The notes beneath the pieces were generated by a model, which was not told the origin of the DNA, ran no database searches, and saw only the letters and a list, made by a program, of their open reading frames with translations. A stretch of DNA of 64,000 nucleotides from Methanocaldococcus villosus KIN24-T80 (GTDB taxonomy: Archaea; AGJL01; Methanococci; Methanococcales; Methanocaldococcaceae): positions 1 through 64,000 of the forward strand of contig NZ_AQUK01000001.1 of NCBI RefSeq assembly GCF_000371805.1, written 5' to 3'. How positions within the stretch are numbered: position 1 is the stretch's first letter; each line of letters starts with the position of its first letter. Made by a program: the position numbers and the translations under genes. This document shows positions 1-64,000 of the stretch, in pieces.

Positions 1-2
1 CT

Positions 3-287
3 ACATTATGTTTTTTAAAAGATGTTGAAAAAGCTTTAAAAGAAATTAAAAGAGTATTAAAGCCAGGAGGTTATTTAATTATAGGTATGATAGATAAGAA
101 TAGTAAATTAGGAAAAATTTATGAAGCCAAAAAAGATAAGAGTAAATTTTATAAAGATGCAAATTTTTTCTCCTTAGATGAAGTTATAGAGTTATTAAAG
201 AGATTTGGATTTAAAGATATAGAGTATGAAAGAGTGAGGTTATCAGAGGAAGATGATGGAAGTTATGTGATAATCAGGGCTAAGTGA
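3..287 (+). CDS. SAM-dependent methyltransferase, C-terminal part (5' truncated by window)
   Basis: An open frame enters from the window edge and runs to TGA at 285-287. It reads LKEIKRVLKPGGYLIIG, the typical segment after the SAM-binding site of class I (methyltransferase type 11) enzymes, followed by a C-terminal alpha/beta tail. The N-terminal Rossmann core lies outside the window. The next gene starts 6 nt downstream on the same strand, so the two are probably co-transcribed; pairing of a small methyltransferase with this radical SAM family is what I recall for M. jannaschii. The substrate cannot be told. An internal ATG at 87 would give only 66 aa and is not the real start. Confidence 0.85.
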   Translation, partial: TLCFLKDVEKALKEIKRVLKPGGYLIIGMIDKNSKLGKIYEAKKDKSKFYKDANFFSLDEVIELLKRFGFKDIEYERVRLSEEDDGSYVIIRAK

Positions 288-293
288 TAACTT

Positions 294-1580
294 ATGAGAG
301 TAACCATATATTCTCCTCATGTTTATACATATGGGGCAATGCTTATTGGAGGAATATTGAAAAATAAGTATAAAGTTAGATTATTAAGAGAATTAGATAA
401 AACAGTTTTTTTAAAATCAGATGTAGTTATTTTCAGTTTATATTCAACTTTACATATCTTAGATAAAAATATTAGAGAAGCTATAGATTTTTTAAAAAGG
501 GCTAAAAAGAAGGTGTATATTGCAGGATGTGTTTCAATGTATCCAGAAATTATTTTAAATGAGTTAAATGTTGATGGGGTTATAGTTGGTGAAGGTGAGA
601 TAACTACTCCCAGAATATTGGAAGGAGATAAGGAGGGATTGGCATATAAGGAAGGGGATGAGATTGTAATAAACTATCCTAAAGAAAAACCTGATTTAAA
701 CCATCCACTTCCTTTAATCCCAAAAGATATAGGAAAACAAAGTATAAGAGGAGCTAATGTATATATTGAAACACATAGAGGTTGTTTAGGCAATTGTACA
801 TTTTGCCAAGTTCCCAAGTTTTTTGGAAAACAGATAAGAAGTAGAGAAATAGAAGATATTGTTAGGGAAGTTAAAGAGTTTAAAAAATATGGAGCTAAAA
901 GAATAGCAATAAGTGGGGGAACTGGAAGTTTGTATGGGTTTAAAAAATCCATGGAAAAAGAAAAGTTTATAGAACTTTTAGAAAAGATATCTTCTATTTT
1001 AGGAAAAAACAACTTATCTGTTCCAGATATGAGAGTTGATTATGTTGATGAAGATATATTAAAAGCTATTAAAGATTATACAATTGGATGGGTGTTTTAT
1101 GGTATAGAGAGTGGAAGTGATAAGATATTAAAAGATATGAAAAAAGGAACCAATAGAGAAAAAAATTTATATGCTATACAGTTGGCTAAAGAAATGGGTG
1201 TAAAAGTTGCTGGTAGTTTTATTGTAGCTTATCCAACAGAGAGTGAAAAAGATTATTTGCTTACTAAAGACTTTATTGCTGAAGCTGAGTTAGATGATAT
1301 TTTTGTTTCTATAGCTGAACCTATTCCAAAAACTGAGATGTGTGATTTAATATTAGATATGAATAAAGAAGATTTACTATTATATAAAACATATAACCAT
1401 AATTTGAGTGTAGCAGAGTTCAGATGCTATGATCTTTTAGTATATGGGGAAATGTTTAAACCTAACCCAAGACTTTCTCCTTATTTATATAAAATATATC
1501 TAAATGAAGCTAAACAACAAGGAGAAGACATTAGAAAAATTATAGATATTATTTTCAAATATAAGGATATAATAAAATAA
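294..1580 (+). CDS. B12-binding-domain-type radical SAM protein
   Basis: A 428-aa protein. Residues 1-110 form a Rossmann-like N-terminal domain like the cobalamin-binding half of B12-radical SAM enzymes, but with no DxHxxG cobalamin-ligand motif. The radical SAM domain follows, with the cluster motif CLGNCTFC (Cys164, Cys168, Cys171), then ISGGTGS and GIESGS. It resembles the once-per-genome methanogen family typified by MJ0865; the reaction is unknown. The ATG at 294 follows GTGATAACTT, close to the usual GGTGA spacing. It sits 6 nt after the methyltransferase gene and just before the CRISPR array, which begins 8 nt past the stop. A methyltransferase-type or ring-modifying role would be inference only. 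Confidence 0.8.
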   Translation: MRVTIYSPHVYTYGAMLIGGILKNKYKVRLLRELDKTVFLKSDVVIFSLYSTLHILDKNIREAIDFLKRAKKKVYIAGCVSMYPEIILNELNVDGVIVGEGEITTPRILEGDKEGLAYKEGDEIVINYPKEKPDLNHPLPLIPKDIGKQSIRGANVYIETHRGCLGNCTFCQVPKFFGKQIRSREIEDIVREVKEFKKYGAKRIAISGGTGSLYGFKKSMEKEKFIELLEKISSILGKNNLSVPDMRVDYVDEDILKAIKDYTIGWVFYGIESGSDKILKDMKKGTNREKNLYAIQLAKEMGVKVAGSFIVAYPTESEKDYLLTKDFIAEAELDDIFVSIAEPIPKTEMCDLILDMNKEDLLLYKTYNHNLSVAEFRCYDLLVYGEMFKPNPRLSPYLYKIYLNEAKQQGEDIRKIIDIIFKYKDIIK

Positions 1581-1588
1581 TTACATAG

Positions 1589-1854
1589 GTTTCCATCCTT
1601 GTTTTAATGGATGAGTGATTCAAACTAAAGAGTAGGTGATATTATGGCGGCACAAGGGGGAAATTTCCATCCTTGTTTTAATGGATGAGCGATTCAAACG
1701 TTCAGAATATACAAGTATTGATAGCGTGGATTTAACCGATTATTAGTTTCCATCCTTGTTTTAATGGATGAGTGATTCAAACTGGATAAGTATAATATTA
1801 GTTTATGGGAATATAGAGTTTCCATCCTTGTTTTAATGGATAAGCGATTCAAAC
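1589..1854 (-). CRISPR. Short CRISPR array: four 37-nt repeats, three spacers
   Basis: Repeats lie at 1589-1625, 1663-1699, 1746-1782 and 1818-1854. Spacers are 37, 46 and 35 nt. The repeats differ at three positions: G/A at base 1, and G/A and T/C within the ATGAGTGATT segment. Each has an internal stem CATCC/GGATG. Read on the minus strand the repeat begins GTTTGAATC and ends GGATGGAAAC, which resembles the archaeal crRNA tag end (ATTGAAAC), so I infer transcription right to left with the leader at 1855 and beyond. No cas gene is in the window, so it must depend on Cas proteins in trans or be inactive. Orientation is inferred. Confidence 0.93.
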
Positions 1855-2196
1855 CCTATGCAACCACTAATTATATTCGCCAAAACTCCTATATAAACCT
1901 TTCTTTTTCAACAAGATTTTTCTTACTGCCCAATTATTAAAACCTTTATAAAGTTAAGAAAGATTATGCAAATTATTTATAAATATAACGCACAACTGTA
2001 TTATAAAATATAAACAATTAGAACTTACCTAACTAAAATAAAAACAAACTAAACATAAAACTATAAAAATAAATATCTAAAATAATTAAAAAAATCTCAA
2101 TTTTACTTAGAAAAAATCATTATTACTTTTTCCCAATTTTCTCATACAAATTTTAGCAAGAGGGTATATAAAGGCAAGAAAAGTTAATATAAGTTA
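1855..2196 (-). promoter_or_regulatory. Gene-free AT-rich stretch, probable CRISPR leader
   Basis: These 342 bases hold no credible ORF or structured RNA. Read on the minus strand, toward the array, there are several archaeal TATA-box-like elements: around 1974-1984 (TTTATAAATA), around 1944-1952 (CTTTATAAAG) and around 1890-1899 (TTTATATAGG). Low complexity, position next to the last repeat and promoter elements facing the array fit a CRISPR leader. That is an inference from layout. The right end also includes the 3' region of the minus-strand cbiZ. Confidence 0.5.
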
Positions 2197-2964
2197 TTAA
2201 AAATCTTTATATTTATAAATTTTATCCTGTTTTATTAATGCTTCAATAACTGACCTCTTTACAGCTTTAGCTATCATTTCCCCCATTTTTGTATGCCCTC
2301 CAGTGTAATCTACTTTTCTTCCAAAACCTTTAACAACAATAACATTATCCGTTCCCGTACCTGTAGCTAATAACTCAGGATGTTTTGTGCTTCTAACATC
2401 TAACTCCTGAAAAGCATTAGTTTTTGCTTCTGTAATAGTTATTATTGCCCTAGCCATTGCCCCATCTGTTAAATCTGCATTGGTTATTACAATAATATTA
2501 ACTGTCCCATATTTCTCCAAAGGTATAAGCTTATCCCCCTCTATTTTATAAGTTCTAAAATCCTTTTCAATATAATCTGCTTCTTCATCCCCTAACCTAA
2601 TAGCATTATCCTTAGCCCCTGCAGTAGTTAATGCTACAACATAAAATTCATCAAACTTTTCAATGGCTATAGCTAAATTATCCATATCAGCAGCAGTAGT
2701 TAAAATAGCTATATCCTTCTCATCAATTTTTAAGCTATCTAAAACTCTTTTTAAATAATCTTTATAGTTATATCTATGAATTCTCCTCCAGTCAGGTAGT
2801 GAGTGATTAGCAACATACTTCACATTTTTAAATCCTTCTTTAGTTGATAAAACTCTCCTTCTTCTTTCAAACTCCACTAAAAGAGTCTTAGCTTCCATAA
2901 CCTTTCCAAAAACATCTACATTATGCCTAACAACCTTAGCTTCAAAATCATCCATTTTTAACAA
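2197..2964 (-). CDS. cbiZ: Adenosylcobinamide amidohydrolase (CbiZ)
   Basis: A protein of about 255 aa ending in the CbiZ signature: ATGTGTDNVIVV near residues 201-212, then GGHTKMGE. Archaeal CbiZ removes the aminopropanol side chain from adenosylcobinamide to give adenosylcobyric acid, so the cell can salvage corrinoids made elsewhere. Methanogens need cobamide for the methyltransferase Mtr. The start is uncertain: GGTGGGATC lies just before TTG at 2964, while the first ATG is at 2955, 12 nt from the ribosome-binding site. It is read on its own on the minus strand, 55 nt from the NikR-like gene, and may share that promoter. Confidence 0.85.
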   Translation of the reverse strand: MLKMDDFEAKVVRHNVDVFGKVMEAKTLLVEFERRRRVLSTKEGFKNVKYVANHSLPDWRRIHRYNYKDYLKRVLDSLKIDEKDIAILTTAADMDNLAIAIEKFDEFYVVALTTAGAKDNAIRLGDEEADYIEKDFRTYKIEGDKLIPLEKYGTVNIIVITNADLTDGAMARAIITITEAKTNAFQELDVRSTKHPELLATGTGTDNVIVVKGFGRKVDYTGGHTKMGEMIAKAVKRSVIEALIKQDKIYKYKDF

Positions 2965-3019
2965 GATCCCACCAAAAAATTAAAAAATCCTTGTTAATAT
3001 TTAAAATTTTCTTTAAAAT

Positions 3020-3427
3020 TTAAAATATGATTATTTTATCATAAATCTTTTCAGGGATTTTTATTATGTTTTCATAAAATTCTAAGATCTTTTTTGCATT
3101 ACCTTCAACTATATATGTTTCAATCTTTTTATTTTTACCACATGATGTTTTTATATAAGATTGATTAATAGAATTGATGATATCTTTATATTCCAAAAAT
3201 AGTTTTTCCAAAAATTCTATATTTTCCTTATTTGGGGAATAAACTAATATTATAATTCCTCCAACTTCTTTATCCTCTAGAGGTAAATTACTCTCCAATA
3301 TATATTTCCTTATAGCATCCCTAATAAGCTCACTTCTACTAGAATATCCTTTCCTTTTCATTAATCTATCAATCTCTCCTAATAGAAACTTTGGTAAAGA
3401 CAAACTCACCCTTTCAACATTAACCAT
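3020..3427 (-). CDS. NikR-like ribbon-helix-helix regulator
   Basis: About 135 aa from ATG 3427, which is preceded by GTGATAAAT. Residues 1-45 form a CopG/NikR ribbon-helix-helix domain (VERVSLSLPKFLLGEIDRL, then SRSELIRDAIRKYI). The C-terminal half is the ACT-like regulatory fold of NikR. The region matching the His-His-Cys nickel site reads YIKTSCGKNKKIETY: the Cys is kept but the usual His-x-His pattern is absent. It probably binds DNA as a dimer of dimers, but nickel sensing is doubtful. A tandem 10-bp repeat in its upstream region may be its operator. Target genes are unknown. Confidence 0.8.
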   Translation of the reverse strand: MVNVERVSLSLPKFLLGEIDRLMKRKGYSSRSELIRDAIRKYILESNLPLEDKEVGGIIILVYSPNKENIEFLEKLFLEYKDIINSINQSYIKTSCGKNKKIETYIVEGNAKKILEFYENIIKIPEKIYDKIIIF

Positions 3428-3477
3428 ATTTATCACATTTTATTTTTATAATCTTATTTTTATATAAGAAGAGATTA

Positions 3478-3497
3478 ATTATATACAATTATATACA
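3478..3497. promoter_or_regulatory. Tandem 10-bp direct repeat in a divergent promoter
   Basis: ATTATATACA occurs twice head to tail (3478-3487 and 3488-3497) between the NikR-like gene (minus) and the first TPR gene (plus). A spacing of exactly one helical turn is what a cooperatively binding ribbon-helix-helix regulator would use. The same bases also look like TATA boxes, so a core-promoter role is a real alternative. Confidence 0.4.
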
Positions 3498-3522
3498 ATA
3501 AATAACACCTTAGGTAGAGATT

Positions 3523-4383
3523 ATGAAAAATGATATATTTAAAAAGTTTATAAAAATCATAGATTTAATTGAAGGAGGGGAGTTTAAAACTGCAGAGGAG
3601 GAGCTTTTGAAATTATCTGAAGAGTATCCAAACAATCCATTAATTTATTATTTACTTGGAAAAGTAAATACATATAAAAAATTTTCTAAATTATTAAAGT
3701 TTGAAAAAGTCCATATTCCTATAGAATTTTTAAAATATCCAAAAACTACATATGACATACTTAAATTAGCTTTAACTCCTGAATATAGAGAAGCTATGCT
3801 CTCTATAGAGAGGGGAGATTATTATAAAGCAATAGAGGATTTTAAAAAATTAACAAAAATTGATGGAGAGTTTGTTACACCTTGGTTATATAAGGCTTTA
3901 TTGTATGAGATGATAGGAGATCTTGAAAATGCTTTAATGGCTATAAATAAGGTGTTAGAGTTAAACAAGAAAGATGCATTAGCTTGGTATATAAAGGGAA
4001 GAATTCTAAGAAAATTAGGAAGATATAATGAGGCTTTGGAAGCTTTATATAATGCCATTACATTAGATAAAAATTTAGTTAATGTCTTAAAAGAATTGGG
4101 ATATACTAATTTAATAATAGGTGATTATAAAAAAGCTTTAAAATGGTTAAATGATTACTTGAAAAAAGTGCCAAATGACCCAGAAGCACTGTTCTATAAA
4201 GCTATAGCATACAAAGGGTTAGGTAAATTGGAAGAAGCTTTAAAGATTTTAGATGGTATTATAGATAAAGGAACAAATGTTTTTATAAAAACCACATCAA
4301 TGCTTATAAAAGCTAGTATATTGGAAAGATTAGGTAAAGTAGAAGAAGCTGTCAAAGTATATAATGAAATCTTAAAAAAATAA
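3523..4383 (+). CDS. TPR-repeat protein
   Basis: A 286-aa all-helical protein with about five tetratricopeptide units. Clear ones include GDLENALMAINKVLELNKKD and GRYNEALEALYNAITLDKN, each with the small-residue A/G/Y pattern at TPR positions 4, 7, 8, 11 and 20. There is no signal peptide or membrane segment, so it is a cytoplasmic scaffold by inference; its partner is unknown. It is followed 43 nt later by a paralogue of almost the same length and layout, so the pair arose by tandem duplication. A third relative starts at 63207. It shares a promoter region with the NikR-like gene. Confidence 0.8.
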   Translation: MKNDIFKKFIKIIDLIEGGEFKTAEEELLKLSEEYPNNPLIYYLLGKVNTYKKFSKLLKFEKVHIPIEFLKYPKTTYDILKLALTPEYREAMLSIERGDYYKAIEDFKKLTKIDGEFVTPWLYKALLYEMIGDLENALMAINKVLELNKKDALAWYIKGRILRKLGRYNEALEALYNAITLDKNLVNVLKELGYTNLIIGDYKKALKWLNDYLKKVPNDPEALFYKAIAYKGLGKLEEALKILDGIIDKGTNVFIKTTSMLIKASILERLGKVEEAVKVYNEILKK

Positions 4384-4426
4384 GTTTATTATATTAGATT
4401 TAATATATATAATTTTGGTGAATGGT

Positions 4427-5284
4427 ATGAATATAAATGAACTAATATTAAATGCCATTAAAAGTATAGATTATGGGGATACAGAGAGTGCAAAAAAGTT
4501 TATTGAAAAAGCTTTAGAGTTAGATCCAAATAATACTTTAGCTAAATATATAAGAGATAAAATATATGATTTAGAACCACATATGGGATGCTGTAATTTC
4601 ATGTTAGGAAACTTTGAGAGGGCAGCATATACAAAAGACACATTTCCAGAAGAAACACACATATGTTTTTTACAACCATATAGAAGAGCAATGGCATTAG
4701 TAGAATTAGGAGAATATGATAAAGCTTTAAAAGCTTTAGATGATTTAATAAAAGTAAAAAAGGATTTTGTTCCTGCATGGAGACAGAAAGCAGTTTTATT
4801 AGAAACTTTAGGAAGATATGAAGAAGCTTTAAAATGTATAGATGTAATATTAAGCTTAAACAGTTTTGATATCTTTGCATTGTATTTGAAAGGTAAGATT
4901 CTAAAACAGCTTGGTAGATTTAAAGAAGCTTTAGAATATCTATACAAAGCTGTTAATTTAAACAAAGATTTGATTTTAGCTTACAAAGACATAGCTTACT
5001 GTGAGTTAATAATTGGAAATTATAGAAATGCATTAGAGTGGTTAAACAAATATTTAGAAAAAGTTCCAAATGATAATGAAGCTTTATTCTATTTAGCTTT
5101 AGCCTATGAAGGATTGAAAGAAGATGAAAAAGCTATAAAAATATTAGATAAAGTTATAAAAAGAGCTAAAAATAAGAATTTGTTATTGTATAAAAATGCT
5201 ATACTCTTAAAAGCTAAAATATTAGAAAGAAATGGTAAATTAGATGAAGCTATTGAGCTATATAATAAGGCTTTAGAAAAATAA
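4427..5284 (+). CDS. TPR-repeat protein, paralogue of the preceding gene
   Basis: About 285 aa from ATG 4427, chosen because GGTGA lies 5 nt upstream; an upstream in-frame TTG at 4415 lacks a site. TPR units include GEYDKALKALDDLIKVKKD, GRYEEALKCIDVILSLNS and GRFKEALEYLYKAVNLNKD. The N-terminal segment has two neighbouring cysteines (HMGCCNF near residue 50) that the upstream paralogue lacks. It is cytoplasmic by lack of export signals. No function can be named. The gene ends 3 nt before the convergent infB remnant on the other strand, so the two 3' ends touch. Confidence 0.8.
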   Translation: MNINELILNAIKSIDYGDTESAKKFIEKALELDPNNTLAKYIRDKIYDLEPHMGCCNFMLGNFERAAYTKDTFPEETHICFLQPYRRAMALVELGEYDKALKALDDLIKVKKDFVPAWRQKAVLLETLGRYEEALKCIDVILSLNSFDIFALYLKGKILKQLGRFKEALEYLYKAVNLNKDLILAYKDIAYCELIIGNYRNALEWLNKYLEKVPNDNEALFYLALAYEGLKEDEKAIKILDKVIKRAKNKNLLLYKNAILLKAKILERNGKLDEAIELYNKALEK

Positions 5285-5287
5285 AAA

Positions 5288-5578
5288 TTATCTTCCCCAA
5301 AATATATCATTTTTAAGCTTTCTCATTAGATTAACATATTCTTCCAATGCTTCTAACTCATCACTTCTAAGTTTATCCTTATATTTATAGATGAACTCTT
5401 TTACATGTTCCTCTGGCACCATAACATACATTACATCTCCTTCATCAACATGTCTTTTAAGGGTACATTTACCTTCTATAGATATAGAAACTGCTTTTCC
5501 TGCTTTGGCTTCTTTAACATTTTCTCCTCTATCTTTTATCTCTCTAACATATCCTAACTCCATTCCATCCTCTCTCAT
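5288..5578 (-). pseudogene. infB: Detached C-terminal part of aIF5B (infB), out of frame
   Basis: A 96-codon frame reading MREDGMELGYVREI and onward, ending NDIFWGR. This is the rest of domain IV of archaeal initiation factor aIF5B, directly continuing the frame that stops at 5590 (GTLRVGAPLMRE). The break is caused by a 23-bp tandem duplication. With one copy removed, the two frames join into one protein. The ATG at 5576-5578 lies inside one repeat copy, so it could restart translation weakly, but no GGTGA precedes it. I treat it as a fragment, not a separate gene. Confidence 0.85.
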
Positions 5579-5616
5579 TAATGGAGCTCCTACTCTCTCA
5601 TTAATGGAGCTCCTAC
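5571..5616. repeat. Exact 23-bp tandem duplication that shifts the infB frame
   Basis: Two identical 23-nt units, 5571-5593 and 5594-5616, followed by 4 further matching bases (TCTC). Because 23 is not a multiple of three, the duplication moves infB out of frame and creates the TAG stop at 5590-5592. Removing one unit restores ...PLMREDGME. It may be a recent slippage mutation or an assembly error. Confidence 0.95.
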
Positions 5617-8286
5617 TCTCAATGTTCCTGAAATTACTTCAACCCCACATATAGCTGGATTTTTTTGTCTGAAGATGCAATCAGGTAATATTCTAACTAT
5701 AGCTGGCCTTATTAGTCTTTCAAACTTCTCCCTTTCTTCTCTCTCTTTTTCCATTTTAATCCATTCAACAACATCTTCAACTAATTTATATATTATGTTA
5801 TTTAAGAAAACCTTTATTTTATACCTTTTTATCTCTTCTTCAGCTTCAGGTAGAACTTTAACATTAAACCCAACTATCACTCCATAAAGAGGATTTGTTT
5901 GTTTATAACTTGCTGCTTCAACAACATCCTTTTTAGTTATATCCCCAACTTCAGCCTTCTTTATCTTTACTCCTGCTTTTCTTAGCTCTTTAGCAAGTGC
6001 TTCAAGTGATCCAAGTGTATCAGCTTTAATTAATATTCCTTCTTCATCAGCCTCTATTGTAGCTTCTTGAACCTCTCTTAAAACCTCCTCTTTAGCCTCT
6101 TCTATTTTATCTTCTGGCACAATTCTTATAGGAGATCCTGCTATAACTTTATCTAAATCAGGTGCGGCTATTTTAACTCCGGCAGCGGCAACAACTTCAT
6201 TTACAGGCTTAAATTTATCCCTAGGATCTCTCATTTCATCTAATGGTTTTGGTTTTAGCAGAGCTCTTATTTTTGTTACTATCACATTATTATTTGGCAA
6301 CCCAACAACTAAATAATCTCCTCTTCTTGCAATACCATCATAAATTATAGCATCAACTGTAACCCCTAACCCTCTCTCTTCTTTAACCTCTAACACTGTT
6401 CCTTTTGCATAACCTTCTACATTCAACCTTAATCTTTCTTCTAAAAACCTCTGTGCTAAACCAGCTACCATCATTAATAGATCTGGAATCCCTTCTCCTG
6501 TTTTAGCAGAAACTGGAATGATTGAAACAGTTCTTGTTACATCTTTAACCCTTGTATAAAGGTCAGCATCAAAACCAAGTTCATTTAAATGCCTTATTAC
6601 ATTGTTATACAATCTTATTTCAAATTCAGTTAATGCATTTGGGTGTTGAACTTTTTCATTAAAGTTTAATACAAATGGTCCTTCTTTGGATCTCCATCCA
6701 GGAATAAGATCAATTTTATTTGCTGCAACAACAAAAGGGGTTTTATACTGCCTTAAAATATTAATAGCCTCAATTGTCTGAGGTTTAAAACCTTCATTTA
6801 TATCAACTACTAAAATTGCTATATCAGCTAAAGCTCCTCCTCTTCTTCTTAAAGATGTAAATGCCTCATGTCCTGGAGTGTCAATAAACAACAATCCAGG
6901 GATTTTAAGATCTGCTTTAAGCATTTTTAATAGTGGCCCACATAACTTTTTTATCACATCTATTGGCACTTCACTAGCTCCAATATGTTGTGTTATCCCC
7001 CCAGCTTCTCTCTGAGCAACTCTTGTCTTTCTTATCTTGTCTAATAGGGTTGTGTTATGAACAATAATTCCATTAGCTATAAAATTATGTGTTTCTGTTG
7101 TTAAATCATAAACATATCCATCATAATCTATAACCTCTATATCTTCTACAGGCAAAAAAATAAGATTATCAATAATGTTTTCAATATATTTTATATCATC
7201 TAAACTGAACTTTCTATTCTCCCAAATGTCTAAAGCTTCCTTACCAAGTTCTGTTAATTTTCCATTCTCTATTAATCCATCTTCCTCAAATGCTTTTATA
7301 TAATAACAATCCTCTTCTAATCCTTTTAAAACTCTAATTTTTTTATCTAAATTTTTTACACCTTTTTTTAATTTCTCAAGGATCTTTTTTATTGTGTTAT
7401 AATCAAGCTTATTTTCTCCTATTTCATCCTTTGTAAATCCAAAAAGTAATCTTAATCTTCTAATTTCTTCCTGTATTGGATATATTTCCTCATCCCTACT
7501 ATTTTCAATTATTTTATTAAGAGCTTCTATTTTATCTTTTAGAGTAAATCCTATGAACTTTCTGAATAATATTAAATTTCTTTTACCTGATATTATTAAT
7601 TTATCATTCTCTAATTTACTAATTATCCCAAATCTTAATAAAGCAATTGTTAATTTTTCAGAAAATTCACACAGTGGTAATTCAACATCACACTTTTCTA
7701 CATTAACTACTCCATATTTATCAAAATATTTTCTTAAAAATTTAGAAACTTTCTTCTCTGGAGCTAAGTATATAAAGATATCTAAAGGAATAGGGTAGGA
7801 TAGCTTTCTTATCCTTTTATATGTTATTGAATTTCTAAAGGATGAGGTTTTGACACTAAATGATCTTTTAAAATGTCTTAATTTTCTATAAACTATCCTT
7901 TTTGGAATTGCTACATAATCCCCTATCTTCAACTCTTCAGCCTTTATCCATCCCTTATTAGTTAAAAATGGATGTTCAGGAGTTACTGAAATATTATGCC
8001 ATCCTTTCACTTTCACCTTTATAACTTTCCCTTTATGTTTAACCTTCCAAACATACTTAGCTATATCTTCTTTAATCTTTCCATTTTCATCTACTAATAT
8101 AACAGGAAAGTTTGCTAACCTTATCTCTTTTTCATAGTCTGAATGTACAACATACTTGGAAGAGTTAAAGATATCCTCTATTTTTATTTCTCCAAATGGA
8201 GTTATAACTCTTTCCTCGGGTAAGATACATTTTCCATGATCAACATGGCCTAAGACAGAGACAATAGGACATCTAAGTTTAGACAT
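5590..8286 (-). CDS. infB: Translation initiation factor aIF5B/IF-2 with intein, truncated by frameshift
   Basis: This GTPase brings subunits together in archaeal initiation. The start is ATG 8286, preceded by GGTGATTTTT. The extein begins MSKLRCPIVSVLGHVDHGK, is interrupted by a 392-aa intein, and resumes TTLLDKIRKTRVAQ. G3 is DTPGHEAFT and G4 is NKID; domains II and III follow. The frame ends early in domain IV at TAG 5590, where the 23-bp duplication lies; the missing 93 residues are in another frame at 5288-5578. Joined and spliced, the factor would be about 599 aa, close to the family's normal 600. As written it lacks most of domain IV, which contacts aIF1A and the tRNA end, so the mature protein should be defective unless the duplication is an artefact. 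It is 12 nt downstream of thrS on the same strand. Confidence 0.9.
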   Translation of the reverse strand: MSKLRCPIVSVLGHVDHGKCILPEERVITPFGEIKIEDIFNSSKYVVHSDYEKEIRLANFPVILVDENGKIKEDIAKYVWKVKHKGKVIKVKVKGWHNISVTPEHPFLTNKGWIKAEELKIGDYVAIPKRIVYRKLRHFKRSFSVKTSSFRNSITYKRIRKLSYPIPLDIFIYLAPEKKVSKFLRKYFDKYGVVNVEKCDVELPLCEFSEKLTIALLRFGIISKLENDKLIISGKRNLILFRKFIGFTLKDKIEALNKIIENSRDEEIYPIQEEIRRLRLLFGFTKDEIGENKLDYNTIKKILEKLKKGVKNLDKKIRVLKGLEEDCYYIKAFEEDGLIENGKLTELGKEALDIWENRKFSLDDIKYIENIIDNLIFLPVEDIEVIDYDGYVYDLTTETHNFIANGIIVHNTTLLDKIRKTRVAQREAGGITQHIGASEVPIDVIKKLCGPLLKMLKADLKIPGLLFIDTPGHEAFTSLRRRGGALADIAILVVDINEGFKPQTIEAINILRQYKTPFVVAANKIDLIPGWRSKEGPFVLNFNEKVQHPNALTEFEIRLYNNVIRHLNELGFDADLYTRVKDVTRTVSIIPVSAKTGEGIPDLLMMVAGLAQRFLEERLRLNVEGYAKGTVLEVKEERGLGVTVDAIIYDGIARRGDYLVVGLPNNNVIVTKIRALLKPKPLDEMRDPRDKFKPVNEVVAAAGVKIAAPDLDKVIAGSPIRIVPEDKIEEAKEEVLREVQEATIEADEEGILIKADTLGSLEALAKELRKAGVKIKKAEVGDITKKDVVEAASYKQTNPLYGVIVGFNVKVLPEAEEEIKRYKIKVFLNNIIYKLVEDVVEWIKMEKEREEREKFERLIRPAIVRILPDCIFRQKNPAICGVEVISGTLRVGAPLMRE
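7054..8229 (-). other. Intein inserted in the infB P-loop, with decayed endonuclease region
   Basis: 392 residues from Cys (codon 8227-8229) to Asn (7054-7056), inserted between GHVDHGK and TTLLDK, so splicing is needed to rebuild the GTP-binding loop. Splicing blocks are intact: Cys1, block B with NISVTPEHPF (TxxH), terminal ETHNFIANGIIVHN with the penultimate His and final Asn, and Thr as the +1 residue. M. jannaschii IF-2 has an intein of about 546 aa at this kind of site. Here the middle keeps only what looks like a second-half endonuclease remnant (SEKLTIALLRFGI, ISGKRNLILFRKFIGF); no LAGLIDADG motif with its acidic residue is visible. It should splice but not home. Confidence 0.9.
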
Positions 8287-8298
8287 AAAAATCACCTT

Positions 8299-10125
8299 TT
8301 AATGGAATTTTGGCTGTAAAGAACATCTTATTGGTAGAGGTAATGGTTTGTATGGATATCCTTTTACTTTTTCTTTAATTTCATTTATTAGCTCTTCTAA
8401 AGTTTTCTTTTCCTTATATGAGCTTTTTAATGTTGATTTTTCCCTAACAGTCACTGTTAAAACATTACTCTTAACTTCTTCCTCCCCAACAACAACTATA
8501 TAAGGTATCCACTCTCTATTAGCATCTCTTATTTTTTTTCCTACAGTCTCATCTCTATCATCAACATCAGCTCTAATATTATTTCTTCTCAATATTTCAG
8601 CTATTTCTATAGCATAGTCATTATACTTCTCTGAAACAGGGATGATTCTTACTTGAATTGGTGATAACCACAGTGGTAATGTAGGGGCTTTTTTATCAAC
8701 ATTCTTATAAGCTTCTTCTATTATTGAGCATATAACCCTTTCTAAAGAACCTGTAGGAGAGCAGTGTAAGATGATTGGGTGTATATCACCAACTTTAATA
8801 CCAAATCTTCTTGCACTTTCAACATCTATTTGCACAGTAGGATTTTCTATTGGCCTATTTAAGCTGTCAATGGCAGCTATATCAACTTTTCCTACCCAAT
8901 AATGTTTTCTCTCTTCCAATATTTCTAATAATAAATCTTTATTATATTTCTCCTTGTACTCTTTAGCTATCTTAAGGAACCAATCCTTATGCTCCTCAAA
9001 GAAATCTCTTGTGAATCTAAAGATAACAGAATACTCTACTCCTAAATCTTCACCAGTTTTTAGACATGTCCAAAACTGCCTTTCAAACTCTTCTATAGCT
9101 TGATCTAAATTTAAGCATACTGTATGCATGTCAGGCATTGTAAATGCTCTTAATCTTTTTAATCCTACCAACTCTCCTCTTTGCTCATATCTAAAACTGT
9201 AGGTTGAAAGTTCATATAATTTAAGTGGTAAGTACTTAGGTTGTAAAAACATGTCCTTTTTTATCATAAATTGTCCAAAACATGCTGCAAATCTTAACAT
9301 AAGCTCTTTATTTCCTTGTCTAAACCTATACTGCCTCTCACCAAACTTATCAGCATGTTCTTTTATTGCCCTATTTGAGAGATCATACATTACCGGAGTT
9401 TCTACAGGCATGGCTCCCATATTTATAACTAAATTATAAACATATTCAGCTAATAAATCCCTTATTAACTTCCCTTTTGGATACCATCTGAAATGTCCTG
9501 GGTCAGAGGAGGGTTCATGATCACATATGTCTTTTTCTCTTATAAACTTAATGTGATAAGGCTCTTTATCTGCTTTCTCTTTTATTCCAAGCTCATGTTT
9601 TGCTAAGGCTAATAGATTTTTATCTTCAATAATATCCAAATTCTTTTCATTAATCTCTATAATTTCATTATCTTTTATGAGGTAAATTTTAGACTTTACC
9701 TCTTTTTTCTCTTCTTCTTCTTTTGGTTCAATTTTTCTTGAAAGTTCACTTAATGGATGTCCTTTACAGCTTAGCTTAAAGCTCTTATACCACCCAAATG
9801 GAGCTCTTAAAACATTATATCTACTTTTTAATTCTTCTTCTAATAATTTTAGTATATTTACGGCAGTTTCTGGATCAGAAAGATCTGATGAGAGATGAGC
9901 ATAGGGGTAGAGGACAATATTATTAACTTTTAACTGTTTAGCCACTTTATCTATCTCTTCTATAGCAGGTTTTATAACGTTCTTATTATCCCCTCTCTCA
10001 ACAGCTATAAAACAGACAAGACAATCTTCCATTCTACCTTTTAAAATATCTGTTTCTTCAGCTATTTTTGTTTTTTCTTTTGCTTCAAATTCTAAATAAT
10101 CTGCATGTATAAGCAGCATTTTCAT
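8299..10125 (-). CDS. thrS: Threonyl-tRNA synthetase, archaeal type
   Basis: 608 aa. The N-terminal 140 residues are the archaeal-specific editing domain (related to D-Tyr deacylase) that hydrolyses Ser-tRNA(Thr). The class II catalytic core has motif 2 (RYEQRGELVGLKRLRAFTMP) and motif 3 (GSLERVICSIIEEAY), with FAACFGQF and HPIILHCSPTG supplying the zinc-site Cys and His residues. The C-terminal anticodon-binding domain contains IRADVDDRDETVGKKIRDA. The start at 10125 lies 2 nt after the dph2 stop, so translation is coupled; an alternative ATG is two codons on. It forms a minus-strand unit dph2-thrS-infB, all translation genes. Confidence 0.95.
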   Translation of the reverse strand: MKMLLIHADYLEFEAKEKTKIAEETDILKGRMEDCLVCFIAVERGDNKNVIKPAIEEIDKVAKQLKVNNIVLYPYAHLSSDLSDPETAVNILKLLEEELKSRYNVLRAPFGWYKSFKLSCKGHPLSELSRKIEPKEEEEKKEVKSKIYLIKDNEIIEINEKNLDIIEDKNLLALAKHELGIKEKADKEPYHIKFIREKDICDHEPSSDPGHFRWYPKGKLIRDLLAEYVYNLVINMGAMPVETPVMYDLSNRAIKEHADKFGERQYRFRQGNKELMLRFAACFGQFMIKKDMFLQPKYLPLKLYELSTYSFRYEQRGELVGLKRLRAFTMPDMHTVCLNLDQAIEEFERQFWTCLKTGEDLGVEYSVIFRFTRDFFEEHKDWFLKIAKEYKEKYNKDLLLEILEERKHYWVGKVDIAAIDSLNRPIENPTVQIDVESARRFGIKVGDIHPIILHCSPTGSLERVICSIIEEAYKNVDKKAPTLPLWLSPIQVRIIPVSEKYNDYAIEIAEILRRNNIRADVDDRDETVGKKIRDANREWIPYIVVVGEEEVKSNVLTVTVREKSTLKSSYKEKKTLEELINEIKEKVKGYPYKPLPLPIRCSLQPKFH

Positions 10126-10127
10126 TC

Positions 10128-11063
10128 TTATCCCTCAAAGTCTTCTTCTCTAACTTCATCTAATTTATAATTGAAATCACTATTTAAAAACATTTTAAAC
10201 TCTTCTGGAGTATAAATAGGTTTTTTATATAAGATATAGTCATCTAAAACTATTCTTGGACATGCTATGATGATATATGCATCAACATCATAAAACAACA
10301 GTTCTGGCTTAACCTCATCAGCTAATATTGAAAGATAATTGATATTATTTTTTTCTAATAAATTTATAATCTCATAAAATTTTTTCTTTCTACACTGACC
10401 CTTTTTTACAGATAAAACTACTCCTACTTTTTTAATGTCCATAAACTTTAACTTAGCTACAGCTGATAATCTCTTCCTTATAAACTTCTCTACCTCCTCT
10501 CTTCCTATCTTATCAAATTTATAAGATATGGGATTATAAATAAAAACATCTTTCTTATATTTATATGCTAACATAAGAGGATGGAATCTACCTGTACCTA
10601 CAAAAAGTAAGTCTTTATTACTATCTACTTCAACTCTACAACCTATAATTACATGTGGGTTAAATTCTTCTAAAATTTTTTCAAACTGTACTGTTGTGAT
10701 TACATTAAATTCTCTATTTTTTATAAATTCTTTTATGTCTCTAATTATTTTTTCCCTATCTCCCTTGTAATAAGCAGGGATAAATATGGTTTTCTCTGAA
10801 TTTACATAATCTAATTTTTTATGTCCATAGTGAATAATCAAATCAGGATTTACAATTTTTACTTTGTCCTCTATCAAATCACAGGCTCCATAACATGAAT
10901 TTAACCAAAGAAATGGAGTTATGTTTATTTTGTTTTTTATCTTTTCTATTTCTTTTTCAACTTCTAATTTTAATCCTTCAGGAGCTTGAAAAATGACTAT
11001 TGGGTTTTCCTTTCCTAATTTCTTTATTTCTTCAATAACCCTTTCAGTTTCTAAATCATACAT
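10128..11063 (-). CDS. dph2: Diphthamide biosynthesis radical enzyme Dph2
   Basis: 311 aa from ATG 11063 (upstream GTGGTTATT). Dph2 is a non-canonical [4Fe-4S] SAM enzyme that transfers the 3-amino-3-carboxypropyl group to the target histidine of elongation factor 2, the first step of diphthamide synthesis. Three conserved cysteines come from three repeats of the fold: LNSCYGAC near residue 57, IIGCRVEV in the middle, and IACPRIVLDD near the C-terminus. The archaeal enzyme is a homodimer. The gene ends 2 nt before thrS. It shares an upstream region with the divergent nifB (11064-11149), which is AT-rich with TATA-like segments. Confidence 0.92.
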   Translation of the reverse strand: MYDLETERVIEEIKKLGKENPIVIFQAPEGLKLEVEKEIEKIKNKINITPFLWLNSCYGACDLIEDKVKIVNPDLIIHYGHKKLDYVNSEKTIFIPAYYKGDREKIIRDIKEFIKNREFNVITTVQFEKILEEFNPHVIIGCRVEVDSNKDLLFVGTGRFHPLMLAYKYKKDVFIYNPISYKFDKIGREEVEKFIRKRLSAVAKLKFMDIKKVGVVLSVKKGQCRKKKFYEIINLLEKNNINYLSILADEVKPELLFYDVDAYIIIACPRIVLDDYILYKKPIYTPEEFKMFLNSDFNYKLDEVREEDFEG

Positions 11064-11149
11064 AATAACCACTTTAAAAATATAGATTCAAAATAAATAT
11101 ATATGAAAATTTCCTTTATTTCTGATAAATTTTAAAGAGTTGTGAGACT

Positions 11150-12043
11150 ATGAAAATGTCAAAATTTGCTCATATAACCAAAATACATCCTTGCTTTAAT
11201 GAAAAGATTCATGATAAAGTCGGAAGGATTCACTTACCTGTAGCTTTAAAGTGTAATATAGCTTGTAAATTTTGTAGAAGAAGTATTGGGAAGGAAGCAT
11301 GTGAGCAAAGGCCTGGAGTAGCAAGAGCTATATTAAAGCCAGAAGATGTTGAAAGTTATTTAAAGAGAATGTTAGATAAATATCCAAATATAAAAGTTGT
11401 TGGTATAGCAGGACCAGGAGATAGCTTATTCAATAAAGAAACTTTTGAAACTTTGAAGATTATTGATGAGAAGTTCCCAAATCTAATAAAATGTATATCA
11501 ACAAATGGGTTATTATTACCAAAATATTATAAAACTTTAGCTGACTTAAATGTTAAGACTGTAACTGTTACTGTTAATGCAATAAATCCAGAAATTCTGA
11601 AAGAGATAGTTGAGCGGGTATATTATAATAAGAAAATATATAAAGGTATTGAGGGTGCTGAGATACTAATAAAAAATCAGTTAGAAGGGATAAGGAAGGC
11701 ATATGATGAAGATCTAATTATAAAAATTAATACAGTGTTAATTCCTGAAATAAATAAAGAACATGTTGTTGAAATAGCTAAGGAGTTAAAGGATTATGCA
11801 TATATACAAAATATTATTCCATTAATCCCTCTTTATAAGATGAAAAATTACCGACCTCCTACTTGTGAAGAACTAAAAAAAGTTAGAGAAGAGGCTGAAA
11901 AATATCTACCACAATTTAGAGCTTGTGCACAATGTAGAGCTGATGCTGTGGGGTTAATAAAAGAAAAAGAAGAATTAAAAAATTACTTTAAAGAGCAAAA
12001 TAAGGAATTAGATGTATTTGAAATAAAACATTTCTCTCATTGA
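11150..12043 (+). CDS. nifB: NifB-type radical SAM protein
   Basis: 297 aa, the short archaeal form without a C-terminal NafY/NifX domain. The radical SAM motif is CNIACKFC (Cys35, Cys39, Cys42). Further NifB hallmarks are [12 protein letters not shown] and the C-terminal [10 protein letters not shown] (Cys259, Cys262). In diazotrophs NifB makes the 8Fe-9S-C core of the nitrogenase cofactor. Many methanogens carry nifB without a complete nif operon nearby, as here, so either nitrogenase lies elsewhere or the protein has another role. GTGAG precedes the ATG at 11150; an ATG two codons later is possible. The 3' end overlaps ycaO by 7 bp. Confidence 0.93.
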
Positions 12044-13170
12044 TAAAGTTTTTTCATCCTTTCAATAGCCATATTTGATAATCTATCTCTATCTATTGTA
12101 TAAACTTCCATTTTTGGAATTATTACTCTAACTGTATCAACTCCATATTTATTTAAATCAACATATATAAATCTGTCAAAACCATGATCAAACAGCTCCT
12201 CTTTTAAAAGATTTATATCTTTTTTTAAATTATATTTTGCTCTATTCTCTATATCTTCTAATTCTACTTCCTCTTCATATTCAAACCACTTTCTATTTAT
12301 CTTTTTAGCTCTCTCATAACTCAGCCTTTTAACAATCTTAGCCCTCCTTTTTGCATCATCTCTTTTCATGTGAAGTTGAGAAGCTCTACTTTGAGCAAGT
12401 TCTGTTAAAGCTCTAATAACTGCTATCTCTGGATCTAAGTGACACCCTACACCAATACACATCAGTAGTGGGTCATCATCAGCTATAGCTGATATAACAG
12501 GAATATTTAGTTCATTTGGCAATAATTTTAATATAACCTTAACATTTGCTTTTTCAAATTTCTCTAATAATCTATTTATTATCTCATTATCAGTTTTTGG
12601 ATTAATTTTTGTTGGAATCTTTTTAGAAAGATCTGCTAAGCTCCAACTGTCTCTCTCTATAACCTCTAATGCACCATGTAGAATAGCTTCTTCAAGACAG
12701 TTACCAGAGGCTAAACCATTAGTATGCCATCTAAACAGTTTTCCTTTAGATGGGTAAAAGACTGCATCAGCAGGGACATCAATAGGCTCAGAGTTTATTA
12801 TATCATAACCTTCTACCCAATCTTTAACATCTGTATCTGAATATGGAGGTAGAATTAAGCTATTTATATCAATCTTATTCTCAGGTTCATTCTTAATTTT
12901 ATTTTCATCATATTTAGCTGAAGCCCTTTCTATAGCTTCCATGCATGCTGAAACTTTTGCTTGTATATCTACAGCCCCTTTTCCATAATGATGATATTCT
13001 ATATTATTATTAACCCTTCTAACATAATACACAGGGATCTCTAACTTATCTATACCCATTATACTTTTCATTTCTTTAATATTTATTTTATCTAAAATTG
13101 GTTTAATGTTATTGAATGTTTCTTCTGGTGGTAATATTCTGTAAGTGACTGATCTGTAAATTTTTTTCAT
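12037..13170 (-). CDS. ycaO: YcaO-domain protein, probable McrA thioglycine maturation ATPase
   Basis: 377 aa. YcaO enzymes use ATP to activate backbone amides. The ATP-binding helices are visible as [29 protein letters not shown] and [12 protein letters not shown]. In methanogens the YcaO protein (with TfuA in many species) converts a glycine of methyl-coenzyme M reductase to thioglycine; I assign that role from family knowledge. No tfuA is adjacent. The ATG at 13170 has GGTGG 4 nt upstream and overlaps the tiaS stop as ATGA, so the two are translationally coupled. Confidence 0.88.
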
Positions 13171-14429
13171 TTTTCCACCAAATCAATAAGCTGAATGGGT
13201 TTGGATAAATGCCTTCTTGCAGATCCTGGAACTTCATAAAACCCAATTTTTAAATCTCTCTCAACTTCTATCTTTTTAATTTTATCATATTTAATCACTT
13301 TTTTACATTTTCTACATTTAAAACCTACTTTTTTACCTTTAGCTTTTAATGTCCCTCCACAGAATGGACATCTTTTATCTAAAATATATTTTTTTTCTAA
13401 TCTCAATATTTTTATTTTCTCTAAGTTTATTGTTAATGGTTCTTCCCTAACAGTGCCATAAACAGCTACATAATCTCCAACAATAAGTTTTCTTATTATT
13501 TCTCTAAATCCTTTTGTAGGTTCATAAGCAGCACAGCTAATTTCTCCAGTGCCATCAGAGATTTTAAAAATAACATGTCCTCCTTCTATATCTTTTGGGT
13601 TATTTACTACTTTTCCATAAACAATAACTCCAGTATTTGGATAGATATCTTTAATTTTCATTCTCCTAAGATGTGCATCAGTGCCATGATTTGTTTTGAA
13701 TATCATAAATCTTTCTGGCTCTTCCCCTTTAATCATTTCCATAGCCTTTATCAGTATATCTTTATCAATTCCTCTAATTCCAAAGAGTACTGGGCAGGGT
13801 GTGTTTGGAGCTATTAATATTTTATCATTTTCATAATCATAGTTATCATATGTATAAGGAAAAGTTTCTTTATCCATTATTATAACAGATTCTTTATCAA
13901 TCCTTCTTTTTTTACCCCAATTTTCTTTTTTTCTATATGCTATCAACTCATATGTGTAATCTCCAAAAAAAGCTATTGCTCCTAATGCTCCTATAATTCC
14001 TCTACCAAGCTTAAATTTATAATAATCTGCATTAATTTTCTTTAAAATGTCTTCAGCAAAATTAATATCTAAAATATCAAAAAGAGTTTTTTTATAATAA
14101 TCCCTCAGCAAGTTTATATTATTCCTATAATTTTCTTCATCTAAAAATACAACTCCAGGGTTTGTATTATCATTATCCATATCAGAGTATTTTTCTATAA
14201 TCTTTAATGTAATATCTTTTATCTCTTCTTTATCTCTCTCATCAACCTTATCCAATATCCTTATAGCCACTCCTCCATTGCCTCTTGTTTTATATTTCAC
14301 CATAGGATTGAATCTTATTAATCTAGGATCATCTAACTTATAATTACTTAACTCTTCCATTAACAGAGTAGCAATATATGTTGTACAATACCTCTCTCTG
14401 CTATCAGTATCATCTATACCTATAAACAT
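13167..14429 (-). CDS. tiaS: tRNA(Ile2) agmatidine synthetase TiaS
   Basis: 420 aa. It begins [20 protein letters not shown], the TiaS N-terminal signature. A middle catalytic region, an OB-fold ([19 protein letters not shown]) and a C-terminal zinc ribbon ([19 protein letters not shown]) follow. TiaS attaches agmatine to C34 of tRNA(Ile) CAU so that it reads AUA, essential in archaea and heavily used in an AT-rich genome such as this. It is 2 nt downstream of the glycosyltransferase gene and overlaps ycaO by 4 bp. Confidence 0.95.
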
Positions 14430-14431
14430 GC

Positions 14432-15562
14432 TTAAACCTTTATTACATTAAATATCTTTTTTCTAAAAAATTTGTTATTGAAGAAATTGTCAATTAATCT
14501 TCTAATATTCTCTTTCCCATTATAGTAATTTTTTGCTAAATTCATTAGCTTTTCAGCATTCTTTTTATAAATTTCATTTTCTTCTATTTCTTTAATAGCC
14601 TCTCCTAATCTATTAAGTTCATAATAAGATAAATAAATTCCACATTTTAAATCATCTACTTTTTTAGCATTGTTGTTCTGTTCTGGATGATCTAAGTCAG
14701 GTATGACAATTAAAGGCTTTCCAAATGAAATAGCTTCCATTATTGTTGAATGTCCTCCATGAGAAACTATTAAAGAAGCATTTGCTATAAGACCCTTCAT
14801 ATTAATAGCTAATGGAATAATATCTATATTCTTATAATCTCCATACTTGTTTTTTAATTTTTTAGCTACTTCATAGCTTCCACAAACAAGTTTAACATTA
14901 TAACCTCCCTTTACAGCAATTTCAGCTAAACTCTCCAATATTTTGTATCTATATTCAAAACCACCAATAACAGAGAGGATATAATTACCATCATTAACAG
15001 TATCAACATTGTATCTTATTAACGGCCCTATAAATTCCATATTATTTAATAGTTTTAAGTTATATTCACAAACAGTATATGGTAAGGGAAAGTCTGGAAT
15101 TATTATTTTTTCACAGGCTTTGTGAATAATATTTAAGAATTTCATTGTAGGATAAACAATAATATCAGTTTTAAACTTATATTTTGTATAGTTTTGATTT
15201 GTTATACACATTATTGGTTTATTTAACATCTTACCTACTACAATAGTGCTATATTTACAATCACTTATAATTAAATCTGGCTTATATTCTTTTATAATTT
15301 TTAATTCTCTTTCAATTGCTTTTCTTGGAGAATATTCTTTATTAAAAACTGTAGATTTTATACTAAATTTACCATCTTCTCCTTTAAGCTTAATCTCAGG
15401 ATATGTCTTAAAAACAGTATATCCATGCTCTTTTATAAAATCATAACTTTTTCCATAGGCTAAATAAGCTACATCATAGCTATCTTCTAAGGCCTTTCCA
15501 ATTGACAAACATCTTGTTGTATGGCCAAATCCCTCCCCACAAACAGAAATGAGGATTTTCAT
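14432..15562 (-). CDS. MurG-like family glycosyltransferase
   Basis: 376 aa with a GT-B fold. The N-terminus is [20 protein letters not shown] (acceptor-side Rossmann glycine loop). The C-terminal nucleotide-sugar half has [20 protein letters not shown], the His-Gly-Gly and Glu pattern of MurG/GT28-type enzymes. It corresponds to an archaeal family known from M. jannaschii with no defined substrate; a role in surface glycan or lipid glycosylation is inference. The start has GGTGAGATT just upstream. It is read as tail partner of the membrane winged-helix gene, 15 nt after that gene's stop. Confidence 0.82.
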
Positions 15563-15577
15563 AATCTCACCAAAAAG

Positions 15578-16813
15578 TTAAATTAGGTTGTCAGCTTCAT
15601 CAGTTAAAGTTAACATATTAATTCTACCAACTTTCTCCTTTTTAACAATTCCCCTCTCCTCAAGTTCAGACACAATTCTTGAAACTTTTGACTTACTCAT
15701 TCTTGTCAAGCTAACAATATCTTTTTGAGTAATATATTTATGTTCTTTAATAAGCTTAATTATTTTTTTCTCATCATCAGTTAAAAAGTTTAATAAAATT
15801 CCTTTCTCACTATCTTTATATTTATCTATAATATTTTTTAACTTTTCATTTTCATCTTTTAGTTTTTCTATTTTAGCTTTTAATTCTGTAATATTGTTTA
15901 TTAAATCTTCTTTCTCTTTCCCAAGTAATTTAATCTCTTTTAAATATTCTTCAACCTTTTTACTCATCTCACATATAACCTTATCCTTCTCTTCAATAAT
16001 ATTCTTTAACTTTCCTACTTCTTCCTCTAAAAACCTACATTTATCTTCCAAATCACTAATTTGTTTATTTTTTTCAGCCAATTGTCCTTTTATCTCTAAG
16101 TAGTTATCATATATTTGATTTTTTTCTTTATTTATTTTAATTCTTTTAAATCTCTCATAAGCTACAAATGCTATACTTCCTGATAATAAGATTAAAAAGA
16201 TTATTATATTATTATCTTTCTTTTCTTTATTGGTTATAGGTGTATATGGAGCATATGCAAATCTTAGAGATGTTGTCATGATAAACTCACTTTTGGGCTT
16301 TAAATTCCAAACAATTATCTGATGCTTACCATCCCCTGTAATCTCATAGCCTTCTGGAGTTATTAGATTAGGGTAAACAATTACAGCACCAGGAGGTAGA
16401 TAGAGTTTTATTTTTACATTTTTTCCAATAATAGGAAAATTTGTTATAAACTGATAGTAATCATATCCCTTCCATATACAATCTTTGACCAAACATGTGA
16501 GTGTTAAAGAAACTGTTTTGTTTATAGGCAGTGGTTTTTCAAATGCTACAGCTATATTTGATGTCCCATCTTGAAATACTGCTGAATATCCATCTATAGG
16601 GTAATTTGAGGAGATATTTAATATCTTAACATTTTGAGGCAATGTTATATAAAAAGTACTTTTATTATTTTCAAAGTTTTTAAATTCTAATGTTATATTT
16701 TCCAATAAATTATTATTATGTATAAAACAAACAATATTTTCATTCTCTATTTGATAGGCTAATATGTTAGGAAGAAATAGAAGAAGAATAAGCAATAGCT
16801 TTTTAATAACCAT
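15578..16813 (-). CDS. Membrane-anchored winged-helix regulator with external domain and coiled coil
   Basis: About 411 aa. A signal peptide or signal anchor occupies residues 1-20, followed by an extracytoplasmic beta-rich domain to about 195, one membrane span (IIIFLILLSGSIAFVAY, about 203-220), a cytoplasmic Lys/Glu-rich coiled coil (about 228-340), and a C-terminal winged helix (DEKKIIKLIKEHKYITQKDI, then MSKSKVSRIVSELEERGI). This is the layout of a one-component membrane sensor that would bind DNA while attached to the membrane. Similar proteins occur in other Methanocaldococcales; the signal and targets are unknown. GGTGA overlaps the apparent start, so the exact start is unsure. It is divergent from secF. 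Confidence 0.75.
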   Translation of the reverse strand: MVIKKLLLILLLFLPNILAYQIENENIVCFIHNNNLLENITLEFKNFENNKSTFYITLPQNVKILNISSNYPIDGYSAVFQDGTSNIAVAFEKPLPINKTVSLTLTCLVKDCIWKGYDYYQFITNFPIIGKNVKIKLYLPPGAVIVYPNLITPEGYEITGDGKHQIIVWNLKPKSEFIMTTSLRFAYAPYTPITNKEKKDNNIIIFLILLSGSIAFVAYERFKRIKINKEKNQIYDNYLEIKGQLAEKNKQISDLEDKCRFLEEEVGKLKNIIEEKDKVICEMSKKVEEYLKEIKLLGKEKEDLINNITELKAKIEKLKDENEKLKNIIDKYKDSEKGILLNFLTDDEKKIIKLIKEHKYITQKDIVSLTRMSKSKVSRIVSELEERGIVKKEKVGRINMLTLTDEADNLI

Positions 16814-16877
16814 CACCTCAATGTATATATATGATTTTATGATTTTATATAAAAAGATTATTAATCAGAGGGGGATA

Positions 16878-17702
16878 ATGTTAATAAAAGATTATAAAGT
16901 TGCTATATCAGTTCCAATTTTTTTAATATTCATATCCCTAATGTTGATAACATTGAAAGGTATTCCAAAAAGTATAGATATAACAGGAGGTACTGAAATA
17001 ACAATTAAGCTAAATAAAGATATTGATTTGGAAAAGCTAAAAGAGATGTTAAAAGGAGAAGGAGAGTTAGAAATATTAAAATCTGCATCAGGAAATTATT
17101 TAGTTATTAGGTGTAAGTCAGAATATTTAAATGATGTCAAAGCTAAATTAAGAGAGTTTTTTGGAGATTTAAATAAATTGGATTATTCAGAAAAAACTGT
17201 TGGGTCTGTTTTGAGTAAGAAGTTTTTTGAAGAAGGAGGAAAAGCTATGTTATTTGCTTTTATATTTATGGCTTTAGCAGTTTATATAGCTTTTAGAAAA
17301 CCTTTAGCTAGTGGTGTTATAATACTTTCAGCTTTAGCAGATTTAATTAATACATTAGGAGCTATGAGCTTACTAAATATCCAGTTATCAACAGCAACAA
17401 TAGCTGCTTTACTAATGGTTTTAGGTTACAGTGTTGATTCAAACATATTACTAACAACAAGGGTTTTAAAAAGGACAAAAGATTTTGATACTGCAGCTAA
17501 GGAAGCTATGAAAACAGGATTAACAATGATTACAACTACAATAGTGGCAATGTTAATATTATATATTGTAGTTAAGCTCTTCATTCCTGTAGCAGATGTA
17601 TTGGCAACAATATCATCAATAATTATAATAGCATTATTATTTGATATTATAAACACTTGGATGCTGAATGCAGGAATATTGAAAGCTTTCTCAAAAGCTT
17701 GA
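16878..17702 (+). CDS. secF: Protein-export membrane protein SecF
   Basis: 274 aa from ATG 16878, set by GAGGGGG 4-10 nt upstream; an upstream in-frame extension has no site. It has an N-terminal membrane span, then an external domain (VKAKLREFFGDL), then five spans with the SecD/F motif ALADLINTLGAMSLL and VLGYSVDSNILLTTRVL. SecF, with SecD, assists late steps of Sec-dependent export. secD is not next to it. The gene is divergent from the membrane-anchored winged-helix gene, and the trkH start is only 3 nt after its stop. Confidence 0.93.
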   Translation: MLIKDYKVAISVPIFLIFISLMLITLKGIPKSIDITGGTEITIKLNKDIDLEKLKEMLKGEGELEILKSASGNYLVIRCKSEYLNDVKAKLREFFGDLNKLDYSEKTVGSVLSKKFFEEGGKAMLFAFIFMALAVYIAFRKPLASGVIILSALADLINTLGAMSLLNIQLSTATIAALLMVLGYSVDSNILLTTRVLKRTKDFDTAAKEAMKTGLTMITTTIVAMLILYIVVKLFIPVADVLATISSIIIIALLFDIINTWMLNAGILKAFSKA

Positions 17703-17705
17703 GTG

Positions 17706-19115
17706 ATGAATTTGATAATGAAAAAAGAAGATATCTATGGAATATTGCATATATTAGGAGGGGTTATTGGGATTATTGGAGCATTTATGTTAATCCCATC
17801 TGTTATTGCTTTTTACTTTAAAGAACCTACTATTTTAAATTTTTTAATTCCAAGTTTTATATTTATAATTTTAGGAATTGGATTAAATAAAAAGTTTAAA
17901 GCTAAAAATTTAAAGCTCTATCAAACAATGATAGCTTCTGCATTATCTTGGTTAATAGCATCTTTAATTGGAGCAATTCCACTATACCTTTCTATTCCTT
18001 ATTTTTCTTATGTTGATGCAGTTTATGAGAGCATGTCAGCTTGGACAACAACAGGAATGACATTAATAGCAGATGTTGAATCCTTACCAAATTCTGTTCT
18101 ATTTTGGAGAAGCTTTGAACAGTGGATTGGTGGTGTAGGAATTTTGGTTTTATCTGCATTAATACTAGCAGGTAAAGGAAGTGTAGCAAGTTTATTTTAC
18201 TATTCTGAAGCAAGGCAGGAAAGGATAATGCCAAGTTCATTAAATACAATAAAAGTTATTTTTAGTATCTATCTTTTCTATACTATTTTGGGAATTTTAG
18301 CTCTATATCTTTCTGGACTCTCCTTTTGGGCAGCTTTAAATTTAACAATGACTGGAATATGTACAGGAGGAATGAGTATATATAATTACAGCTTTCCAAA
18401 TAATATTTTTGCTAAGATAGTTATGATTATAATAATGCTTATTGGTGGAGTAGTTTCATTCTTAATTCATCATAAAATTTTAACAGGAAAATGTTTTAAA
18501 GATATACAAACTAAATATGCACTAATAGTTATCATCATAAGCTCATTAATTATCTATTTTATTGATAAAATAGATATAATAGATGCTATTTTTATAACTA
18601 CTTCAGCTTTAACATCAACAGGATTTTCTACTATAGATCTCACTTCTCTTTCAAATCTTTCACTTTTTATACTAATTTTTATAATGCTCATTGGTGGAGG
18701 AGCTGGAACAACAACAGGAGGAGTTAAGATTATAAGATTTTTAGTAGTTTTAAAAGCAATATATTATGAGATACACTCAGTTATCATACCAAAATCAGCT
18801 GTAGTATATGAACATTTGGAAGATATACCATTAAGTTATAGAATTATAAGAGAAGCATTTGTTATATTTTCTCTATATATTATAACATCATTCATAATTG
18901 CTATGGTGTTTATAGCTTTAGGTTATGATCCATATAAATCAATATTTGATGCAGTTTCTTTTGTATCAAATATTGGATTATCTTTAGGGGTTGTGAGCTT
19001 AAAAACACCATTAATAGGAAAAATAGTAGCTATTATAGGAATGTGGATGGGAAGATTAGAGTTTATCCCTGTTTTGGTATTATTTGCTGCCCTGTTAAAA
19101 AAGAGATTATCTTAA
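17706..19115 (+). CDS. trkH: Trk-type potassium transporter membrane subunit
   Basis: About 469 aa, with four membrane-pore-membrane repeats. The filter-like loops are SAWTTTGMTLI, MTGICTGGMSIYN, TSALTSTGFSTID and FVSNIGLSLG, as in TrkH/KtrB. It mediates potassium uptake, normally gated by a TrkA/KtrA RCK protein, which is not adjacent. Starts at 17703 (GTG), 17706 (ATG) and 17718 (ATG) are all possible; the secF stop overlaps this region, so expression is coupled to secF. The 3' end overlaps convergent cfbD by 9 bp. Confidence 0.92.
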   Translation: MNLIMKKEDIYGILHILGGVIGIIGAFMLIPSVIAFYFKEPTILNFLIPSFIFIILGIGLNKKFKAKNLKLYQTMIASALSWLIASLIGAIPLYLSIPYFSYVDAVYESMSAWTTTGMTLIADVESLPNSVLFWRSFEQWIGGVGILVLSALILAGKGSVASLFYYSEARQERIMPSSLNTIKVIFSIYLFYTILGILALYLSGLSFWAALNLTMTGICTGGMSIYNYSFPNNIFAKIVMIIIMLIGGVVSFLIHHKILTGKCFKDIQTKYALIVIIISSLIIYFIDKIDIIDAIFITTSALTSTGFSTIDLTSLSNLSLFILIFIMLIGGGAGTTTGGVKIIRFLVVLKAIYYEIHSVIIPKSAVVYEHLEDIPLSYRIIREAFVIFSLYIITSFIIAMVFIALGYDPYKSIFDAVSFVSNIGLSLGVVSLKTPLIGKIVAIIGMWMGRLEFIPVLVLFAALLKKRLS

Positions 19116-20129
19116 AGCATAATCTAATATTTCTCCAAATCTTGATTTTACTACATCCCTCTTACCTAATACTTTAGCATGGGCGTCAAATTCAATAATG
19201 GCATAATCATATATTTCTTTTATTGGGTAATATGTTCTTGGACCATCACTTATGGCTATCTTTATAATATCCAACTTCTCTATAGGCAAAGCATGTGGTA
19301 TTCCTGAAACTACCACTGCAGAGATATCTAAGCTTTCTAATATTTCAACTGCTTTTTCTCCAGCTATTGGATATTCATCTAATGAACCTGTTATATAATG
19401 TGGTTTAAATCTTTTTAATATGTTTTTAGCATCTTCTCTTATCTTCTTTAATCCCTTACTACAATCTAAATTAGCAATATTTATACAATCAAAATATTTA
19501 TTTAATACAATCAATGGATGAACAAAAAGATATGCTGTTTCTTTTTTAGCATTTAACACACAAGCTATTTTTTCTCCTTTTAAATCTTTTAAGACCTCAA
19601 TTACCTTGTTAGTGTCATCTTCATAGCTGGGTTTTATATATTTTTCCTTTGCCATTCCTCTCTTTTTTTCTAATTCAGTAGCTTTTTTTAATAAATAACA
19701 CTGTCTTTCAAATTCTTCTCTATCTATCAATCCCACTTCTAAAGCAGCTTCCATAGCTTTTATTGCTCCTATAGTATTATCTCCTAAACCACTATGAACT
19801 TCTACAGGAATTATTATAGCCCTATCATCTTTAACATTTAAATTCTCTCCTATGATCATGCTCATACATGTTCCAACAACCCCAATGATTGGCTTTTCTT
19901 TATTAAGGTAATTTATAACATAATCTAATGTTTCTACTAACTTATCTTCAGCACCAAATATTATTGAATTCTCATCCATTGAGGTTGTAAAAACTCTAAC
20001 TCCATCCATTTCTAAAAGCCTTGCAGTTCTAAAACAGCAGCCTGCAGGACCATGTAAGATTATGGCATCAACACCCAAATCTCTCAGCTGATACATAGCT
20101 GCCGCTATTGGAGAGGGTCTGGGATGCAT
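19107..20129 (-). CDS. cfbD: Ni-sirohydrochlorin a,c-diamide reductive cyclase subunit CfbD
   Basis: 340 aa from ATG 20129 (GTGATAACT directly upstream; the in-frame GTG at 20138 belongs to that site). This is the NifD-like protein of coenzyme F430 synthesis, which with CfbC performs the six-electron reductive cyclisation. The signature start is MHPRPSPIAAAMYQLRDLGV, followed by GPAGCCFRTARL and VVGTCMSMIIGE, with cysteines for the iron-sulfur cluster. F430 is the nickel cofactor of methyl-coenzyme M reductase, so the gene marks a methanogen or methanotroph. It lies directly after pth2. Confidence 0.93.
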   Translation of the reverse strand: MHPRPSPIAAAMYQLRDLGVDAIILHGPAGCCFRTARLLEMDGVRVFTTSMDENSIIFGAEDKLVETLDYVINYLNKEKPIIGVVGTCMSMIIGENLNVKDDRAIIIPVEVHSGLGDNTIGAIKAMEAALEVGLIDREEFERQCYLLKKATELEKKRGMAKEKYIKPSYEDDTNKVIEVLKDLKGEKIACVLNAKKETAYLFVHPLIVLNKYFDCINIANLDCSKGLKKIREDAKNILKRFKPHYITGSLDEYPIAGEKAVEILESLDISAVVVSGIPHALPIEKLDIIKIAISDGPRTYYPIKEIYDYAIIEFDAHAKVLGKRDVVKSRFGEILDYALR

Positions 20130-20137
20130 AGTTATCA

Positions 20138-20485
20138 CTATAACAATTTTAAATGTCCTGTAATTTTATCTATTTTTTCATCTTCATCAGGACCTATGGC
20201 AACAGCTGTTATTGTTCCTGGATCTAACTGTGTTAATCCTGCATCTCTTATTATTGAACAAATAAGACCATGTGCTTTAGCTTTATTATAAATATCTATT
20301 AACTCTTTTTCAGAATTCACTTTAAGAACTACTTTTTTTTGGCCTTCTTTTAACCACTTTTCTACCAACTCAGGTTTTCTCTTTTGTGCCTGCAAAAAAG
20401 CTTCTATTATTGCATGACCTCCCTGTGCTACCATCTTTCCTTTACCCATTTTTAAATCATTTCTTATAACAATAGCCATCTTCAT
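20138..20485 (-). CDS. pth2: Peptidyl-tRNA hydrolase, archaeal/eukaryal Pth2 type
   Basis: 115 aa, the full family length. It releases peptides from stalled peptidyl-tRNA. Family features are [20 protein letters not shown] near the N-terminus, [15 protein letters not shown] in the middle, and [20 protein letters not shown] at the C-terminus; the Lys, His and Asp residues of the active site are present. The stop is 8 nt before the cfbD ATG. It is upstream in a short minus-strand unit with cfbD, perhaps with the CBS gene 17 nt before it. Confidence 0.95.
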
Positions 20486-20502
20486 TCTTATTCCTCAAAA
20501 TA

Positions 20503-21018
20503 TTATTTTGTTGTAATAGCTTTAACTTTAACAGTTTCTTTATTTTCTTTCTTTTCTTCTTTGTTGTCATCACTTTTTAACTCTTCATCAATAATCTTCA
20601 GTAGATATTCAACAAGATCCTTTAAAGGCCCTATAATATATGGTAATATATCTACAAGCTCCTCTTTTGTAATTATTCCAACAATTTTATTATTATCAAC
20701 AACAGGCAATTTAGAAATTTTTTCTTTTTCCATGAGTTCTAAAACCTCTTTTATTGATGTGGTAGGTTTAACTGTTATTACTTTACTATCAGCTACATCT
20801 TTTATAGAAGTTTTTTCTCCATCTCTCTTTTCTAATATAATAGCTTTAATAATATCAGAGAATGTAGCCACTCCAACAATATCATTATTGGAATTGATAA
20901 CAATACAATATTTTTTATTTTTCTTAAGCATTTCTTTAAGAGTATTGTATATAGATGTATTATCCCTAACAAATACAGGCTCAGACATTGCAATTACTAC
21001 AGGCACATCATCAATCAT
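20503..21018 (-). CDS. Two-CBS-domain protein
   Basis: 171 aa from ATG 21018, set by GGTGGG 6 nt upstream. Two CBS motifs: residues about 10-65 (EPVFVRDNTSIYNTLKEML, VGVATFSDI) and about 75-125 (ITVKPTTSIKEVLELMEKE, IVGIITKEELVD). A charged Lys/Glu tail follows. CBS pairs bind adenosyl nucleotides and act as energy or ionic-strength sensors. No catalytic domain is attached. The partner is unknown; pth2 and cfbD follow on the same strand. The upstream region (21019-21110) is shared with divergent mfnA. Confidence 0.85.
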   Translation of the reverse strand: MIDDVPVVIAMSEPVFVRDNTSIYNTLKEMLKKNKKYCIVINSNNDIVGVATFSDIIKAIILEKRDGEKTSIKDVADSKVITVKPTTSIKEVLELMEKEKISKLPVVDNNKIVGIITKEELVDILPYIIGPLKDLVEYLLKIIDEELKSDDNKEEKKENKETVKVKAITTK

Positions 21019-21110
21019 TTTTATCCCACCAATAATTAACAAAATTTTTATTACACTATATAAATTTTATTAAGTGCTATTAAAATTTTTTACTATATAA
21101 AAGTGAGAAG

Positions 21111-22223
21111 ATGGTAAAAAGTGAAATATTAGATGAATTAAAAAAATATAGAGAAATGGATTTAAAATATGAAGATGGGAAAATATTTGGATCTATGTGT
21201 TCCAATGTATTTCCTATAACAAAAAAGATTGTTGAAATGTTTTTAGAAACAAACCTAGGAGATCCTGGGCTTTTTAAAGGGACAAAGTTATTAGAAGAGA
21301 AAGCTATTAAACTCATTGGAGAGCTTTTAAACAATAAAAATCCTTATGGACATATTGTAAGTGGGGGAACAGAAGCTAACTTAATGGTTTTAAGATGTAT
21401 TAAAAATATGTGTAAAGAGAGGAATGAAAAGCCAATTATAGTCCTTCCTGTCACTGCTCACTTCTCTTTTGAAAAAGGTAGGGATATGATGGATCTTAAT
21501 TATATTTATGCCCCAATAAAAAAAGATTTGACAGTTGATGAAAAGTTTGTTAAAGATGCAGTTGAAGATTATAATGCAAGTGCTATTGTAGGTATTGCAG
21601 GAACTACAGAATTTGGTACTGTAGATAATATAGAAGAGCTGTCAAAAATAGCTAAAGATAACGAATGTTATATTCATGTAGATGCTGCATTTGGTGGTTT
21701 TGTAATACCATTTTTAAAGAAAAAGTATAAGTTTGATTTTTCTTTAGGTGTAGATTCAATAACAATTGACCCACATAAAATGGCATTATGTCCTATCCCT
21801 GCTGGAGGAATAGTGTTTAAAAATATAGGTTATAAGAAATACTTAATAACAGAAGCTCCATATCTAACAGAAACTGCTCAAGCTACAATATTAGGGACTA
21901 GAGTAGGTTATGGGGCTGCATGTACATATGCTATTTTAAAATATTATAAGGATAAGATAAGAGAGATAGTGAATGTTTGCATGGAAAATAGTTATTATCT
22001 GTATAAAAAATTAAAGGAGAATGGGTTTGATGTAATAAAACCAACATTAAATATTGTGAATATATTAGATGATGATTATATAAACACTTATAATAAATTA
22101 AAAGAAAAAGGTTATTATTTGTCTATCTGTAAAAACTTGAAAGCCTTAAGAATTGTTGTTATGCCACATGTTAAAAAAGAACATATAGATGCACTCATAG
22201 AGGTTTTAAAAGAGATTTCATAA
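21111..22223 (+). CDS. mfnA: L-tyrosine/L-aspartate decarboxylase MfnA
   Basis: 370 aa, a group II PLP decarboxylase. The PLP lysine is Lys223 in [18 protein letters not shown] gives the cofactor Asp, and GGTEANLM the phosphate-binding loop. In Methanocaldococcus it makes tyramine for the methanofuran side chain and can make beta-alanine for coenzyme A. The ATG at 21111 follows AAGTGAGAAG. The 3' end overlaps the convergent rsmA by 29 bp. The pth2/mfnA neighbourhood is as I recall for M. jannaschii. Confidence 0.94.
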
Positions 22224-22986
22224 TATTGGATAGTTTAATAATCTCATCTATATTTAATTGGAAAACTTTCTTATTTAATATTGACTCATTAACACCCTCT
22301 AGTAACTTTGTCATAGCTTTTTTATCCATTCCAAACTCTTTAGATGATGATATTAAAGAGCTCCTAACTGTTTTATTTCTATGTTGAAATATCGCTCTTA
22401 AAAAAGTGTCAAAAAATTCATCAATCTCATATTTATTATGTGGAATGAGCTTAACTAATGCAGAATAAACCTTTGGTTTTGGATAAAAAGCTGAAGGGGG
22501 GATTTTAGATATTATATAAGGTTCAGCTCTAACTTTTACAGCTACTGTTAATCTTCCATAATCTTTTTCTCCTTCTTTTGCTACCATCCTTTTAGCAAAC
22601 TCCCATTGATACATAAGGACAGCTAAGTCAAATCCTACTTTTAATAATTTAAATGTAATTGGTGATGAGATTTGATATGGAAGATTAGCAACAACTTTAT
22701 TAAAATCTATATTCTCAAGATCTACTTTTAAAGCATCTTCCCAAATTATATTGAGATTGTCATACACCTCTTTGAGTTTTTCAGCATAGGGAGATAGTGA
22801 TTTGTCTATCTCTATCACATAAACTTCTCCTGCTCTTTTACATAGCTCTTCTGTTAGCACACCCTTACCTAACCCAATTTCTAAAACTCTATCATCTTTA
22901 CTTAATTTAGCTTCTTCAACTGCCTTTATAACATACCTTTTATCTTTTAAAAAGCACTGCCCTAATCTTTTTTTGTATCTGAACAT
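22195..22986 (-). CDS. rsmA: 16S rRNA dimethyladenosine transferase RsmA/KsgA (Dim1)
   Basis: 263 aa. It makes the two N6,N6-dimethyladenosines at the 3' end of 16S rRNA. It starts [19 protein letters not shown], typical of the family. SAM motif I is [15 protein letters not shown], the catalytic NLPY is in [15 protein letters not shown], and [13 protein letters not shown] follows. The start lies inside the end of the upstream DUF1699-like gene (25-bp overlap). Upstream GGCTGTAAA is a weak ribosome-binding site, so coupling is likely. Confidence 0.95.
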
Positions 22987-23357
22987 TTTACAGCCCTTTT
23001 TAATTTATAATAATGATATTCTACAGTCTTTAAATTAATACCAGTCTTCTCGGCAATTTCTTTTGGTTTTAGGTGGAGATATTTTTTTATTATCTCATCT
23101 ATATTTGTAGGCCTACCTGTTTTTGGTTTTACAGCAATAACTTCCACTCCTACACCATTTAATGCTTTTATTATCTTTTTTGAAGTTCTTTTATATTTTG
23201 ATTCAGGCAAATAAATCTTTTTTGGATCAATATTTTCCAATAAGGCAATAGCTACATCTCTATCTAATTCTAAATTTATATAAATTTCATCTTCTTGTCC
23301 ATATTCTTTAGCATTATTTAAAAATTCTTTTTTATTTTTTACAATTATTTTCTTCAT
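22962..23357 (-). CDS. DUF1699-like protein with helix-turn-helix segment
   Basis: 131 aa. The N-terminal part resembles the methanogen-specific DUF1699 family. The C-terminal half contains a likely helix-turn-helix ([20 protein letters not shown]) preceded by [13 protein letters not shown], as in small DNA-binding proteins. The function is unknown. The start overlaps the stop of the upstream nucleotidyltransferase gene as ATGA, and its end overlaps rsmA, so all three are co-translated. A link to rRNA or RNA metabolism is suggested only by those neighbours. Confidence 0.7.
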
Positions 23358-24412
23358 GATATCCTTTTACTTATTCCTAGAATTCTAATCTCTGCTGGGT
23401 AGTTGGAAACATATTTTTTTCTAATCTCTTTACTAATTCTAGCTTCTAATATAGATATTACTCTCTCTTTAACATGTTTTGAAAATCCATTAGGTAAAAT
23501 AGCTTTAATTTCATTTACACTGTGATAAGGTCTATTATTTTCAATATGCTTTGCTAACCTTTCAGGTAAGTATTTAATTAATTCATCATAATTAGCTGTT
23601 CTTAATATTAAATCATCAAATCTTCTTAAAATAAACCTTTCTAATCCTACACTTTTTAAATCTTCTAAAATTTTTAATGTACTCTCTGGTAACATATCCT
23701 TAACACTATCAAACCTACCTTTTAAAACAGCTTCTCTTATCTTTGTCCCACTTATTCCTTCTAATCTTCTAACAAATATAAATTTTGGGTTAAAATTTAA
23801 TTTTTCCTCTTCATTTAACTTATATATTGTTTGTGACATTGAGGCAATAACATAATTATCTATCTCTAATTTTTCACCTAAAACTTCTCCACTTTCTATA
23901 CATATTATTTTATAAGGTTTAACTCTTATATGATATCCTTTATTTATTTTTTCTATAACCTTCTCTATTGTAGGTTCAGGAATATAACCTCTAACTATAT
24001 AATCTGCTCCAAGACAATAAAACATTTTTATTAAACACCTCATATATTGTCCTGAACCTAAAATTCCCATTGCTGGCCCTTCTACAACAAGATCTGCCCC
24101 AGCTTCAATAGCCATCCTAGCTCTTATATATCTATCAAATAGATATGGAACTCCCCTTCCACTTCTTTCTAATGGCCCTGGAAGAACAGATACAAATATT
24201 CCATACTTTTTTCCTTCTTCTAGAGCATACTTATGTCCTTTATGTAGTGGATTATATTCTGTAAAATCACAAACAACCTTATCTTTCCCTTCTACATCTT
24301 TTATCTCCTCTATAATTTCTTTTACTCTTTTAAAAGATTCTTTATTTTTATATTCAGCATCATCTATAACCTTTAATCTATCATTTAAAAAATTCTGTAA
24401 ATGTAAATACAT
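23354..24412 (-). CDS. Predicted nucleotidyltransferase (COG1323-like, TmcAL-related)
   Basis: 352 aa. The adenylyltransferase-type signature reads DFTEYNPLHKGHKYALEEGK, an HxGH motif as in the cytidylyl/adenylyltransferase superfamily, and EGISGTKIREAVLKGRF provides the second nucleotide-binding motif (SGTKIR). Bacterial TmcAL of this superfamily makes N4-acetylcytidine on tRNA(Met) using acetate and ATP. The archaeal branch has no proven activity, so tRNA modification is only a suggestion. GGTGGTATT precedes the ATG. It is first of three coupled minus-strand genes ending in rsmA. Confidence 0.78.
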   Translation of the reverse strand: MYLHLQNFLNDRLKVIDDAEYKNKESFKRVKEIIEEIKDVEGKDKVVCDFTEYNPLHKGHKYALEEGKKYGIFVSVLPGPLERSGRGVPYLFDRYIRARMAIEAGADLVVEGPAMGILGSGQYMRCLIKMFYCLGADYIVRGYIPEPTIEKVIEKINKGYHIRVKPYKIICIESGEVLGEKLEIDNYVIASMSQTIYKLNEEEKLNFNPKFIFVRRLEGISGTKIREAVLKGRFDSVKDMLPESTLKILEDLKSVGLERFILRRFDDLILRTANYDELIKYLPERLAKHIENNRPYHSVNEIKAILPNGFSKHVKERVISILEARISKEIRKKYVSNYPAEIRILGISKRIS

Positions 24413-24472
24413 AATACCACCAATGTAGGAAAAATTTATATATAAGAAAGAGAGTTATTATATTCTGGTTGT

Positions 24473-24549
24473 GGGCCCATGGTCTAGCTGGCTATGACGT
24501 CGCCCTTACAAGGCGAAGGTCGCCGGTTCGAATCCGGCTGGGCCCACCA
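24473..24549 (+). tRNA. tRNA-Val (anticodon TAC), CCA encoded
   Basis: Acceptor stem GGGCCCA/TGGGCCC, a D arm, anticodon stem TCGCC/GGCGA with loop CTTACAA giving anticodon TAC (24504 region), T arm with GGTTCGAATCC, discriminator A and encoded CCA at 24547-24549. It is GC-rich in very AT-rich surroundings, as expected at high growth temperature. A TATA-like box (TTTATATA) lies at about 24435-24442. No intron is seen. Confidence 0.96.
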
Positions 24550-24587
24550 ATTTTTATTTTAGAAAATATAAATTAAAAAATTTAGAT

Positions 24588-24998
24588 TTATTGTTCTTTT
24601 TTCTCCTTCTCCTTTTTCATAGCCTCTTCTAATTCCTTCCTAAGTTCTAATATGATTTTTGATAACTCCTCTATTCTCTTTATCCCCTCTTTCTCTACTT
24701 TGTCAAGTTCATCTAATTTATTTTTTAATTTTTCTATAGTTTCATTAAATGGTTTTTCTATAAAAAGATCTGATTTTATCCCTAACAAAGCTTTATCCTC
24801 TATAATCTTTGCTTTTAAAAATACACCTGGGCCTACAGGGATTAGAGTTTCTTCATCTAACTTTATATTTTCAATAGTTTCAATTGTCTTATTTATTTCA
24901 TTTTTTAAAGCTCTTATAGATGCAATTTCATTTTGAATAGCCTGTAATTGTTGACTGTACATTTCATACGCCATTGCTTTCTGTTCTAAATTTTTCAA
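24588..24998 (-). CDS. pfdA: Prefoldin alpha subunit
   Basis: 136 aa: long N- and C-terminal coiled-coil helices around a beta-hairpin core (LIPVGPGVFLKAKII). The loop VGPGVF is the alpha-class signature. Archaeal prefoldin is an alpha2-beta4 jellyfish-shaped chaperone that passes unfolded proteins to the thermosome. The start is TTG at 24998 because GGTGA is 4 nt upstream. Methanocaldococcus also has a filament-forming paralogue (gamma prefoldin); the short tail and typical length favour the ordinary alpha subunit, but sequence comparison is needed to exclude the other. Confidence 0.88.
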   Translation of the reverse strand: MKNLEQKAMAYEMYSQQLQAIQNEIASIRALKNEINKTIETIENIKLDEETLIPVGPGVFLKAKIIEDKALLGIKSDLFIEKPFNETIEKLKNKLDELDKVEKEGIKRIEELSKIILELRKELEEAMKKEKEKKEQ

Positions 24999-25066
24999 AA
25001 TTTCACCTCAAAACTTTTATATAAAATTATAAAAACTTTAGAATATTTAATATTTGTTGTGGGATT

Positions 25067-25366
25067 ATGATATTGGCTACATTAGGATATTTATTAGTTT
25101 TATTAAAAGCTATAACAGAATCCTGGATTGATGTAGTTAAGAGATGTATTAATGGGCAGATAAAGCCAGAAGTTGTTGAGATAGAGTCAATAATCAATAA
25201 CCCTACTGGGTTAATATTACTCTCATGGTCAATTACAGCTACTCCAGGGACATTGGTTATAGATTTAGATACAGAAAAAAGAAAATTAAAAGTAGCTTGT
25301 ATCTATCCAAGAAAAAGAGAAAATATTGTTCCATTTGAGCCATATATAAAGAAGATGTTTGATTAG
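25067..25366 (+). CDS. MnhE/MrpE-like membrane subunit (possible EhbA)
   Basis: 99 aa with one or two N-terminal membrane segments and the MnhE signature near the middle: [18 protein letters not shown]. MnhE-like proteins are subunits of multisubunit Na+/H+ antiporters and of energy-converting hydrogenases such as Ehb and Mbh. It stands alone here with no other antiporter subunit beside it. In Methanococcales ehb genes are scattered, so this may be EhbA, but that is inference. The next gene begins 19 nt downstream. Confidence 0.72.
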
Positions 25367-25385
25367 TATTTGAGTGTGATTATGT

Positions 25386-26348
25386 ATGATAGATATTAGG
25401 GAGTTAAAGAAAATAGTTAATCCTTTTTTTCTAACAATAAGGAAAGATAAAATATTGGTTAATAATAAAAGGATGGCAAGAATATCAAAGATAAAAATGA
25501 AAAAAATAGAAAAAATGTTTAATATTCCTGTCATATACTCAAAAACATATGAATATATATCAACAAAAGTTGGGAGATTTATTAATAAGTATAAAATCCT
25601 CTCAGCTAGGGATACTGTTTTAGTAGGTTTTAGTGGAGGTAAGGATAGTTTAATACTTTTACATCTTTTAGAACCATATACAAGGAAGCTGGGGATTAAG
25701 TTAATAGCTGTGACAGTAGATGTTAATATAGGGGGAGTGAGACCTTGGAAAAATATAGATTTGTTAAAATATCACTGTGACATGTTAAATATTCCTTTAG
25801 TTGTATTAAAAAGTGATTTAGATGTTGTAGAGCTTTCAAAAATATTAACTGAGCACTCTAAAGGTATGGAATTTTCTCCATGTTTTTCTTGTTCTATTAT
25901 AAAGAGATATTTGATAGGTAAGTATGCAAAAGAATTAGCTGAAAAGGAAAATATTGATTATGAAAAAATAAAATTAGCCTATGGTCATAATCTTGATGAT
26001 AATTCTGATACTATATTGGCTAATTTATTTAAAGGAGAAAAGATAAGATATATGAGGCCAGTAACTAAATTTAAATCTAATGTAGTTGATTTTATAAAAT
26101 TTAAATTGGATTTGGAACCTTTAACTATTATAAGACCTATGCTCCAAATTTTAGAAGATGATATTGTAAAGGCTTTAGATGAATGTAATTTAGAATATTA
26201 TAAAGATAAAGAGGTTTGTCCATACAGTAGGGATAGAGGAGATAGTATTAGGAGAAGATGTCATGAAATTTTAGAAGAATTAGAAAAAGAGATTCCTAAT
26301 ATTAGAGAAATGATTGTTAGTTCAGCAATAAAAACTATTGAAGGTTAA
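25386..26348 (+). CDS. TtcA/TtuA-type tRNA thiolation protein
   Basis: 320 aa of the adenine-nucleotide alpha-hydrolase family. The PP-loop is GFSGGKDSLILLHLL (near residue 82). A CxxC motif follows in FSPCFSCSIIKRYL, then GHNLDDNSDTILANL. Two further cysteines lie near the end (KEVCPYS and RRRCHEIL). This family activates a tRNA base with ATP and transfers sulfur to it (2-thiouridine or 2-thiocytidine). Which base is unknown. The start ATG at 25386 follows GTGTGATTATGT; an overlapping ATG at 25382 reads only 5 codons. It overlaps the convergent PIN gene by 4 bp. Confidence 0.85.
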   Translation: MIDIRELKKIVNPFFLTIRKDKILVNNKRMARISKIKMKKIEKMFNIPVIYSKTYEYISTKVGRFINKYKILSARDTVLVGFSGGKDSLILLHLLEPYTRKLGIKLIAVTVDVNIGGVRPWKNIDLLKYHCDMLNIPLVVLKSDLDVVELSKILTEHSKGMEFSPCFSCSIIKRYLIGKYAKELAEKENIDYEKIKLAYGHNLDDNSDTILANLFKGEKIRYMRPVTKFKSNVVDFIKFKLDLEPLTIIRPMLQILEDDIVKALDECNLEYYKDKEVCPYSRDRGDSIRRRCHEILEELEKEIPNIREMIVSSAIKTIEG

Positions 26349-26734
26349 ACCATACCAAAAACTACAAAATATTTTTTTTGTCTAACAACCATTACAGGGA
26401 TATTATTATTTAATAAACTTTCTTTTAACTCTTTATCATTTGTAGCTACAATAACATTTTTGTTATTCTTAGCAAAGTTAAGTATTGCTTCATCACCATA
26501 ACCTTCACATTTAACAACTTTATATTTTCCAATCTTTGATAGTGCTAATTTTATAGCCATTTTTTCTTTTCCTTTTAAATCCCTTTTTAATAGATCCTCT
26601 AACTCTTTTTTAATAGGAGAAAGTATAACAATATCAAATTTAGCATTTAATGCCCTTTCTATTTCATAATCAAAATTTATCCCATGCTTAAATACATATA
26701 TTAAAAAGTTAGTATCTGGAACTATTAAGTACAT
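26345..26734 (-). CDS. PIN-domain protein (Fcf1/VapC-like nuclease)
   Basis: About 129 aa from ATG 26734. The first PIN acidic residue is in [13 protein letters not shown]. Others include the Glu in [11 protein letters not shown] and the Asp in [11 protein letters not shown]. The length and [10 protein letters not shown] motif resemble archaeal Fcf1/Utp24-type PIN proteins as much as VapC toxins. No VapB-type antitoxin ORF is adjacent, which argues against a toxin pair. It probably cleaves RNA. It sits on the opposite strand between two tRNA-thiolation-type genes; its 3' end overlaps the first by 4 bp and its start is 21 nt from the second. Confidence 0.8.
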
Positions 26735-26755
26735 AAGAATCACTTGGTGATGTTT

Positions 26756-27637
26756 ATGGGTTGTAAGTTATGTGGTAAGGAAGAGTTTTATAAAGGACTT
26801 TGCAAAGAACATTATATTAACTATTTTGAAAATCTTGTTAAAAAATCTATAAAAAAATATAGTATGTTAAAGGATAGTGAGAAAATTCTTGTTTCTGTTT
26901 CTGGAGGAAAAGACAGTCATGCTGTAGCATGGGTATTAAAAAAGTTAGGTTATGACATTGAACTTTTCCATATTAATCTAGGGATTAAAAATTTTTCTGA
27001 AATTTCTCTTAAAGAGGTTAAAAAGCTCTCAAATATTTTAGATTTACCATTACATGTTGTTAATTTAAAAGATATAACTGGAAAAACTATAGAAAATGTC
27101 AAAAAGAAACACTGTTCTATATGTGGAATAACAAAGAGATATTTAATGAATAGATTTGGATATGAAAATGGATTTGATGTAATAGTTACAGGACATAATT
27201 TAGATGATGAAGTTTCTTTTATGATAAACAATATATTAAATTGGGATATTGTCCATTTATCAAAACATGATCCTGTACTTCCAGCACATGATAAGTTCTT
27301 AAAGAAAGTAAAAATATTCTATGAAATTGAGGAAGAATTAATTTTAAAATATGCTTTGGCAGAAAATATACCATTTACTACTGCTGAGTGCAAATATAGA
27401 AAAGATGCTATAACTTTAAGACATAGGATGTACTTTAATGAATTAAAAAAATATAGAGAAAATATAAAATTACAGTTTTTACATGGTTATTTAAAACATA
27501 AAGATATTTTTAAGGTTGATGATAATTTTAAATTTAGAGAGTGTGAAATATGTGGAATGACTTCTGCTGGTAAGATATGTTCATTCTGTAGGGTTTGGAA
27601 GATAAAAAAGAATTTTAAGTTGCAATCCCAAATTTGA
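26756..27637 (+). CDS. TtuA/Ncs6-type tRNA 2-thiolation protein
   Basis: 293 aa from ATG 26756, chosen by GGTGA 5 nt upstream. It has an N-terminal zinc finger ([17 protein letters not shown]), the PP-loop [16 protein letters not shown], the CxxC of [23 protein letters not shown], and a C-terminal zinc finger ([16 protein letters not shown]). Two flanking zinc fingers around a PP-loop ATPase are the TtuA/Ncs6 layout for 2-thiouridine formation at position 34 or 54 of tRNA, the latter raising thermal stability. The stop codon lies in the loop of a 12-bp hairpin (27618-27649). Confidence 0.87.
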
Positions 27638-27649
27638 GGGATTGCAACT
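27618..27649. terminator. Perfect 12-bp inverted repeat between convergent genes
   Basis: AGTTGCAATCCC (27618-27629) and GGGATTGCAACT (27638-27649) pair without mismatch around an 8-nt loop that contains the TGA stop of the thiolation gene. The rpsJ gene converges from the other side. A bidirectional transcription end or mRNA 3' structure is the simplest reading; archaeal termination usually relies on T-tracts rather than hairpins, so the role is inferred. Confidence 0.6.
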
Positions 27650-27688
27650 GAATTTTGGCTTATGAAGTTTTAACTATACAAAATAGCT

Positions 27689-28000
27689 TCATTTATTAAC
27701 AAACTGTATTTCAATTTGCACATTATCAGGAATCTTTATTTTTACTATATGCCTTAAAGCTCTTTCATCTGCATCAATTTCTATTAATCTTTTATGTATT
27801 TTCATTGTAAATCTATCAAATGTTGATGAACCTTCCCCATCTGGAGATCTCCTAACTGTTACTTTTAACTTTTTTGTTGGTAATGGAATAGGTCCTGAAA
27901 TATCCACTCCTGTTTTTTCTGCTATTTCTCTTATCTGCCTACAAACATCATCTAAAATTTTATGATCTGTACTAGTCAATTTTATTCTTGCAACTTGCAA
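27689..28000 (-). CDS. rpsJ: Ribosomal protein S10 (uS10)
   Basis: 103 aa beginning [20 protein letters not shown]. It contains [20 protein letters not shown] and [15 protein letters not shown], conserved S10 segments, and ends [10 protein letters not shown]-like ([10 protein letters not shown]). The start is TTG at 28000: GGTGA lies 5 nt before it, whereas the in-frame GTG and ATG at 28009 and 28006 are inside the ribosome-binding site, and the TTG start gives the normal archaeal length. It follows the EF-1alpha gene by 61 nt on the same strand, the classic archaeal tuf-rpsJ pair. Confidence 0.96.
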
Positions 28001-28061
28001 TATCATCACCTTAAAATATTTAAGAATTTAAAAAGTTTTGTTTAAAAAATTAAAAAAGAGT

Positions 28062-29348
28062 TTATTTGTTTTTAGGTTTGACATCTATAGCCATTCCAGC
28101 AGCTATTGTCATACCCATATCTCTAATAGCAAACCTTCCTAACTGTGGAATTTCTCTAACATTCTCAATAACCATTGGTTTTGTTGGTTTTACTCTGACT
28201 ATAGCAGCATCTCCAGTTTTTAAGAACTGTGGATTTTCTTCAATAACTTGCCCTGTTCTTGGATCTAATTTTTTCAATAATTCAATGAATGTACATGCTA
28301 CTTGAGCTGTGTGAGCATGGAAGACTGGTGTGTATCCTACTGTTATTGCTGTTGGGTGTTGTAAGACAACAATTTGAGCTGTGAATTCTTCAGCAACTGT
28401 TGGTGGATTATCTGGGTGTCCACAAACGTCTCCTCTCTTGATATCTTTCTTACTAACCCCTCTTACGTTAAATCCAATATTATCTCCTGGTTCAGCTACT
28501 TGGATAGGTTCGTGGTGCATTTCAATAGATTTAACCTCTCCACTAACACCTGCTGGTTCAAATACTACTTTATCTCCAACTTTCAAGACTCCTGTTTCTA
28601 CTCTCCCAACAGGAACAGTACCTACCCCTGTAATTGAATAAACATCTTGTATTGGGATTCTTAATGGTAAGTTTACAGGTTTTTCTGGTGGTTGGAACTT
28701 ATCAATAGCTTCAACTAATGTTGGACCTTTGTACCATGGCATGTTTTCTGATCTTTTAACAACATTATCTCCTTTTAATGAAGCTGTTGGTATGAAGTCA
28801 ATTTTACTTGGGTCATAACCTAATATCTTTAATAACTGTTCAGATAACATTTTTTTCATTTTTTCATATTCTTCTTGGCTGTAGTTGACTGTGTCCATTT
28901 TGTTTATACAAACAGCTATTTGTTTAATACCTAATGTTCTTGCTAAGAACATGTGTTCTCTTGTTTGTGGTTGAATTCCTGTTTTAGCGTCATTAACATC
29001 AACAACTAATATAGCTGCATCTGCTTGTGAAGCTCCAGTAATCATATTTTTAATGAAATCTCTGTGTCCAGGACAGTCCACAATAGTAACTTCATATTTG
29101 TTAGTTTCAAATTTCTTGTGAGCTACGTCTATTGTAACCCCTCTTTCTCTTTCTTCTTTTAATTTATCCATAACATAAGCAAACTCGAATCCTGCTTTTC
29201 CTCTCTCTTGAGCTTCTCTTTTTAATTTTTCTAATTCTTGTGGGTCAATAGCTCCACTGTCATAAAGTAATCTACCAACAGTTGTAGATTTTCCAGCATC
29301 GACGTGTCCTATGAATGCTACATTTAAAACGGGTTTTTGCTTAGCCAT
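28062..29348 (-). CDS. tuf: Elongation factor 1-alpha
   Basis: 428 aa from ATG 29348 (GGTGA plus 5 nt). It delivers aminoacyl-tRNA to the ribosome. GTPase motifs are [10 protein letters not shown] (G1), [10 protein letters not shown] (switch I), VDCPGHRDF (G3), NKMDTV (G4) and TASLKG (G5). The remaining domains II and III are complete, ending [10 protein letters not shown]. Codon choice is cleaner than in neighbouring genes, as expected for very high expression. It is read with rpsJ. The upstream spacer to the divergent DUF1847 gene (29349-29462) holds an inverted repeat. Confidence 0.97.
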
Positions 29349-29400
29349 ATTTATCACCTAAGTTCCAAATATTTCTTATTAAGGTAATAAGATTACATAT

Positions 29401-29424
29401 TTTGATAATAGATGTTTTATCAAA
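29401..29424. promoter_or_regulatory. Inverted repeat in the tuf/DUF1847 divergent promoter
   Basis: TTTGATAA (29401-29408) and TTATCAAA (29417-29424) are perfect inverted copies separated by 8 nt. They lie about 52 bp upstream of the tuf start and about 38 bp upstream of the DUF1847 start. A TATA-like CTATATAAA at about 29441-29449 belongs to the DUF1847 promoter. It could be a regulator site; no regulator is identified. Confidence 0.35.
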
Positions 29425-29462
29425 TATTTATTAATTCCCTATATAAACTTTTTGGTGAAACC

Positions 29463-30050
29463 ATGAGATGTGCAAGATGTAATAAAAAGGAATGTAAAAA
29501 TGGAAAAAATTGTAAGGAAGAGATACTAGATAATATTTTGGAAGAATACAAAAAAGAAGAAAACCTAAAAATAGCAAAAGTTTCTTCCTTCATTGAAGGA
29601 AATTTCTATATGAAAAAAACTAGATTAGAGGAAATTATTGAATTTTGCAAAATGATGAATTATAAAAAGATAGGTATAGCCTTTTGCATAGGATTGGAGA
29701 GAGAAGCAAAGATTTTAGATGAAATACTGTCAAAACATTTTGAGGTTTATTCAGTATGCTGTAAAGTCTGTGGTATTGATAAAGATAAATTTGAATTAAC
29801 ACATATAAATAAGGAACAAAAAGAAACTATGTGTAATCCTATTGCACAAGCTCTAATTTTGAATGAAAAAAAGACTGATTTAAATATTATTGTTGGTCTT
29901 TGTATTGGGCATGATATTTTATTTCAAAAATACTCAAAAGCTCCAACAACAACATTTGTGGTTAAAGATAGAATATTAGCCCATAATCCTTTAGGAGCTA
30001 TTTATAGTAAATATTATTTAAATAAATTTGGAGTTTATGACAAAGATTAA
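29463..30050 (+). CDS. DUF1847 cysteine-rich protein
   Basis: 195 aa from ATG 29463 (GGTGAAACC just upstream). It is rich in cysteine: MRCARCNKKECKNGKNC at the N-terminus, CCKVCGIDKD in the middle, MCNPIAQALILN and GLCIGHDILF later. It matches the DUF1847 family of presumed metal-binding proteins with a Rossmann-like core (KIGIAFCIGLEREAKI). Function unknown; redox or metal handling is inference. The last 33 bp overlap the convergent membrane transferase gene, so both C-termini are read from the same DNA. Confidence 0.8.
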   Translation: MRCARCNKKECKNGKNCKEEILDNILEEYKKEENLKIAKVSSFIEGNFYMKKTRLEEIIEFCKMMNYKKIGIAFCIGLEREAKILDEILSKHFEVYSVCCKVCGIDKDKFELTHINKEQKETMCNPIAQALILNEKKTDLNIIVGLCIGHDILFQKYSKAPTTTFVVKDRILAHNPLGAIYSKYYLNKFGVYDKD

Positions 30051-30896
30051 AGCAATAATACAGAAGATAATTTCTATAATGTAGAGAACAACAACTAATT
30101 GCCACTCTTTCATAGGTTTAAATTTTAGAATTAATCTTGGTAAAGATAAATAGCCAGATATATAATATAATTTATTATCCTCTCCTAAAACTGTTGGTTT
30201 ATGTTCATCTCTACTCATAACTCCTGCAGTTATAAATTTTAAAGAAGCATCAACAATGTAAGGAGTCATGATTATTAAAAATGGGATATATTGATGATAA
30301 ATCACAGCTAAAGTGGACAAAAAAGCACCTATTGGTAATGTTCCCACATCTCCTGGAAATACTTTAGCAGGATATTTATTATATATAAATAATCCAAAAT
30401 AAGATGCAGAGAATATTAAAAGGGCATGGTAAGCATCATAATATCCATATATGTAACAAAATATAGCTAAAAAAAATGATGATATTATTCCTAAACCTAT
30501 CTCTAAACCATTAAATCCTGCAAGCATATTTGTTAAATTAGAAAATACTGTAATAGATACAGCTAATAATAACACTTCCCATAAAGAGATAAACCCATTT
30601 ATATATAAAAAATATCCAAAAATTAGGCTAAATATGAATAGAAAGATTAGTTTTTCTTTAGGTTTTAGCTTAGAGATATCATCAATTATTCCTAACAAAC
30701 CTGAAAAGACTATTGGAATAATATAAAAAACTTTTATAAATGGTATAAATAGTATATTAGATAAAAGAGGAGCAATTCCCCCCATTTCAGGAATTTTTTT
30801 CTTATCTTTTTTATGTAAATCATGCCCAAACATGTTTATTCTTTTAATTAAAAAATATGTTAAACCTAATGAAAATAAAAAGGCAAATATTTCCAT
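30018..30896 (-). CDS. MraY/Alg7-family phospho-sugar transferase
   Basis: 292 aa with about ten membrane spans. Family motifs are KKKIPEMGGIAPLLSN, GLLGIIDDISKLKPKEK (DD motif), NMLAGFNGLEIGLG and KVFPGDVGTLPIGA. The family transfers sugar-1-phosphate, usually GlcNAc-1-P, from UDP-sugar to a polyprenyl phosphate. In archaea this starts N-glycan synthesis for the S-layer and archaellin. The BtpA-like gene ends in the start of this one (1-bp overlap), so they are coupled. Confidence 0.9.
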   Translation of the reverse strand: MEIFAFLFSLGLTYFLIKRINMFGHDLHKKDKKKIPEMGGIAPLLSNILFIPFIKVFYIIPIVFSGLLGIIDDISKLKPKEKLIFLFIFSLIFGYFLYINGFISLWEVLLLAVSITVFSNLTNMLAGFNGLEIGLGIISSFFLAIFCYIYGYYDAYHALLIFSASYFGLFIYNKYPAKVFPGDVGTLPIGAFLSTLAVIYHQYIPFLIIMTPYIVDASLKFITAGVMSRDEHKPTVLGEDNKLYYISGYLSLPRLILKFKPMKEWQLVVVLYIIEIIFCIIALIFVINSKFI

Positions 30897-31654
30897 TATC
30901 TCCCTCTAAGTGATTTAAATAATTCAGCTATTCTTTTGGCCCTATTTATATCAATCTCATTATTTACATTTCCATTCCTTTTTATATAGCTACCTATAAT
31001 AAAACCATCAGCTAAGTTTATAAACTTCTTTATATTTTCTTCATTCACACCTGAACCAATAATAGTGGGAATATTATATTTCTTAGCTAACTTTACATCT
31101 TCTATATTAACTTCTTCCCCTGTTCTTCTTCCAGAAATGATAATAGCATCAGCTAAAGCTCTCTCATATGTGTCTAATAATGATGTTTCAAAATCTATAA
31201 ACTGATAACTATGTTTTACATGAACATCAGCATAAATTTTAATCTTTGATGGGACAAGTTTCTTTAGTCTAAAAAGTTCATGAGCATTCCCCTCAATAAT
31301 TCCCTGATCAGTTATAGCTACACCATTTAAAACATTTACTCTTATAAAATCAGCTTTTATGGCATAAGCTATGGAATAACTAGCTATAGAGTCATTTCTT
31401 AATACATTTATTCCTATTTTCATACCCACTTCTTCTTTAATAGCTTTAGCTATAACAGTAAATGATGCTAAAGTAATTTTATCTATCTCTTTTTTAAAAG
31501 GTTTGTCATTAAAATTCTCTATTAGAACAGCATCAAAATTAGCTTCTTCCAATTTTTTAGCCTCTTTTATAGCAAAATCTATAACATCATCTAAATTATC
31601 TTCATAAAGGTAGCTTCCAGGTAGTGGCTTTAGATGAACCATTCCAATTAGCAA
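30896..31654 (-). CDS. BtpA/SgcQ-family TIM-barrel protein
   Basis: About 252 aa from TTG 31654, chosen because GGTGATAA lies just upstream; an ATG at 31642 is an alternative. It begins LIGMVHLKPLPGS, the family's N-terminal signature, with KIYADVHVKHSY and TIIGSGVNEENI later, typical of the phosphate-binding TIM-barrel end. BtpA in cyanobacteria affects photosystem I stability; the archaeal role is unknown. It precedes and is coupled to the MraY/Alg7-like gene, and is divergent from the NikR-like gene at 31718. Confidence 0.82.
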   Translation of the reverse strand: MLIGMVHLKPLPGSYLYEDNLDDVIDFAIKEAKKLEEANFDAVLIENFNDKPFKKEIDKITLASFTVIAKAIKEEVGMKIGINVLRNDSIASYSIAYAIKADFIRVNVLNGVAITDQGIIEGNAHELFRLKKLVPSKIKIYADVHVKHSYQFIDFETSLLDTYERALADAIIISGRRTGEEVNIEDVKLAKKYNIPTIIGSGVNEENIKKFINLADGFIIGSYIKRNGNVNNEIDINRAKRIAELFKSLRGR

Positions 31655-31717
31655 ATTATCACCCAATTTATATATAGTATTAATAAATATTATTTTAATT
31701 AGCAATAGGGTGAAACT

Positions 31718-32092
31718 ATGGGAAGAATATCTATAACCATTGAAAAAAATTTGTTAAAAGAGATAGATAAGATAAACGGTGAGAATAGGTCAAAAGTTAT
31801 AAGGGAGGCTGTGGAGTATTATATAAAAAAATATGATTGGTTAAGGAGAATAGAATCAAAGTTAGGAGAAGTTAGTTTAATTTATAATCCTAAAGGGAAA
31901 AAAGATATAATAGAGTTAGAAAGTAAATATAAAGATATTATTATAGTCTCACTAGAAACCAGATTTAATAATAAAATTTTAAGAATTACTGCTATAAAAG
32001 GAGATAGAGAAAAAATCATTGAGTTTGTAAATAAATTAAAAGGATTAAAAAATGTTGAAATGGTTAAATTAACTACTATAAGTATAAAATAA
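31718..32092 (+). CDS. Second NikR-like ribbon-helix-helix protein, no visible metal site
   Basis: 124 aa. The N-terminal ribbon-helix-helix is GRISITIEKNLLKEIDKI, then NRSKVIREAVEYYIKKY. The C-terminal half is an ACT-like domain (VSLIYNPKGKKDIIELESKY, LRITAIKGDREKIIEFVNKL). There is no cysteine or histidine in the part where NikR binds nickel, so it is unlikely to sense Ni in the usual way. RBS GGGTGAAACT precedes ATG 31718. It is 18 nt upstream of the fumarylacetoacetase-type gene and may control the divergent BtpA-like unit. Confidence 0.75.
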   Translation: MGRISITIEKNLLKEIDKINGENRSKVIREAVEYYIKKYDWLRRIESKLGEVSLIYNPKGKKDIIELESKYKDIIIVSLETRFNNKILRITAIKGDREKIIEFVNKLKGLKNVEMVKLTTISIK

Positions 32093-32110
32093 TTTTTAAG
32101 GTGAGAAATC

Positions 32111-32725
32111 TTGGATATAAGAAAGATTAATCCTACAAAAATTGTTTGTGTAGGTCTCAATTACATAGATCATGCAAAAGAGCTAAATCTTCCTATTCCT
32201 GATGAACCTATCATTTTTTTAAAGCCTCCATCATCTATAATTTATGATGGAGATTATATTATAAAACCAAAGATATGTAAAAGATTAGATCATGAAGTAG
32301 AATTAGCATTTATTATAAAGAAAAAATGTAAAGATGTAAAAAAAGATCATGAAGATTATATTTTAGGATACACTATTTTAAATGATGTAACTGCAAGAGA
32401 TCTGCAAAAAAAAGATGGACAATGGACAAGAGCTAAGAGTTTTGATACTTTTTGTCCAATAGGGCCAAGAATTGTTAAAGATATAGACCCAATGAATTTA
32501 AAAATAGAGTGTAGAGTTAATAATGAGGTAAGGCAAAAGTCAAACACTAAAAATATGATATTTGATATCTACTACCTATTAGAGTTTGTATCATCAATAA
32601 TGACATTATATCCTGGAGATATAATTTCCACTGGCACTCCTCCAGGAGTTTCAGAGATTAAAAGAGGGGATGTTGTAGAGTGTGAAATAGAGAATATAGG
32701 GATTTTAAAAAATTATGTTAAATGA
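32111..32725 (+). CDS. Fumarylacetoacetate hydrolase-family enzyme
   Basis: 204 aa, the compact form of the family. The motifs are VGLNYIDHAKEL, IIFLKPPSS, the metal ligands in DHEVELAFIIKK (ExE) and YTILNDVTARDLQ, and PGDIISTGTPPGV at the end. Members hydrolyse or decarboxylate 2,4-dioxo acids. The substrate here is unknown. The start is TTG at 32111, with GGTGA 6 nt upstream. It is followed 17 nt later by nrpR on the same strand, after the NikR-like gene, so three plus-strand genes may form one transcript. Confidence 0.88.
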   Translation: MDIRKINPTKIVCVGLNYIDHAKELNLPIPDEPIIFLKPPSSIIYDGDYIIKPKICKRLDHEVELAFIIKKKCKDVKKDHEDYILGYTILNDVTARDLQKKDGQWTRAKSFDTFCPIGPRIVKDIDPMNLKIECRVNNEVRQKSNTKNMIFDIYYLLEFVSSIMTLYPGDIISTGTPPGVSEIKRGDVVECEIENIGILKNYVK

Positions 32726-32742
32726 TATTTAAGGTGTTATAA

Positions 32743-34359
32743 ATGGATTTAGATAGAAAATTAATTGAAATATTGGATATACTATCAAAATATAAAGAAC
32801 CTGTTGGGGCTACAATAATAGCTAAAGAATTATCAAAAAGAGGCTATAAAATAGGTGAAAGGGCTGTTAGATACCATTTAAAGATTTTGGATAGTTTAGG
32901 TTTAACAAAAAAGGTAGGATATGTTGGAAGGATAATAACTGAAAAGGGTTTGGAGGAGTTGAGAAAGGCTGATGTTTTTTATAGATTGGGAAGTATATAT
33001 TCAAATATTTTAGAGAAAATGCTCTCTTTTAATTATTATGATAGATATGCTATTGTTAATAGGGCATATATTTATGCTGATTTTAATGTTGTTATTAAGG
33101 AAATAAAAAAGATATATAACAGCGGTTTTGCTGTTGGGGATAGAGTAGGTATTGTTGATAAAGGAAAATATGTAGAATTATATACCCTATGCTCATTGAA
33201 TTTTGATAATATTCTAATAAAAAATGGGATTCTTCCAACACATGTGTGTGGAGGGATTGTGAAATATGAAGATGGAGAGCCTGTGAAATTTGAAGAGATT
33301 ATTTATTATAAAGCTACATCTATTGACCCTCTAAAAGTTTTTATAAAAGAGAAAAAAACTGATGTAGTTGGAATTTTAGAAGAGGGGAATGGATATTTAC
33401 CAGTCAACTTTAGGTATATACCAAAAAGTTCTATGGAAAAGTTTGAAAGGATATTAAAAAATGATGAATTAAAGTGTGTTATAAGTTATGGAGAAGAGAA
33501 TGTTCTTGGTTTAAAAGTGGATGATGATTCTATAGGCATAGCTTTAATTGGGGGGCTGTCACCAATAGCAGTATTTACTGAGAAAGGTTATTATGCTGAT
33601 ATACAACCAATGGAATTATTAGTAAAAATAGATTCATTACACAAATTAGAAAAAAATGAAAGAAAAATTGTAAAAAAGAAATCCAATTATAAAATAAAAA
33701 CTATATTTTATAAAATGGTTAATGCTATGAGTATGGTAGATTATGATATAGATAAACATGATGGTAAAGTTATTGTCAATATTTGTTACATTGATAAAAA
33801 ATATGCTGATGATGCATTAGACCTATTAAAAGAAGCTTATAAAAATAATTTAGGTATTGGAGATAAGTTTGGATTTATAGAAGAAAAGGATAAAATAAAA
33901 ATTCAAACACTCTGCTCTATAACCATAGATGGGATATTATTAAAACATTCTCTACCCACTATTCCCAAATATGGAGGAGTTTTAGAAATTAAAAATGAAA
34001 AAAAGAGATTCATTGATATTATAGCTTATAATGGCTCTTCTCTAGACCCCCATATAGTATTTTTTGATGCTGTTGATTGTGAATCAACTATTTTAGCAGG
34101 TTTTAGAGAATTTCATAGAATTATTAAAGATGATATAGAGGAAGTTTTGGATAGGCTGAATTGGAACTGTGTTATAGGGATAGGGGAGCCAAATAATGAA
34201 ATTTTTGGAATTAATGTTGAAAAAGACATGTGTGGAATTGTATATAATGGTGGTTTAAATCCTATAGTATTATTAAAGGAAAATGAAATTCCTGTTGAAA
34301 TTAAACAAATGCATGAAGTTGTTGATTACTCAAAACTTATTAGCTATAAGGAGATCTAA
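32743..34359 (+). CDS. nrpR: Global nitrogen repressor NrpR (two NrpR domains)
   Basis: 538 aa. The N-terminal winged helix (residues 1-70) reads ILDILSKYKEPVGATIIAKE and ERAVRYHLKILDSLG. Two tandem NrpR (DUF128) domains follow, about 85-310 and 315-535, as in M. jannaschii NrpR. The protein represses nif and glnA promoters in Methanococcales and is released by 2-oxoglutarate. No GGAA-N6-TTCC operator is visible upstream. RBS GGTGTTATAA precedes ATG 32743. The last 20 bp overlap the convergent helicase gene. Confidence 0.95.
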   Translation: MDLDRKLIEILDILSKYKEPVGATIIAKELSKRGYKIGERAVRYHLKILDSLGLTKKVGYVGRIITEKGLEELRKADVFYRLGSIYSNILEKMLSFNYYDRYAIVNRAYIYADFNVVIKEIKKIYNSGFAVGDRVGIVDKGKYVELYTLCSLNFDNILIKNGILPTHVCGGIVKYEDGEPVKFEEIIYYKATSIDPLKVFIKEKKTDVVGILEEGNGYLPVNFRYIPKSSMEKFERILKNDELKCVISYGEENVLGLKVDDDSIGIALIGGLSPIAVFTEKGYYADIQPMELLVKIDSLHKLEKNERKIVKKKSNYKIKTIFYKMVNAMSMVDYDIDKHDGKVIVNICYIDKKYADDALDLLKEAYKNNLGIGDKFGFIEEKDKIKIQTLCSITIDGILLKHSLPTIPKYGGVLEIKNEKKRFIDIIAYNGSSLDPHIVFFDAVDCESTILAGFREFHRIIKDDIEEVLDRLNWNCVIGIGEPNNEIFGINVEKDMCGIVYNGGLNPIVLLKENEIPVEIKQMHEVVDYSKLISYKEI

Positions 34360-36280
34360 ATTTATTTATAAATTTTGGAATCTCTTTTAATGCCTCGTCT
34401 AATCCCATTACAGAATAATCCTCTTTTAAATATCCTTTTTCCTTCATAACTTTACCTACCCATCTGTAAAATCTCTGATCTTGAATTACAACTACACCAT
34501 AATCATTTTCAGTTCTTATTAATCTCCCTATCATTTGAATTAATGTTTTTGCCATTTTATCAAAAGATGTCATTAAAAAAGATTGCCATTTACTAAAACC
34601 TCTTTCCATTAGATAACTCTGTTCTCTCATTAGTAGAGGTGTAGGTACTGGAAAAGGTAAAGCATCAATAATTACCCCAATTAAAGCTTCACCAGGTATA
34701 TCTACTCCTTCAGAAAATCTTCCTGTTGCTAACATTATCCCTCCGATTTCAATAAACCTTTCTTTTAACTCTTTTGCATCTTTTCCATCCATTCCTTGCT
34801 CATAAACATGTATATTTTTATTTTTAATATTTATTTTTCTAATATTTTCTTTTAAATAATTATGAAAATTGTAAAGATCTTCAAAGCTTTTAAAAAGTAT
34901 TAGTGTGTTTCCATTTATAGCTTCTAATAGTTTTAGTAATATATAATTAGCTTTATCTCTATCTTTAATCTCATATTTCATATTCACTCCATCTTTTAAA
35001 GCTATAATCATTCTTCTATCTCTAGGAAATGGATTTTCCAATATTAGATAATCATACTCACTTAATCCTGTTTTATAGGCATGTAGTTTAATATTTCCAA
35101 TTGTAGCTGAGCAGTGGATAACAGTGGCATCTGCATATAAAGATTTTAAAACATGGTTAATAAAAACTGGTTCACAAATGAGCTGTTCTTTATTTTTATA
35201 TACAACATAGTTTTCATCTATAAACCTAAGATTATTTATATTTTCTATAAACTCTGCTATATATAAATCCAAATTCTTATTTTCAACAAAATCCATTTCA
35301 ATATTTATTAGAGATGGGCTATAAAAATCAAAATATAAATCTTTCTTATCTATCTCTTTATTATCATCAAAAGAGTTTACAATTTCCCTTATTCCCAATA
35401 TTTGTTTGTAACCATCCAAAATAGCTCCTAATATTGATAGATTTAAATTATAATAATTACTTGTCAAAACACCATTATAAATAATATCGCTCCTACATAT
35501 ATCTAACATAACATTTTTACTTTCTAAATAATTTTCAATAATCTCCCAAAACCTATCACTTTCAGGATTTAATCTCTTTTTTAATAAAGATGGTGCATAA
35601 TACATAGCCATGTATTTTAATCTGTTTATGATATTATCAAAATTTATTTCTATTGTAGCAGATCTTCTTATACTATCTTCCAGTTTATGAGCCTCATCAC
35701 ATATTATAATATCAAATCCTCTCTTTTTTTCCAGTTCTTCTTTTGAATGATAAAATATACTATTGTTCATAACAACTATGTCAGCAAGAACACTCTCTAT
35801 TTTATTTTTTTGATATTCACATGTGCAAAATGGACAATAATAAAGAATTTTTTCTCCAAATTTAATCATTATCTTACTAGCTCCACAATAACATATAGGT
35901 TTTCTATTTGGTTTATATATGCACTTCCTATTTAACTGACAATATAGCCTATTAGCTTTACCCTTCTTTGATTTACAGTAGTAGTTGTGTTTTCCCATAA
36001 AAAAAGAAACTTTTATGGAATGTTTTAAAGTTTTTAAATCCTCATATATTCTTAATTGCTGATCAATAGTTTCTGTTAATATAGCTATCCTTTTTCCCCT
36101 TTCAGCAAAATATAGTGAAGGGATCAAATAAGCTAAAGTTTTTCCAACACCTGTTGGAGCTTCTATAATAAGGTGTTTTCTATTAATAATTGAATTATAT
36201 ATTTTAAACATCATTTTCTTTTGTGGATTTCTAATATTTTTATATGGAAATTTTTCTTTTATATACTCTATAAAATCCAT
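34340..36280 (-). CDS. XPD/DinG-type helicase with Fe-S cysteines
   Basis: 646 aa, superfamily 2. Motif I is EAPTGVGKTLAYLIPSL (near residue 40) and motif II is DEAHKLEDSIR. A cysteine-rich insert lies between them, with CKSKKGKANRLYCQLNRKC, then CYCG and CPFCTCEY, more cysteines than the four of XPD. Later motifs are GRFSEGVDIPG and MIGRLIRTENDYG. XPD-type enzymes unwind DNA 5' to 3' with an Fe-S domain. The start is ATG 36280 after GAGGTCAAGAGC. It converges on nrpR and shares no clear operon. Confidence 0.88.
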   Translation of the reverse strand: MDFIEYIKEKFPYKNIRNPQKKMMFKIYNSIINRKHLIIEAPTGVGKTLAYLIPSLYFAERGKRIAILTETIDQQLRIYEDLKTLKHSIKVSFFMGKHNYYCKSKKGKANRLYCQLNRKCIYKPNRKPICYCGASKIMIKFGEKILYYCPFCTCEYQKNKIESVLADIVVMNNSIFYHSKEELEKKRGFDIIICDEAHKLEDSIRRSATIEINFDNIINRLKYMAMYYAPSLLKKRLNPESDRFWEIIENYLESKNVMLDICRSDIIYNGVLTSNYYNLNLSILGAILDGYKQILGIREIVNSFDDNKEIDKKDLYFDFYSPSLINIEMDFVENKNLDLYIAEFIENINNLRFIDENYVVYKNKEQLICEPVFINHVLKSLYADATVIHCSATIGNIKLHAYKTGLSEYDYLILENPFPRDRRMIIALKDGVNMKYEIKDRDKANYILLKLLEAINGNTLILFKSFEDLYNFHNYLKENIRKINIKNKNIHVYEQGMDGKDAKELKERFIEIGGIMLATGRFSEGVDIPGEALIGVIIDALPFPVPTPLLMREQSYLMERGFSKWQSFLMTSFDKMAKTLIQMIGRLIRTENDYGVVVIQDQRFYRWVGKVMKEKGYLKEDYSVMGLDEALKEIPKFINKFRSPYS

Positions 36281-36318
36281 GCTCTTGACCTCAAAAATAA
36301 AAATTTAAAAAAGTGGAA

Positions 36319-37113
36319 TTATAACCTTACAGGTATTCCTTTTTTTTGACAAAATTCTTTAATATCTCTTATCTTATATAGCCCATAGTGTAATATTCCA
36401 GCCATAAGTGCAGCATCTGCTTTAGCTTTAAATGCCTCATATACATGCTCGGGTTTGCCACATCCTCCAGAGGCTATAATAGGAATATTGACACTCTCTG
36501 AAACAGCTTTTATTAGTGTTAAATCATAACCCTCTCTAGTACCATCTTTATCAATACTAGTTAATAATATCTCCCCAGCACCTAAACTTTCAGCTTTTTT
36601 AGCCCATTCAATTGCATCTATTCCAGTAGCCTTCCTACCACCATAAATATAAACTTCAAACCAAAATTTTTTCCCTTCCTCTTCAAAATAGTATTTTCCA
36701 CCTTCACTATAATTCCTTTTGGCATCAATAGCCAATACAACACACTGTGAGCCAAAGATTTCAGCAGCATCTTTTATAAGATTAGGATTTTTAACAGCAG
36801 CAGTATTAACAGATACTTTATCAGCCCCTGCTTTTAGTAGTTTCCTAAAATCTTCCACACTTTTTATCCCACCACCTACAGTTAAAGGTATGAAAACTTG
36901 ATCAGCAGTTCTTTCAACAACATCTATTAAAATATCTCTCCTTTCTGCTGAAGCTGTTATATCTAAGAACACTAATTCATCAGCCCCCTCATCATCATAA
37001 TATCTTGCCAATTCTACAGGATCCCCTGCATCTTTTAAATTTAAAAATTTTACTCCTTTAACTACTCTACCATCTTTTATATCTAAGCAAGGAATAATTC
37101 TTTTAGCAAGCAT
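36319..37113 (-). CDS. hisF: Imidazole glycerol phosphate synthase subunit HisF
   Basis: 264 aa TIM barrel. It begins [20 protein letters not shown] with catalytic Asp11-type residue in CLDIKDG, and has the second acid in [22 protein letters not shown] and [11 protein letters not shown] form phosphate sites. With HisH it forms the imidazole ring of histidine. No other his gene is nearby, normal for Methanocaldococcus where his genes are dispersed. Start GTGAAAAT-ATG. It ends a minus-strand series and lies 4 nt after the ParA-like gene. Confidence 0.95.
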
Positions 37114-37117
37114 ATTT

Positions 37118-37933
37118 TCACTCTAATTTAAATTTCTCATTTAGATTAAAACTAAATTCTTCTTCTTTTTCTTCTTCATCCTCATGAAGCCCATATATAG
37201 TTTTTGCTAATTTTAATGCTCTCAATGAAGCTAAATCTTTCTCTAAGTATATTTTAGCTATATCTTTTGATAATAATTGTAACTCTTTTGAAAACTTTGT
37301 TTTTAATTTAGCTATGGGCAAACTTTCTACCCACTGCCTTTCAACCTTTTGATCATAGGGTAGAACCCCAATAACATCATCAATAATATCTTCTAAATCA
37401 ACAATACCCCTATATTTATTCACTATAATCCCAATAGTGGGGATATTTAAATCCTTAACTAACTCCATAGTTTTTAGAGAATTTACTATAGATGGAAGGC
37501 TATCTTCTCCAACAATTATAACTTTATTTATTAATTCACTTTCCCCAACATAAGTTAATAATGGGTTATCTTCAGTAATGTTTGGAGGGAAATCATACAC
37601 TATAATATCATACTCATCTTCAATAGTGTCTAATAAATGATCAAGCCTACTGACATCTATCTTATATGCAAAAACCTTCGATGACATATCAGAAGGAATT
37701 ACTGAAAGATCATCATAAGTGTATATAATATCCTCTAATACTGACTCTCCTGCCAAATATGAAGCTAAGTTATGCTCTTTGTCCTCTAAATTAAAAATTA
37801 TTGATGAGGTTCCTCCATAAATGTCACAGTCAATAAATATAGTTTTTGTTGATTGACTAACAATATATGCAAAATTGGCAGCAACTGTAGTTTTACCTGT
37901 TCCTCCTTGTATATTATAGAAACCAACTTTCAT
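37118..37933 (-). CDS. ParA/MinD-type ATPase
   Basis: 271 aa. The deviant Walker A is [20 protein letters not shown] with [11 protein letters not shown] after it and [11 protein letters not shown] as the Walker B region. A Glu-rich tail ends the protein ([14 protein letters not shown]). These ATPases form DNA- or membrane-bound dimers that position cargo. No ParB or plasmid genes are present, so a chromosomal positioning or regulatory role is more likely. RBS GGTGAGTTT. It lies 4 nt after the exported 562-aa protein gene on the same strand and 4 nt before hisF. Confidence 0.85.
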
Positions 37934-37937
37934 AAAC

Positions 37938-39626
37938 TCACCTTAAGATGATAACTTTAGGGCATTCTATTATATAGCTTCCATTATTTTTTATTAAATG
38001 TTTGAAATTTCCAAGTATTTGTTTATTTGTATATAAAGTAATTTTTACATTTTTGGGATTTTTTACAATAATTATGCTTTTATTTATTAGGTGGATATTG
38101 TTTTCATAATAATCTTTTAACCAATTTACCATTTGATTAAAGTTCATTATACATGTTCCCTCATTTTTTAACTTAAATAATAAATTTGTATTGAAATGCC
38201 TAATATCTGCTATATAAACTCCAAATTCTTCATCTTCTGGAGGGATGTAGGTTATATTTAAAATATTTACCCCATAAACCTCTGATAGTGGTGTAGGTAC
38301 TTTCAATATGGGGATGCCATTATAGATTTCAAAACCTCTTTTTCCAGGGATTATAAGATATTTCACTTTTCCATTAATATCTAACTTCCAATCTCCATCT
38401 TTTCCTAAAACTGCATTAACTAAATCCTCATTAGAACTTTCTAAAAATAGTCCATTACATCCACTTGCCAATGCATAACCATAATTCTTTACAAACCAAT
38501 GATTGAAATACTTATATCTATCATTCATTTTATTATTTTCTTTTTCAGGAACAGGTTCTCCTTTATAATACCATTTAGAAACTTCATTAGCTTTCCCATT
38601 CCAATAAGGTTCTCCTTTATATAAATAATAATATCTGTTTTCACTAATTTCTCCCAACTGCCAATATCCACTCTCATAATTTATTAATGTTGGATAATAT
38701 CCACCAACAGTAGGATCATTTTCAAAAGTTTCTGGTGACTTATCAACATATATCAATGGGTAGTAGCTTAAAGCAACAATATCTAGATCATAATTTAATT
38801 TTTCTGGGTTTATATATGTGTGTGTATAGTTTTTATAACTTTTAAACCAATATTGGTTAATAAGCTTTAAATCCTCTTTATTTAAATTAGATTTTTCTAT
38901 CAGTTTTATTGCCTCATCTCCAGATACAATATAGCTAACATTTATCCCAAAAGCAGAAAGTAGTTTTATGGCCTTTATTTTTTTATTAATAACCTCATCA
39001 TCTAAATAATTTACCTTTATCTTCCTTTTTGCTACTTTTATACAATATTTCCCATTCTCATCAGGAATAACTTTACTAACTCCAACACCTGCTACTAAAA
39101 TATTATCATATCCTGCAGGAGCTTTATTGATGTATGCAAAAGTCCCATTATTTTTAGCTATATATCTACCTAAAATATCCAATGTCTTTTTATCATTTAG
39201 ATCTGTAGGATATAAAAAAAGAAGTTTATTTTTCTTTATTTCATAAACTCCATCAGAGATTTTTGTATAATTTATTGATTTTGATGAAATATTAGCTGGA
39301 GGGATATAGATTAAAGCTCCATCATCATCATAATAAACATATTTTTTAGGATATACAATACAATTACTATTTGTAATTAAAGTATAGTTGTCATAATCAG
39401 GTATTTTGTCAGGGGATATTGTAATATTTAAAGCTTTAATTATATCCTTTTTAGTTCTTTCATCTAAAATTAATAAGGTTAATCTATTATCATTTAAATA
39501 CTTCTCTAATTCATTAACATTAATATTAGAGAGATTAACTACCTCTATTGGTACTGTGCTAACATATTTATAATTAATAGCATAAACACAACTTATAATT
39601 AGAGCTATTATTAAAAGTTTTTTCAT
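37938..39626 (-). CDS. Large exported protein of unknown function
   Basis: 562 aa with a clear signal peptide (MKKLLIIALIISCVYA, likely cut after residue 16) and no other membrane span. I do not recognise it. The first half has repeated Rossmann-like strands (LLILDERTKKDIIKAL, LLFLYPTDLNDKKTL, ILVAGVGVSKVIPD). The second half is rich in Tyr, Trp and Asn with NYESGYWQLGEISENRYYY and the short repeats YKGEPYW and YKGEPVP, suggesting a carbohydrate or surface-binding beta domain. Two cysteines (SGCNGLF and GTCIMNF) may pair. It overlaps mptD as ATGA and precedes the ParA-like gene by 4 nt. Confidence 0.75.
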   Translation of the reverse strand: MKKLLIIALIISCVYAINYKYVSTVPIEVVNLSNINVNELEKYLNDNRLTLLILDERTKKDIIKALNITISPDKIPDYDNYTLITNSNCIVYPKKYVYYDDDGALIYIPPANISSKSINYTKISDGVYEIKKNKLLFLYPTDLNDKKTLDILGRYIAKNNGTFAYINKAPAGYDNILVAGVGVSKVIPDENGKYCIKVAKRKIKVNYLDDEVINKKIKAIKLLSAFGINVSYIVSGDEAIKLIEKSNLNKEDLKLINQYWFKSYKNYTHTYINPEKLNYDLDIVALSYYPLIYVDKSPETFENDPTVGGYYPTLINYESGYWQLGEISENRYYYLYKGEPYWNGKANEVSKWYYKGEPVPEKENNKMNDRYKYFNHWFVKNYGYALASGCNGLFLESSNEDLVNAVLGKDGDWKLDINGKVKYLIIPGKRGFEIYNGIPILKVPTPLSEVYGVNILNITYIPPEDEEFGVYIADIRHFNTNLLFKLKNEGTCIMNFNQMVNWLKDYYENNIHLINKSIIIVKNPKNVKITLYTNKQILGNFKHLIKNNGSYIIECPKVIILR

Positions 39627-39988
39627 TCTTCCACCTTTTTAACATACATTAGTGGATAACTTAACTCTTTTACATATTCTAATTTTAAATATGCTTTTAC
39701 ATTACTTACTTTTATTATTAAATCCACATCTAACATATCTTCGCTTAAAGCTTTGTATCTTTCAGACACATTTTTTATCTTGACCTTTATATCATACACA
39801 AATGGCTGATTTTTTATAGACTCTTCTATTGCTCTTTCTAACAAATCTTTATTTTTTTTACTAACTGGTGTGCCTATAAACTGATGAAATATAGCTCCTA
39901 ATTTAATACCTCCCTCAAATATGGCCCTTTCCCTTTGAGATAAGTTTTTAAAATACTTATTAAATAACTCCTCTTCTTCAACCCTCAT
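39623..39988 (-). CDS. mptD: Archaeal dihydroneopterin aldolase MptD (DUF381)
   Basis: 121 aa. The family core RERAIFEGGIKLGAIFHQFI and GTPVSKKNKDLLERAIEESI is plain. MptD splits 7,8-dihydroneopterin into 6-hydroxymethyl-dihydropterin and glycolaldehyde in methanopterin (tetrahydromethanopterin) synthesis. Its neighbours do not belong to that pathway. The start ATG 39988 overlaps the nadA stop by 1 bp and its stop overlaps the exported protein gene as ATGA, so three genes are tightly coupled. Confidence 0.87.
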   Translation of the reverse strand: MRVEEEELFNKYFKNLSQRERAIFEGGIKLGAIFHQFIGTPVSKKNKDLLERAIEESIKNQPFVYDIKVKIKNVSERYKALSEDMLDVDLIIKVSNVKAYLKLEYVKELSYPLMYVKKVEE

Positions 39989-40905
39989 TATTTCACTTTT
40001 AGCATATTTTCAATAGCTTTTCTAGCTCTTCTAATAATCTCTTCATCTAACTTAACCTCATATTTTTCTTCTAATAAACATCTTTCTATTTTTTCTAAAC
40101 TTATCTGTTTCATTTCTTTACACACTGCCTTCTCACTTAAAGGAATCAGTTTTTTCTTTTCACCTAACTTCTCTAACTCTATCTCAATTCTTCCAATTAG
40201 ATCTTTCTCAGTACCAATAATAAACTCCTCCTCATCAGAATTTAAAACATATTTAACCATCCCACTTGTGCTTGCTATTACATCAGCTACATCTTGTATT
40301 TCAGGATTGCACTCTGGATGCACTAAAAGAACGGCATTAGGATATTTTTCTTTAGCTTTTTTAACATCTTCAATTGTAAAACTTTGATGAACATAACATC
40401 CTCCATTTTCAGGGATAGGTATGATTTTTTTATCACTTCTTTTCTGAACATAATAAGCTAAATTTTTATCTGGACCAAATAGAACTGTTTCAGCAGATAA
40501 GCTATTAACCACTTTATCAGCATTTGCTGATGTACATGTTATATCTGCCATTGCCTTAGCTTCAGCAGTTGTGTTCACATATATAACTAATGGTGCATCA
40601 TATTTCTCTTTATATTTTAAAATAATATCTTTTGTTAGTTGATGAGCCATTGGACATTGTGTTCCTTTTATTTCAGGCATTAAAACCTTTTTTTCTGGAT
40701 TTAATATTTTTGCTGATTCTGCCATAAAATCTACTCCACAGAAAACAATTATATCTGCACTAGTTTCCTTAGCTTTTATACACAGCTCTAAAGAATCACC
40801 CATAAAATCTGCTACTTTCAAAATCTCCTTTGGTTGATAATTATGTGCTAAAATAATAGCATTCTTTTCCTCCTTTAATTTTAATATTCTATCTTTAATA
40901 TCCAT
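39988..40905 (-). CDS. nadA: Quinolinate synthase NadA
   Basis: 305 aa from ATG 40905 (GGTGG plus 5 nt). NadA condenses iminoaspartate and dihydroxyacetone phosphate into quinolinate for NAD. It has the three triplicated domains: AIILAHNYQPKEILKVADFM, MAESAKILNPEKKVLMPE, and VHPECNPEIQDVAD. The three [4Fe-4S] cysteines sit in VFCGVDFM, ADITCTSANAD and EKAVCKEMKQIS. It leads the unit nadA-mptD-exported protein-ParA-hisF. Confidence 0.95.
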   Translation of the reverse strand: MDIKDRILKLKEEKNAIILAHNYQPKEILKVADFMGDSLELCIKAKETSADIIVFCGVDFMAESAKILNPEKKVLMPEIKGTQCPMAHQLTKDIILKYKEKYDAPLVIYVNTTAEAKAMADITCTSANADKVVNSLSAETVLFGPDKNLAYYVQKRSDKKIIPIPENGGCYVHQSFTIEDVKKAKEKYPNAVLLVHPECNPEIQDVADVIASTSGMVKYVLNSDEEEFIIGTEKDLIGRIEIELEKLGEKKKLIPLSEKAVCKEMKQISLEKIERCLLEEKYEVKLDEEIIRRARKAIENMLKVK

Positions 40906-40948
40906 TGTTTCCACCTTAAAAAATAAAAATTTTAAAATAAAAAATAAT

Positions 40949-41434
40949 TTATAATAAGTTAGCTATCATTTCTTTTAACTCTTCTTTAACATATTCAGGA
41001 ATATTTAGTGTAGTTTCATAACTGATTGGGACATCTATTGATGTTAAAAAGAGATCAACATTTATTTTACCATCTATTTTAACCCTTAACACACCTCCGC
41101 TTTCTATTAAAGCTTTAGCTAAATTCTTATTTAAAACATGAACAGGAATTTCTATTGTAGTGTTTCCACTATTAATATTAATATCCTCTTTTTCTCCATA
41201 TCCTAAATACTCTAACTTACCATCATTATTAATATAAAATATATTAAAAAATATTTTATTAATATGCACCCCTATAGGATTTGGATTTTCCACTGTTATT
41301 TTTACATTAAGTAATGTTGTATCAGCTTCAACCTTTTTGAATTCAATATCATTAGAAACTATTTTAGGTTTCTCCAAGCATCCTGATGTCATTAAAAATG
41401 GTAAAACAATAAGTAAGATTAATAATCTTCTCAT
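40949..41434 (-). CDS. LEA14/WHy-domain lipoprotein
   Basis: 161 aa. A lipoprotein signal peptide ends in FLMTSGCLEKP, so Cys19 is the likely lipid-anchored residue. The rest is a single WHy/LEA14 beta-sandwich: VKITVENPNPIGVHINKIFF is the family hallmark. Such domains bind little known and are linked to stress tolerance. Its start overlaps the phosphomevalonate dehydratase small-subunit stop (ATGA). It is outside the cell membrane by its signal. Function unknown. Confidence 0.85.
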   Translation of the reverse strand: MRRLLILLIVLPFLMTSGCLEKPKIVSNDIEFKKVEADTTLLNVKITVENPNPIGVHINKIFFNIFYINNDGKLEYLGYGEKEDININSGNTTIEIPVHVLNKNLAKALIESGGVLRVKIDGKINVDLFLTSIDVPISYETTLNIPEYVKEELKEMIANLL

Positions 41435-41817
41435 CTTATCACCTTAACTACTCCTTTATATCCATCAACAATAATATAATCATTATTTTTTATTTTGTCA
41501 ATATCTACCTTATCCACCAGTGGTATTCCTGCCAATATTGCCCCACTAGCAATTATTGGCTCACACTCTTTATTTACAATTCCTTTTAAAATTCCCTTTT
41601 TTGCTAGGCTATATATAACATAACTTCCAACAGTGCTACCTCTTCCATATGGAAAAACAAATATCTTCCCTTTTAGAGATTCTCCATAAACATCACTGTT
41701 TTTATCAATAATCTTTCCATCTTTATCAACACCACCTAAAAAAGAGAAAGGTTTTTTAGAAACTAAAGCTACACCTTCAGCTCTACCTTTTGATATAGCT
41801 CTACCTTTAAGTTCCAT
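41431..41817 (-). CDS. Phosphomevalonate dehydratase small subunit (DUF126, aconitase X swivel)
   Basis: 128 aa from ATG 41817 (GTGAT just upstream). DUF126 is the swivel domain of archaeal phosphomevalonate dehydratase, which with an aconitase-X-like large subunit makes trans-anhydromevalonate phosphate in the archaeal mevalonate pathway. Hallmarks are GRAISKGRAEGVAL, FPYGRGSTVGSYVIY (the conserved Ser) and EPIIASGAILAGIPLV. The large subunit gene is not in the window. The stop overlaps the lipoprotein gene. Confidence 0.9.
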   Translation of the reverse strand: MELKGRAISKGRAEGVALVSKKPFSFLGGVDKDGKIIDKNSDVYGESLKGKIFVFPYGRGSTVGSYVIYSLAKKGILKGIVNKECEPIIASGAILAGIPLVDKVDIDKIKNNDYIIVDGYKGVVKVIR

Positions 41818-41822
41818 AAACA

Positions 41823-42050
41823 TCACTTTTTATAAATCAACTCACCATTCTTTTTTCTTATTTCTAAAACTCTATGTAGGGGGATGTATGTATCATTATA
41901 AATGATATACCCACCCTCTAACTTGATCTTGTCCATTGGAATAATTTTTTTATTATCTTTCTCTCCTCTATGTAAAATAATTAGATAGTAATCCTCTCTC
42001 TTATATTTTGGGTGCCATAAAATTTTATTTATAATATCTTTAAGCATCAT
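41823..42050 (-). CDS. UPF0248/DUF504 small protein
   Basis: 75 aa, the normal length of the UPF0248 family. It contains ILWHPKYKREDYYLIILHRG and IPLHRVLEIRKKNGELIY. Members are predicted to recognise RNA ends in RNA repair or metabolism; no activity is proven. The start overlaps the TIM-barrel gene stop (AATGATG; ATG at 42050 or 42047). It forms a run of four overlapping genes on the minus strand. Confidence 0.85.
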   Translation of the reverse strand: MMLKDIINKILWHPKYKREDYYLIILHRGEKDNKKIIPMDKIKLEGGYIIYNDTYIPLHRVLEIRKKNGELIYKK

Positions 42051-42961
42051 TCTTCCTCAATATTTAGTATTTTATAGAATTCACCATATTCTAGTTGAGC
42101 TTCTTTACTCATTAATTTATCAACAGCTCTTTTCATTATCATTGCATAAATATCAATTAAATCTTTATATTTAACTTCTGGTAATCCGGTATAGACAAAT
42201 AACACTTTCTTAAATGCTCCTTTTAATGCATTATCAACTAAATATGTAGATAAAGCTTCAACTAATGGTTCTAATGGTGGATATCCTTTACCTAATGGCA
42301 CTCTCTTTTTAAAGAATCTATTTTTATATTTTAAACCAATAACCTGAGAGAACCTGAAATGCATTATATACTCTGATATTTTATCAACTTTATACAATAT
42401 CTTTAACCACCAATCAATATCAGCCTTTTTAGAAGCTTCTTCTAGGTCATCAGTTTCATAAACCTTTAACTCATTTAAAAATATATTCTCTAATTGTAGT
42501 GATGGTATAACCTTTATTCCCTCATCTTTTGCAGCTTTAACTAATTCCAATAATTCATCTAAACTACCAAACTCTCCAATATTTGTTGCAGGTTCTGGAG
42601 AGTAAATGAGGGAATTGTTAACTTCATTAAACTTCTTTAACACCTCTAAGTGAAAATTAATATCATCACCCACTCTTTTACCAAGATGATAGTTATATAT
42701 CTCAGCTCCACAAATAGATGCTTTTTCTATAGCTGATATATGCCCTCTTAATCCAGATTCTGATGATAATTGGTAGTATGGACCATGAGCTAAGATTGTT
42801 GAAAAATACTCTTTAGCTAACCTTTTATAACTTTCATAATAACCTTCAGGTAATCTTCTTGAAAGTATAGCAGGAGGAATTTCTGTAACTCTAGTTCCTA
42901 GAAGGGAAGCTTGCTTTAATGTAGATAAAGCATTATATGTCCCCCACTCAAATAGAATCAT
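42047..42961 (-). CDS. Xylose isomerase-like/AP endonuclease-2-type TIM-barrel protein
   Basis: 304 aa beta/alpha barrel related to endonuclease IV and sugar isomerases, with FSTILAHGPYYQLSS, ICGAEIYNYHLGKRVG and IYSPEPATNIGEF as the metal-site strands. It is conserved in methanogens without a known substrate. The His/Glu/Asp residues suggest a divalent-metal enzyme. RBS GGGTGATAAAAT. First gene of the DUF504-DUF126-lipoprotein unit. Confidence 0.8.
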   Translation of the reverse strand: MILFEWGTYNALSTLKQASLLGTRVTEIPPAILSRRLPEGYYESYKRLAKEYFSTILAHGPYYQLSSESGLRGHISAIEKASICGAEIYNYHLGKRVGDDINFHLEVLKKFNEVNNSLIYSPEPATNIGEFGSLDELLELVKAAKDEGIKVIPSLQLENIFLNELKVYETDDLEEASKKADIDWWLKILYKVDKISEYIMHFRFSQVIGLKYKNRFFKKRVPLGKGYPPLEPLVEALSTYLVDNALKGAFKKVLFVYTGLPEVKYKDLIDIYAMIMKRAVDKLMSKEAQLEYGEFYKILNIEEE

Positions 42962-43000
42962 ATTTTATCACCCAAAAATTATTTTTAGATTAATTAATAT

Positions 43001-44014
43001 TTAAAGTTTCATATAGAATAAATGGCTTTTACAACTACAATCTGAACAGCCAAAGCCTTCAATGTAATCAAATGCCTTTATAAATTCATTAGCAGTTTCA
43101 CACTCAACATTATTATTTGTTATATATATCTCCTCTATTTTTCCATAATTTAGAAGATAATCTATATGCCAAAACATCTTTTTTTCATTTTTTAAATGTC
43201 TTTCTATTCTGTTTTTTAATCCATTCATGGCTGAACCAACATAAAAATAATAACCACTCTTAAAATATTTCTCATTTTTTCCAAATCTTATAAGTCTTCC
43301 TTTTTTTAATTTAATTTTTAATATATAACTTCCTTTCTCATTAGGTATCTTACTTTTTGACACTTTTTTATATTTAAACTTATCAATTATGTGTTCAAAA
43401 TGTAAAAGCTTTTTATAATAAGGACACAACTCTTTAATTTCTTTATAACAAATAGAGCACTTTGGTTTAACTCCACATATCTCTCTACCAAATACAACCA
43501 ATATATGATTTATAACCTTCCAGTATTTTCTATCCAATTTCTTTCTTAATACCATCTCTGTCTCTTCAGGAGTTTCAGTATCTACAATCTCCCATCTATT
43601 GGTTATTCTATGTACATGAGTATCAACAGCAATTCCATCTTTATCAAATGCTAATGTCAATACTAAATTAGCTGTCTTCCTACCAACTCCTGGGAGAGAT
43701 AGAAGATCTTCTAAATTATCAGGAATTTTGCCATTGTATCTCTCTTTTAACACTTTTGCTAACTTCTTTAACAATTTAGCTTTATTCCTATAAAATCCTA
43801 CTGGATATAATAGAGAAGATAACCTTTCTTCATCAATTTCTAAAAGATCATCCAAATCTTTTACTTCTTTAAAAAGTTTTTTCATAACTTTTTCAGTGAT
43901 GTTGTCATTTGTTCTTGCACTAATTAAAGCAGCAACTAACACCTTAAATGGTTCATCTTTAACTACTGCAGGTTTTTTATCAATTCTTTTTAATAGCCTC
44001 TCTATCATTTCCAT
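43001..44014 (-). CDS. nth: Endonuclease III fused to a GIY-YIG-like DUF123 domain
   Basis: 337 aa from ATG 44014 (GTGAAGATT). Residues about 1-205 are endonuclease III, a DNA glycosylase/AP lyase for oxidised pyrimidines: helix-hairpin-helix [13 protein letters not shown] with the catalytic Lys, then VDTHVHRI with the catalytic Asp. The Fe-S loop is C-x5-C-x2-C-x7-C, slightly off the standard C-x6-C-x2-C-x5-C. Residues about 225-337 are DUF123 ([51 protein letters not shown]), related to GIY-YIG nucleases. The same fusion is known in M. jannaschii. It directly follows srp54. Confidence 0.92.
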
Positions 44015-44019
44015 AATCT

Positions 44020-45360
44020 TCACTCTTTATACATCAGCTGCCTTAATATTTGCCCTAAAGGCCCTCCAATTTTCAACACCTTACCTTTTCTAATTTTGTC
44101 TATAGCCCCTTTTGTAGTTTCATAGTATCTTAAAACCTCCCTAACATCTCTCTCTGTAGTTCCTGAACCCCTTGCTATCCTTTTTATTCTTGAAGCTTTT
44201 ATAATTTTTGGATTTTCTCTTTCTTCTTTTGTCATTGAACTTATTATTACTTTATATTTCCTTATCTTTTCCTCAGTTAAATGAGACAATTCCTTTGGCA
44301 TAGCAGAGAATCCTGGAATCATTGAAAGAAGTTTTTTCATAGACCCCATATTTTCTATAGCCTCTAATTGTGCATATAACTCATTTAATGTAAATTTTCC
44401 TCTCATTATTGCTTCAATACTTTCCTCTGTTTTTTCATTAACAATCTCTTCAGCTTTTTTTAACAAACTATCTATATCTCCCAAACCTAAAAGTCTTGCT
44501 ATAAATTTCTTAGGATTAAATTCTTCTAAATCATCTATCTTCTCTCCAACACCAATTAACTTTATTGGAGCCTTTATTTCAGCAACTGCACTTAAAGCCC
44601 CTCCCCCTTTAGCAGATCCATCCAATTTTGTTACAATAATACTTCCTATATCTCCAACAGCTTCTTTAAAAGCTTTAGCCTGTATTTTAGCCTGCTGTCC
44701 AATAGTCCCATCTATAACCAAAATAATTTCATCTGGATTGGTAATAGCTTTTATTCTCTTCATCTCTTCCAACAATCCTTTTTCTTCTTTATGTCTACCT
44801 GCTGTATCTATAATAATAACATCTGCTTTTTTAAACTTCTCTAAACCTTCTTTAACAATCTCTTCTGGTTTTTTATTATCCCAATAAACAGGTACATGGA
44901 TTTTGTCAGCTAACTGTTTTAATTGCTCATAGGCAGCTGGTCTGTAGGTATCTGCACATATCAAAGCTGGTCTATATCCTTTCTTTTGCAAATATCTTGC
45001 TAATTTAGCAGCTGTTGTTGTTTTACCTGAACCTTGAAGTCCAAGTAGCAAGATAATATTTTGTTTTTTTGGATCAATATTTAATGGTTTAGCTTCTTCA
45101 CCTAACAGTTTAACAAGTTCTTCATATACAATTTTTATTATATGCTCCTTTTTTGATAACCCTTTTGGAGGTTCTTCCTCTAATGTCCTCCTTTCAATCT
45201 CTTTACTAAGATTTAAAACTAATCTAACATTAACATCAGCCTGTATTAGAGCTTTTTGTATATCTTTAACTACCTCTTTTATAAGCTTTTTATCAACAAA
45301 CATTGCATTTTTTATTTTATTAATAGCTTTAGTAAGATTTTCACTCATTTTTTCTAACAT
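44020..45360 (-). CDS. srp54: Signal recognition particle protein SRP54
   Basis: 446 aa from ATG 45360 ([17 protein letters not shown]). It binds signal sequences and 7S RNA. N domain 1-90, G domain with [36 protein letters not shown] and [18 protein letters not shown], then a Met-rich M domain with [14 protein letters not shown] and IRKIARGSGT-like [11 protein letters not shown]. An ATG two codons earlier (45366) is possible but has no better site. It pairs with ftsY, whose gene is at 56397. It lies 6 nt after the CooC-like gene. Confidence 0.96.
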
Positions 45361-45372
45361 ACCCATCAGCCT

Positions 45373-46119
45373 CTAAAAATATTTATCAACTATCTCTTTA
45401 ACTTTTTTATAAACTTCATTATCTTCTGGTAAATACCAAAGAGGAATCCCTTTCAAATCATATTCAGCTATCTCTTTGTTATATGGTAATTTACCTATTA
45501 AATTTAATTTTAATTCTTTGGCATACTCTTCTATTAACTTTTCATGCTCAGGTTTTACTTTATTAGCTACAACATATATATCTTTGAATTTAACTTCTAA
45601 TTCATTAGCAAGTTTCTTTATTCTCTTAGCAGTACCTAAACCCCTTTTTGATGGATCTGTTATAACAATCATTGTATCTACATTCTGTGTAGTTCTTCTA
45701 CTCAAATGCTCTAAACCTGCTTCAGTATCAATAACAACATATTCATAATATTTAGATAACTCATCAATTATCTGCCTAAGCCAATTATTTACACTACAGT
45801 AACACCCTGAACCTTCTGGTCTTCCCATAACTAAGAGATCATAGTTATCAGTCTCTACTAAAATTTCATAAACTTTACTTTTTAAATAATCAATCTTACT
45901 CATACCTATATCTTTATTTTCTTCAATAGCCTTTTTCAACTCTTCTCTAATATCTCCAACAGTTTTTTCTACTTCAACACCTAAAGTTTCTGGAAGATTA
46001 CTATCAGGATCAGCATCAACTACTAATATACTATTAGTTTTTTTTGATAAAGCTTTAATTAGTAAGGTTGTAAATGCTGTCTTTCCAACTCCTCCTTTAC
46101 CACTAACAGCAATAATCAT
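45373..46119 (-). CDS. CooC/MinD-family ATPase
   Basis: 248 aa. The Walker A is VSGKGGVGKTAFTTLLI and the partner Asp motif is VVDADPDSNLPETLG. GRPEGSGCYCSVNNWL has the CxC motif typical of CooC, the nickel-insertion ATPase of carbon monoxide dehydrogenase. VVIDTEAGLEHLSRRT is also CooC-like. It therefore probably helps load nickel into a CO dehydrogenase or similar enzyme, though that gene is not in the window. GGTGATTATAA precedes ATG 46119. srp54 follows on the same strand after 12 nt. Confidence 0.85.
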   Translation of the reverse strand: MIIAVSGKGGVGKTAFTTLLIKALSKKTNSILVVDADPDSNLPETLGVEVEKTVGDIREELKKAIEENKDIGMSKIDYLKSKVYEILVETDNYDLLVMGRPEGSGCYCSVNNWLRQIIDELSKYYEYVVIDTEAGLEHLSRRTTQNVDTMIVITDPSKRGLGTAKRIKKLANELEVKFKDIYVVANKVKPEHEKLIEEYAKELKLNLIGKLPYNKEIAEYDLKGIPLWYLPEDNEVYKKVKEIVDKYF

Positions 46120-46205
46120 TTATAATCACCACAATATTTAGTTTTAACATTCTTTGTAATATATTTTATAATTTTTAAATCCATTATTTTATTTAGGTGA
46201 TTTAT

Positions 46206-47528
46206 ATGATAATCTCTATTATTGGAGGTACTGATGGCTTAGGTAAATGGTTTGCTAGATATTTAAAAGGAAAAGGTTTTGATGTTATAGTTACAGGAAG
46301 GGATGTTGAGAAGGGAAAAAAAGTGGAAAGAGAGTTAGGAGTTAAATTTATTAATGATAACATAGAGGCTGCAAAAAAAGCGGATATTGTGATAATAGCT
46401 GTTCCTATTAATGTTACAGAGAAAGTCATTAAAGAAGTGGCTCCACATGTTAGAGATGGCTGTTTATTAATGGACATTACTTCAATAAAAGAGATTCCTA
46501 CAAAAGCTATGGAAGAGTATGCTAATAAAAATGTTGTTATTATCCCTACACATCCAATGTTTGGTCCTTCAGCTCCATCTTTATTTGGCCAAGTAATAAT
46601 TTTAACTCCATTGGAGAGGCATAAAAATACTGAATGGTTTAAGAAGGTCTATAATTTTTTGAAAAAAGAGGGAGCAAAGATAATAATAACTACCCCTGAG
46701 AAACATGATAGAATAATGGCAGTTGTTCAAGGGTTAACCCACTTTTCTTTTATAAGTTTAGCATATACTTTAAAAGAGTTGAATGTAGATATAAAAGAGT
46801 CAAGAAAATATTCTTCTCCAGTTTATGAACTTATGTTATCAATAATAGCAAGAATAATTGGTCAAAATCCATATTTATATGCAGATATTCAAATGTTTAA
46901 CAAAAGAATTGGAGAGATCCATAAAACTTTTATAAACTGTTGTTTAGAGCTTAGCAATGTAGTTAAAAATAAAGATAGAGAAAAATTTGTCAAAATAATG
47001 AAAGAAGCAGCTAAACATTTTGGATCTGAAGCTAAGAGAGGAGTTTATTATTCTGATAAAGCAATATTTGCTTTAACTAATGAACTAAATAGATTAGTGG
47101 ATATGATAGGTGAAGAAGTAGCTATTAGAAATATTGATTCTAACAATGTACATTTTGGGATATTAAAAGGGGTAGATGGGGATTATCTTATATTGGATAA
47201 GAATGGAAAATTAGAGAAATTTAATGTTCTTAGGGTAGAGGTATTTGATGGAGAAAAATTAAAAGAGCTAAAAAAGAGATATTTAAAAAGAATCTATTTT
47301 GATGTATCTGTATTATTAAAGGATAATGTTGATGAGAATACAATATTAGATTTATTAAAAAGTAAGTTTGATATTGAGATTATTGATGTATATAAGGGAG
47401 AAAATATTGAAAAAGGTTGGAAAAGTGTAACATTTAGAATATTTGGATATAAAAAAGATGAGTTAAGAGAAAAAGAGAAAGAATTTATTAAAATAATTAA
47501 AAACATTGGAGGAAAACTTAGATATTAA
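46206..47528 (+). CDS. tyrA: Prephenate dehydrogenase TyrA with C-terminal regulatory domain
   Basis: 440 aa from ATG 46206 (GGTGA plus 5 nt). It makes 4-hydroxyphenylpyruvate for tyrosine. The NAD-binding start is IISIIGGTDGLGKWFARYLK; HPMFGPSAPSLFGQ and VVQGLTHFSFISLA follow, with the catalytic His. Beyond about residue 280 comes an unusual extension, ending with a possible ACT-like domain (IYFDVSVLLKDNVDENTILD). The same long form occurs in M. jannaschii. It ends with a 4-bp overlap to the convergent DUF4040 gene. Confidence 0.93.
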   Translation: MIISIIGGTDGLGKWFARYLKGKGFDVIVTGRDVEKGKKVERELGVKFINDNIEAAKKADIVIIAVPINVTEKVIKEVAPHVRDGCLLMDITSIKEIPTKAMEEYANKNVVIIPTHPMFGPSAPSLFGQVIILTPLERHKNTEWFKKVYNFLKKEGAKIIITTPEKHDRIMAVVQGLTHFSFISLAYTLKELNVDIKESRKYSSPVYELMLSIIARIIGQNPYLYADIQMFNKRIGEIHKTFINCCLELSNVVKNKDREKFVKIMKEAAKHFGSEAKRGVYYSDKAIFALTNELNRLVDMIGEEVAIRNIDSNNVHFGILKGVDGDYLILDKNGKLEKFNVLRVEVFDGEKLKELKKRYLKRIYFDVSVLLKDNVDENTILDLLKSKFDIEIIDVYKGENIEKGWKSVTFRIFGYKKDELREKEKEFIKIIKNIGGKLRY

Positions 47529-47764
47529 TCTTCAAATCTCTCTGTTCTTCTTATTGTAAAAGCAAAGAGGGCTGGAAGTATTGCACCTCCTAAGATAGCT
47601 TCAGTTAAAGCTACATCAGGAGCTAAGAGAGCATAGTAGAGATAAGCCAAACACAAGCCAGAAAATCCTGAAAGAATTATAGATTTGATTAGATCTTTTT
47701 GTAATAGTGCTGCTAAACTTGACAATAGCATTAATAATATTACAATATAGTGTATTATTTCCAA
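47525..47764 (-). CDS. DUF4040/MbhD-like membrane subunit (possible EhbD)
   Basis: 79 aa, three membrane spans: IIHYIVILLMLLSSLAALLQ, SIILSGFSGLCLAYLYYALL, and AILGGAILPALFAFTIRR. The middle reads LLAPDVALTEAILGG, the DUF4040 hallmark found in Mbh/Mrp antiporters and energy-converting hydrogenases. The start is TTG at 47764 with GGTGA 4 nt upstream. As a lone subunit it probably belongs to a complex encoded elsewhere (Ehb in Methanococcales). Confidence 0.75.
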   Translation of the reverse strand: MEIIHYIVILLMLLSSLAALLQKDLIKSIILSGFSGLCLAYLYYALLAPDVALTEAILGGAILPALFAFTIRRTERFED

Positions 47765-47837
47765 AATATCACCCTAAATTATCTTTTACCCATTAGATAT
47801 ATATATTAGTTTATTAAATACTTTAATGGGTGATATT

Positions 47838-48725
47838 ATGGATCCAAAGGTCAGTTATTTTCAAACATTTATTATTGCTGCTAAAACAAAAAGTTTTTCT
47901 AAAGCTGCAAAAAGGTTAGGTATAACACAAGGTACAGTTAGTAACCATATTGCAGCTTTAGAAAAATTCTTTGATGCACAGCTTTTTTTAAGAACTCCTG
48001 AAGGTGTTGATCTAACTCCTGAAGGTGAAATACTTTTTGAGAGAGCTGAAAAGATATTAGATTTAATAAATGAAGCTAAAATGTTAATGAGAGCCATACA
48101 TGAAAATCCTGAAGGGGTTATTAGAATATATGCATCAACAACACCAGGAGAGCATGTATTACCATCAATTATAAAAGAGTATAAGAATCAATATAAAAAT
48201 GTTGATTTTGAGATAACAATAACTGACTCTAAAAACTGTTATAAAGCATTGGAGGAGGGGTTGGCTGATATAATAGCAGTAGGGTATTTAAAGAATGAAA
48301 ATTATGATTATACTATTATAGGGAAAGATAGACTTGTGCTAATTGTCCCACCAAATCATCCTTTTACTAAAAGAGAGTATGTGAGATTAGAAGATATATT
48401 AAAAGAAGATTTTATAGATAGAGAGGAAGGTTCAGGAACTAGGGAGACATTTATAAAAGCTTTGAATGAAAAGGGATATTCTATAATGGATCTAAATATA
48501 GTTATGAGACTTGGTAGTAGTTCAGCAGTAATTACAGCTGTCTCTGAAGGGTATGGTATTAGTATAGTTTCAGAAATTCCTGCTAAGAAAGCTGAAAATG
48601 CAGGATTGGTTAAGATTGTGCCTATAGTTGATTTTGATGTTGTTAGATATCTATATTTAATAAAAAGTAAACGACCAAAAAATCCCAGTGCTGTTAAATC
48701 ATTTTGGGAGTTTGTAAATAGGTGA
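47838..48725 (+). CDS. LysR-family transcription regulator
   Basis: 295 aa from ATG 47838, with GGTGA 4 nt upstream. The N-terminal winged helix is [30 protein letters not shown] in layout; the substrate-binding domain has [20 protein letters not shown] and [12 protein letters not shown]. LysR proteins are uncommon in archaea, but one of this type occurs in Methanocaldococcus. Its effector is unknown. asd starts 4 nt after its stop, so it may control or co-express aspartate-family amino acid synthesis. Confidence 0.92.
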
Positions 48726-48729
48726 TAGA

Positions 48730-49773
48730 ATGAAAATAAAAGTAGGAGTTCTTGGAGCTACAGGTTTGGTAGGACAAAGATTTGTTCAACTTTTGGCAGA
48801 CCATCCAATGTTTTCATTAGAAGTCTTAGCAGCATCAGAGAGAAGTGCAGGTAAGACTTATAAAGAAGCTTGCAATTGGTATTTAAGTGAAGGGATGCCT
48901 GAAAGTGTTAAAGATATGACTGTTATAAAAACTGATCCTAAAGCCAAAGAGTTTGAGGATGTGGATATTGTATTTTCAGCTTTACCATCAGATTTAGCTA
49001 AAGAGTTAGAACCTAAATTTGCTGAAGATAAGTTAGTTTTTTCCAATGCTTCAGCTTATAGGATGGAAGAAGATGTCCCATTAATTATCCCAGAAGTTAA
49101 TGAAGACCATTTTGCTTTAATAGATATTCAAAGAGATAATAGAAAATGGGATGGAGCAATTATAACAAATCCTAATTGTTCAACTATCTGTTTATGTATA
49201 ACATTAAAACCCATAATGGATAATTTTGGATTAGAAAGTGTTTTTGTTTCAACAATGCAAGCTGTTAGTGGTGCTGGTTATAATGGAGTTCCATCAATGG
49301 GGATATTGGATAATATAATTCCTTATATTAAAAAAGAAGAAGAAAAAATGGAAACTGAATCTCTTAAAATATTGGGTAAATTTGAAGATAATAAAGTTAA
49401 ATTTGCAGATTTTAAAGTTTCTGCATCATGCCATAGAGTTCCTGTTATTGATGGACATTTAGAAGCAATATTTGTTAAAACTTCAGAGGGTGCTGAACCA
49501 GAAGAAATTAAAGAGGTTATGGAGAAATTTGATCCATTAAAAGATTTAGATTTGCCTACTTATGCTAAGCCAATAGTTATTAAAGAAGAAGAAGATAGAC
49601 CACAACCAAGATTAGACAGAAATACAGGAAAAGGGATGAGTATAGTTGTTGGTAGAATAAGAAAAGATAAAATTTTTGATGTCAAATACTTAGCTTTAGA
49701 GCATAATACAATAAGAGGAGCTGCAGGAGCTAGTGTCTTAAATGCTGAGCTATATGTTAAGAAATACTTATAA
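48730..49773 (+). CDS. asd: Aspartate-semialdehyde dehydrogenase
   Basis: 347 aa. NADP-binding [20 protein letters not shown] at the N-terminus, the catalytic cysteine in [11 protein letters not shown], and the conserved His in [13 protein letters not shown]. It reduces aspartyl phosphate to aspartate semialdehyde for threonine, methionine and lysine synthesis. GGTGATAGA precedes the ATG at 48730. It overlaps the convergent pyrC by 6 bp. Confidence 0.96.
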
Positions 49774-50982
49774 ATAATAACCATAGCTTTCATAAAATTT
49801 TCCATTAACAATTGTATATATAGGGAAACCCCTAACCTTATATCCCTCAAATGGAGAAAATTTAGCTTTTGATTTAAATAAATCAACATCTATTTTACCT
49901 TCTTTCTTTATATCAACTATTGTTAAGTTAGCGTAATTACCTTCTCTAATACCATTATCTATATTAAAGATTCTTGAGGGGTTGTAAGATAGTAATTTAG
50001 CAGCAGTATAGAGGGATATATAACCACTATTAACTAAATTTAAAGTCATTGGGATTAAAGTCTCTAAGCCTGGAATTCCTGAAGGGCAGTTTTTTACATC
50101 TTTCATCTTTTCTTCTAACAAGTGTGGAGCATGATCTGAGGCTATAATATCTACCCTATCATTTAAAGCTTTTATTAAGGCAATATTATCTTCTTTATCT
50201 CTCAAAGGAGGATTTACTTTACCCAATCCTTTCAATTCATTAGCCATATCACAGTTTAGATATAAATGATGAGGGGTAACTTCAACAGTTACAGGTTTAT
50301 CTTTTAATACTTCTAAACCCTCTTTTGTTGACACATGACAAAAATGAACTTTAGCTCTTGATAGATTATTTAAAATTATTTTTATAGCTTCAATTTCAGC
50401 TTTTTTACATCTCACTTTACAATGGTCACTCCAATCATTTAATGAAAATTTTTTATAATTCTCTTCAATTATATCTTTATGTTCTGCATGAATACAAAAA
50501 AGTTTATCTTCTCTTAATATTTCTTTTAATTTGCTGTAATTTCTTATATACAATTCTCCAACAGATTTAACCATAAATATTTTATAAGCTTTAGCCTCTC
50601 TTAATGTTAATTTATAATTTTCATCAGTTACTCCAAAGTTTAAAAATATATTTACTAACTGTTTTTTAGCTTCTTTTAATTTTTCATAAAAAAGTTCTTT
50701 ATTTATAATTGGTGGATTGTCATTTGGCATATCTATAACAAAACAAACCCCTCCATTTATTGCTGCTAATGATCCACTATAAAAACCCTCTTTTTTACTT
50801 CTCCATCTCAAATGTACATGTGCATCTATAACCCCTGGAAAAACAAAATAATCTTTTAGATCTATACATTTATCATTTTCATTTATACATTTTCCTATCT
50901 TCTTTATTTTTTCCCCATCTATTATTATATCAGCTTCAACAATTCTATCTTCTTTAACTATTTTACAGTTTTTTAATATCAT
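49768..50982 (-). CDS. pyrC: Dihydroorotase
   Basis: 404 aa, class I type. The metal site is [10 protein letters not shown] at the N-terminus, followed by HAEHKDI, HFCHVST and [15 protein letters not shown]. It closes carbamoyl aspartate to dihydroorotate in pyrimidine synthesis. The start ATG overlaps the cupin stop (ATGA), so the two are coupled. Other pyr genes are not nearby. Confidence 0.95.
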
Positions 50983-51335
50983 TCTAACAACTCCGTATCA
51001 TTATCTGAGTATGCAGGGTAGCTAGCACATAAAATTTTTAGGGGTTTATCTCCTGTATTTATAACTTTATGCTTTGTATTTGGAGGAATTAAAATTGTAT
51101 CACCCATTTCTATTTCAAACTCTTTATTATCTAATATCATCTTTCCTTTACCTTCTAAAATAAAATAAATTTCTTCCGATGTTTTGTGCCTATGTAATAA
51201 TGTTTTTCCATTTATAGGGACTTCTGCTAAAGCTAAACTCTGCTTAGAATTGGCAAACTTTGGATGGATTAACTCTCTAATTATGGATCCATCTTTTGTT
51301 ATAAAGGCTTTAACATCTTTAACATTAACCTTCAT
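50979..51335 (-). CDS. Single-domain cupin protein
   Basis: 118 aa from ATG 51335. Cupin motif 1 is [19 protein letters not shown] (metal His, His and Glu) and motif 2 is [19 protein letters not shown] with the last His. It probably binds a divalent metal; substrate unknown, with mannose-6-phosphate isomerase-like cupins nearest. It leads pyrC, with a 4-bp overlap. Its upstream region (51336-51446) is shared with the divergent XRE gene and contains the palindromic site. Confidence 0.88.
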
Positions 51336-51405
51336 GGTCCCAACCAAAAATATATATTTTTTATCATATAATTTAAAAATTATGATTTAAGAAAGATTTA
51401 AATAT

Positions 51406-51430
51406 TTCCTGTAGGAATAAAATTATTCCA
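51406..51430. promoter_or_regulatory. Overlapping palindromes upstream of the XRE-eha unit
   Basis: GGAATAA (51414-51420) and TTATTCC (51424-51430) are perfect inverted copies around AAA. A second, overlapping pair TTCC/GGAA is at 51406-51417. A TATA-like TTTAAATAT (about 51397-51405) lies just upstream. The site lies 16 bp before the XRE start at 51447. This is the place an autoregulatory XRE protein would block transcription. It is not the NrpR operator spacing. Confidence 0.5.
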
Positions 51431-51446
51431 TAAGAATATTTGTGAG

Positions 51447-52082
51447 ATGATGTTTAAAAAATTAGAGATTATTGAGAGAGCTATATTGTTAAATCCAAGA
51501 TACATTCAATCATTTAGAAAAAAATTAAAAATTACTCAATCAAGATTAGCTAAAGAGAGTGGAATTAGCCAATCTCATTTAAGTATGCTTGAAAAAGGGA
51601 AAAGAGAAGCTAGTGAGTTAATAGCTGCTGCTATAACTTATGGACTATTAAAATGTTTTTCAGAAAAATCTAAAAACCCCATTATTGAACTTTTAGATAC
51701 CCTATCTCTACTAAAATTTGAAGATGCTTTTGCAGAGTTAGTTAATAATATTATTAAAGAGAATGATATAAAGTATATAAGAAATATAGATGGTTTTCCT
51801 GTCATAATAATTGATAAAGATAGTCTTATAAATGAAATGAAAAAAAGATTAAAAGTTATTAATTTAGAAAAAATAGAAATAAGTAGGGGAAAAATTAAAG
51901 CTTTTGGAAAACATATTGATAGTTATGTTGACATTATTTTAGACTGTTCAGACATAAGGAGATTAGAAAAAAAATGTTCAGAAAAAACAAAGAAAAACAT
52001 TATTATACAATCATTTCCAAAAGAAGAAGTTCCACCAATTTATGGAGTGAAAAGAGACTGTGTAATAATACACTGCTGGTGA
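51447..52082 (+). CDS. XRE-family helix-turn-helix regulator heading the eha operon
   Basis: 211 aa. The N-terminal HTH is [20 protein letters not shown] and [18 protein letters not shown] long C-terminal domain of about 130 aa has no motif I can name; it has cysteines in [16 protein letters not shown] and at the end (RDCVIIHCW). The stop overlaps the GGTGA of ehaA, which starts 4-7 nt later, so it is the first gene of the same transcript. It is a candidate regulator of the Eha hydrogenase, perhaps redox- or metal-sensing through its cysteines. Confidence 0.78.
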
Positions 52083-52086
52083 AATT

Positions 52087-52338
52087 TTGATGGGGTATAT
52101 TTTAGCTATAATAGTTTCAATGATATTTGCTTATTTATTTAAACTTCCACTAATTCCAAAAAGTAAATTCAGTTTTCAGACATCTATAATTTTTCCCACT
52201 CCAATAATAGCTTTAGGATTTTATGTAATATTCAAATACTTATTTTTTGATAGCATTTCCTTTTCAATTATATCTGGCATTATAGGAGCAGTTTTTGCAA
52301 AGTATTCTAATAAAATTTTTGGTGTTTGTAATGATTGA
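52087..52338 (+). CDS. ehaA: Energy-converting hydrogenase A subunit A
   Basis: 83 aa, two or three membrane spans ([20 protein letters not shown] and [15 protein letters not shown]). Assigned from order and size: ten genes of matching lengths follow in the EhaA-J order of Methanothermobacter. Starts at TTG 52087 or ATG 52090. Subunit of the membrane arm of Eha, a [NiFe] hydrogenase that uses ion-motive force to reduce ferredoxin and so refill the methanogenesis cycle. Confidence 0.85.
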
Positions 52339-52813
52339 AATTATTATAGCCACAATATTATGTTGGCTGAATTTTGTTATAATAGATACAATTTTTGGAT
52401 TACCAGAAAAACCAGGAGTTTTAGGAGCTAAAGTTATTGGAGAAAAAATAGAGAAGATTGGTGGTAATTTAAATGGTGGTTATTTTATGGGAAATATTGT
52501 TTGTTCTCCTGATGCTTCAGCTGGAACTTTATTAGGATCAATAATGACTTATTTAATGGGATTTGATGGAGGGTTATTAGCAGCATTTTTAGTTTGGATT
52601 GGAAATAGACTCTGTCATGATCCTGGATATGCTGGAAGTATTGGGGCATTATCAATAACAGTAATTATAACATTGCTAAAACCATTTATAACTCCAGAAA
52701 GCTTTATTGTAGGTTCTGTTTTAGCAATATTCACAATTCAAGGTTTATGTCATAAAGAAGCATCTAAAGTTCTAGGGAATATCTATAAAGCTGTGATAGG
52801 ATGGAAGAGATAA
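52331..52813 (+). CDS. ehaB: Energy-converting hydrogenase A subunit B
   Basis: 160 aa from ATG 52331, preceded by GGTG; overlaps ehaA by 8 bp. It has four membrane segments and the family motif [17 protein letters not shown]. Its role within the Eha membrane arm is not defined. It overlaps ehaC by 13 bp. Confidence 0.88.
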
Positions 52814-53040
52814 TTTATATAATAGCAATATTAATGCTTATCAGAATATTTTTAGAAAGAAGTAGAGAAAGAAAGCTATTATATCTTTGCTGCCTTTCAT
52901 TCTGTATATCTGCTTTAATAGCTTTATATGTAAAATCTCCTATGGGTGGAATTGTAGCTATTACCTTTTTTGTCTGCTCAACACTCTCGTCTAATGCAAT
53001 AGCTTATACTTTAGCTCAAGTAAAAGATTCAGAAAGGTGA
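52801..53040 (+). CDS. ehaC: Energy-converting hydrogenase A subunit C
   Basis: 79 aa with two or three spans ([43 protein letters not shown]). It starts inside the end of ehaB and ends just before GGTGACGTC, the site for ehaD. Identity rests on position and length. Confidence 0.82.
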
Positions 53041-53044
53041 CGTC

Positions 53045-53317
53045 ATGATAGAGTATATAGCATCACTTTGTTGTGTATTAGGAGCAATAGGAGTTATTTT
53101 TTATAAAAATCCTATAAATAAGATAATATTGCTTTCCCTAATTGAGATTGGAGTAATTTTGTTTATTGTTTATTATTATTATTTAGATATTGCTCTAATA
53201 ACCTCTTTGACAGAGCCTATATGTACAGTAATTTTATTAATTGGTTATATGAAATACCTATCCATGGTTAAAAGCAAAAAGAAATATGGTAGAGAACTAC
53301 CCATATTAACAAAGTGA
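53045..53317 (+). CDS. ehaD: Energy-converting hydrogenase A subunit D (MnhC/NuoK-like)
   Basis: 90 aa, three spans as in NuoK/MnhC: YIASLCCVLGAIGVIFYKN, IILLSLIEIGVILFIVYYY, and TEPICTVILLIGYM. A small antiporter-type subunit of the Eha membrane arm. Strong GGTGACGTC precedes ATG 53045. Confidence 0.82.
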   Translation: MIEYIASLCCVLGAIGVIFYKNPINKIILLSLIEIGVILFIVYYYYLDIALITSLTEPICTVILLIGYMKYLSMVKSKKKYGRELPILTK

Positions 53318-53321
53318 TAAT

Positions 53322-53567
53322 ATGATAATTTTATACATAAGCTACTTCCTTTTGATATTTGGCACATTAGGAGCATTGGTTGGATATGATACAAAAGATC
53401 CATTAATTAGATTTTTAAACTTAGAAGTAGTTAATATGGGAGTTTGTCTAGCATTTTTAGCCTATGATATGGCATTAGCGTTAATGACGTTTATAGCAGT
53501 TAATACTATCCTAACTATAATATTTGTTAGATCAATAATATTATACAAAAAATTAGAGGATGAATAA
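53322..53567 (+). CDS. ehaE: Energy-converting hydrogenase A subunit E
   Basis: 81 aa with three spans ([59 protein letters not shown]). Resembles the MnhC-like small subunits. GTGATAAT precedes ATG 53322. Assigned from place in the EhaA-J order. Confidence 0.82.
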
Positions 53568-53569
53568 CT

Positions 53570-54001
53570 ATGATTGGGAAAATTTGGAATTATCTTTCAA
53601 AGCCTGAAGTAGTTCCAAGAATATTTGCATTGTTTTTAGCTATATTTTTATTATTTGGATTTTTTAATCATTACTACAAAATTCCTAATCAACTCTATCC
53701 AAAGCCTAAACCTCATTCTCAAATATTAAAAACTCCTTTAGCCCCATATGATAGAAACATTGTCAAAGCTCAATATCCAAACTATTTAAAAAACTTAGGA
53801 AAAATTACATCTTATCTTACTCCAATAGCTGAATTTATCAAAGATAAAACATATTTTTTTGGAACTACTATTGTTTCTACCCCAGGAGGGATTTTAGATG
53901 AAATATTATATTATACCAGAGGTATGGATACAGTTTTAGAAAGTACTGTTCTATTAATATCATTTATGATATTCTCATGGATGTTTTTCCATAGGAGGTG
54001 A
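53570..54001 (+). CDS. ehaF: Energy-converting hydrogenase A subunit F
   Basis: 143 aa: one N-terminal span ([19 protein letters not shown]), a soluble stretch with [20 protein letters not shown], and a C-terminal span ([19 protein letters not shown]). Two anchors around an external loop are typical of the family. Start 2 nt after ehaE; overlaps ehaG by 4 bp. Confidence 0.83.
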
Positions 54002-54666
54002 TTAATATCTTCAGTTTAACTATCTTAATAGCTTTAATTATTGGTTTTCTTTCACTGTTAGCTATTTATTTTCAAAAAGATGATTTACATGCATTCATAT
54101 TAACTGATATTGTTGAAAGTGCTATGCTTATTATATTAGCAGCAATATCAACAGACTTAGCTGAAGCTTTAATTTTACCAGGATTAGTTGTTAGTTTAGC
54201 AGAATTATTAGCTGTATCCCAAGTTTTATTAACAAGAAATTCTATATCTAAAAATAATAAAAAAGTAGATATTTTTGAAGAGTTTAGGCTACCTTTACAA
54301 GATAAAATTTTAAAATATGATGTGGAAATGGAAATATTAGAAACTGCTCCAAAGTTCTTTGCTATTATTTTAGTGATCTATGGAGCTATACTTTCTGGTT
54401 TTACTGGAGGAGCAGTAATGGCTTCTGGGTTATTATTTTATGCTATAACACAAAAGGCTATAGGAAAAGAGCTTATGAATATGTGGAAAGGAGTTACTGG
54501 ACTATCTGGGGTAGCATGGGCTTTGTGGATATTTGGATTCTTAGGCTTTTACATATTTCCAAAATACTGGTTAGCCTTCCTATTAATGGCTGGTTTAGGG
54601 TTAGTTATAAAAGTAGGTTATAAATTAGGGCTAATTGGATATGTGAGAGGGGAATTAGATGATTGA
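53998..54666 (+). CDS. ehaG: Energy-converting hydrogenase A subunit G
   Basis: 222 aa, about six spans. It includes [20 protein letters not shown] and the MnhB/MbhD-like [17 protein letters not shown]. The start is written as GTG 53998, but GGTGA covers that codon, and the codon 5 nt beyond the site is ATC, so the true start is not certain. Overlaps ehaF by 4 bp and ehaH by 8 bp. Confidence 0.82.
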
Positions 54667-55312
54667 ATTACTTGGAAACATCTATGCACTAGTTCCATTT
54701 GGAGATATTATATTTTTATTCTCAGATTTTTCCATAATTGGGTTTATTATTGCAATAGTCTTTACTATAATAGTCTATTTAACAAAGCCAGAAAAGCAGC
54801 TGGAAATTCAAAAATTTGGAGAGGATGTGTTAGTAAAAATACCCTTAGAAGAGTTGAAGATAAGAAGATTTATGGCAATAGCTTGTGGGATTGCTACAGC
54901 TGGGGCTATGCTAACATATGATTTATTTGACTTCTGCCTATTCTTAGCACTGATTGGGATAACAAATATTGGGATTGTCTCTGCAGTGAAGAAAGAACAT
55001 GTTTTAAATGCAGCCTATCAATATGGATTAATAGCTATAATCTCATCATTACCACTTTTTGCATCAGCAGGTTTAGTATTAGCAAAAACAGGTACTCTTT
55101 CACTATTAGAACTAAATAAAATAAATACTAACCTAATTTATGAAAAAATTTTATTCTCTATTGGAGTAGCTGGAGAGACTGGAGTGGCTCCCTTTTATGC
55201 TGCAAAAGCAGAGATGTTTAGAGCTCCAGGGGCACCATATATATTAATGATTCATTTATCATCATTACTATTAATTCTTAGAAGTGTTGAAATTTTATTA
55301 TCTATAAGGTGA
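54659..55312 (+). CDS. ehaH: Energy-converting hydrogenase A subunit H (ion-pump-like)
   Basis: 217 aa with about six spans, related to the short antiporter-like NuoL/N proteins: [20 protein letters not shown], then [21 protein letters not shown], the latter close to the conserved loop of proton-translocating subunits. It probably carries the ion path with ehaJ. Overlaps ehaG. Confidence 0.85.
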
Positions 55313-55318
55313 TATTAA

Positions 55319-55519
55319 ATGGATACTGAAAGAAAGTATGGGTTATGTTTATTAATAATTGGAATATTATCAGCTTTTGGTATGGTTATAACAAGTGGAT
55401 GGTTATGCTATATCTTATATTCAATCTCCCTACCTTCTATCCTATATGGAGTGGGATCATTTTTAATACCAAAAACTAGAAGAAAATACCCAGGTAATTT
55501 ACCATTTAGGGGGATATAA
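55319..55519 (+). CDS. ehaI: Energy-converting hydrogenase A subunit I
   Basis: 66 aa with two spans (CLLIIGILSAFGMVITSGWL, YILYSISLPSILYGVGSFLI) and a basic tail. GGTGATATTAA precedes ATG 55319. Its stop overlaps the ehaJ ATG. Function within the complex unknown. Confidence 0.82.
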   Translation: MDTERKYGLCLLIIGILSAFGMVITSGWLCYILYSISLPSILYGVGSFLIPKTRRKYPGNLPFRGI

Positions 55520-56385
55520 TGGACATGTCAATAATATATATATTAAACCTTACATTTCATGCATTTTTAGTAGGTTCTCTCCTTCTAGGCTTTCATAGAA
55601 AGCTCATAGCAAGAATTCAAGGAAGACCAGGACCTCCTGTTATACAGTATTTATTACATACAATAAAGTTCTACTTTAAAGAAATAACATTTCCAATAAC
55701 AGCTGGAAATCCATTATATATATTCATCCCATTATTTGATCTTTCAATTTGGTTAATAGCTTTAATAATAGCTGTTGTATTGAAATCATCCCTATTAATA
55801 TTAATAGGCATATACATCTTACAAAAAATAGTAGAACACGGTTGTGGATTATCTTCTGGATCACCATATGGAAAGATGGGAGGGGTTAGAAGTGTATTTT
55901 CAGCAGCTGCAGAGGTTCCTTTATTCTCTGCTGTAGCTGTTGTATATTTAGCTGTGAAATCAACATTAATTTCAGACATTATAGCATATCAACAAACCAA
56001 TGGAGCATTGATCTTTAAACTCCCAATTGCAGCATTTGCTTTCTTTATACTTTTAGCATCAAAATCACCATACAGTCCATTTGGTATTGTTAAAGGGAAG
56101 GATATAGTTAGTGGATACATGACAGAGCACTATGGTTTGTTAGCATCTATAATTTATATAGCTGAATCAATATCCTACTATGTTCTATTATGGTTATTTA
56201 TAACAGTATTTTTAGGAATAACAGGAATAATTCCTACACTTGCAGCTATGGTAGTATTAACAATAATATTATCATTTATATCAGCACTAACCCCATTACT
56301 TGCCCCACATCATTCAGTTATGCTACAGATGAGTATAGCAGGGCTGGTGCTGATAGATGTTATATATAGATTATTGGCATATTAA
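55519..56385 (+). CDS. ehaJ: Energy-converting hydrogenase A subunit J (NuoH-like)
   Basis: 288 aa, about eight spans, homologous to NuoH/HycD: RKLIARIQGRPGPPVIQYLL is the hallmark, with the charged loop after it (FYFKEITFPITAGNP) and KSPYSPFGIVKGKDIVSGYM. NuoH-type subunits link the electron-carrying arm to the ion pump. ehaK onward, including the large and small hydrogenase subunits, do not follow; ftsY starts 11 nt later. Confidence 0.92.
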   Translation: MDMSIIYILNLTFHAFLVGSLLLGFHRKLIARIQGRPGPPVIQYLLHTIKFYFKEITFPITAGNPLYIFIPLFDLSIWLIALIIAVVLKSSLLILIGIYILQKIVEHGCGLSSGSPYGKMGGVRSVFSAAAEVPLFSAVAVVYLAVKSTLISDIIAYQQTNGALIFKLPIAAFAFFILLASKSPYSPFGIVKGKDIVSGYMTEHYGLLASIIYIAESISYYVLLWLFITVFLGITGIIPTLAAMVVLTIILSFISALTPLLAPHHSVMLQMSIAGLVLIDVIYRLLAY

Positions 56386-56396
56386 GGTGATTTTAA

Positions 56397-57458
56397 TTGT
56401 TTGGTAAGTTAAAAGAGAAACTGTTCAATGCTGTTTCAAAGATATCTGAAAAGATCTATAAAAAGGGAGAAGAATCAGAAGAAGAAATTAAGAAAGAAGA
56501 AAAAAAAGAAAATATTAGTTTTTTTGATAAATTCAAGATAACAAGAGAGATTAAAAGAGTGATAAAAAAAGAAATAGTTATTGTTGAAGAAGATATAGAA
56601 GATATTTTAGAAGAGCTAAGGATTGAATTGTTAGAGGCAGATGTAGCATATGATGTTGTTGAAAAACTTATAGAGAATATAAAAAATGAGCTTATAGGTA
56701 AAAAAATAACTCCAGAAGATAATATAGAAGAGATTACATTGATGGCTATAAAGAATGCAATAAAAAATATCCTCTCTCAAAAGAAAATAGATATTTATAA
56801 AATAATAGAAGAGAATAGAAAAAAAGGAAAACCTACTGTAATAGTCTTTGTAGGTATAAATGGAACTGGGAAAACTACTACTATAGCTAAGTTAGCATAT
56901 AAACTAAAAAATAAAGGATATTCTGTAGTTTTAGCTGCAGGAGATACTTTTAGAGCTGGTGCTATTGAGCAACTAGAAAAACATGGTAAAAATATTGGTG
57001 TTAGAGTTATTAAGCACAAACATGGTGCTGATGCTGCAGCTGTTATTTATGATGCTATTGAGCATGCAAAAGCTAAAAAAATAGATGTAGTTTTAGCTGA
57101 TACTGCTGGAAGACAGGCTACAAATATTAATTTAATGGATGAAATGAAAAAGATTGTTAGGGTAACAAAACCAGATTTGGTTATATTTGTTGGTGATGCA
57201 CTTACAGGTAATGATGCTATCTATCAAGCTGAGGAGTTTGATAAAGCTGTTGGGATAGATGGAGTAATTTTAACTAAAGTAGATGCTGATGCTAAAGGAG
57301 GGGCTGCACTATCCATAGGTTATGCTATAGGAAAGCCTATATTATTCTTAGGTGTTGGGCAAAGATATGAAGATCTTATTGAATTTGATCCTGAATGGTT
57401 TGTTAAAAAACTATTTGGTGAAGAGGAAATAAGATTCTCAACAGAAAGGGAGTTTTAA
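56397..57458 (+). CDS. ftsY: Signal recognition particle receptor FtsY
   Basis: 353 aa. Start TTG 56397, fixed by GGTGATTTTAA. The acidic N-terminal region with [12 protein letters not shown] and many Glu/Lys residues replaces the membrane-binding A domain. The GTPase has [38 protein letters not shown] and [14 protein letters not shown]. It docks SRP-ribosome complexes at the membrane. It lies 11 nt after ehaJ and 2 nt before the 4-hydroxybenzoate synthase-like gene, so it may be read from the eha promoter. Confidence 0.96.
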
Positions 57459-57460
57459 CT

Positions 57461-57955
57461 ATGAAGATATATGAGAAAATTTCTGAGCTGAATAAGAAAT
57501 TTCCACTTCTAAATGAAGAAAAAATTCTTTTAGGAACTGATGGAAGTGTTACTAATATATTAGAAATACTATTTGAAGGAGAATGTGTAGTTAAAACTCT
57601 CTCTCAAAAAGTTATTAATAATGTAAATTATAGAGAAGTTATTTTAAGTGTTAAAGAACCTTTAGTATATGCAGTTTCAAAAACACCTTTTAAAAATATT
57701 GAATATGGGTTAAGAGAAGAGATTAAAAGAGATTTGTTATCTGCAGATATCCCAATAGGGAAAATATTAAGGAAATATAACTTAGAAACCAGAAGGGAGA
57801 TAATTAACATAGATATAGCTAAATTAGATAACAGGTTAAAAACTCTATTAAATACTGAGTATGATGAGTTACCAAAAAGGACTTATCATATTATTTACAA
57901 GAATAGAATATTAATGATAATAACTGAAATCTTTGCTATTAGGGGAAAATTATGA
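57461..57955 (+). CDS. Chorismate lyase-like 4-hydroxybenzoate synthase (DUF98)
   Basis: 164 aa, UbiC-like fold. LLGTDGSVTNILEILFEGE, the Arg of VNYREVILSV, the Pro-Ile-Gly of LSADIPIGKILRKYN and the Glu near the end (ITEIFAIRG) match the chorismate-lyase family. In M. jannaschii a related protein makes 4-hydroxybenzoate, the aryl precursor of methanopterin. It is coupled to ftsY (2-nt gap) and to the radical SAM gene (ATGA overlap). Confidence 0.83.
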   Translation: MKIYEKISELNKKFPLLNEEKILLGTDGSVTNILEILFEGECVVKTLSQKVINNVNYREVILSVKEPLVYAVSKTPFKNIEYGLREEIKRDLLSADIPIGKILRKYNLETRREIINIDIAKLDNRLKTLLNTEYDELPKRTYHIIYKNRILMIITEIFAIRGKL

Positions 57956-58944
57956 AAGAGGCCATGTTCTATAAAAATATTAATGGAGATGTTATCTGCC
58001 TACTATGCCCAAGACACTGTGTTATAAAAGAAGGAAAGAGAGGGTTTTGTTATAATAGGGAAAATATTAATGGAAAACTTTATGCTGTAGGCTATGGAAA
58101 AGTATGCTCACTAGCAATAGATCCTATTGAAAAAAAGCCATTATATCACTTTTATCCAGGTTCAAAAGTTTTGTCATTAGCTATTGGTGGGTGTAATTTT
58201 AGATGCTTACACTGTCAAAATTGGACAATATCCCAAGTACCTCCAGATAAAACAGTTTATAGAGAGATGTCTCCTGAAGATGTAATAGAAATAGCATTAG
58301 AATACAATTTGCCTGGATTATCTTACACTTACACAGAACCAACAGTCTTTTATGAATTTATGTATGATTGCTCAATTTTAGCTAAGAAATATGGACTTTT
58401 TAATACAATGGTTACTAATGGATACATAGAAAAAGAGCCATTAAAAGCTCTACCTATAGATGCTATGAACATTGATATAAAAGGCAATGAGAGGTTTTAT
58501 AAAGAAGTTTGTAAAGCTGAATTAGAGCCTGTATTGAAAACCTGTGTGTTAGCAAAAAAATTAAATATTTGGGTTGAGATAACTAACTTAATTATTCCTG
58601 GATACAATGACAGTGAAGATGATATATTATTTATAATAGAGTTTGTTAGAGATAAATTGGGAAGAGAGACACCATTACATTTTTCAAGGTTTCATCCTGA
58701 CTATAAGCTAACTAATGTTCCACCAACTCCAATAGAAACATTAATAAAAGCAAGAGAGTTGGCATTGGAGGAAGGGTTAAAATATGTTTATATTGGAAAT
58801 GTTCCAGGTTTGGGAGAGAACACTTACTGTCCAAATTGTGGAGCTCTACTAATTGAGAGAAGTCTTTTCTCTGTTAGATTTGTAAATTTAGAAGGGGATA
58901 GATGTTCTGTTTGTGGGGAGAAAATAGATATAATAACGCGATGA
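57952..58944 (+). CDS. AmmeMemoRadiSam-system radical SAM enzyme
   Basis: 330 aa of the pyruvate-formate-lyase-activase-like family. N-terminal CLLCPRHCVIKEGKRGFC gives extra cysteines. The SAM cluster is CNFRCLHC (GGCNFRCLHCQNWTISQ). A zinc-type tail CPNCGALLIERS and CSVCGEKID ends the protein. The family occurs with AMMECR1 and Memo, a set of unknown function; AMMECR1 is next (59016), Memo is absent here. The stop at 58942-58944 lies in the C box of a C/D RNA. Confidence 0.9.
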   Translation: MKEAMFYKNINGDVICLLCPRHCVIKEGKRGFCYNRENINGKLYAVGYGKVCSLAIDPIEKKPLYHFYPGSKVLSLAIGGCNFRCLHCQNWTISQVPPDKTVYREMSPEDVIEIALEYNLPGLSYTYTEPTVFYEFMYDCSILAKKYGLFNTMVTNGYIEKEPLKALPIDAMNIDIKGNERFYKEVCKAELEPVLKTCVLAKKLNIWVEITNLIIPGYNDSEDDILFIIEFVRDKLGRETPLHFSRFHPDYKLTNVPPTPIETLIKARELALEEGLKYVYIGNVPGLGENTYCPNCGALLIERSLFSVRFVNLEGDRCSVCGEKIDIITR

Positions 58945-58995
58945 TGAGTGCTGACTTCTCTGAATTATGATGAAGCTCGGGACAGCTGAGCGTTA
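58934..58995 (+). ncRNA. C/D-box guide RNA overlapping a stop codon
   Basis: Boxes read directly: C ATGATGA (58941-58947), 12-nt guide (58948-58959), D' CTGA (58960-58963), 3-nt spacer, C' ATGATGA (58967-58973), 12-nt guide AGCTCGGGACAG (58974-58985), D CTGA (58986-58989). The ends pair, TAACGC (58934-58939) with GCGTTA (58990-58995). This is the exact archaeal C/D sRNA plan for 2'-O-methylation with L7Ae, Nop5 and fibrillarin. It begins within the radical SAM gene's last codons, so it is probably cut from, or read apart from, that mRNA. Targets not identified. Confidence 0.93.
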
Positions 58996-59015
58996 TCATT
59001 TCTTTGGTGATGATA

Positions 59016-59621
59016 ATGAGATTATTAACATTAGAAGAAGGAAAATTTGCTGTTAAATTTGCTAGATTTGTTATAGAAAATTTTTTAAAAGGATATGATA
59101 TAGAAATTGAAAATTATCCTGAAGTTTTTAATGAAAAGAGAGGATGTTTCTGTACATTACACACTTATCCAGATAGAGAGCTGAGAGGTTGTATTGGAAT
59201 TCCTGAACCAATAATGCCATTAATAGAAGCTCTAAAAGAAGCAGCAATAAGCTCAGCTACAAGAGACCCAAGATTTCCACCAGTAAGTTTAGAAGAAATG
59301 GACAATATAGTTATAGAGATATCTATATTAACCCCACCAGAATTGATAGAAGTTAGCCATCCTAGGGAATATCTTCAAAAAATAAAAATTGGTAGGGATG
59401 GTTTGATAATAAGATTTGGCCCATATTCAGGTTTATTACTACCACAAGTGCCTGTAGAGTATGGATGGGATGTTGAAGAGTTTTTAGCAAATCTCTGTCT
59501 AAAAGCAGGATTACCTCCAGATATGTGGTTAGATGAAAATGTTAAAATATACAAATTTCAAGCACAGATATTTGAAGAAGTTGAACCTAGAGGAGAGGTT
59601 ATAGAAAAAATATTATATTAA
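59016..59621 (+). CDS. AMMECR1-domain protein
   Basis: 201 aa from ATG 59016 (GGTGATGATA, site directly upstream). The family motif [20 protein letters not shown] and the preceding [12 protein letters not shown] are clear, then [22 protein letters not shown]1 proteins are of unknown activity; the partners are Memo and a radical SAM enzyme, the latter just upstream. The C/D RNA lies between these two genes. The 3' end overlaps the convergent marker-3 gene by 4 bp. Confidence 0.92.
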
Positions 59622-61102
59622 ATTTTTCTTAAAAAATAAACTTCATCATTCATTTTAACTTTTTTTAGATGTTCAACATTTTCTATAACTTTCCCTACAA
59701 TATTTGTTTTATCAAACCCTTCTCCTGTAGGGCCGTATTTATCATTCTCCTCTAACCTTATCCCTATCATCCCCTTATATCTACTAACCATGTTAGATAT
59801 TCCAATACTATTAGCCTCTACCTTATCTTTTGGTGTGTTCTCTGGTAAAAGACCTTTTGCATACTCCTGTAAACCTTTAAACATTATAACGTCCTTATGC
59901 TTAAAATACACTTTTAGCTTACCAACTCTCTTTGTAGTTAATCCTGAAACCTTTCTAAAATACCATGTTGATATAGGAGCTTTATCTTCATAGAGTTCAA
60001 TAGATATTATTTTTTTATCATCAATAGCCTTTAACTTAACTTTTTTTTCTTTTAATACATCCAAGGTATATTCTGGCTGCTGATCAACCACTATTCCCTT
60101 TCCTTCAACTTCAATATCAATATCGTATTTATTAAACATTTCTTCAGCTTTATTTACATCCATTCCTATAGCACAAAGTCTTTCAGGGATTGTTTTAACT
60201 GTTAAAAATCCAGAATTTGAAAAGTTTATTAATTCAAATCCCTCTTTAACTCTTCCAACTACTGTATGTGATGGAGATGATGTCCTACTCTCTTTGTATA
60301 TATACACTTTCCCTTCACCAACACCAAAGTTTCTAACTGTTATAACCCCTCTATCTCTATCTTTTAATTCACTCTCCTCTATTTTTAATGTTTGCAATCT
60401 ACAATCAGCTATATATGTGTTTGTATATTCTGATATTTCAAATATATTATCTTCCATTAGAGCTAAACAGTGTTCAACAGCTGAAGGCTTTCCATCAAAT
60501 TCTGCTATAAAGTAGCTATATATCTTCCATCCATCTTCAAGTTTTATATTTAAATCATTTGTTACTACATAATCTACACTTTCTTTCTCTTCAGTTATAG
60601 GTTCAATATCAATAATTCTGTCATTTAGTTTTAATCTATCAATAACCCATTTTCCTCCAACAACTCTACCAATCTTTGGATTCTTCAATCCATATATACC
60701 TTCAGTCTTTTTCTTAATAAAAACTAAGTGTCCTTCTTCAACATCAAAACCTGACAAGCTTAAAAGAACATCCCACTTATTGAATTTTTGGCTCTCTGTA
60801 GATATTGGAAGATCTATCCTCACAGATCCAAATGCCACATCAACCCCACTAACCCACTTAAGTTTTTTTGCAAAACTTTTATAATTGTTTAAGAAAAATT
60901 CAGCAGCCTCATTATTCTCTGTTATGGCTATTGTTATATTCCCTTTTGTAGTTTTTATTAAAAACTTTCTTGTAGTCTCAGCAGATTTCTTTATCCCTTT
61001 TATTATTACAATATTTGCTCCATCTTTGTAAAATTCATCTTTAATCACATCTTTTAGAAATTCTCCTTCTTTTTCTTTTCCATTAACTATAACTTTTGCC
61101 AT
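59618..61102 (-). CDS. Methanogenesis marker 3 protein (UPF0288, cyclophilin-like part)
   Basis: 494 aa from ATG 61102 (GTGATATTT upstream). It is found in nearly all methanogens and is of unknown function. The first 80 residues are ubiquitin-like in look ([19 protein letters not shown]). GFGR-free mid-region follows; [19 protein letters not shown]-like [18 protein letters not shown] and [20 protein letters not shown] lie near the C-terminus, where a cyclophilin-type fold has been proposed, ending [20 protein letters not shown]. In M. jannaschii it is near the 4-hydroxybenzoate synthase/AMMECR1 group, as here. Confidence 0.85.
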
Positions 61103-61209
61103 AAATATCACTTTAATTTAGAGAGTTTTAAATATGACTTTTAGTCCTTCTGATATATAAAAATTATAAACTTTGTAAATTAAATATTTAAATTTATTAA
61201 AAAAATAGA

Positions 61210-61965
61210 TTATTCTTTCTTTTTAATAATTATCTCATTTATTAACTTAGCATTAGGAATAATAACTTCCTCTCCTTCAGGAGTTTCCAATTTTGTATAA
61301 GTTAAGTGCATCTCCTTTACCCTTCCAATAACACTACCTACTTTTATATTATTATTAACCTTCATTATCTTATTCCAAAACAACAAAACTCCTGATAAGA
61401 AGTGTGAGAATATATCCTTTAAAGCCAAAGCAAATCCTAACCCAAATATAGCAATTAACAGTAATAATATTGAAATATCAAACCCTACAGAATCTAGAGC
61501 TATTAATAAACCAATTATACAAATTGTAATTGTTGTTAAGTTTTTAAACAGTTTTGATTGATTTTCATCTAATCCTTCATAAATTTCCTTTTTTATATAT
61601 GGTAAGATATAATGCTCTAAACTTCCTTCACCTATCTTAGCAACAAACCATGTTATAGCTAATATAACAACAAATTTAACAAAATTTCCTATGGCTAATG
61701 TTATTATATATGGAAGAGGTAAAAAAGATAGACCAAAATAGATAGCATAAACAATAATAATTATTTTTATAGGAGATTCAATAGCTTCTATTATTATATC
61801 ATCAATCTTTGTTTCAGTTTTTTCTGCCCATTTTCTTAAGTATTTTTTAAACATTGAGCTAACAATAGAAGCTAAGATAAAGCCAAGAACAATAATAACA
61901 ATACATATTATTAATCCAATAGCTAAATTCACCAATATATTTAAGTAATAGCCCATATCTACCAT
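61210..61965 (-). CDS. Small MscS-type mechanosensitive channel
   Basis: 251 aa from ATG 61965 (GGTGATAATCA). It has about four spans. The pore helix region has LIAIFGLGFALALKDIFSHFLSGVLL, typical of MscS TM3. The beta domain follows: VGSVIGRVKEMHLTYTKLET and VIIPNAKLINEII. The protein ends there, without the C-terminal alpha/beta cage half, so it is shorter than E. coli MscS (286 aa) and than the long archaeal channels. It releases solutes under osmotic shock by family. It stands alone on the minus strand. Confidence 0.88.
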   Translation of the reverse strand: MVDMGYYLNILVNLAIGLIICIVIIVLGFILASIVSSMFKKYLRKWAEKTETKIDDIIIEAIESPIKIIIIVYAIYFGLSFLPLPYIITLAIGNFVKFVVILAITWFVAKIGEGSLEHYILPYIKKEIYEGLDENQSKLFKNLTTITICIIGLLIALDSVGFDISILLLLIAIFGLGFALALKDIFSHFLSGVLLFWNKIMKVNNNIKVGSVIGRVKEMHLTYTKLETPEGEEVIIPNAKLINEIIIKKKE

Positions 61966-61992
61966 TGATTATCACCTTTAAAATTATTATTT

Positions 61993-62050
61993 GGCGTCAG
62001 TTCGCCCATCAATCATCATCAATCAGCAGCTACTCCGATCATCATCCGCC
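61993..62050 (-). ncRNA. C/D-box guide RNA between mscS and sucC
   Basis: On the minus strand, from 62050: GGCGG, C box ATGATGA (62045-62039), 12-nt guide TCGGAGTAGCTG (62038-62027), D' CTGA (62026-62023), 3-nt spacer, C' ATGATGA (62019-62013), 12-nt guide TTGATGGGCGAA (62012-62001), D CTGA (62000-61997), then CGCC pairing with the 5' GGCG. The D guide would pair with UUCGCCCAUCAA, which from memory looks like the conserved 23S rRNA stretch before the A loop. A TATA-like run (TTTATATATAAT, about 62059-62070) is shared with sucC. It is 28 nt from the mscS start and antisense to nothing known. Confidence 0.92.
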
Positions 62051-62105
62051 ATAAGAAATTTATATATAATATTATTAGCCTAAGTTATATAAATAGGTGA
62101 GGGTA

Positions 62106-63191
62106 ATGAAACTGTATGAATATGAGGCAAAGAATCTCTTTAGATATTACAATATTCCAGTTCCAGAGAGTTTTTTAATTTATAAAGATGATAATTTAGA
62201 TCTTGTAGATATTGATAAAGAGGTTGTATTAAAGGCTCAAGTTCTTGTTGGGGGTAGAGGGAAAGCTGGAGGAATTCTTTTTGCAAAAAATAAAAAAGAA
62301 TTCATAGAAAAAGCTAAAGAGCTTTTTAATAAGGAAATAAAAGGTGAAAAAGTAGAAAAGATATTAGTTGAGGAAAAATTAAAAATAAAAAAGGAATATT
62401 ATGTATCAATAACAATTGATAGGGATGCTAAAAAGCCTGTTTTAATATTCTCCACCGAAGGAGGAGTAGATATTGAAGAAGTGGCAAAGAAAAATCCTGA
62501 AAAAATAATAAAATATCATATTGATGTTTTGAAACCTTTTTTACCATATAAAATTAGATGGATATTAGATGGAAAAATTCCTTCAGAAGAGTTAGCTATT
62601 GCCAACATAATTTATAACCTCTATCAATTATTCAAAGAAAAAGATGCTACTTTAGTTGAAATAAATCCATTAGTTATCACAGAAGATAATAAGATCTATG
62701 CTGCTGATGCTGTTGTTATATTAGATGATGATGCACATTATAGGCAGAATTTTGAAGCATTTGAAGAATCTAATAAAGAAAAATTGCCTTTTGCATATGT
62801 TGAATTAGATGGTGATATAACTGTTATAGGTAATGGAGCAGGATTAACTTTAGCTAGTATGGATATAATAAAAAATCTTGGTAGAGAACCTGCATGCTTC
62901 TTAGATATTGGAGGAGGTGCAGACACTGAAACTGTTAAATTAGCTCTAAAAAAAGTTCTTAGTAATAAAAAGGTTAAAGGGGTCTTTATTAATATTTTAG
63001 CAGGAATAACAAAGTGTGATGAAGTTGCTAAAGGTATAGTTGAAATTTTAAAGGAGCATCCAAATGTTAAATTTTCTGTAAGGATGATGGGAACTAATGA
63101 AGAACTTGGTAGAAAAATATTAGAGGAGAATAATATATACTATGAGACATCTATGGAAGAAGCTGCTAAGAAATTGATAGAGAATTTATAA
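62106..63191 (+). CDS. sucC: Succinyl-CoA synthetase beta subunit
   Basis: 361 aa from ATG 62106 (GGTGA plus 5 nt). ATP-grasp domain: VVLKAQVLVGGRGKAGGI, the acidic LVEINPLVITED. CoA-ligase domain: LDIGGGADTETVKLALKKVL and NILAGITKCDEVAKGIVEIL. It makes succinyl-CoA in the incomplete reductive or oxidative TCA branch of methanogens. The alpha subunit (sucD) does not follow. Promoter TATA at about 62057-62066 lies opposite the C/D RNA. Confidence 0.95.
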   Translation: MKLYEYEAKNLFRYYNIPVPESFLIYKDDNLDLVDIDKEVVLKAQVLVGGRGKAGGILFAKNKKEFIEKAKELFNKEIKGEKVEKILVEEKLKIKKEYYVSITIDRDAKKPVLIFSTEGGVDIEEVAKKNPEKIIKYHIDVLKPFLPYKIRWILDGKIPSEELAIANIIYNLYQLFKEKDATLVEINPLVITEDNKIYAADAVVILDDDAHYRQNFEAFEESNKEKLPFAYVELDGDITVIGNGAGLTLASMDIIKNLGREPACFLDIGGGADTETVKLALKKVLSNKKVKGVFINILAGITKCDEVAKGIVEILKEHPNVKFSVRMMGTNEELGRKILEENNIYYETSMEEAAKKLIENL

Positions 63192-63206
63192 ATTTGGTGA
63201 AATTTA

Positions 63207-64000
63207 TGCCTCAAATTAAAGAATTAGATTCCATACTTAATATTTTATATGCATGGAGAAATTTATCAGAAGGAAATAGTTTAGAGGCTTTATATTATAT
63301 AAATAAAGCTTTAGAGACAAATCCTGACAATACAATAGCATTATTTTTAAAAGGAATAATTTTGTTAGGTATGGGAGATGTTGAAGGTTCTAAAGAAACT
63401 TTAGAAAAACTAGTTAAACTTTCTCCAAAGAATTATATGGCCTTATCATTATTGAGTTTAGTAAATAGCTTATTAGGAGATTTTAAAAAGTCTATAGAAC
63501 TCAATGAAGAAGCATTGAGCATAGAAAGCCAATTTCTTATGGGTTGGCTTTTAAAGATAATAAACTTAGATTATTTGTATGATTATGATGAACTTTTAAA
63601 GATATACAAGAAATTTTCAAAAAAATGTCCTAAATTTTCCATTATTGATATAAAATCTGCAGATATTTTAAGAAAGTATGGAAGATATCATGAAGCTTTA
63701 GAATTTTTAGATAAAGCTTTATCTTTAAATCCTGAAAATATAGGAGCTATTTATTTGAAAGGGGTTATATTAAAAAGATTGGGAAGATATGAAGAGGCAT
63801 TAGAATGTTTTAAAAAATTAATAGATGAGATGAATATAAGATGGTTAGATGCTATAAGACATGCTGCATCAACATGTTTAGTTCTTGATAAGTTAGATGA
63901 TGCAGAGAGATATGTTAATATGGGTTTAAAGATTAAAAATAGGGATATAAGTCTGTGGTATTTTAAAGCATTAATTCACGAGTATAGAGGTAATCTTGAT
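63207..64000 (+). CDS. TPR-repeat protein, 3' truncated by window
   Basis: An open frame from ATG 63207 (GGTGAAATTT upstream) to the window edge, at least 264 codons. Repeats include SLEALYYINKALETNPDNT, GRYHEALEFLDKALSLNPEN and GRYEEALECFKKLIDEMN. It resembles the TPR pair at 3523 and 4427 in style. It starts 15 nt after sucC and is probably co-transcribed with it. Function unknown; the end is outside the window. Confidence 0.85.

Follow-up and report, generated by a model that had tools for sequence, protein, structure and literature searches.

What does a transcription factor with an external domain report from the cell surface, and which genes does it control? The question is raised by a gene in the window analyzed here, the first 64,000 nucleotides of contig NZ_AQUK01000001.1 of Methanocaldococcus villosus KIN24-T80, a thermophilic methanogenic archaeon. 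The initial annotation described its product as a membrane-tethered transcription factor with a signal peptide, an external beta domain, one span, a coiled coil, and a winged helix, and suggested that it senses the cell-surface or export state and controls secF-trkH. Hydropathy, heptad analysis, Pfam, and AlphaFold2 agree with this architecture, which is well supported (Table 1).

Table 1. Features of the regulator locus and their positions in the window
Feature	Position	Strand	Basis
MJ1255/VC2487-family glycosyltransferase (GT28; MurG/Alg14-13-like), probable operon partner	14432..15562	-	NCBIfam TIGR00661, 380.9 bits
Regulator gene, membrane-tethered DUF7343 winged-helix protein, 411 aa	15578..16813	-	ORF, Pfam
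Winged helix-turn-helix (DUF7343/MarR-like), residues 344-404	15602..15784	-	Pfam; invariant basic residues
Cytoplasmic parallel coiled coil (predicted), residues 226-336	15806..16138	-	Heptads, continuous modeled helix
Single transmembrane span, about residues 200-222	16148..16216	-	Hydropathy
Extracellular beta-sandwich ectodomain, residues 20-187, Ost1/ribophorin I-like fold, 4 N-glycosylation sequons	16253..16756	-	AlphaFold2, fold searches, profile comparisons, sequon count
Signal peptide, residues 1-19	16757..16813	-	Hydropathy; modeled helix 3-12, then strand from 20
Divergent promoter region, regulator/secF; TATA box the sole word shared across relatives	16814..16877	.	Upstream-region comparison
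secF, divergent neighbor, lineage-limited linkage	16878..17702	+	NCBIfam

The regulator starts with the ATG at 16813; the GTG at 16816 falls within a Shine-Dalgarno-like GAGGTG. Its hydropathy profile shows two hydrophobic runs only, corresponding to the signal peptide and the span. The AlphaFold2 model presents the ectodomain as beta strands (pLDDT mostly 85 to 96) and the cytoplasmic part as one continuous helix (residues 214 to 336) followed by the winged helix (346 to 403); the span is modeled poorly (pLDDT 30 to 40). The annotated coiled coil stands far above chance. In residues 226 to 340, hydrophobicity recurs with a period of exactly 3.5, a signal equaled in none of 5,000 shuffles, and 26 of the 33 a/d positions of a single heptad register are hydrophobic, Ile-rich at a and Leu-rich at d. 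This pattern favors parallel dimers. From its sequence, the coiled coil is strongly predicted to be two-stranded and parallel, about 16 nm long, and to hold a pair of DUF7343 winged helices on the cytoplasmic side. The match to DUF7343 (PF24034) covers residues 345 to 403 (56.5 bits; curated cut-off, 27.6), with MarR-type families ranking behind, and the basic residues K374, K376, R379, R387, K392, K394, and R397 are invariant across 18 orthologs.

Both a span and a signal peptide are present, so this is not a soluble MarR-type regulator. The orientation, with the winged helix at the C terminus and the N terminus outside, differs from that of ToxR and CadC. A predicted span and a DNA-binding domain in one polypeptide are what defines the transmembrane transcription regulators (TTRs; ToxR, CadC, and ArnR/ArnR1) in the accessible part of PMC10269533, and the protein combines the two; it may act on transcription from the membrane. 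Membrane-bound regulators are described there, and in the available part of PMC6396743, as known and common in archaea. ArnR/ArnR1, as far as the accessible part of PMC13286277 describes them, carry the HTH in their N-terminal region, in contrast to the C-terminal winged helix found here.

Orthologs were identified in 34 of the 36 Methanococcales genomes searched (this genome counted), and the membrane-tethered DNA-binding layout was conserved among them, which bears out the annotated architecture in relatives. Completeness is 81% for G004 and 54% for G035, the two genomes without a match. The ortholog in M. jannaschii would presumably be MJ1254, beside MJ1253 and MJ1255. Among the genomes read, the long coiled coil was confined to Methanococcales, where the length from span to winged helix varied between 118 and 214 residues among 33 sequences (L034 to L065 and the window). 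Counted from the winged helix, the heptads keep a similar phase near the span in most of these sequences but with clear outliers, and this feature carries no weight here as evidence. Literature searches returned no paper on DUF7343, DUF7345, or MMP0402 (a presumed locus tag) and, for MJ1254, only one unrelated yeast paper.

The fold of the ectodomain bears on what may be sensed. Its best match in the PDB was Ost1/ribophorin I, a subunit of the eukaryotic oligosaccharyltransferase (7oci_A; VIA-align Z of 16.5, rmsd of 2.5, 164 residues aligned), over Ost1 residues 230 to 443, which form the membrane-proximal lumenal domain. Ranks 1 to 8 were held by eight Ost1/RPN1 entries (Z of 15.0 to 16.5), followed by M1 peptidase N-terminal domains (Z of 13.1 or less), and Foldseek gave an E value of 2.5e−9 for Ost1/ribophorin I. 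The full-length model produced the same ranking, although the two groups lay close together at their boundary (14.2 versus 13.8). Searches with single profiles were less decisive. A 10-row ectodomain profile retrieved, at E up to 10, one of 177,635 PDB sequences, human RPN1 (E = 0.1), in a match colinear through LPxGA into the span. A larger 26-row profile, from Methanococcales only, retrieved zero PDB chains at E of 10. With another phylum included, a 30-row profile placed yeast Ost1 third (0.15), after two cytokine receptor sequences, and the profile of that phylum alone gave an Ost1/RPN1-type PDB match at 0.66, fourth of five. None of these results is significant alone, and the matches to a cytokine receptor, an Ssr1698 protein, and a proteinase inhibitor were taken as chance. 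With the Ribophorin_I profile (PF04597), the regulator of the window was not listed at E of 10; in three alignments of 10, 26, and 12 members, a single member each gave a weak match.

Profile-profile comparisons were made with archaeal ribophorin I-like proteins. Seven of these (L087 to L093), all outside Methanococcales, have at least 566 aa and contain a pair of beta domains, a span, and a tail of helices; a search with their alignment retrieves human RPN1 at 5.6e−26. The match to them reached 89.8% with the 26 rows (alignment A4, 26 of the 33 available sequences, near-duplicates omitted), 96.2% with the 30 rows (alignment A6, likewise freed of near-duplicates, with 16 rows from Methanococcales and 14 from the other phylum), and 95.4% with the other phylum alone, always on the membrane-proximal domain. 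Once the signal peptide and span were trimmed, ribophorin scored 95.3%, DUF2207 84.2% (one of 14 segments dropped as too short), and the M1 peptidase domain 12.5% (hhalign). When signal peptides were kept in the alignments, DUF2207 (97%) stood above ribophorin (95%). Reversed-alignment controls gave 0.1% for ribophorin and 16.5% for DUF2207. Shuffles of 30-column blocks reached 38 to 39 and 56.7 where the real ectodomain scored 41.7 and 61.8, which is only a narrow separation. The ranking in the trimmed comparison and the controls indicate that the ectodomain is a member of a wider beta superfamily, with ribophorin I the closest of the three families tested. DUF2207 and M1 peptidase N-terminal domains have a related beta fold (Z of about 13 for M1) but score below ribophorin when trimmed, and to our knowledge neither carries a winged helix. 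The regulator shares with ribophorin I/Ost1 and its archaeal homologs the fold of the membrane-proximal lumenal domain, with profile similarity there, followed by a single span. It is not itself a ribophorin I, as it is without a Pfam match to that family and has one beta domain (residues 20 to 187) instead of two, and it continues into a coiled coil and a winged helix where ribophorin I has a helical ribosome-binding tail.

The distribution of N-x-S/T sequons fits an external position of this domain. The 33 ectodomains contain 128 sequons against 70.8 expected from shuffles, and the cytoplasmic parts contain 30 against 52.2 expected, a skew that supports the topology and exposure to AglB rather than being a clean statistic, because the 33 sequences are related. 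STT3/AglB is present once in this genome.

Turning to the possible targets, we surveyed 33 relative loci, matching their genes to those of the window by BLAST. The TIGR00661 glycosyltransferase, not mentioned in the initial annotation, begins 15 bases downstream of the regulator gene in the window. Thirty of the 33 relatives have it downstream and on the strand of the regulator, adjacent in many and otherwise behind one or two genes. The three exceptions are L048, where the contig ends, and L045 and L066, which belong to genomes that encode the enzyme at another site. Its location elsewhere in G010 and G033 shows that linkage to the regulator is not obligatory. Outside Methanococcales, the enzyme exceeded the cut-off in 1 of 18 genomes (G037), which had no match to the window regulator. 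Two genes follow the glycosyltransferase at 12037-14429, with a 2-base gap and an overlap; we take them to be YcaO-domain and TiaS-like genes. A different gene comes next in most relatives read, and its sequence is presumably CofD-like. Two Glyco_tran_28_C loci were found in G007, which we take to be M. jannaschii, the strong one being the regulator-linked glycosyltransferase. The accessible part of PMC8993221 treats a methanogen clade, wide in Methanococcales, as fused Alg14-13 homologs placed in the same tree as Agl24, and this tree includes M. jannaschii AAB99267.1, probably MJ1255. Euryarchaeota build on dolichol phosphate (same part of PMC8993221), which bears on the reaction that the Alg14-13-like enzyme might catalyze. 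A literature search returned no paper joining MJ1255 with a glycosyltransferase.

The divergent neighbor is clearly secF (406.7 bits; NCBIfam cut-off, 304), and the annotated divergence was confirmed, with a gap of 64 bases. A divergent secF upstream of the regulator was found in 13 of the 33 relatives, namely 11 of 12 in the family of the window and 2 of 21 in a second family. The downstream glycosyltransferase is thus a more conserved candidate target than secF (30 versus 13 of 33), although a common role in the envelope may be all that this adjacency reflects. trkH directly follows secF (17703-19115) in this genome alone when compared with the 33 relative loci; within the stretches read, none of them had trkH near the regulator. 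Control of trkH, as initially proposed, was therefore rejected, and control of secF, whose linkage holds in one family and is missing from most of the other, was retained as weak. A search for operators in 10 upstream regions, with an approximate start codon for some, found no shared word longer than the TATA box; TTTTATATA occurred in 6 of the 10 regions, with a shuffle maximum of 5.

A second possible partner was found in the other family. There, a gene for a secreted protein of about 330 to 360 aa and CW_binding_2 type lies between the regulator and the glycosyltransferase in 14 of the 21 loci (the Pfam assignment, made for three of the 14, was above the cut-off in two and just below it in one). 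This gene overlaps that of the regulator by 10 to 35 bases in 12 of the 14 loci, with a gap of 21 bases in L055 and one of 60 in L057. CW_binding_2 and DUF7343 are fused in one open frame with a transmembrane segment in 12 of 14 genomes of another archaeal phylum, a count that comes from compared match positions, with sequences read for three. G040, of a further family, also has the fusion, by position. A gene pair in one lineage and a fusion in another argue for joint action of the CW_binding_2 protein and the regulator. In the window's genome, a single weak CW_binding_2 protein is encoded, away from the regulator. This secreted protein of 317 aa (L086:4748-5701; G000:C1:492747-493700), beside apparent cobalt-transport genes, is possibly an unlinked partner.

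The ectodomain itself extends beyond Methanococcales. Of 20 loci with DUF7343 proteins in another phylum, 17 had ectodomains that matched its Methanococcales profile, as did L067 (E of 2e−7 to 7e−26); among the remaining three loci, L108 gave no match (2.4) and L113 and L114 are of CW_binding_2 type. L069, from a further family, matched at 0.0085 over half the domain. Two Woesearchaeota proteins (L082:1759-2472 and L083:5395-6168) have a signal peptide, another ectodomain (labeled a carboxypeptidase-regulatory-like beta domain from sequence reading), one span, and the same winged helix. The archaeal DUF7343 (PF24034) membrane proteins that we read share a signal peptide, an ectodomain, one span, and a C-terminal DUF7343, and they differ from the regulator by a short linker in place of the long coiled coil or by a CW_binding_2 ectodomain. 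They point to a modular archaeal family, where ectodomains are swapped on one chassis made of the span and the winged helix.

An ectodomain resembling an oligosaccharyltransferase subunit and a glycosyltransferase as usual neighbor suggest that the regulator may report surface-protein export and glycosylation. Our preferred reading, held tentatively and with slightly more doubt than belief, is that of a membrane-tethered one-component regulator that senses either of these two processes and controls the glycosyltransferase operon, perhaps with secF. By strong prediction from the sequence, the signal peptide places the ribophorin I-like beta domain outside, connected through one span and the coiled coil to the paired winged helix in the cytoplasm. 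The outer domain would read the state of surface glycoproteins as they exit the translocon or the oligosaccharyltransferase, either directly, via its own N-glycans, or via the CW_binding_2 partner where present. A change in the dimer would then travel down the coiled coil to the winged helices. By binding the promoter of the operon that includes the regulator gene, these would determine how much of the downstream Alg14-13/MurG-like enzyme is made. The divergent secF may be controlled as well in Methanocaldococcus. A ribophorin-like fold alone shows no function; the annotated sensing of the surface or export state is plausible, with added support from the ectodomain and the two partners. The archaeal literature searched yielded no regulator for either N-glycosylation or the export machine.

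Other readings of the locus make different use of the same evidence. The original one, an export-state sensor controlling secF-trkH from the divergent promoter, draws on the linkage to secF within the family of the window, on the short gap shared by the promoters, and on the action of ribophorin I at the translocon in eukaryotes (accessible part of PMC11417166). We regard it as quite unlikely, since trkH is absent from all relative loci, most loci of the second family are without secF while the regulator and the glycosyltransferase remain paired, and divergence alone is weak evidence of control. A doubtful but more serious candidate is a regulator of another envelope property, such as S-layer integrity or osmotic or surface stress, acting on scattered targets, with the glycosyltransferase simply co-transcribed. 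The beta, CW_binding_2, and carboxypeptidase-regulatory-like ectodomains borne by the module in other archaea suggest that the signal may be generally surface-related, but the linkage to a single enzyme in 30 of 33 relatives and the ribophorin-like fold argue against it.

The winged helix could also serve as an anchor, in a protein that would be mainly a tether holding chromosomal loci (or ribosomes) near the translocon. A ribophorin I-like ectodomain beside the membrane and a long coiled coil would suit such a role, as would analogy with the tail of Asgard OST1, which binds ribosomes (accessible part of PMC11417166). However, the recognition helix of DUF7343, a MarR-like domain, is conserved, and close relatives in another phylum are without the long coiled coil, which makes this role highly unlikely. 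The single-span topology would permit signal-dependent proteolysis to release the coiled coil and winged helix as a soluble regulator, but there was no protease gene adjoining the regulator in the loci read, and a coiled coil kept from the membrane to the winged helix suits tethered signaling; we give this mechanism hardly any credence.

Of 394 archaeal genomes, 8 contained a match to Ribophorin_I. OST1 has been reported in eukaryotes and in TACK and Asgard archaea, with a tail that binds ribosomes, in a study whose accessible part has no mention of euryarchaeal regulators (PMC11417166), and further OST subunits have been reported in Asgard archaea (accessible part of PMC10307638). A literature search returned no paper combining ribophorin, helix-turn-helix, and archaea. 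Within the literature searched, the ribophorin I-like ectodomain and its association with CW_binding_2 and with a MurG/Alg14-13-like enzyme are new. More speculatively, and with low probability, a single ancestor might lie behind the sensor of the archaeal membrane regulators, an ancient family in this view, and the outer domain of eukaryotic ribophorin I. It would have been a translocon-side monitor of N-glycosylation or export, joined to a winged helix in Methanococcales and another phylum, where the genome would thereby learn directly of the condition of the glycosylation and export machine, and to a ribosome-binding tail in TACK archaea, Asgard archaea, and eukaryotes. With such a regulator beside an Alg14-13-like enzyme, the origin of the non-catalytic subunits of the eukaryotic oligosaccharyltransferase and the regulation of N-glycosylation and export would both become testable, and Methanococcales include genetically tractable members. 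A weak Ribophorin_I match, below the cut-off, was seen in L094, where it covers the C-terminal part of an adenylate-cyclase-like protein (a label from sequence reading).

Follow-up and report, generated by a model that had tools for sequence, protein, structure and literature searches.

Eha is an essential energy enzyme that feeds reduced ferredoxin into the methanogenic cycle, and in M. maripaludis its genes could not be deleted (PMC3087415). Expression of eha is regulated, since published transcript and protein levels change with H2: eha transcripts drop as H2 falls in M. jannaschii (PMC10025317), in M. maripaludis H2 limitation brings a modest increase in EhaM and EhaP (PMC2723118), and Eha goes up in coculture (PMC3600222). 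The locus described here lies in a stretch of 64,000 nt from Methanocaldococcus villosus KIN24-T80 (NZ_AQUK01000001.1, positions 1-64,000, plus strand; genome 1.25 Mb), hereafter the window. The original prediction was that an XRE-family regulator and a palindrome in front of its gene form a self-contained arrangement for the control of eha. Literature searches on the eha operon, its regulation and its gene names, with subscription papers outside their coverage, found no description of this regulator and none of any other regulator of eha.

The XRE gene does head the eha operon, as had been predicted. It occupies positions 51447-52082 on the plus strand and encodes a protein of 211 amino acids with an HTH_3 match; the true start is probably at 51450, because the relatives begin at the second methionine. 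The stop codon at 52082 is followed 7 nt later by the ATG of ehaA at 52090 (identified by PF17367), the first of the genes ehaA-B-C-D-E-F-G-H-I(like)-J (52090-56385, plus strand), which make up the first half of a split eha operon and are succeeded by an SRP-receptor-like (FtsY) gene. The comparison set comprised 36 genomes of the Methanococcales, the same 36 being all that a genome search of the whole phylum gave. All 36 contain both EhaA and an XRE orthologue (53-71% identity), and in every one the XRE gene lies directly upstream of ehaA on the same strand, with a gap that ranges from -12 to 196 nt and is 42 nt or less in 30. The adjacency that the original prediction had proposed to look for in relatives is therefore general in this set, and a regulator that is kept next to its target in the same orientation is what is expected of a local autoregulator. 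In other species ehaA is MJ0528/MMP1448 (PMC2674652), so that MJ0529 and MMP1447 would be the gene names of the neighbouring XRE; literature searches by gene name gave nothing for MJ0529 and unrelated matches only for MMP1447. A contig search with the single XRE protein gave no match and one with the XRE alignment gave Methanococcales plus one unrelated HTH, while viral contigs yielded weak HTH matches only; in these searches the C-terminal domain is restricted to Methanococcales. In L036 (G023) the XRE gene seems to be frameshifted near its C-terminus, and in L018 (G011) it is interrupted by an in-frame TAA; either decay or sequencing error would explain these disruptions. Divergent from the XRE gene in the window is a small cupin gene (50979-51347, minus strand), the place of which is taken in G001, G022 and G035 by a gene for a zinc-finger protein that by eye looks ZPR1-like; this too is a sign that the locus has been rearranged.

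The regulator itself belongs to the Cro/CI-type one-component proteins, with which it shares an HTH with a canonical recognition helix and a dyad beside its own gene. Its match to HTH_3 (PF01381) has an E-value of 2.8e-10 and 40.5 bits against a Pfam cut-off of 23, and the same family is matched in all 21 orthologues of the protein alignment. An AlphaFold2 model (pLDDT 91.5) divides the protein into the HTH (residues 19-60), a long helix (78-104) and an orphan alpha/beta domain (111-210). Across the 21 aligned sequences the SQSHLSMLE recognition-helix region shows no variation at all, whereas the C-terminal domain is much more variable. It is this C-terminal half that sets the protein apart from other XRE regulators, for it has no recognised domain and no Pfam family match (the domain matches being of HTH_3 type alone), and when modelled separately (pLDDT 90) it returned no fold match from the PDB (best E 0.38). 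Presumably it is an unrecognised sensor domain. The nearest solved structures, Stl and C.Esp1396I, cover the HTH only. The SaPI repressor Stl (Orf20; 6h49, 7pwj) is the best PDB match in both sequence (E 2.4e-4) and structure (Foldseek E 8e-3), the similarity being confined to HTH residues 18-55 and not extending over the full length, so that it reflects the general XRE relationship and not orthology to a Stl-type repressor. The restriction-modification controller C.Esp1396I, which autoregulates by placing two dimers on adjacent dyads, has the XRE fold in common with our protein, but has nothing beyond the HTH and governs a restriction system, whereas the XRE described here has an added C-terminal domain.

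The original prediction drew attention to several C-terminal cysteines. They are present at residues 167, 177, 205 and 210, but the importance hinted at for them is weakened by the alignment, in which no cysteine is invariant across the family: C70 is absent in L020, L022 and L023, C167 in L033-L035, C205 in most of genus g3, and C210 in L005 and L009-L011. A cysteine-based metal or Fe-S sensor is therefore unlikely. A dedicated hydrogenase regulator is already known from methanogens in HrsM, a LysR-type repressor of the selenium-free hydrogenases of Methanococcus voltae. However, HrsM targets F420-reducing and Hdr-linked hydrogenases and is a protein unrelated to XRE, which does not have the LysR domain architecture and was thus rejected as a repressor of this type. 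The window does contain a LysR regulator gene (47826-48725, plus strand) whose score exceeds the NF040786 cut-off (selenium-metabolism LysR, HrsM-like); it adjoins an aspartate-semialdehyde dehydrogenase-like gene and is separated from the eha operon by 2.7 kb.

Upstream of the XRE gene, all on the plus strand, are a BRE-like GAAAGA (51391-51396), a TATA-like element TTTAAATA (51397-51404) and the putative operator O1, a central palindrome GGAATAA-AA-TTATTCC at 51414-51429. On the left O1 is overlapped by TTCC-TGTA-GGAA (51406-51417), in which an outer half-site TTCC (51406-51409; TYC in relatives) forms a dyad with the GGAA at 51414-51417, and on the right it is followed by a further half-site, GAATA, at 51434-51438 (family consensus GNRATA). 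The overlapping TTCC/GGAA pair and the TATA-like element are thus as originally described; the palindrome also exists, with a spacer of 2 bp rather than the 3 bp first given, and the 17-mer with the longer spacer is absent from the genome. In archaea the first transcribed base is normally some 25 bp beyond the TATA box, so that the expected start falls within O1. A dyad of this kind is in itself no evidence for an operator: there are 97 perfect dyads with 7-bp arms and spacers of 0-6 nt in the 64-kb window against 95 in Markov sequence, and for this reason the window alone is unable to support one.

It is the comparison with relatives that makes the case. An O1-like site follows closely on the TATA box in 35 of 35 readable promoters, spanning two families and five genera; it is weaker in L012 and L013 (G003, G009), and clearly degenerate in L013 only. 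(The G011 contig starts inside the XRE gene, and the site of L012 was re-placed by hand in the site alignment.) The distance from the TATA-like element to O1 is constant in the relatives, whereas that from O1 to the start codon runs from about 9 to 233 nt, which indicates that O1 is part of the promoter and is not tied to the start codon. Among the 28 distinct sites used for site statistics the centre is approximately RGAATAANNTTATTCY; positions 4-6 and 11-15 do not vary, and positions 23-25 are invariant or nearly so. The flanks are conserved as well, with TYC on the left (T in 28/28, C in 26/28) and GNRATA on the right (ATA in 28/28). O1 and its flanks thus amount to four half-sites that alternate over a span of about 33 bp and would accommodate a pair of dimers. 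In the clade of L020, L022 and L023 the central letters have changed symmetrically to GAATATTAATATTC with the dyad kept. Covariation across the dyad was not above shuffles in number, a measure that is uninformative here because the site hardly varies; the argument for a putative operator is carried by conservation, not by covariation. Sixteen genomes from both families have a second inverted repeat, GGAA-N6-TTCC, in the leader 33-34 nt after O1 (46 nt in L009), the carriers being L002-L011, L014, L015, L017, L019, L021 and L036. It is possibly a second operator, and is absent from the genome of the window.

The site is also nearly unique within each genome. The exact sequence GGAATAANNTTATTCC occurs just twice in the 1.25 Mb of M. 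villosus, at the heads of both halves of the eha operon. When a site profile was run over the 36 genomes, 32 had a single site with E < 1e-4, located at the eha XRE promoter, and M. villosus had two, at the two eha halves; the sites of G003 and G009 scored weaker. As the profile was trained on the sites recovered, their recovery is by construction, but the absence of comparable sites elsewhere is independent. A conserved operator-like site in the regulator's own promoter, and almost nowhere else, is again what is expected of a local autoregulator. A wider regulon was considered and rejected, since the other exact palindromes read in relatives mostly fell inside coding regions, at their margins or in unrelated stretches between genes. 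One exception, found in one genome only, is a strong extra O1-like site at G032:C47:12859 (L133 1450-1500), which has a TATA element as well as outer half-sites and lies between genes for a beta-carbonic-anhydrase-like protein and an HtpX-like protease.

The second copy of O1 in M. villosus is accounted for by the history of the operon. The eha genes of this organism are split, with XRE and ehaA-J in the window and the second half, ehaK-L-M-N-O-P-Q-R, 1.04 Mb away (G000:C1:1,089,581-1,094,397, minus strand; L094 7582-12398). In five relatives of which the loci were read at length (G001, G003, G009, G022 and G035) the first half continues unbroken into the second, and the break between ehaJ and ehaK therefore occurred in the M. 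villosus lineage. The original prediction had proposed looking for the palindrome upstream of the remote genes, where it is indeed present (C1:1,095,220-1,095,235) within a 63-bp segment (C1:1,095,202-1,095,264, minus strand) that is letter-for-letter identical to the promoter and operator region at 51385-51447 of the window (plus strand). In this lineage the two eha halves would be read from an identical promoter and operator. Exact identity over 63 bp suggests either that the event is recent or that gene conversion has taken place. The duplication of a promoter would carry O1 along whether or not O1 works, and so the identity alone is no proof of function. Between the copied promoter and ehaK is a gene (L094 12403-13200, minus strand) for which an assignment as 8-oxoguanine glycosylase was rejected in favour of DUF2400 (TIGR02757-like); homologues occur in four of the 36 genomes, and the gene has probably been acquired and is now under eha control.

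Taken together, the adjacency in 36 of 36 genomes, the site conserved throughout the order and the copy in front of ehaK-R support the self-contained control that was originally proposed. The XRE protein is, with a probability that we put at about 0.7, a dedicated autoregulator of eha, most likely a repressor, acting through O1 in trans on both halves of the operon. A dimer or a pair of dimers would bind GGAATAA-NN-TTATTCC together with the half-sites on either side, close behind the TATA box, and there block RNA polymerase, so that the eha unit is repressed. Autorepression is the simplest reading because a protein sitting at O1 should obstruct the polymerase. As the XRE gene heads the operon, the regulator would set its own level along with that of Eha, and in M. 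villosus the single XRE gene would control both halves in trans through their identical promoters. The orphan C-terminal domain presumably responds to some cue linked to H2, to ferredoxin or to a further metabolite. Gene order, operator conservation, the near-uniqueness of the site and the promoter duplication are observed, while binding, repression and ligand are predicted.

Sequence does not reveal in which direction the control works, and since Eha levels shift both ways in different studies it is conceivable, though unlikely, that XRE binds the operator and activates eha, or activates or represses depending on its ligand. The position of O1, between the TATA box and the gene and over the expected start site, speaks against activation, for archaeal factors that bind over the start site usually block polymerase and activators mostly bind upstream of the BRE and TATA box. 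The pairing of XRE with O1 follows from position and shared conservation only, and another factor could bind the dyad, be it a global regulator or an architectural protein, with XRE acting elsewhere or being a co-transcribed passenger; the HrsM-like LysR gene lies 2.7 kb away. A global factor would have many sites, however, whereas the profile finds essentially the eha promoter alone in each genome, and short dyads of this kind beside their own genes are the typical targets of XRE-type proteins. This alternative is still more improbable than activation. We give least credence to the footprint being a core-promoter or 5′-leader element, such as an initiator or an RNA hairpin, in place of a site for a protein. 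The location of O1 at the expected start site would fit such an element, as would the further GGAA-N6-TTCC repeat in the leaders of some relatives; but a general initiator should recur at other promoters, and the profile recovers none, while the A/T-rich composition of the dyad and its alternating outer half-sites are in keeping with protein binding to DNA, and an RNA hairpin so short and so rich in A and U would not be stable in a hyperthermophile.

Repression by XRE through O1 would make this protein a local autoregulator of a well-known kind, but one whose sensor domain is unrecognised and whose target is important. More tentatively, and at somewhat less than even odds, its orthologues may constitute a group of one-component regulators restricted to the Methanococcales, with a sensor domain of a new type, Eha as their single target, a role in redox or H2 sensing and, in M. 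villosus, coordination of a split operon in trans. The conserved pair of protein and operator spans an order that includes the genetically tractable M. maripaludis and M. jannaschii, which renders the regulation of eha directly testable, and XRE with O1 could serve as a switch where eha expression is to be engineered. The split operon with its twin promoters, for its part, offers a natural test of control in trans.
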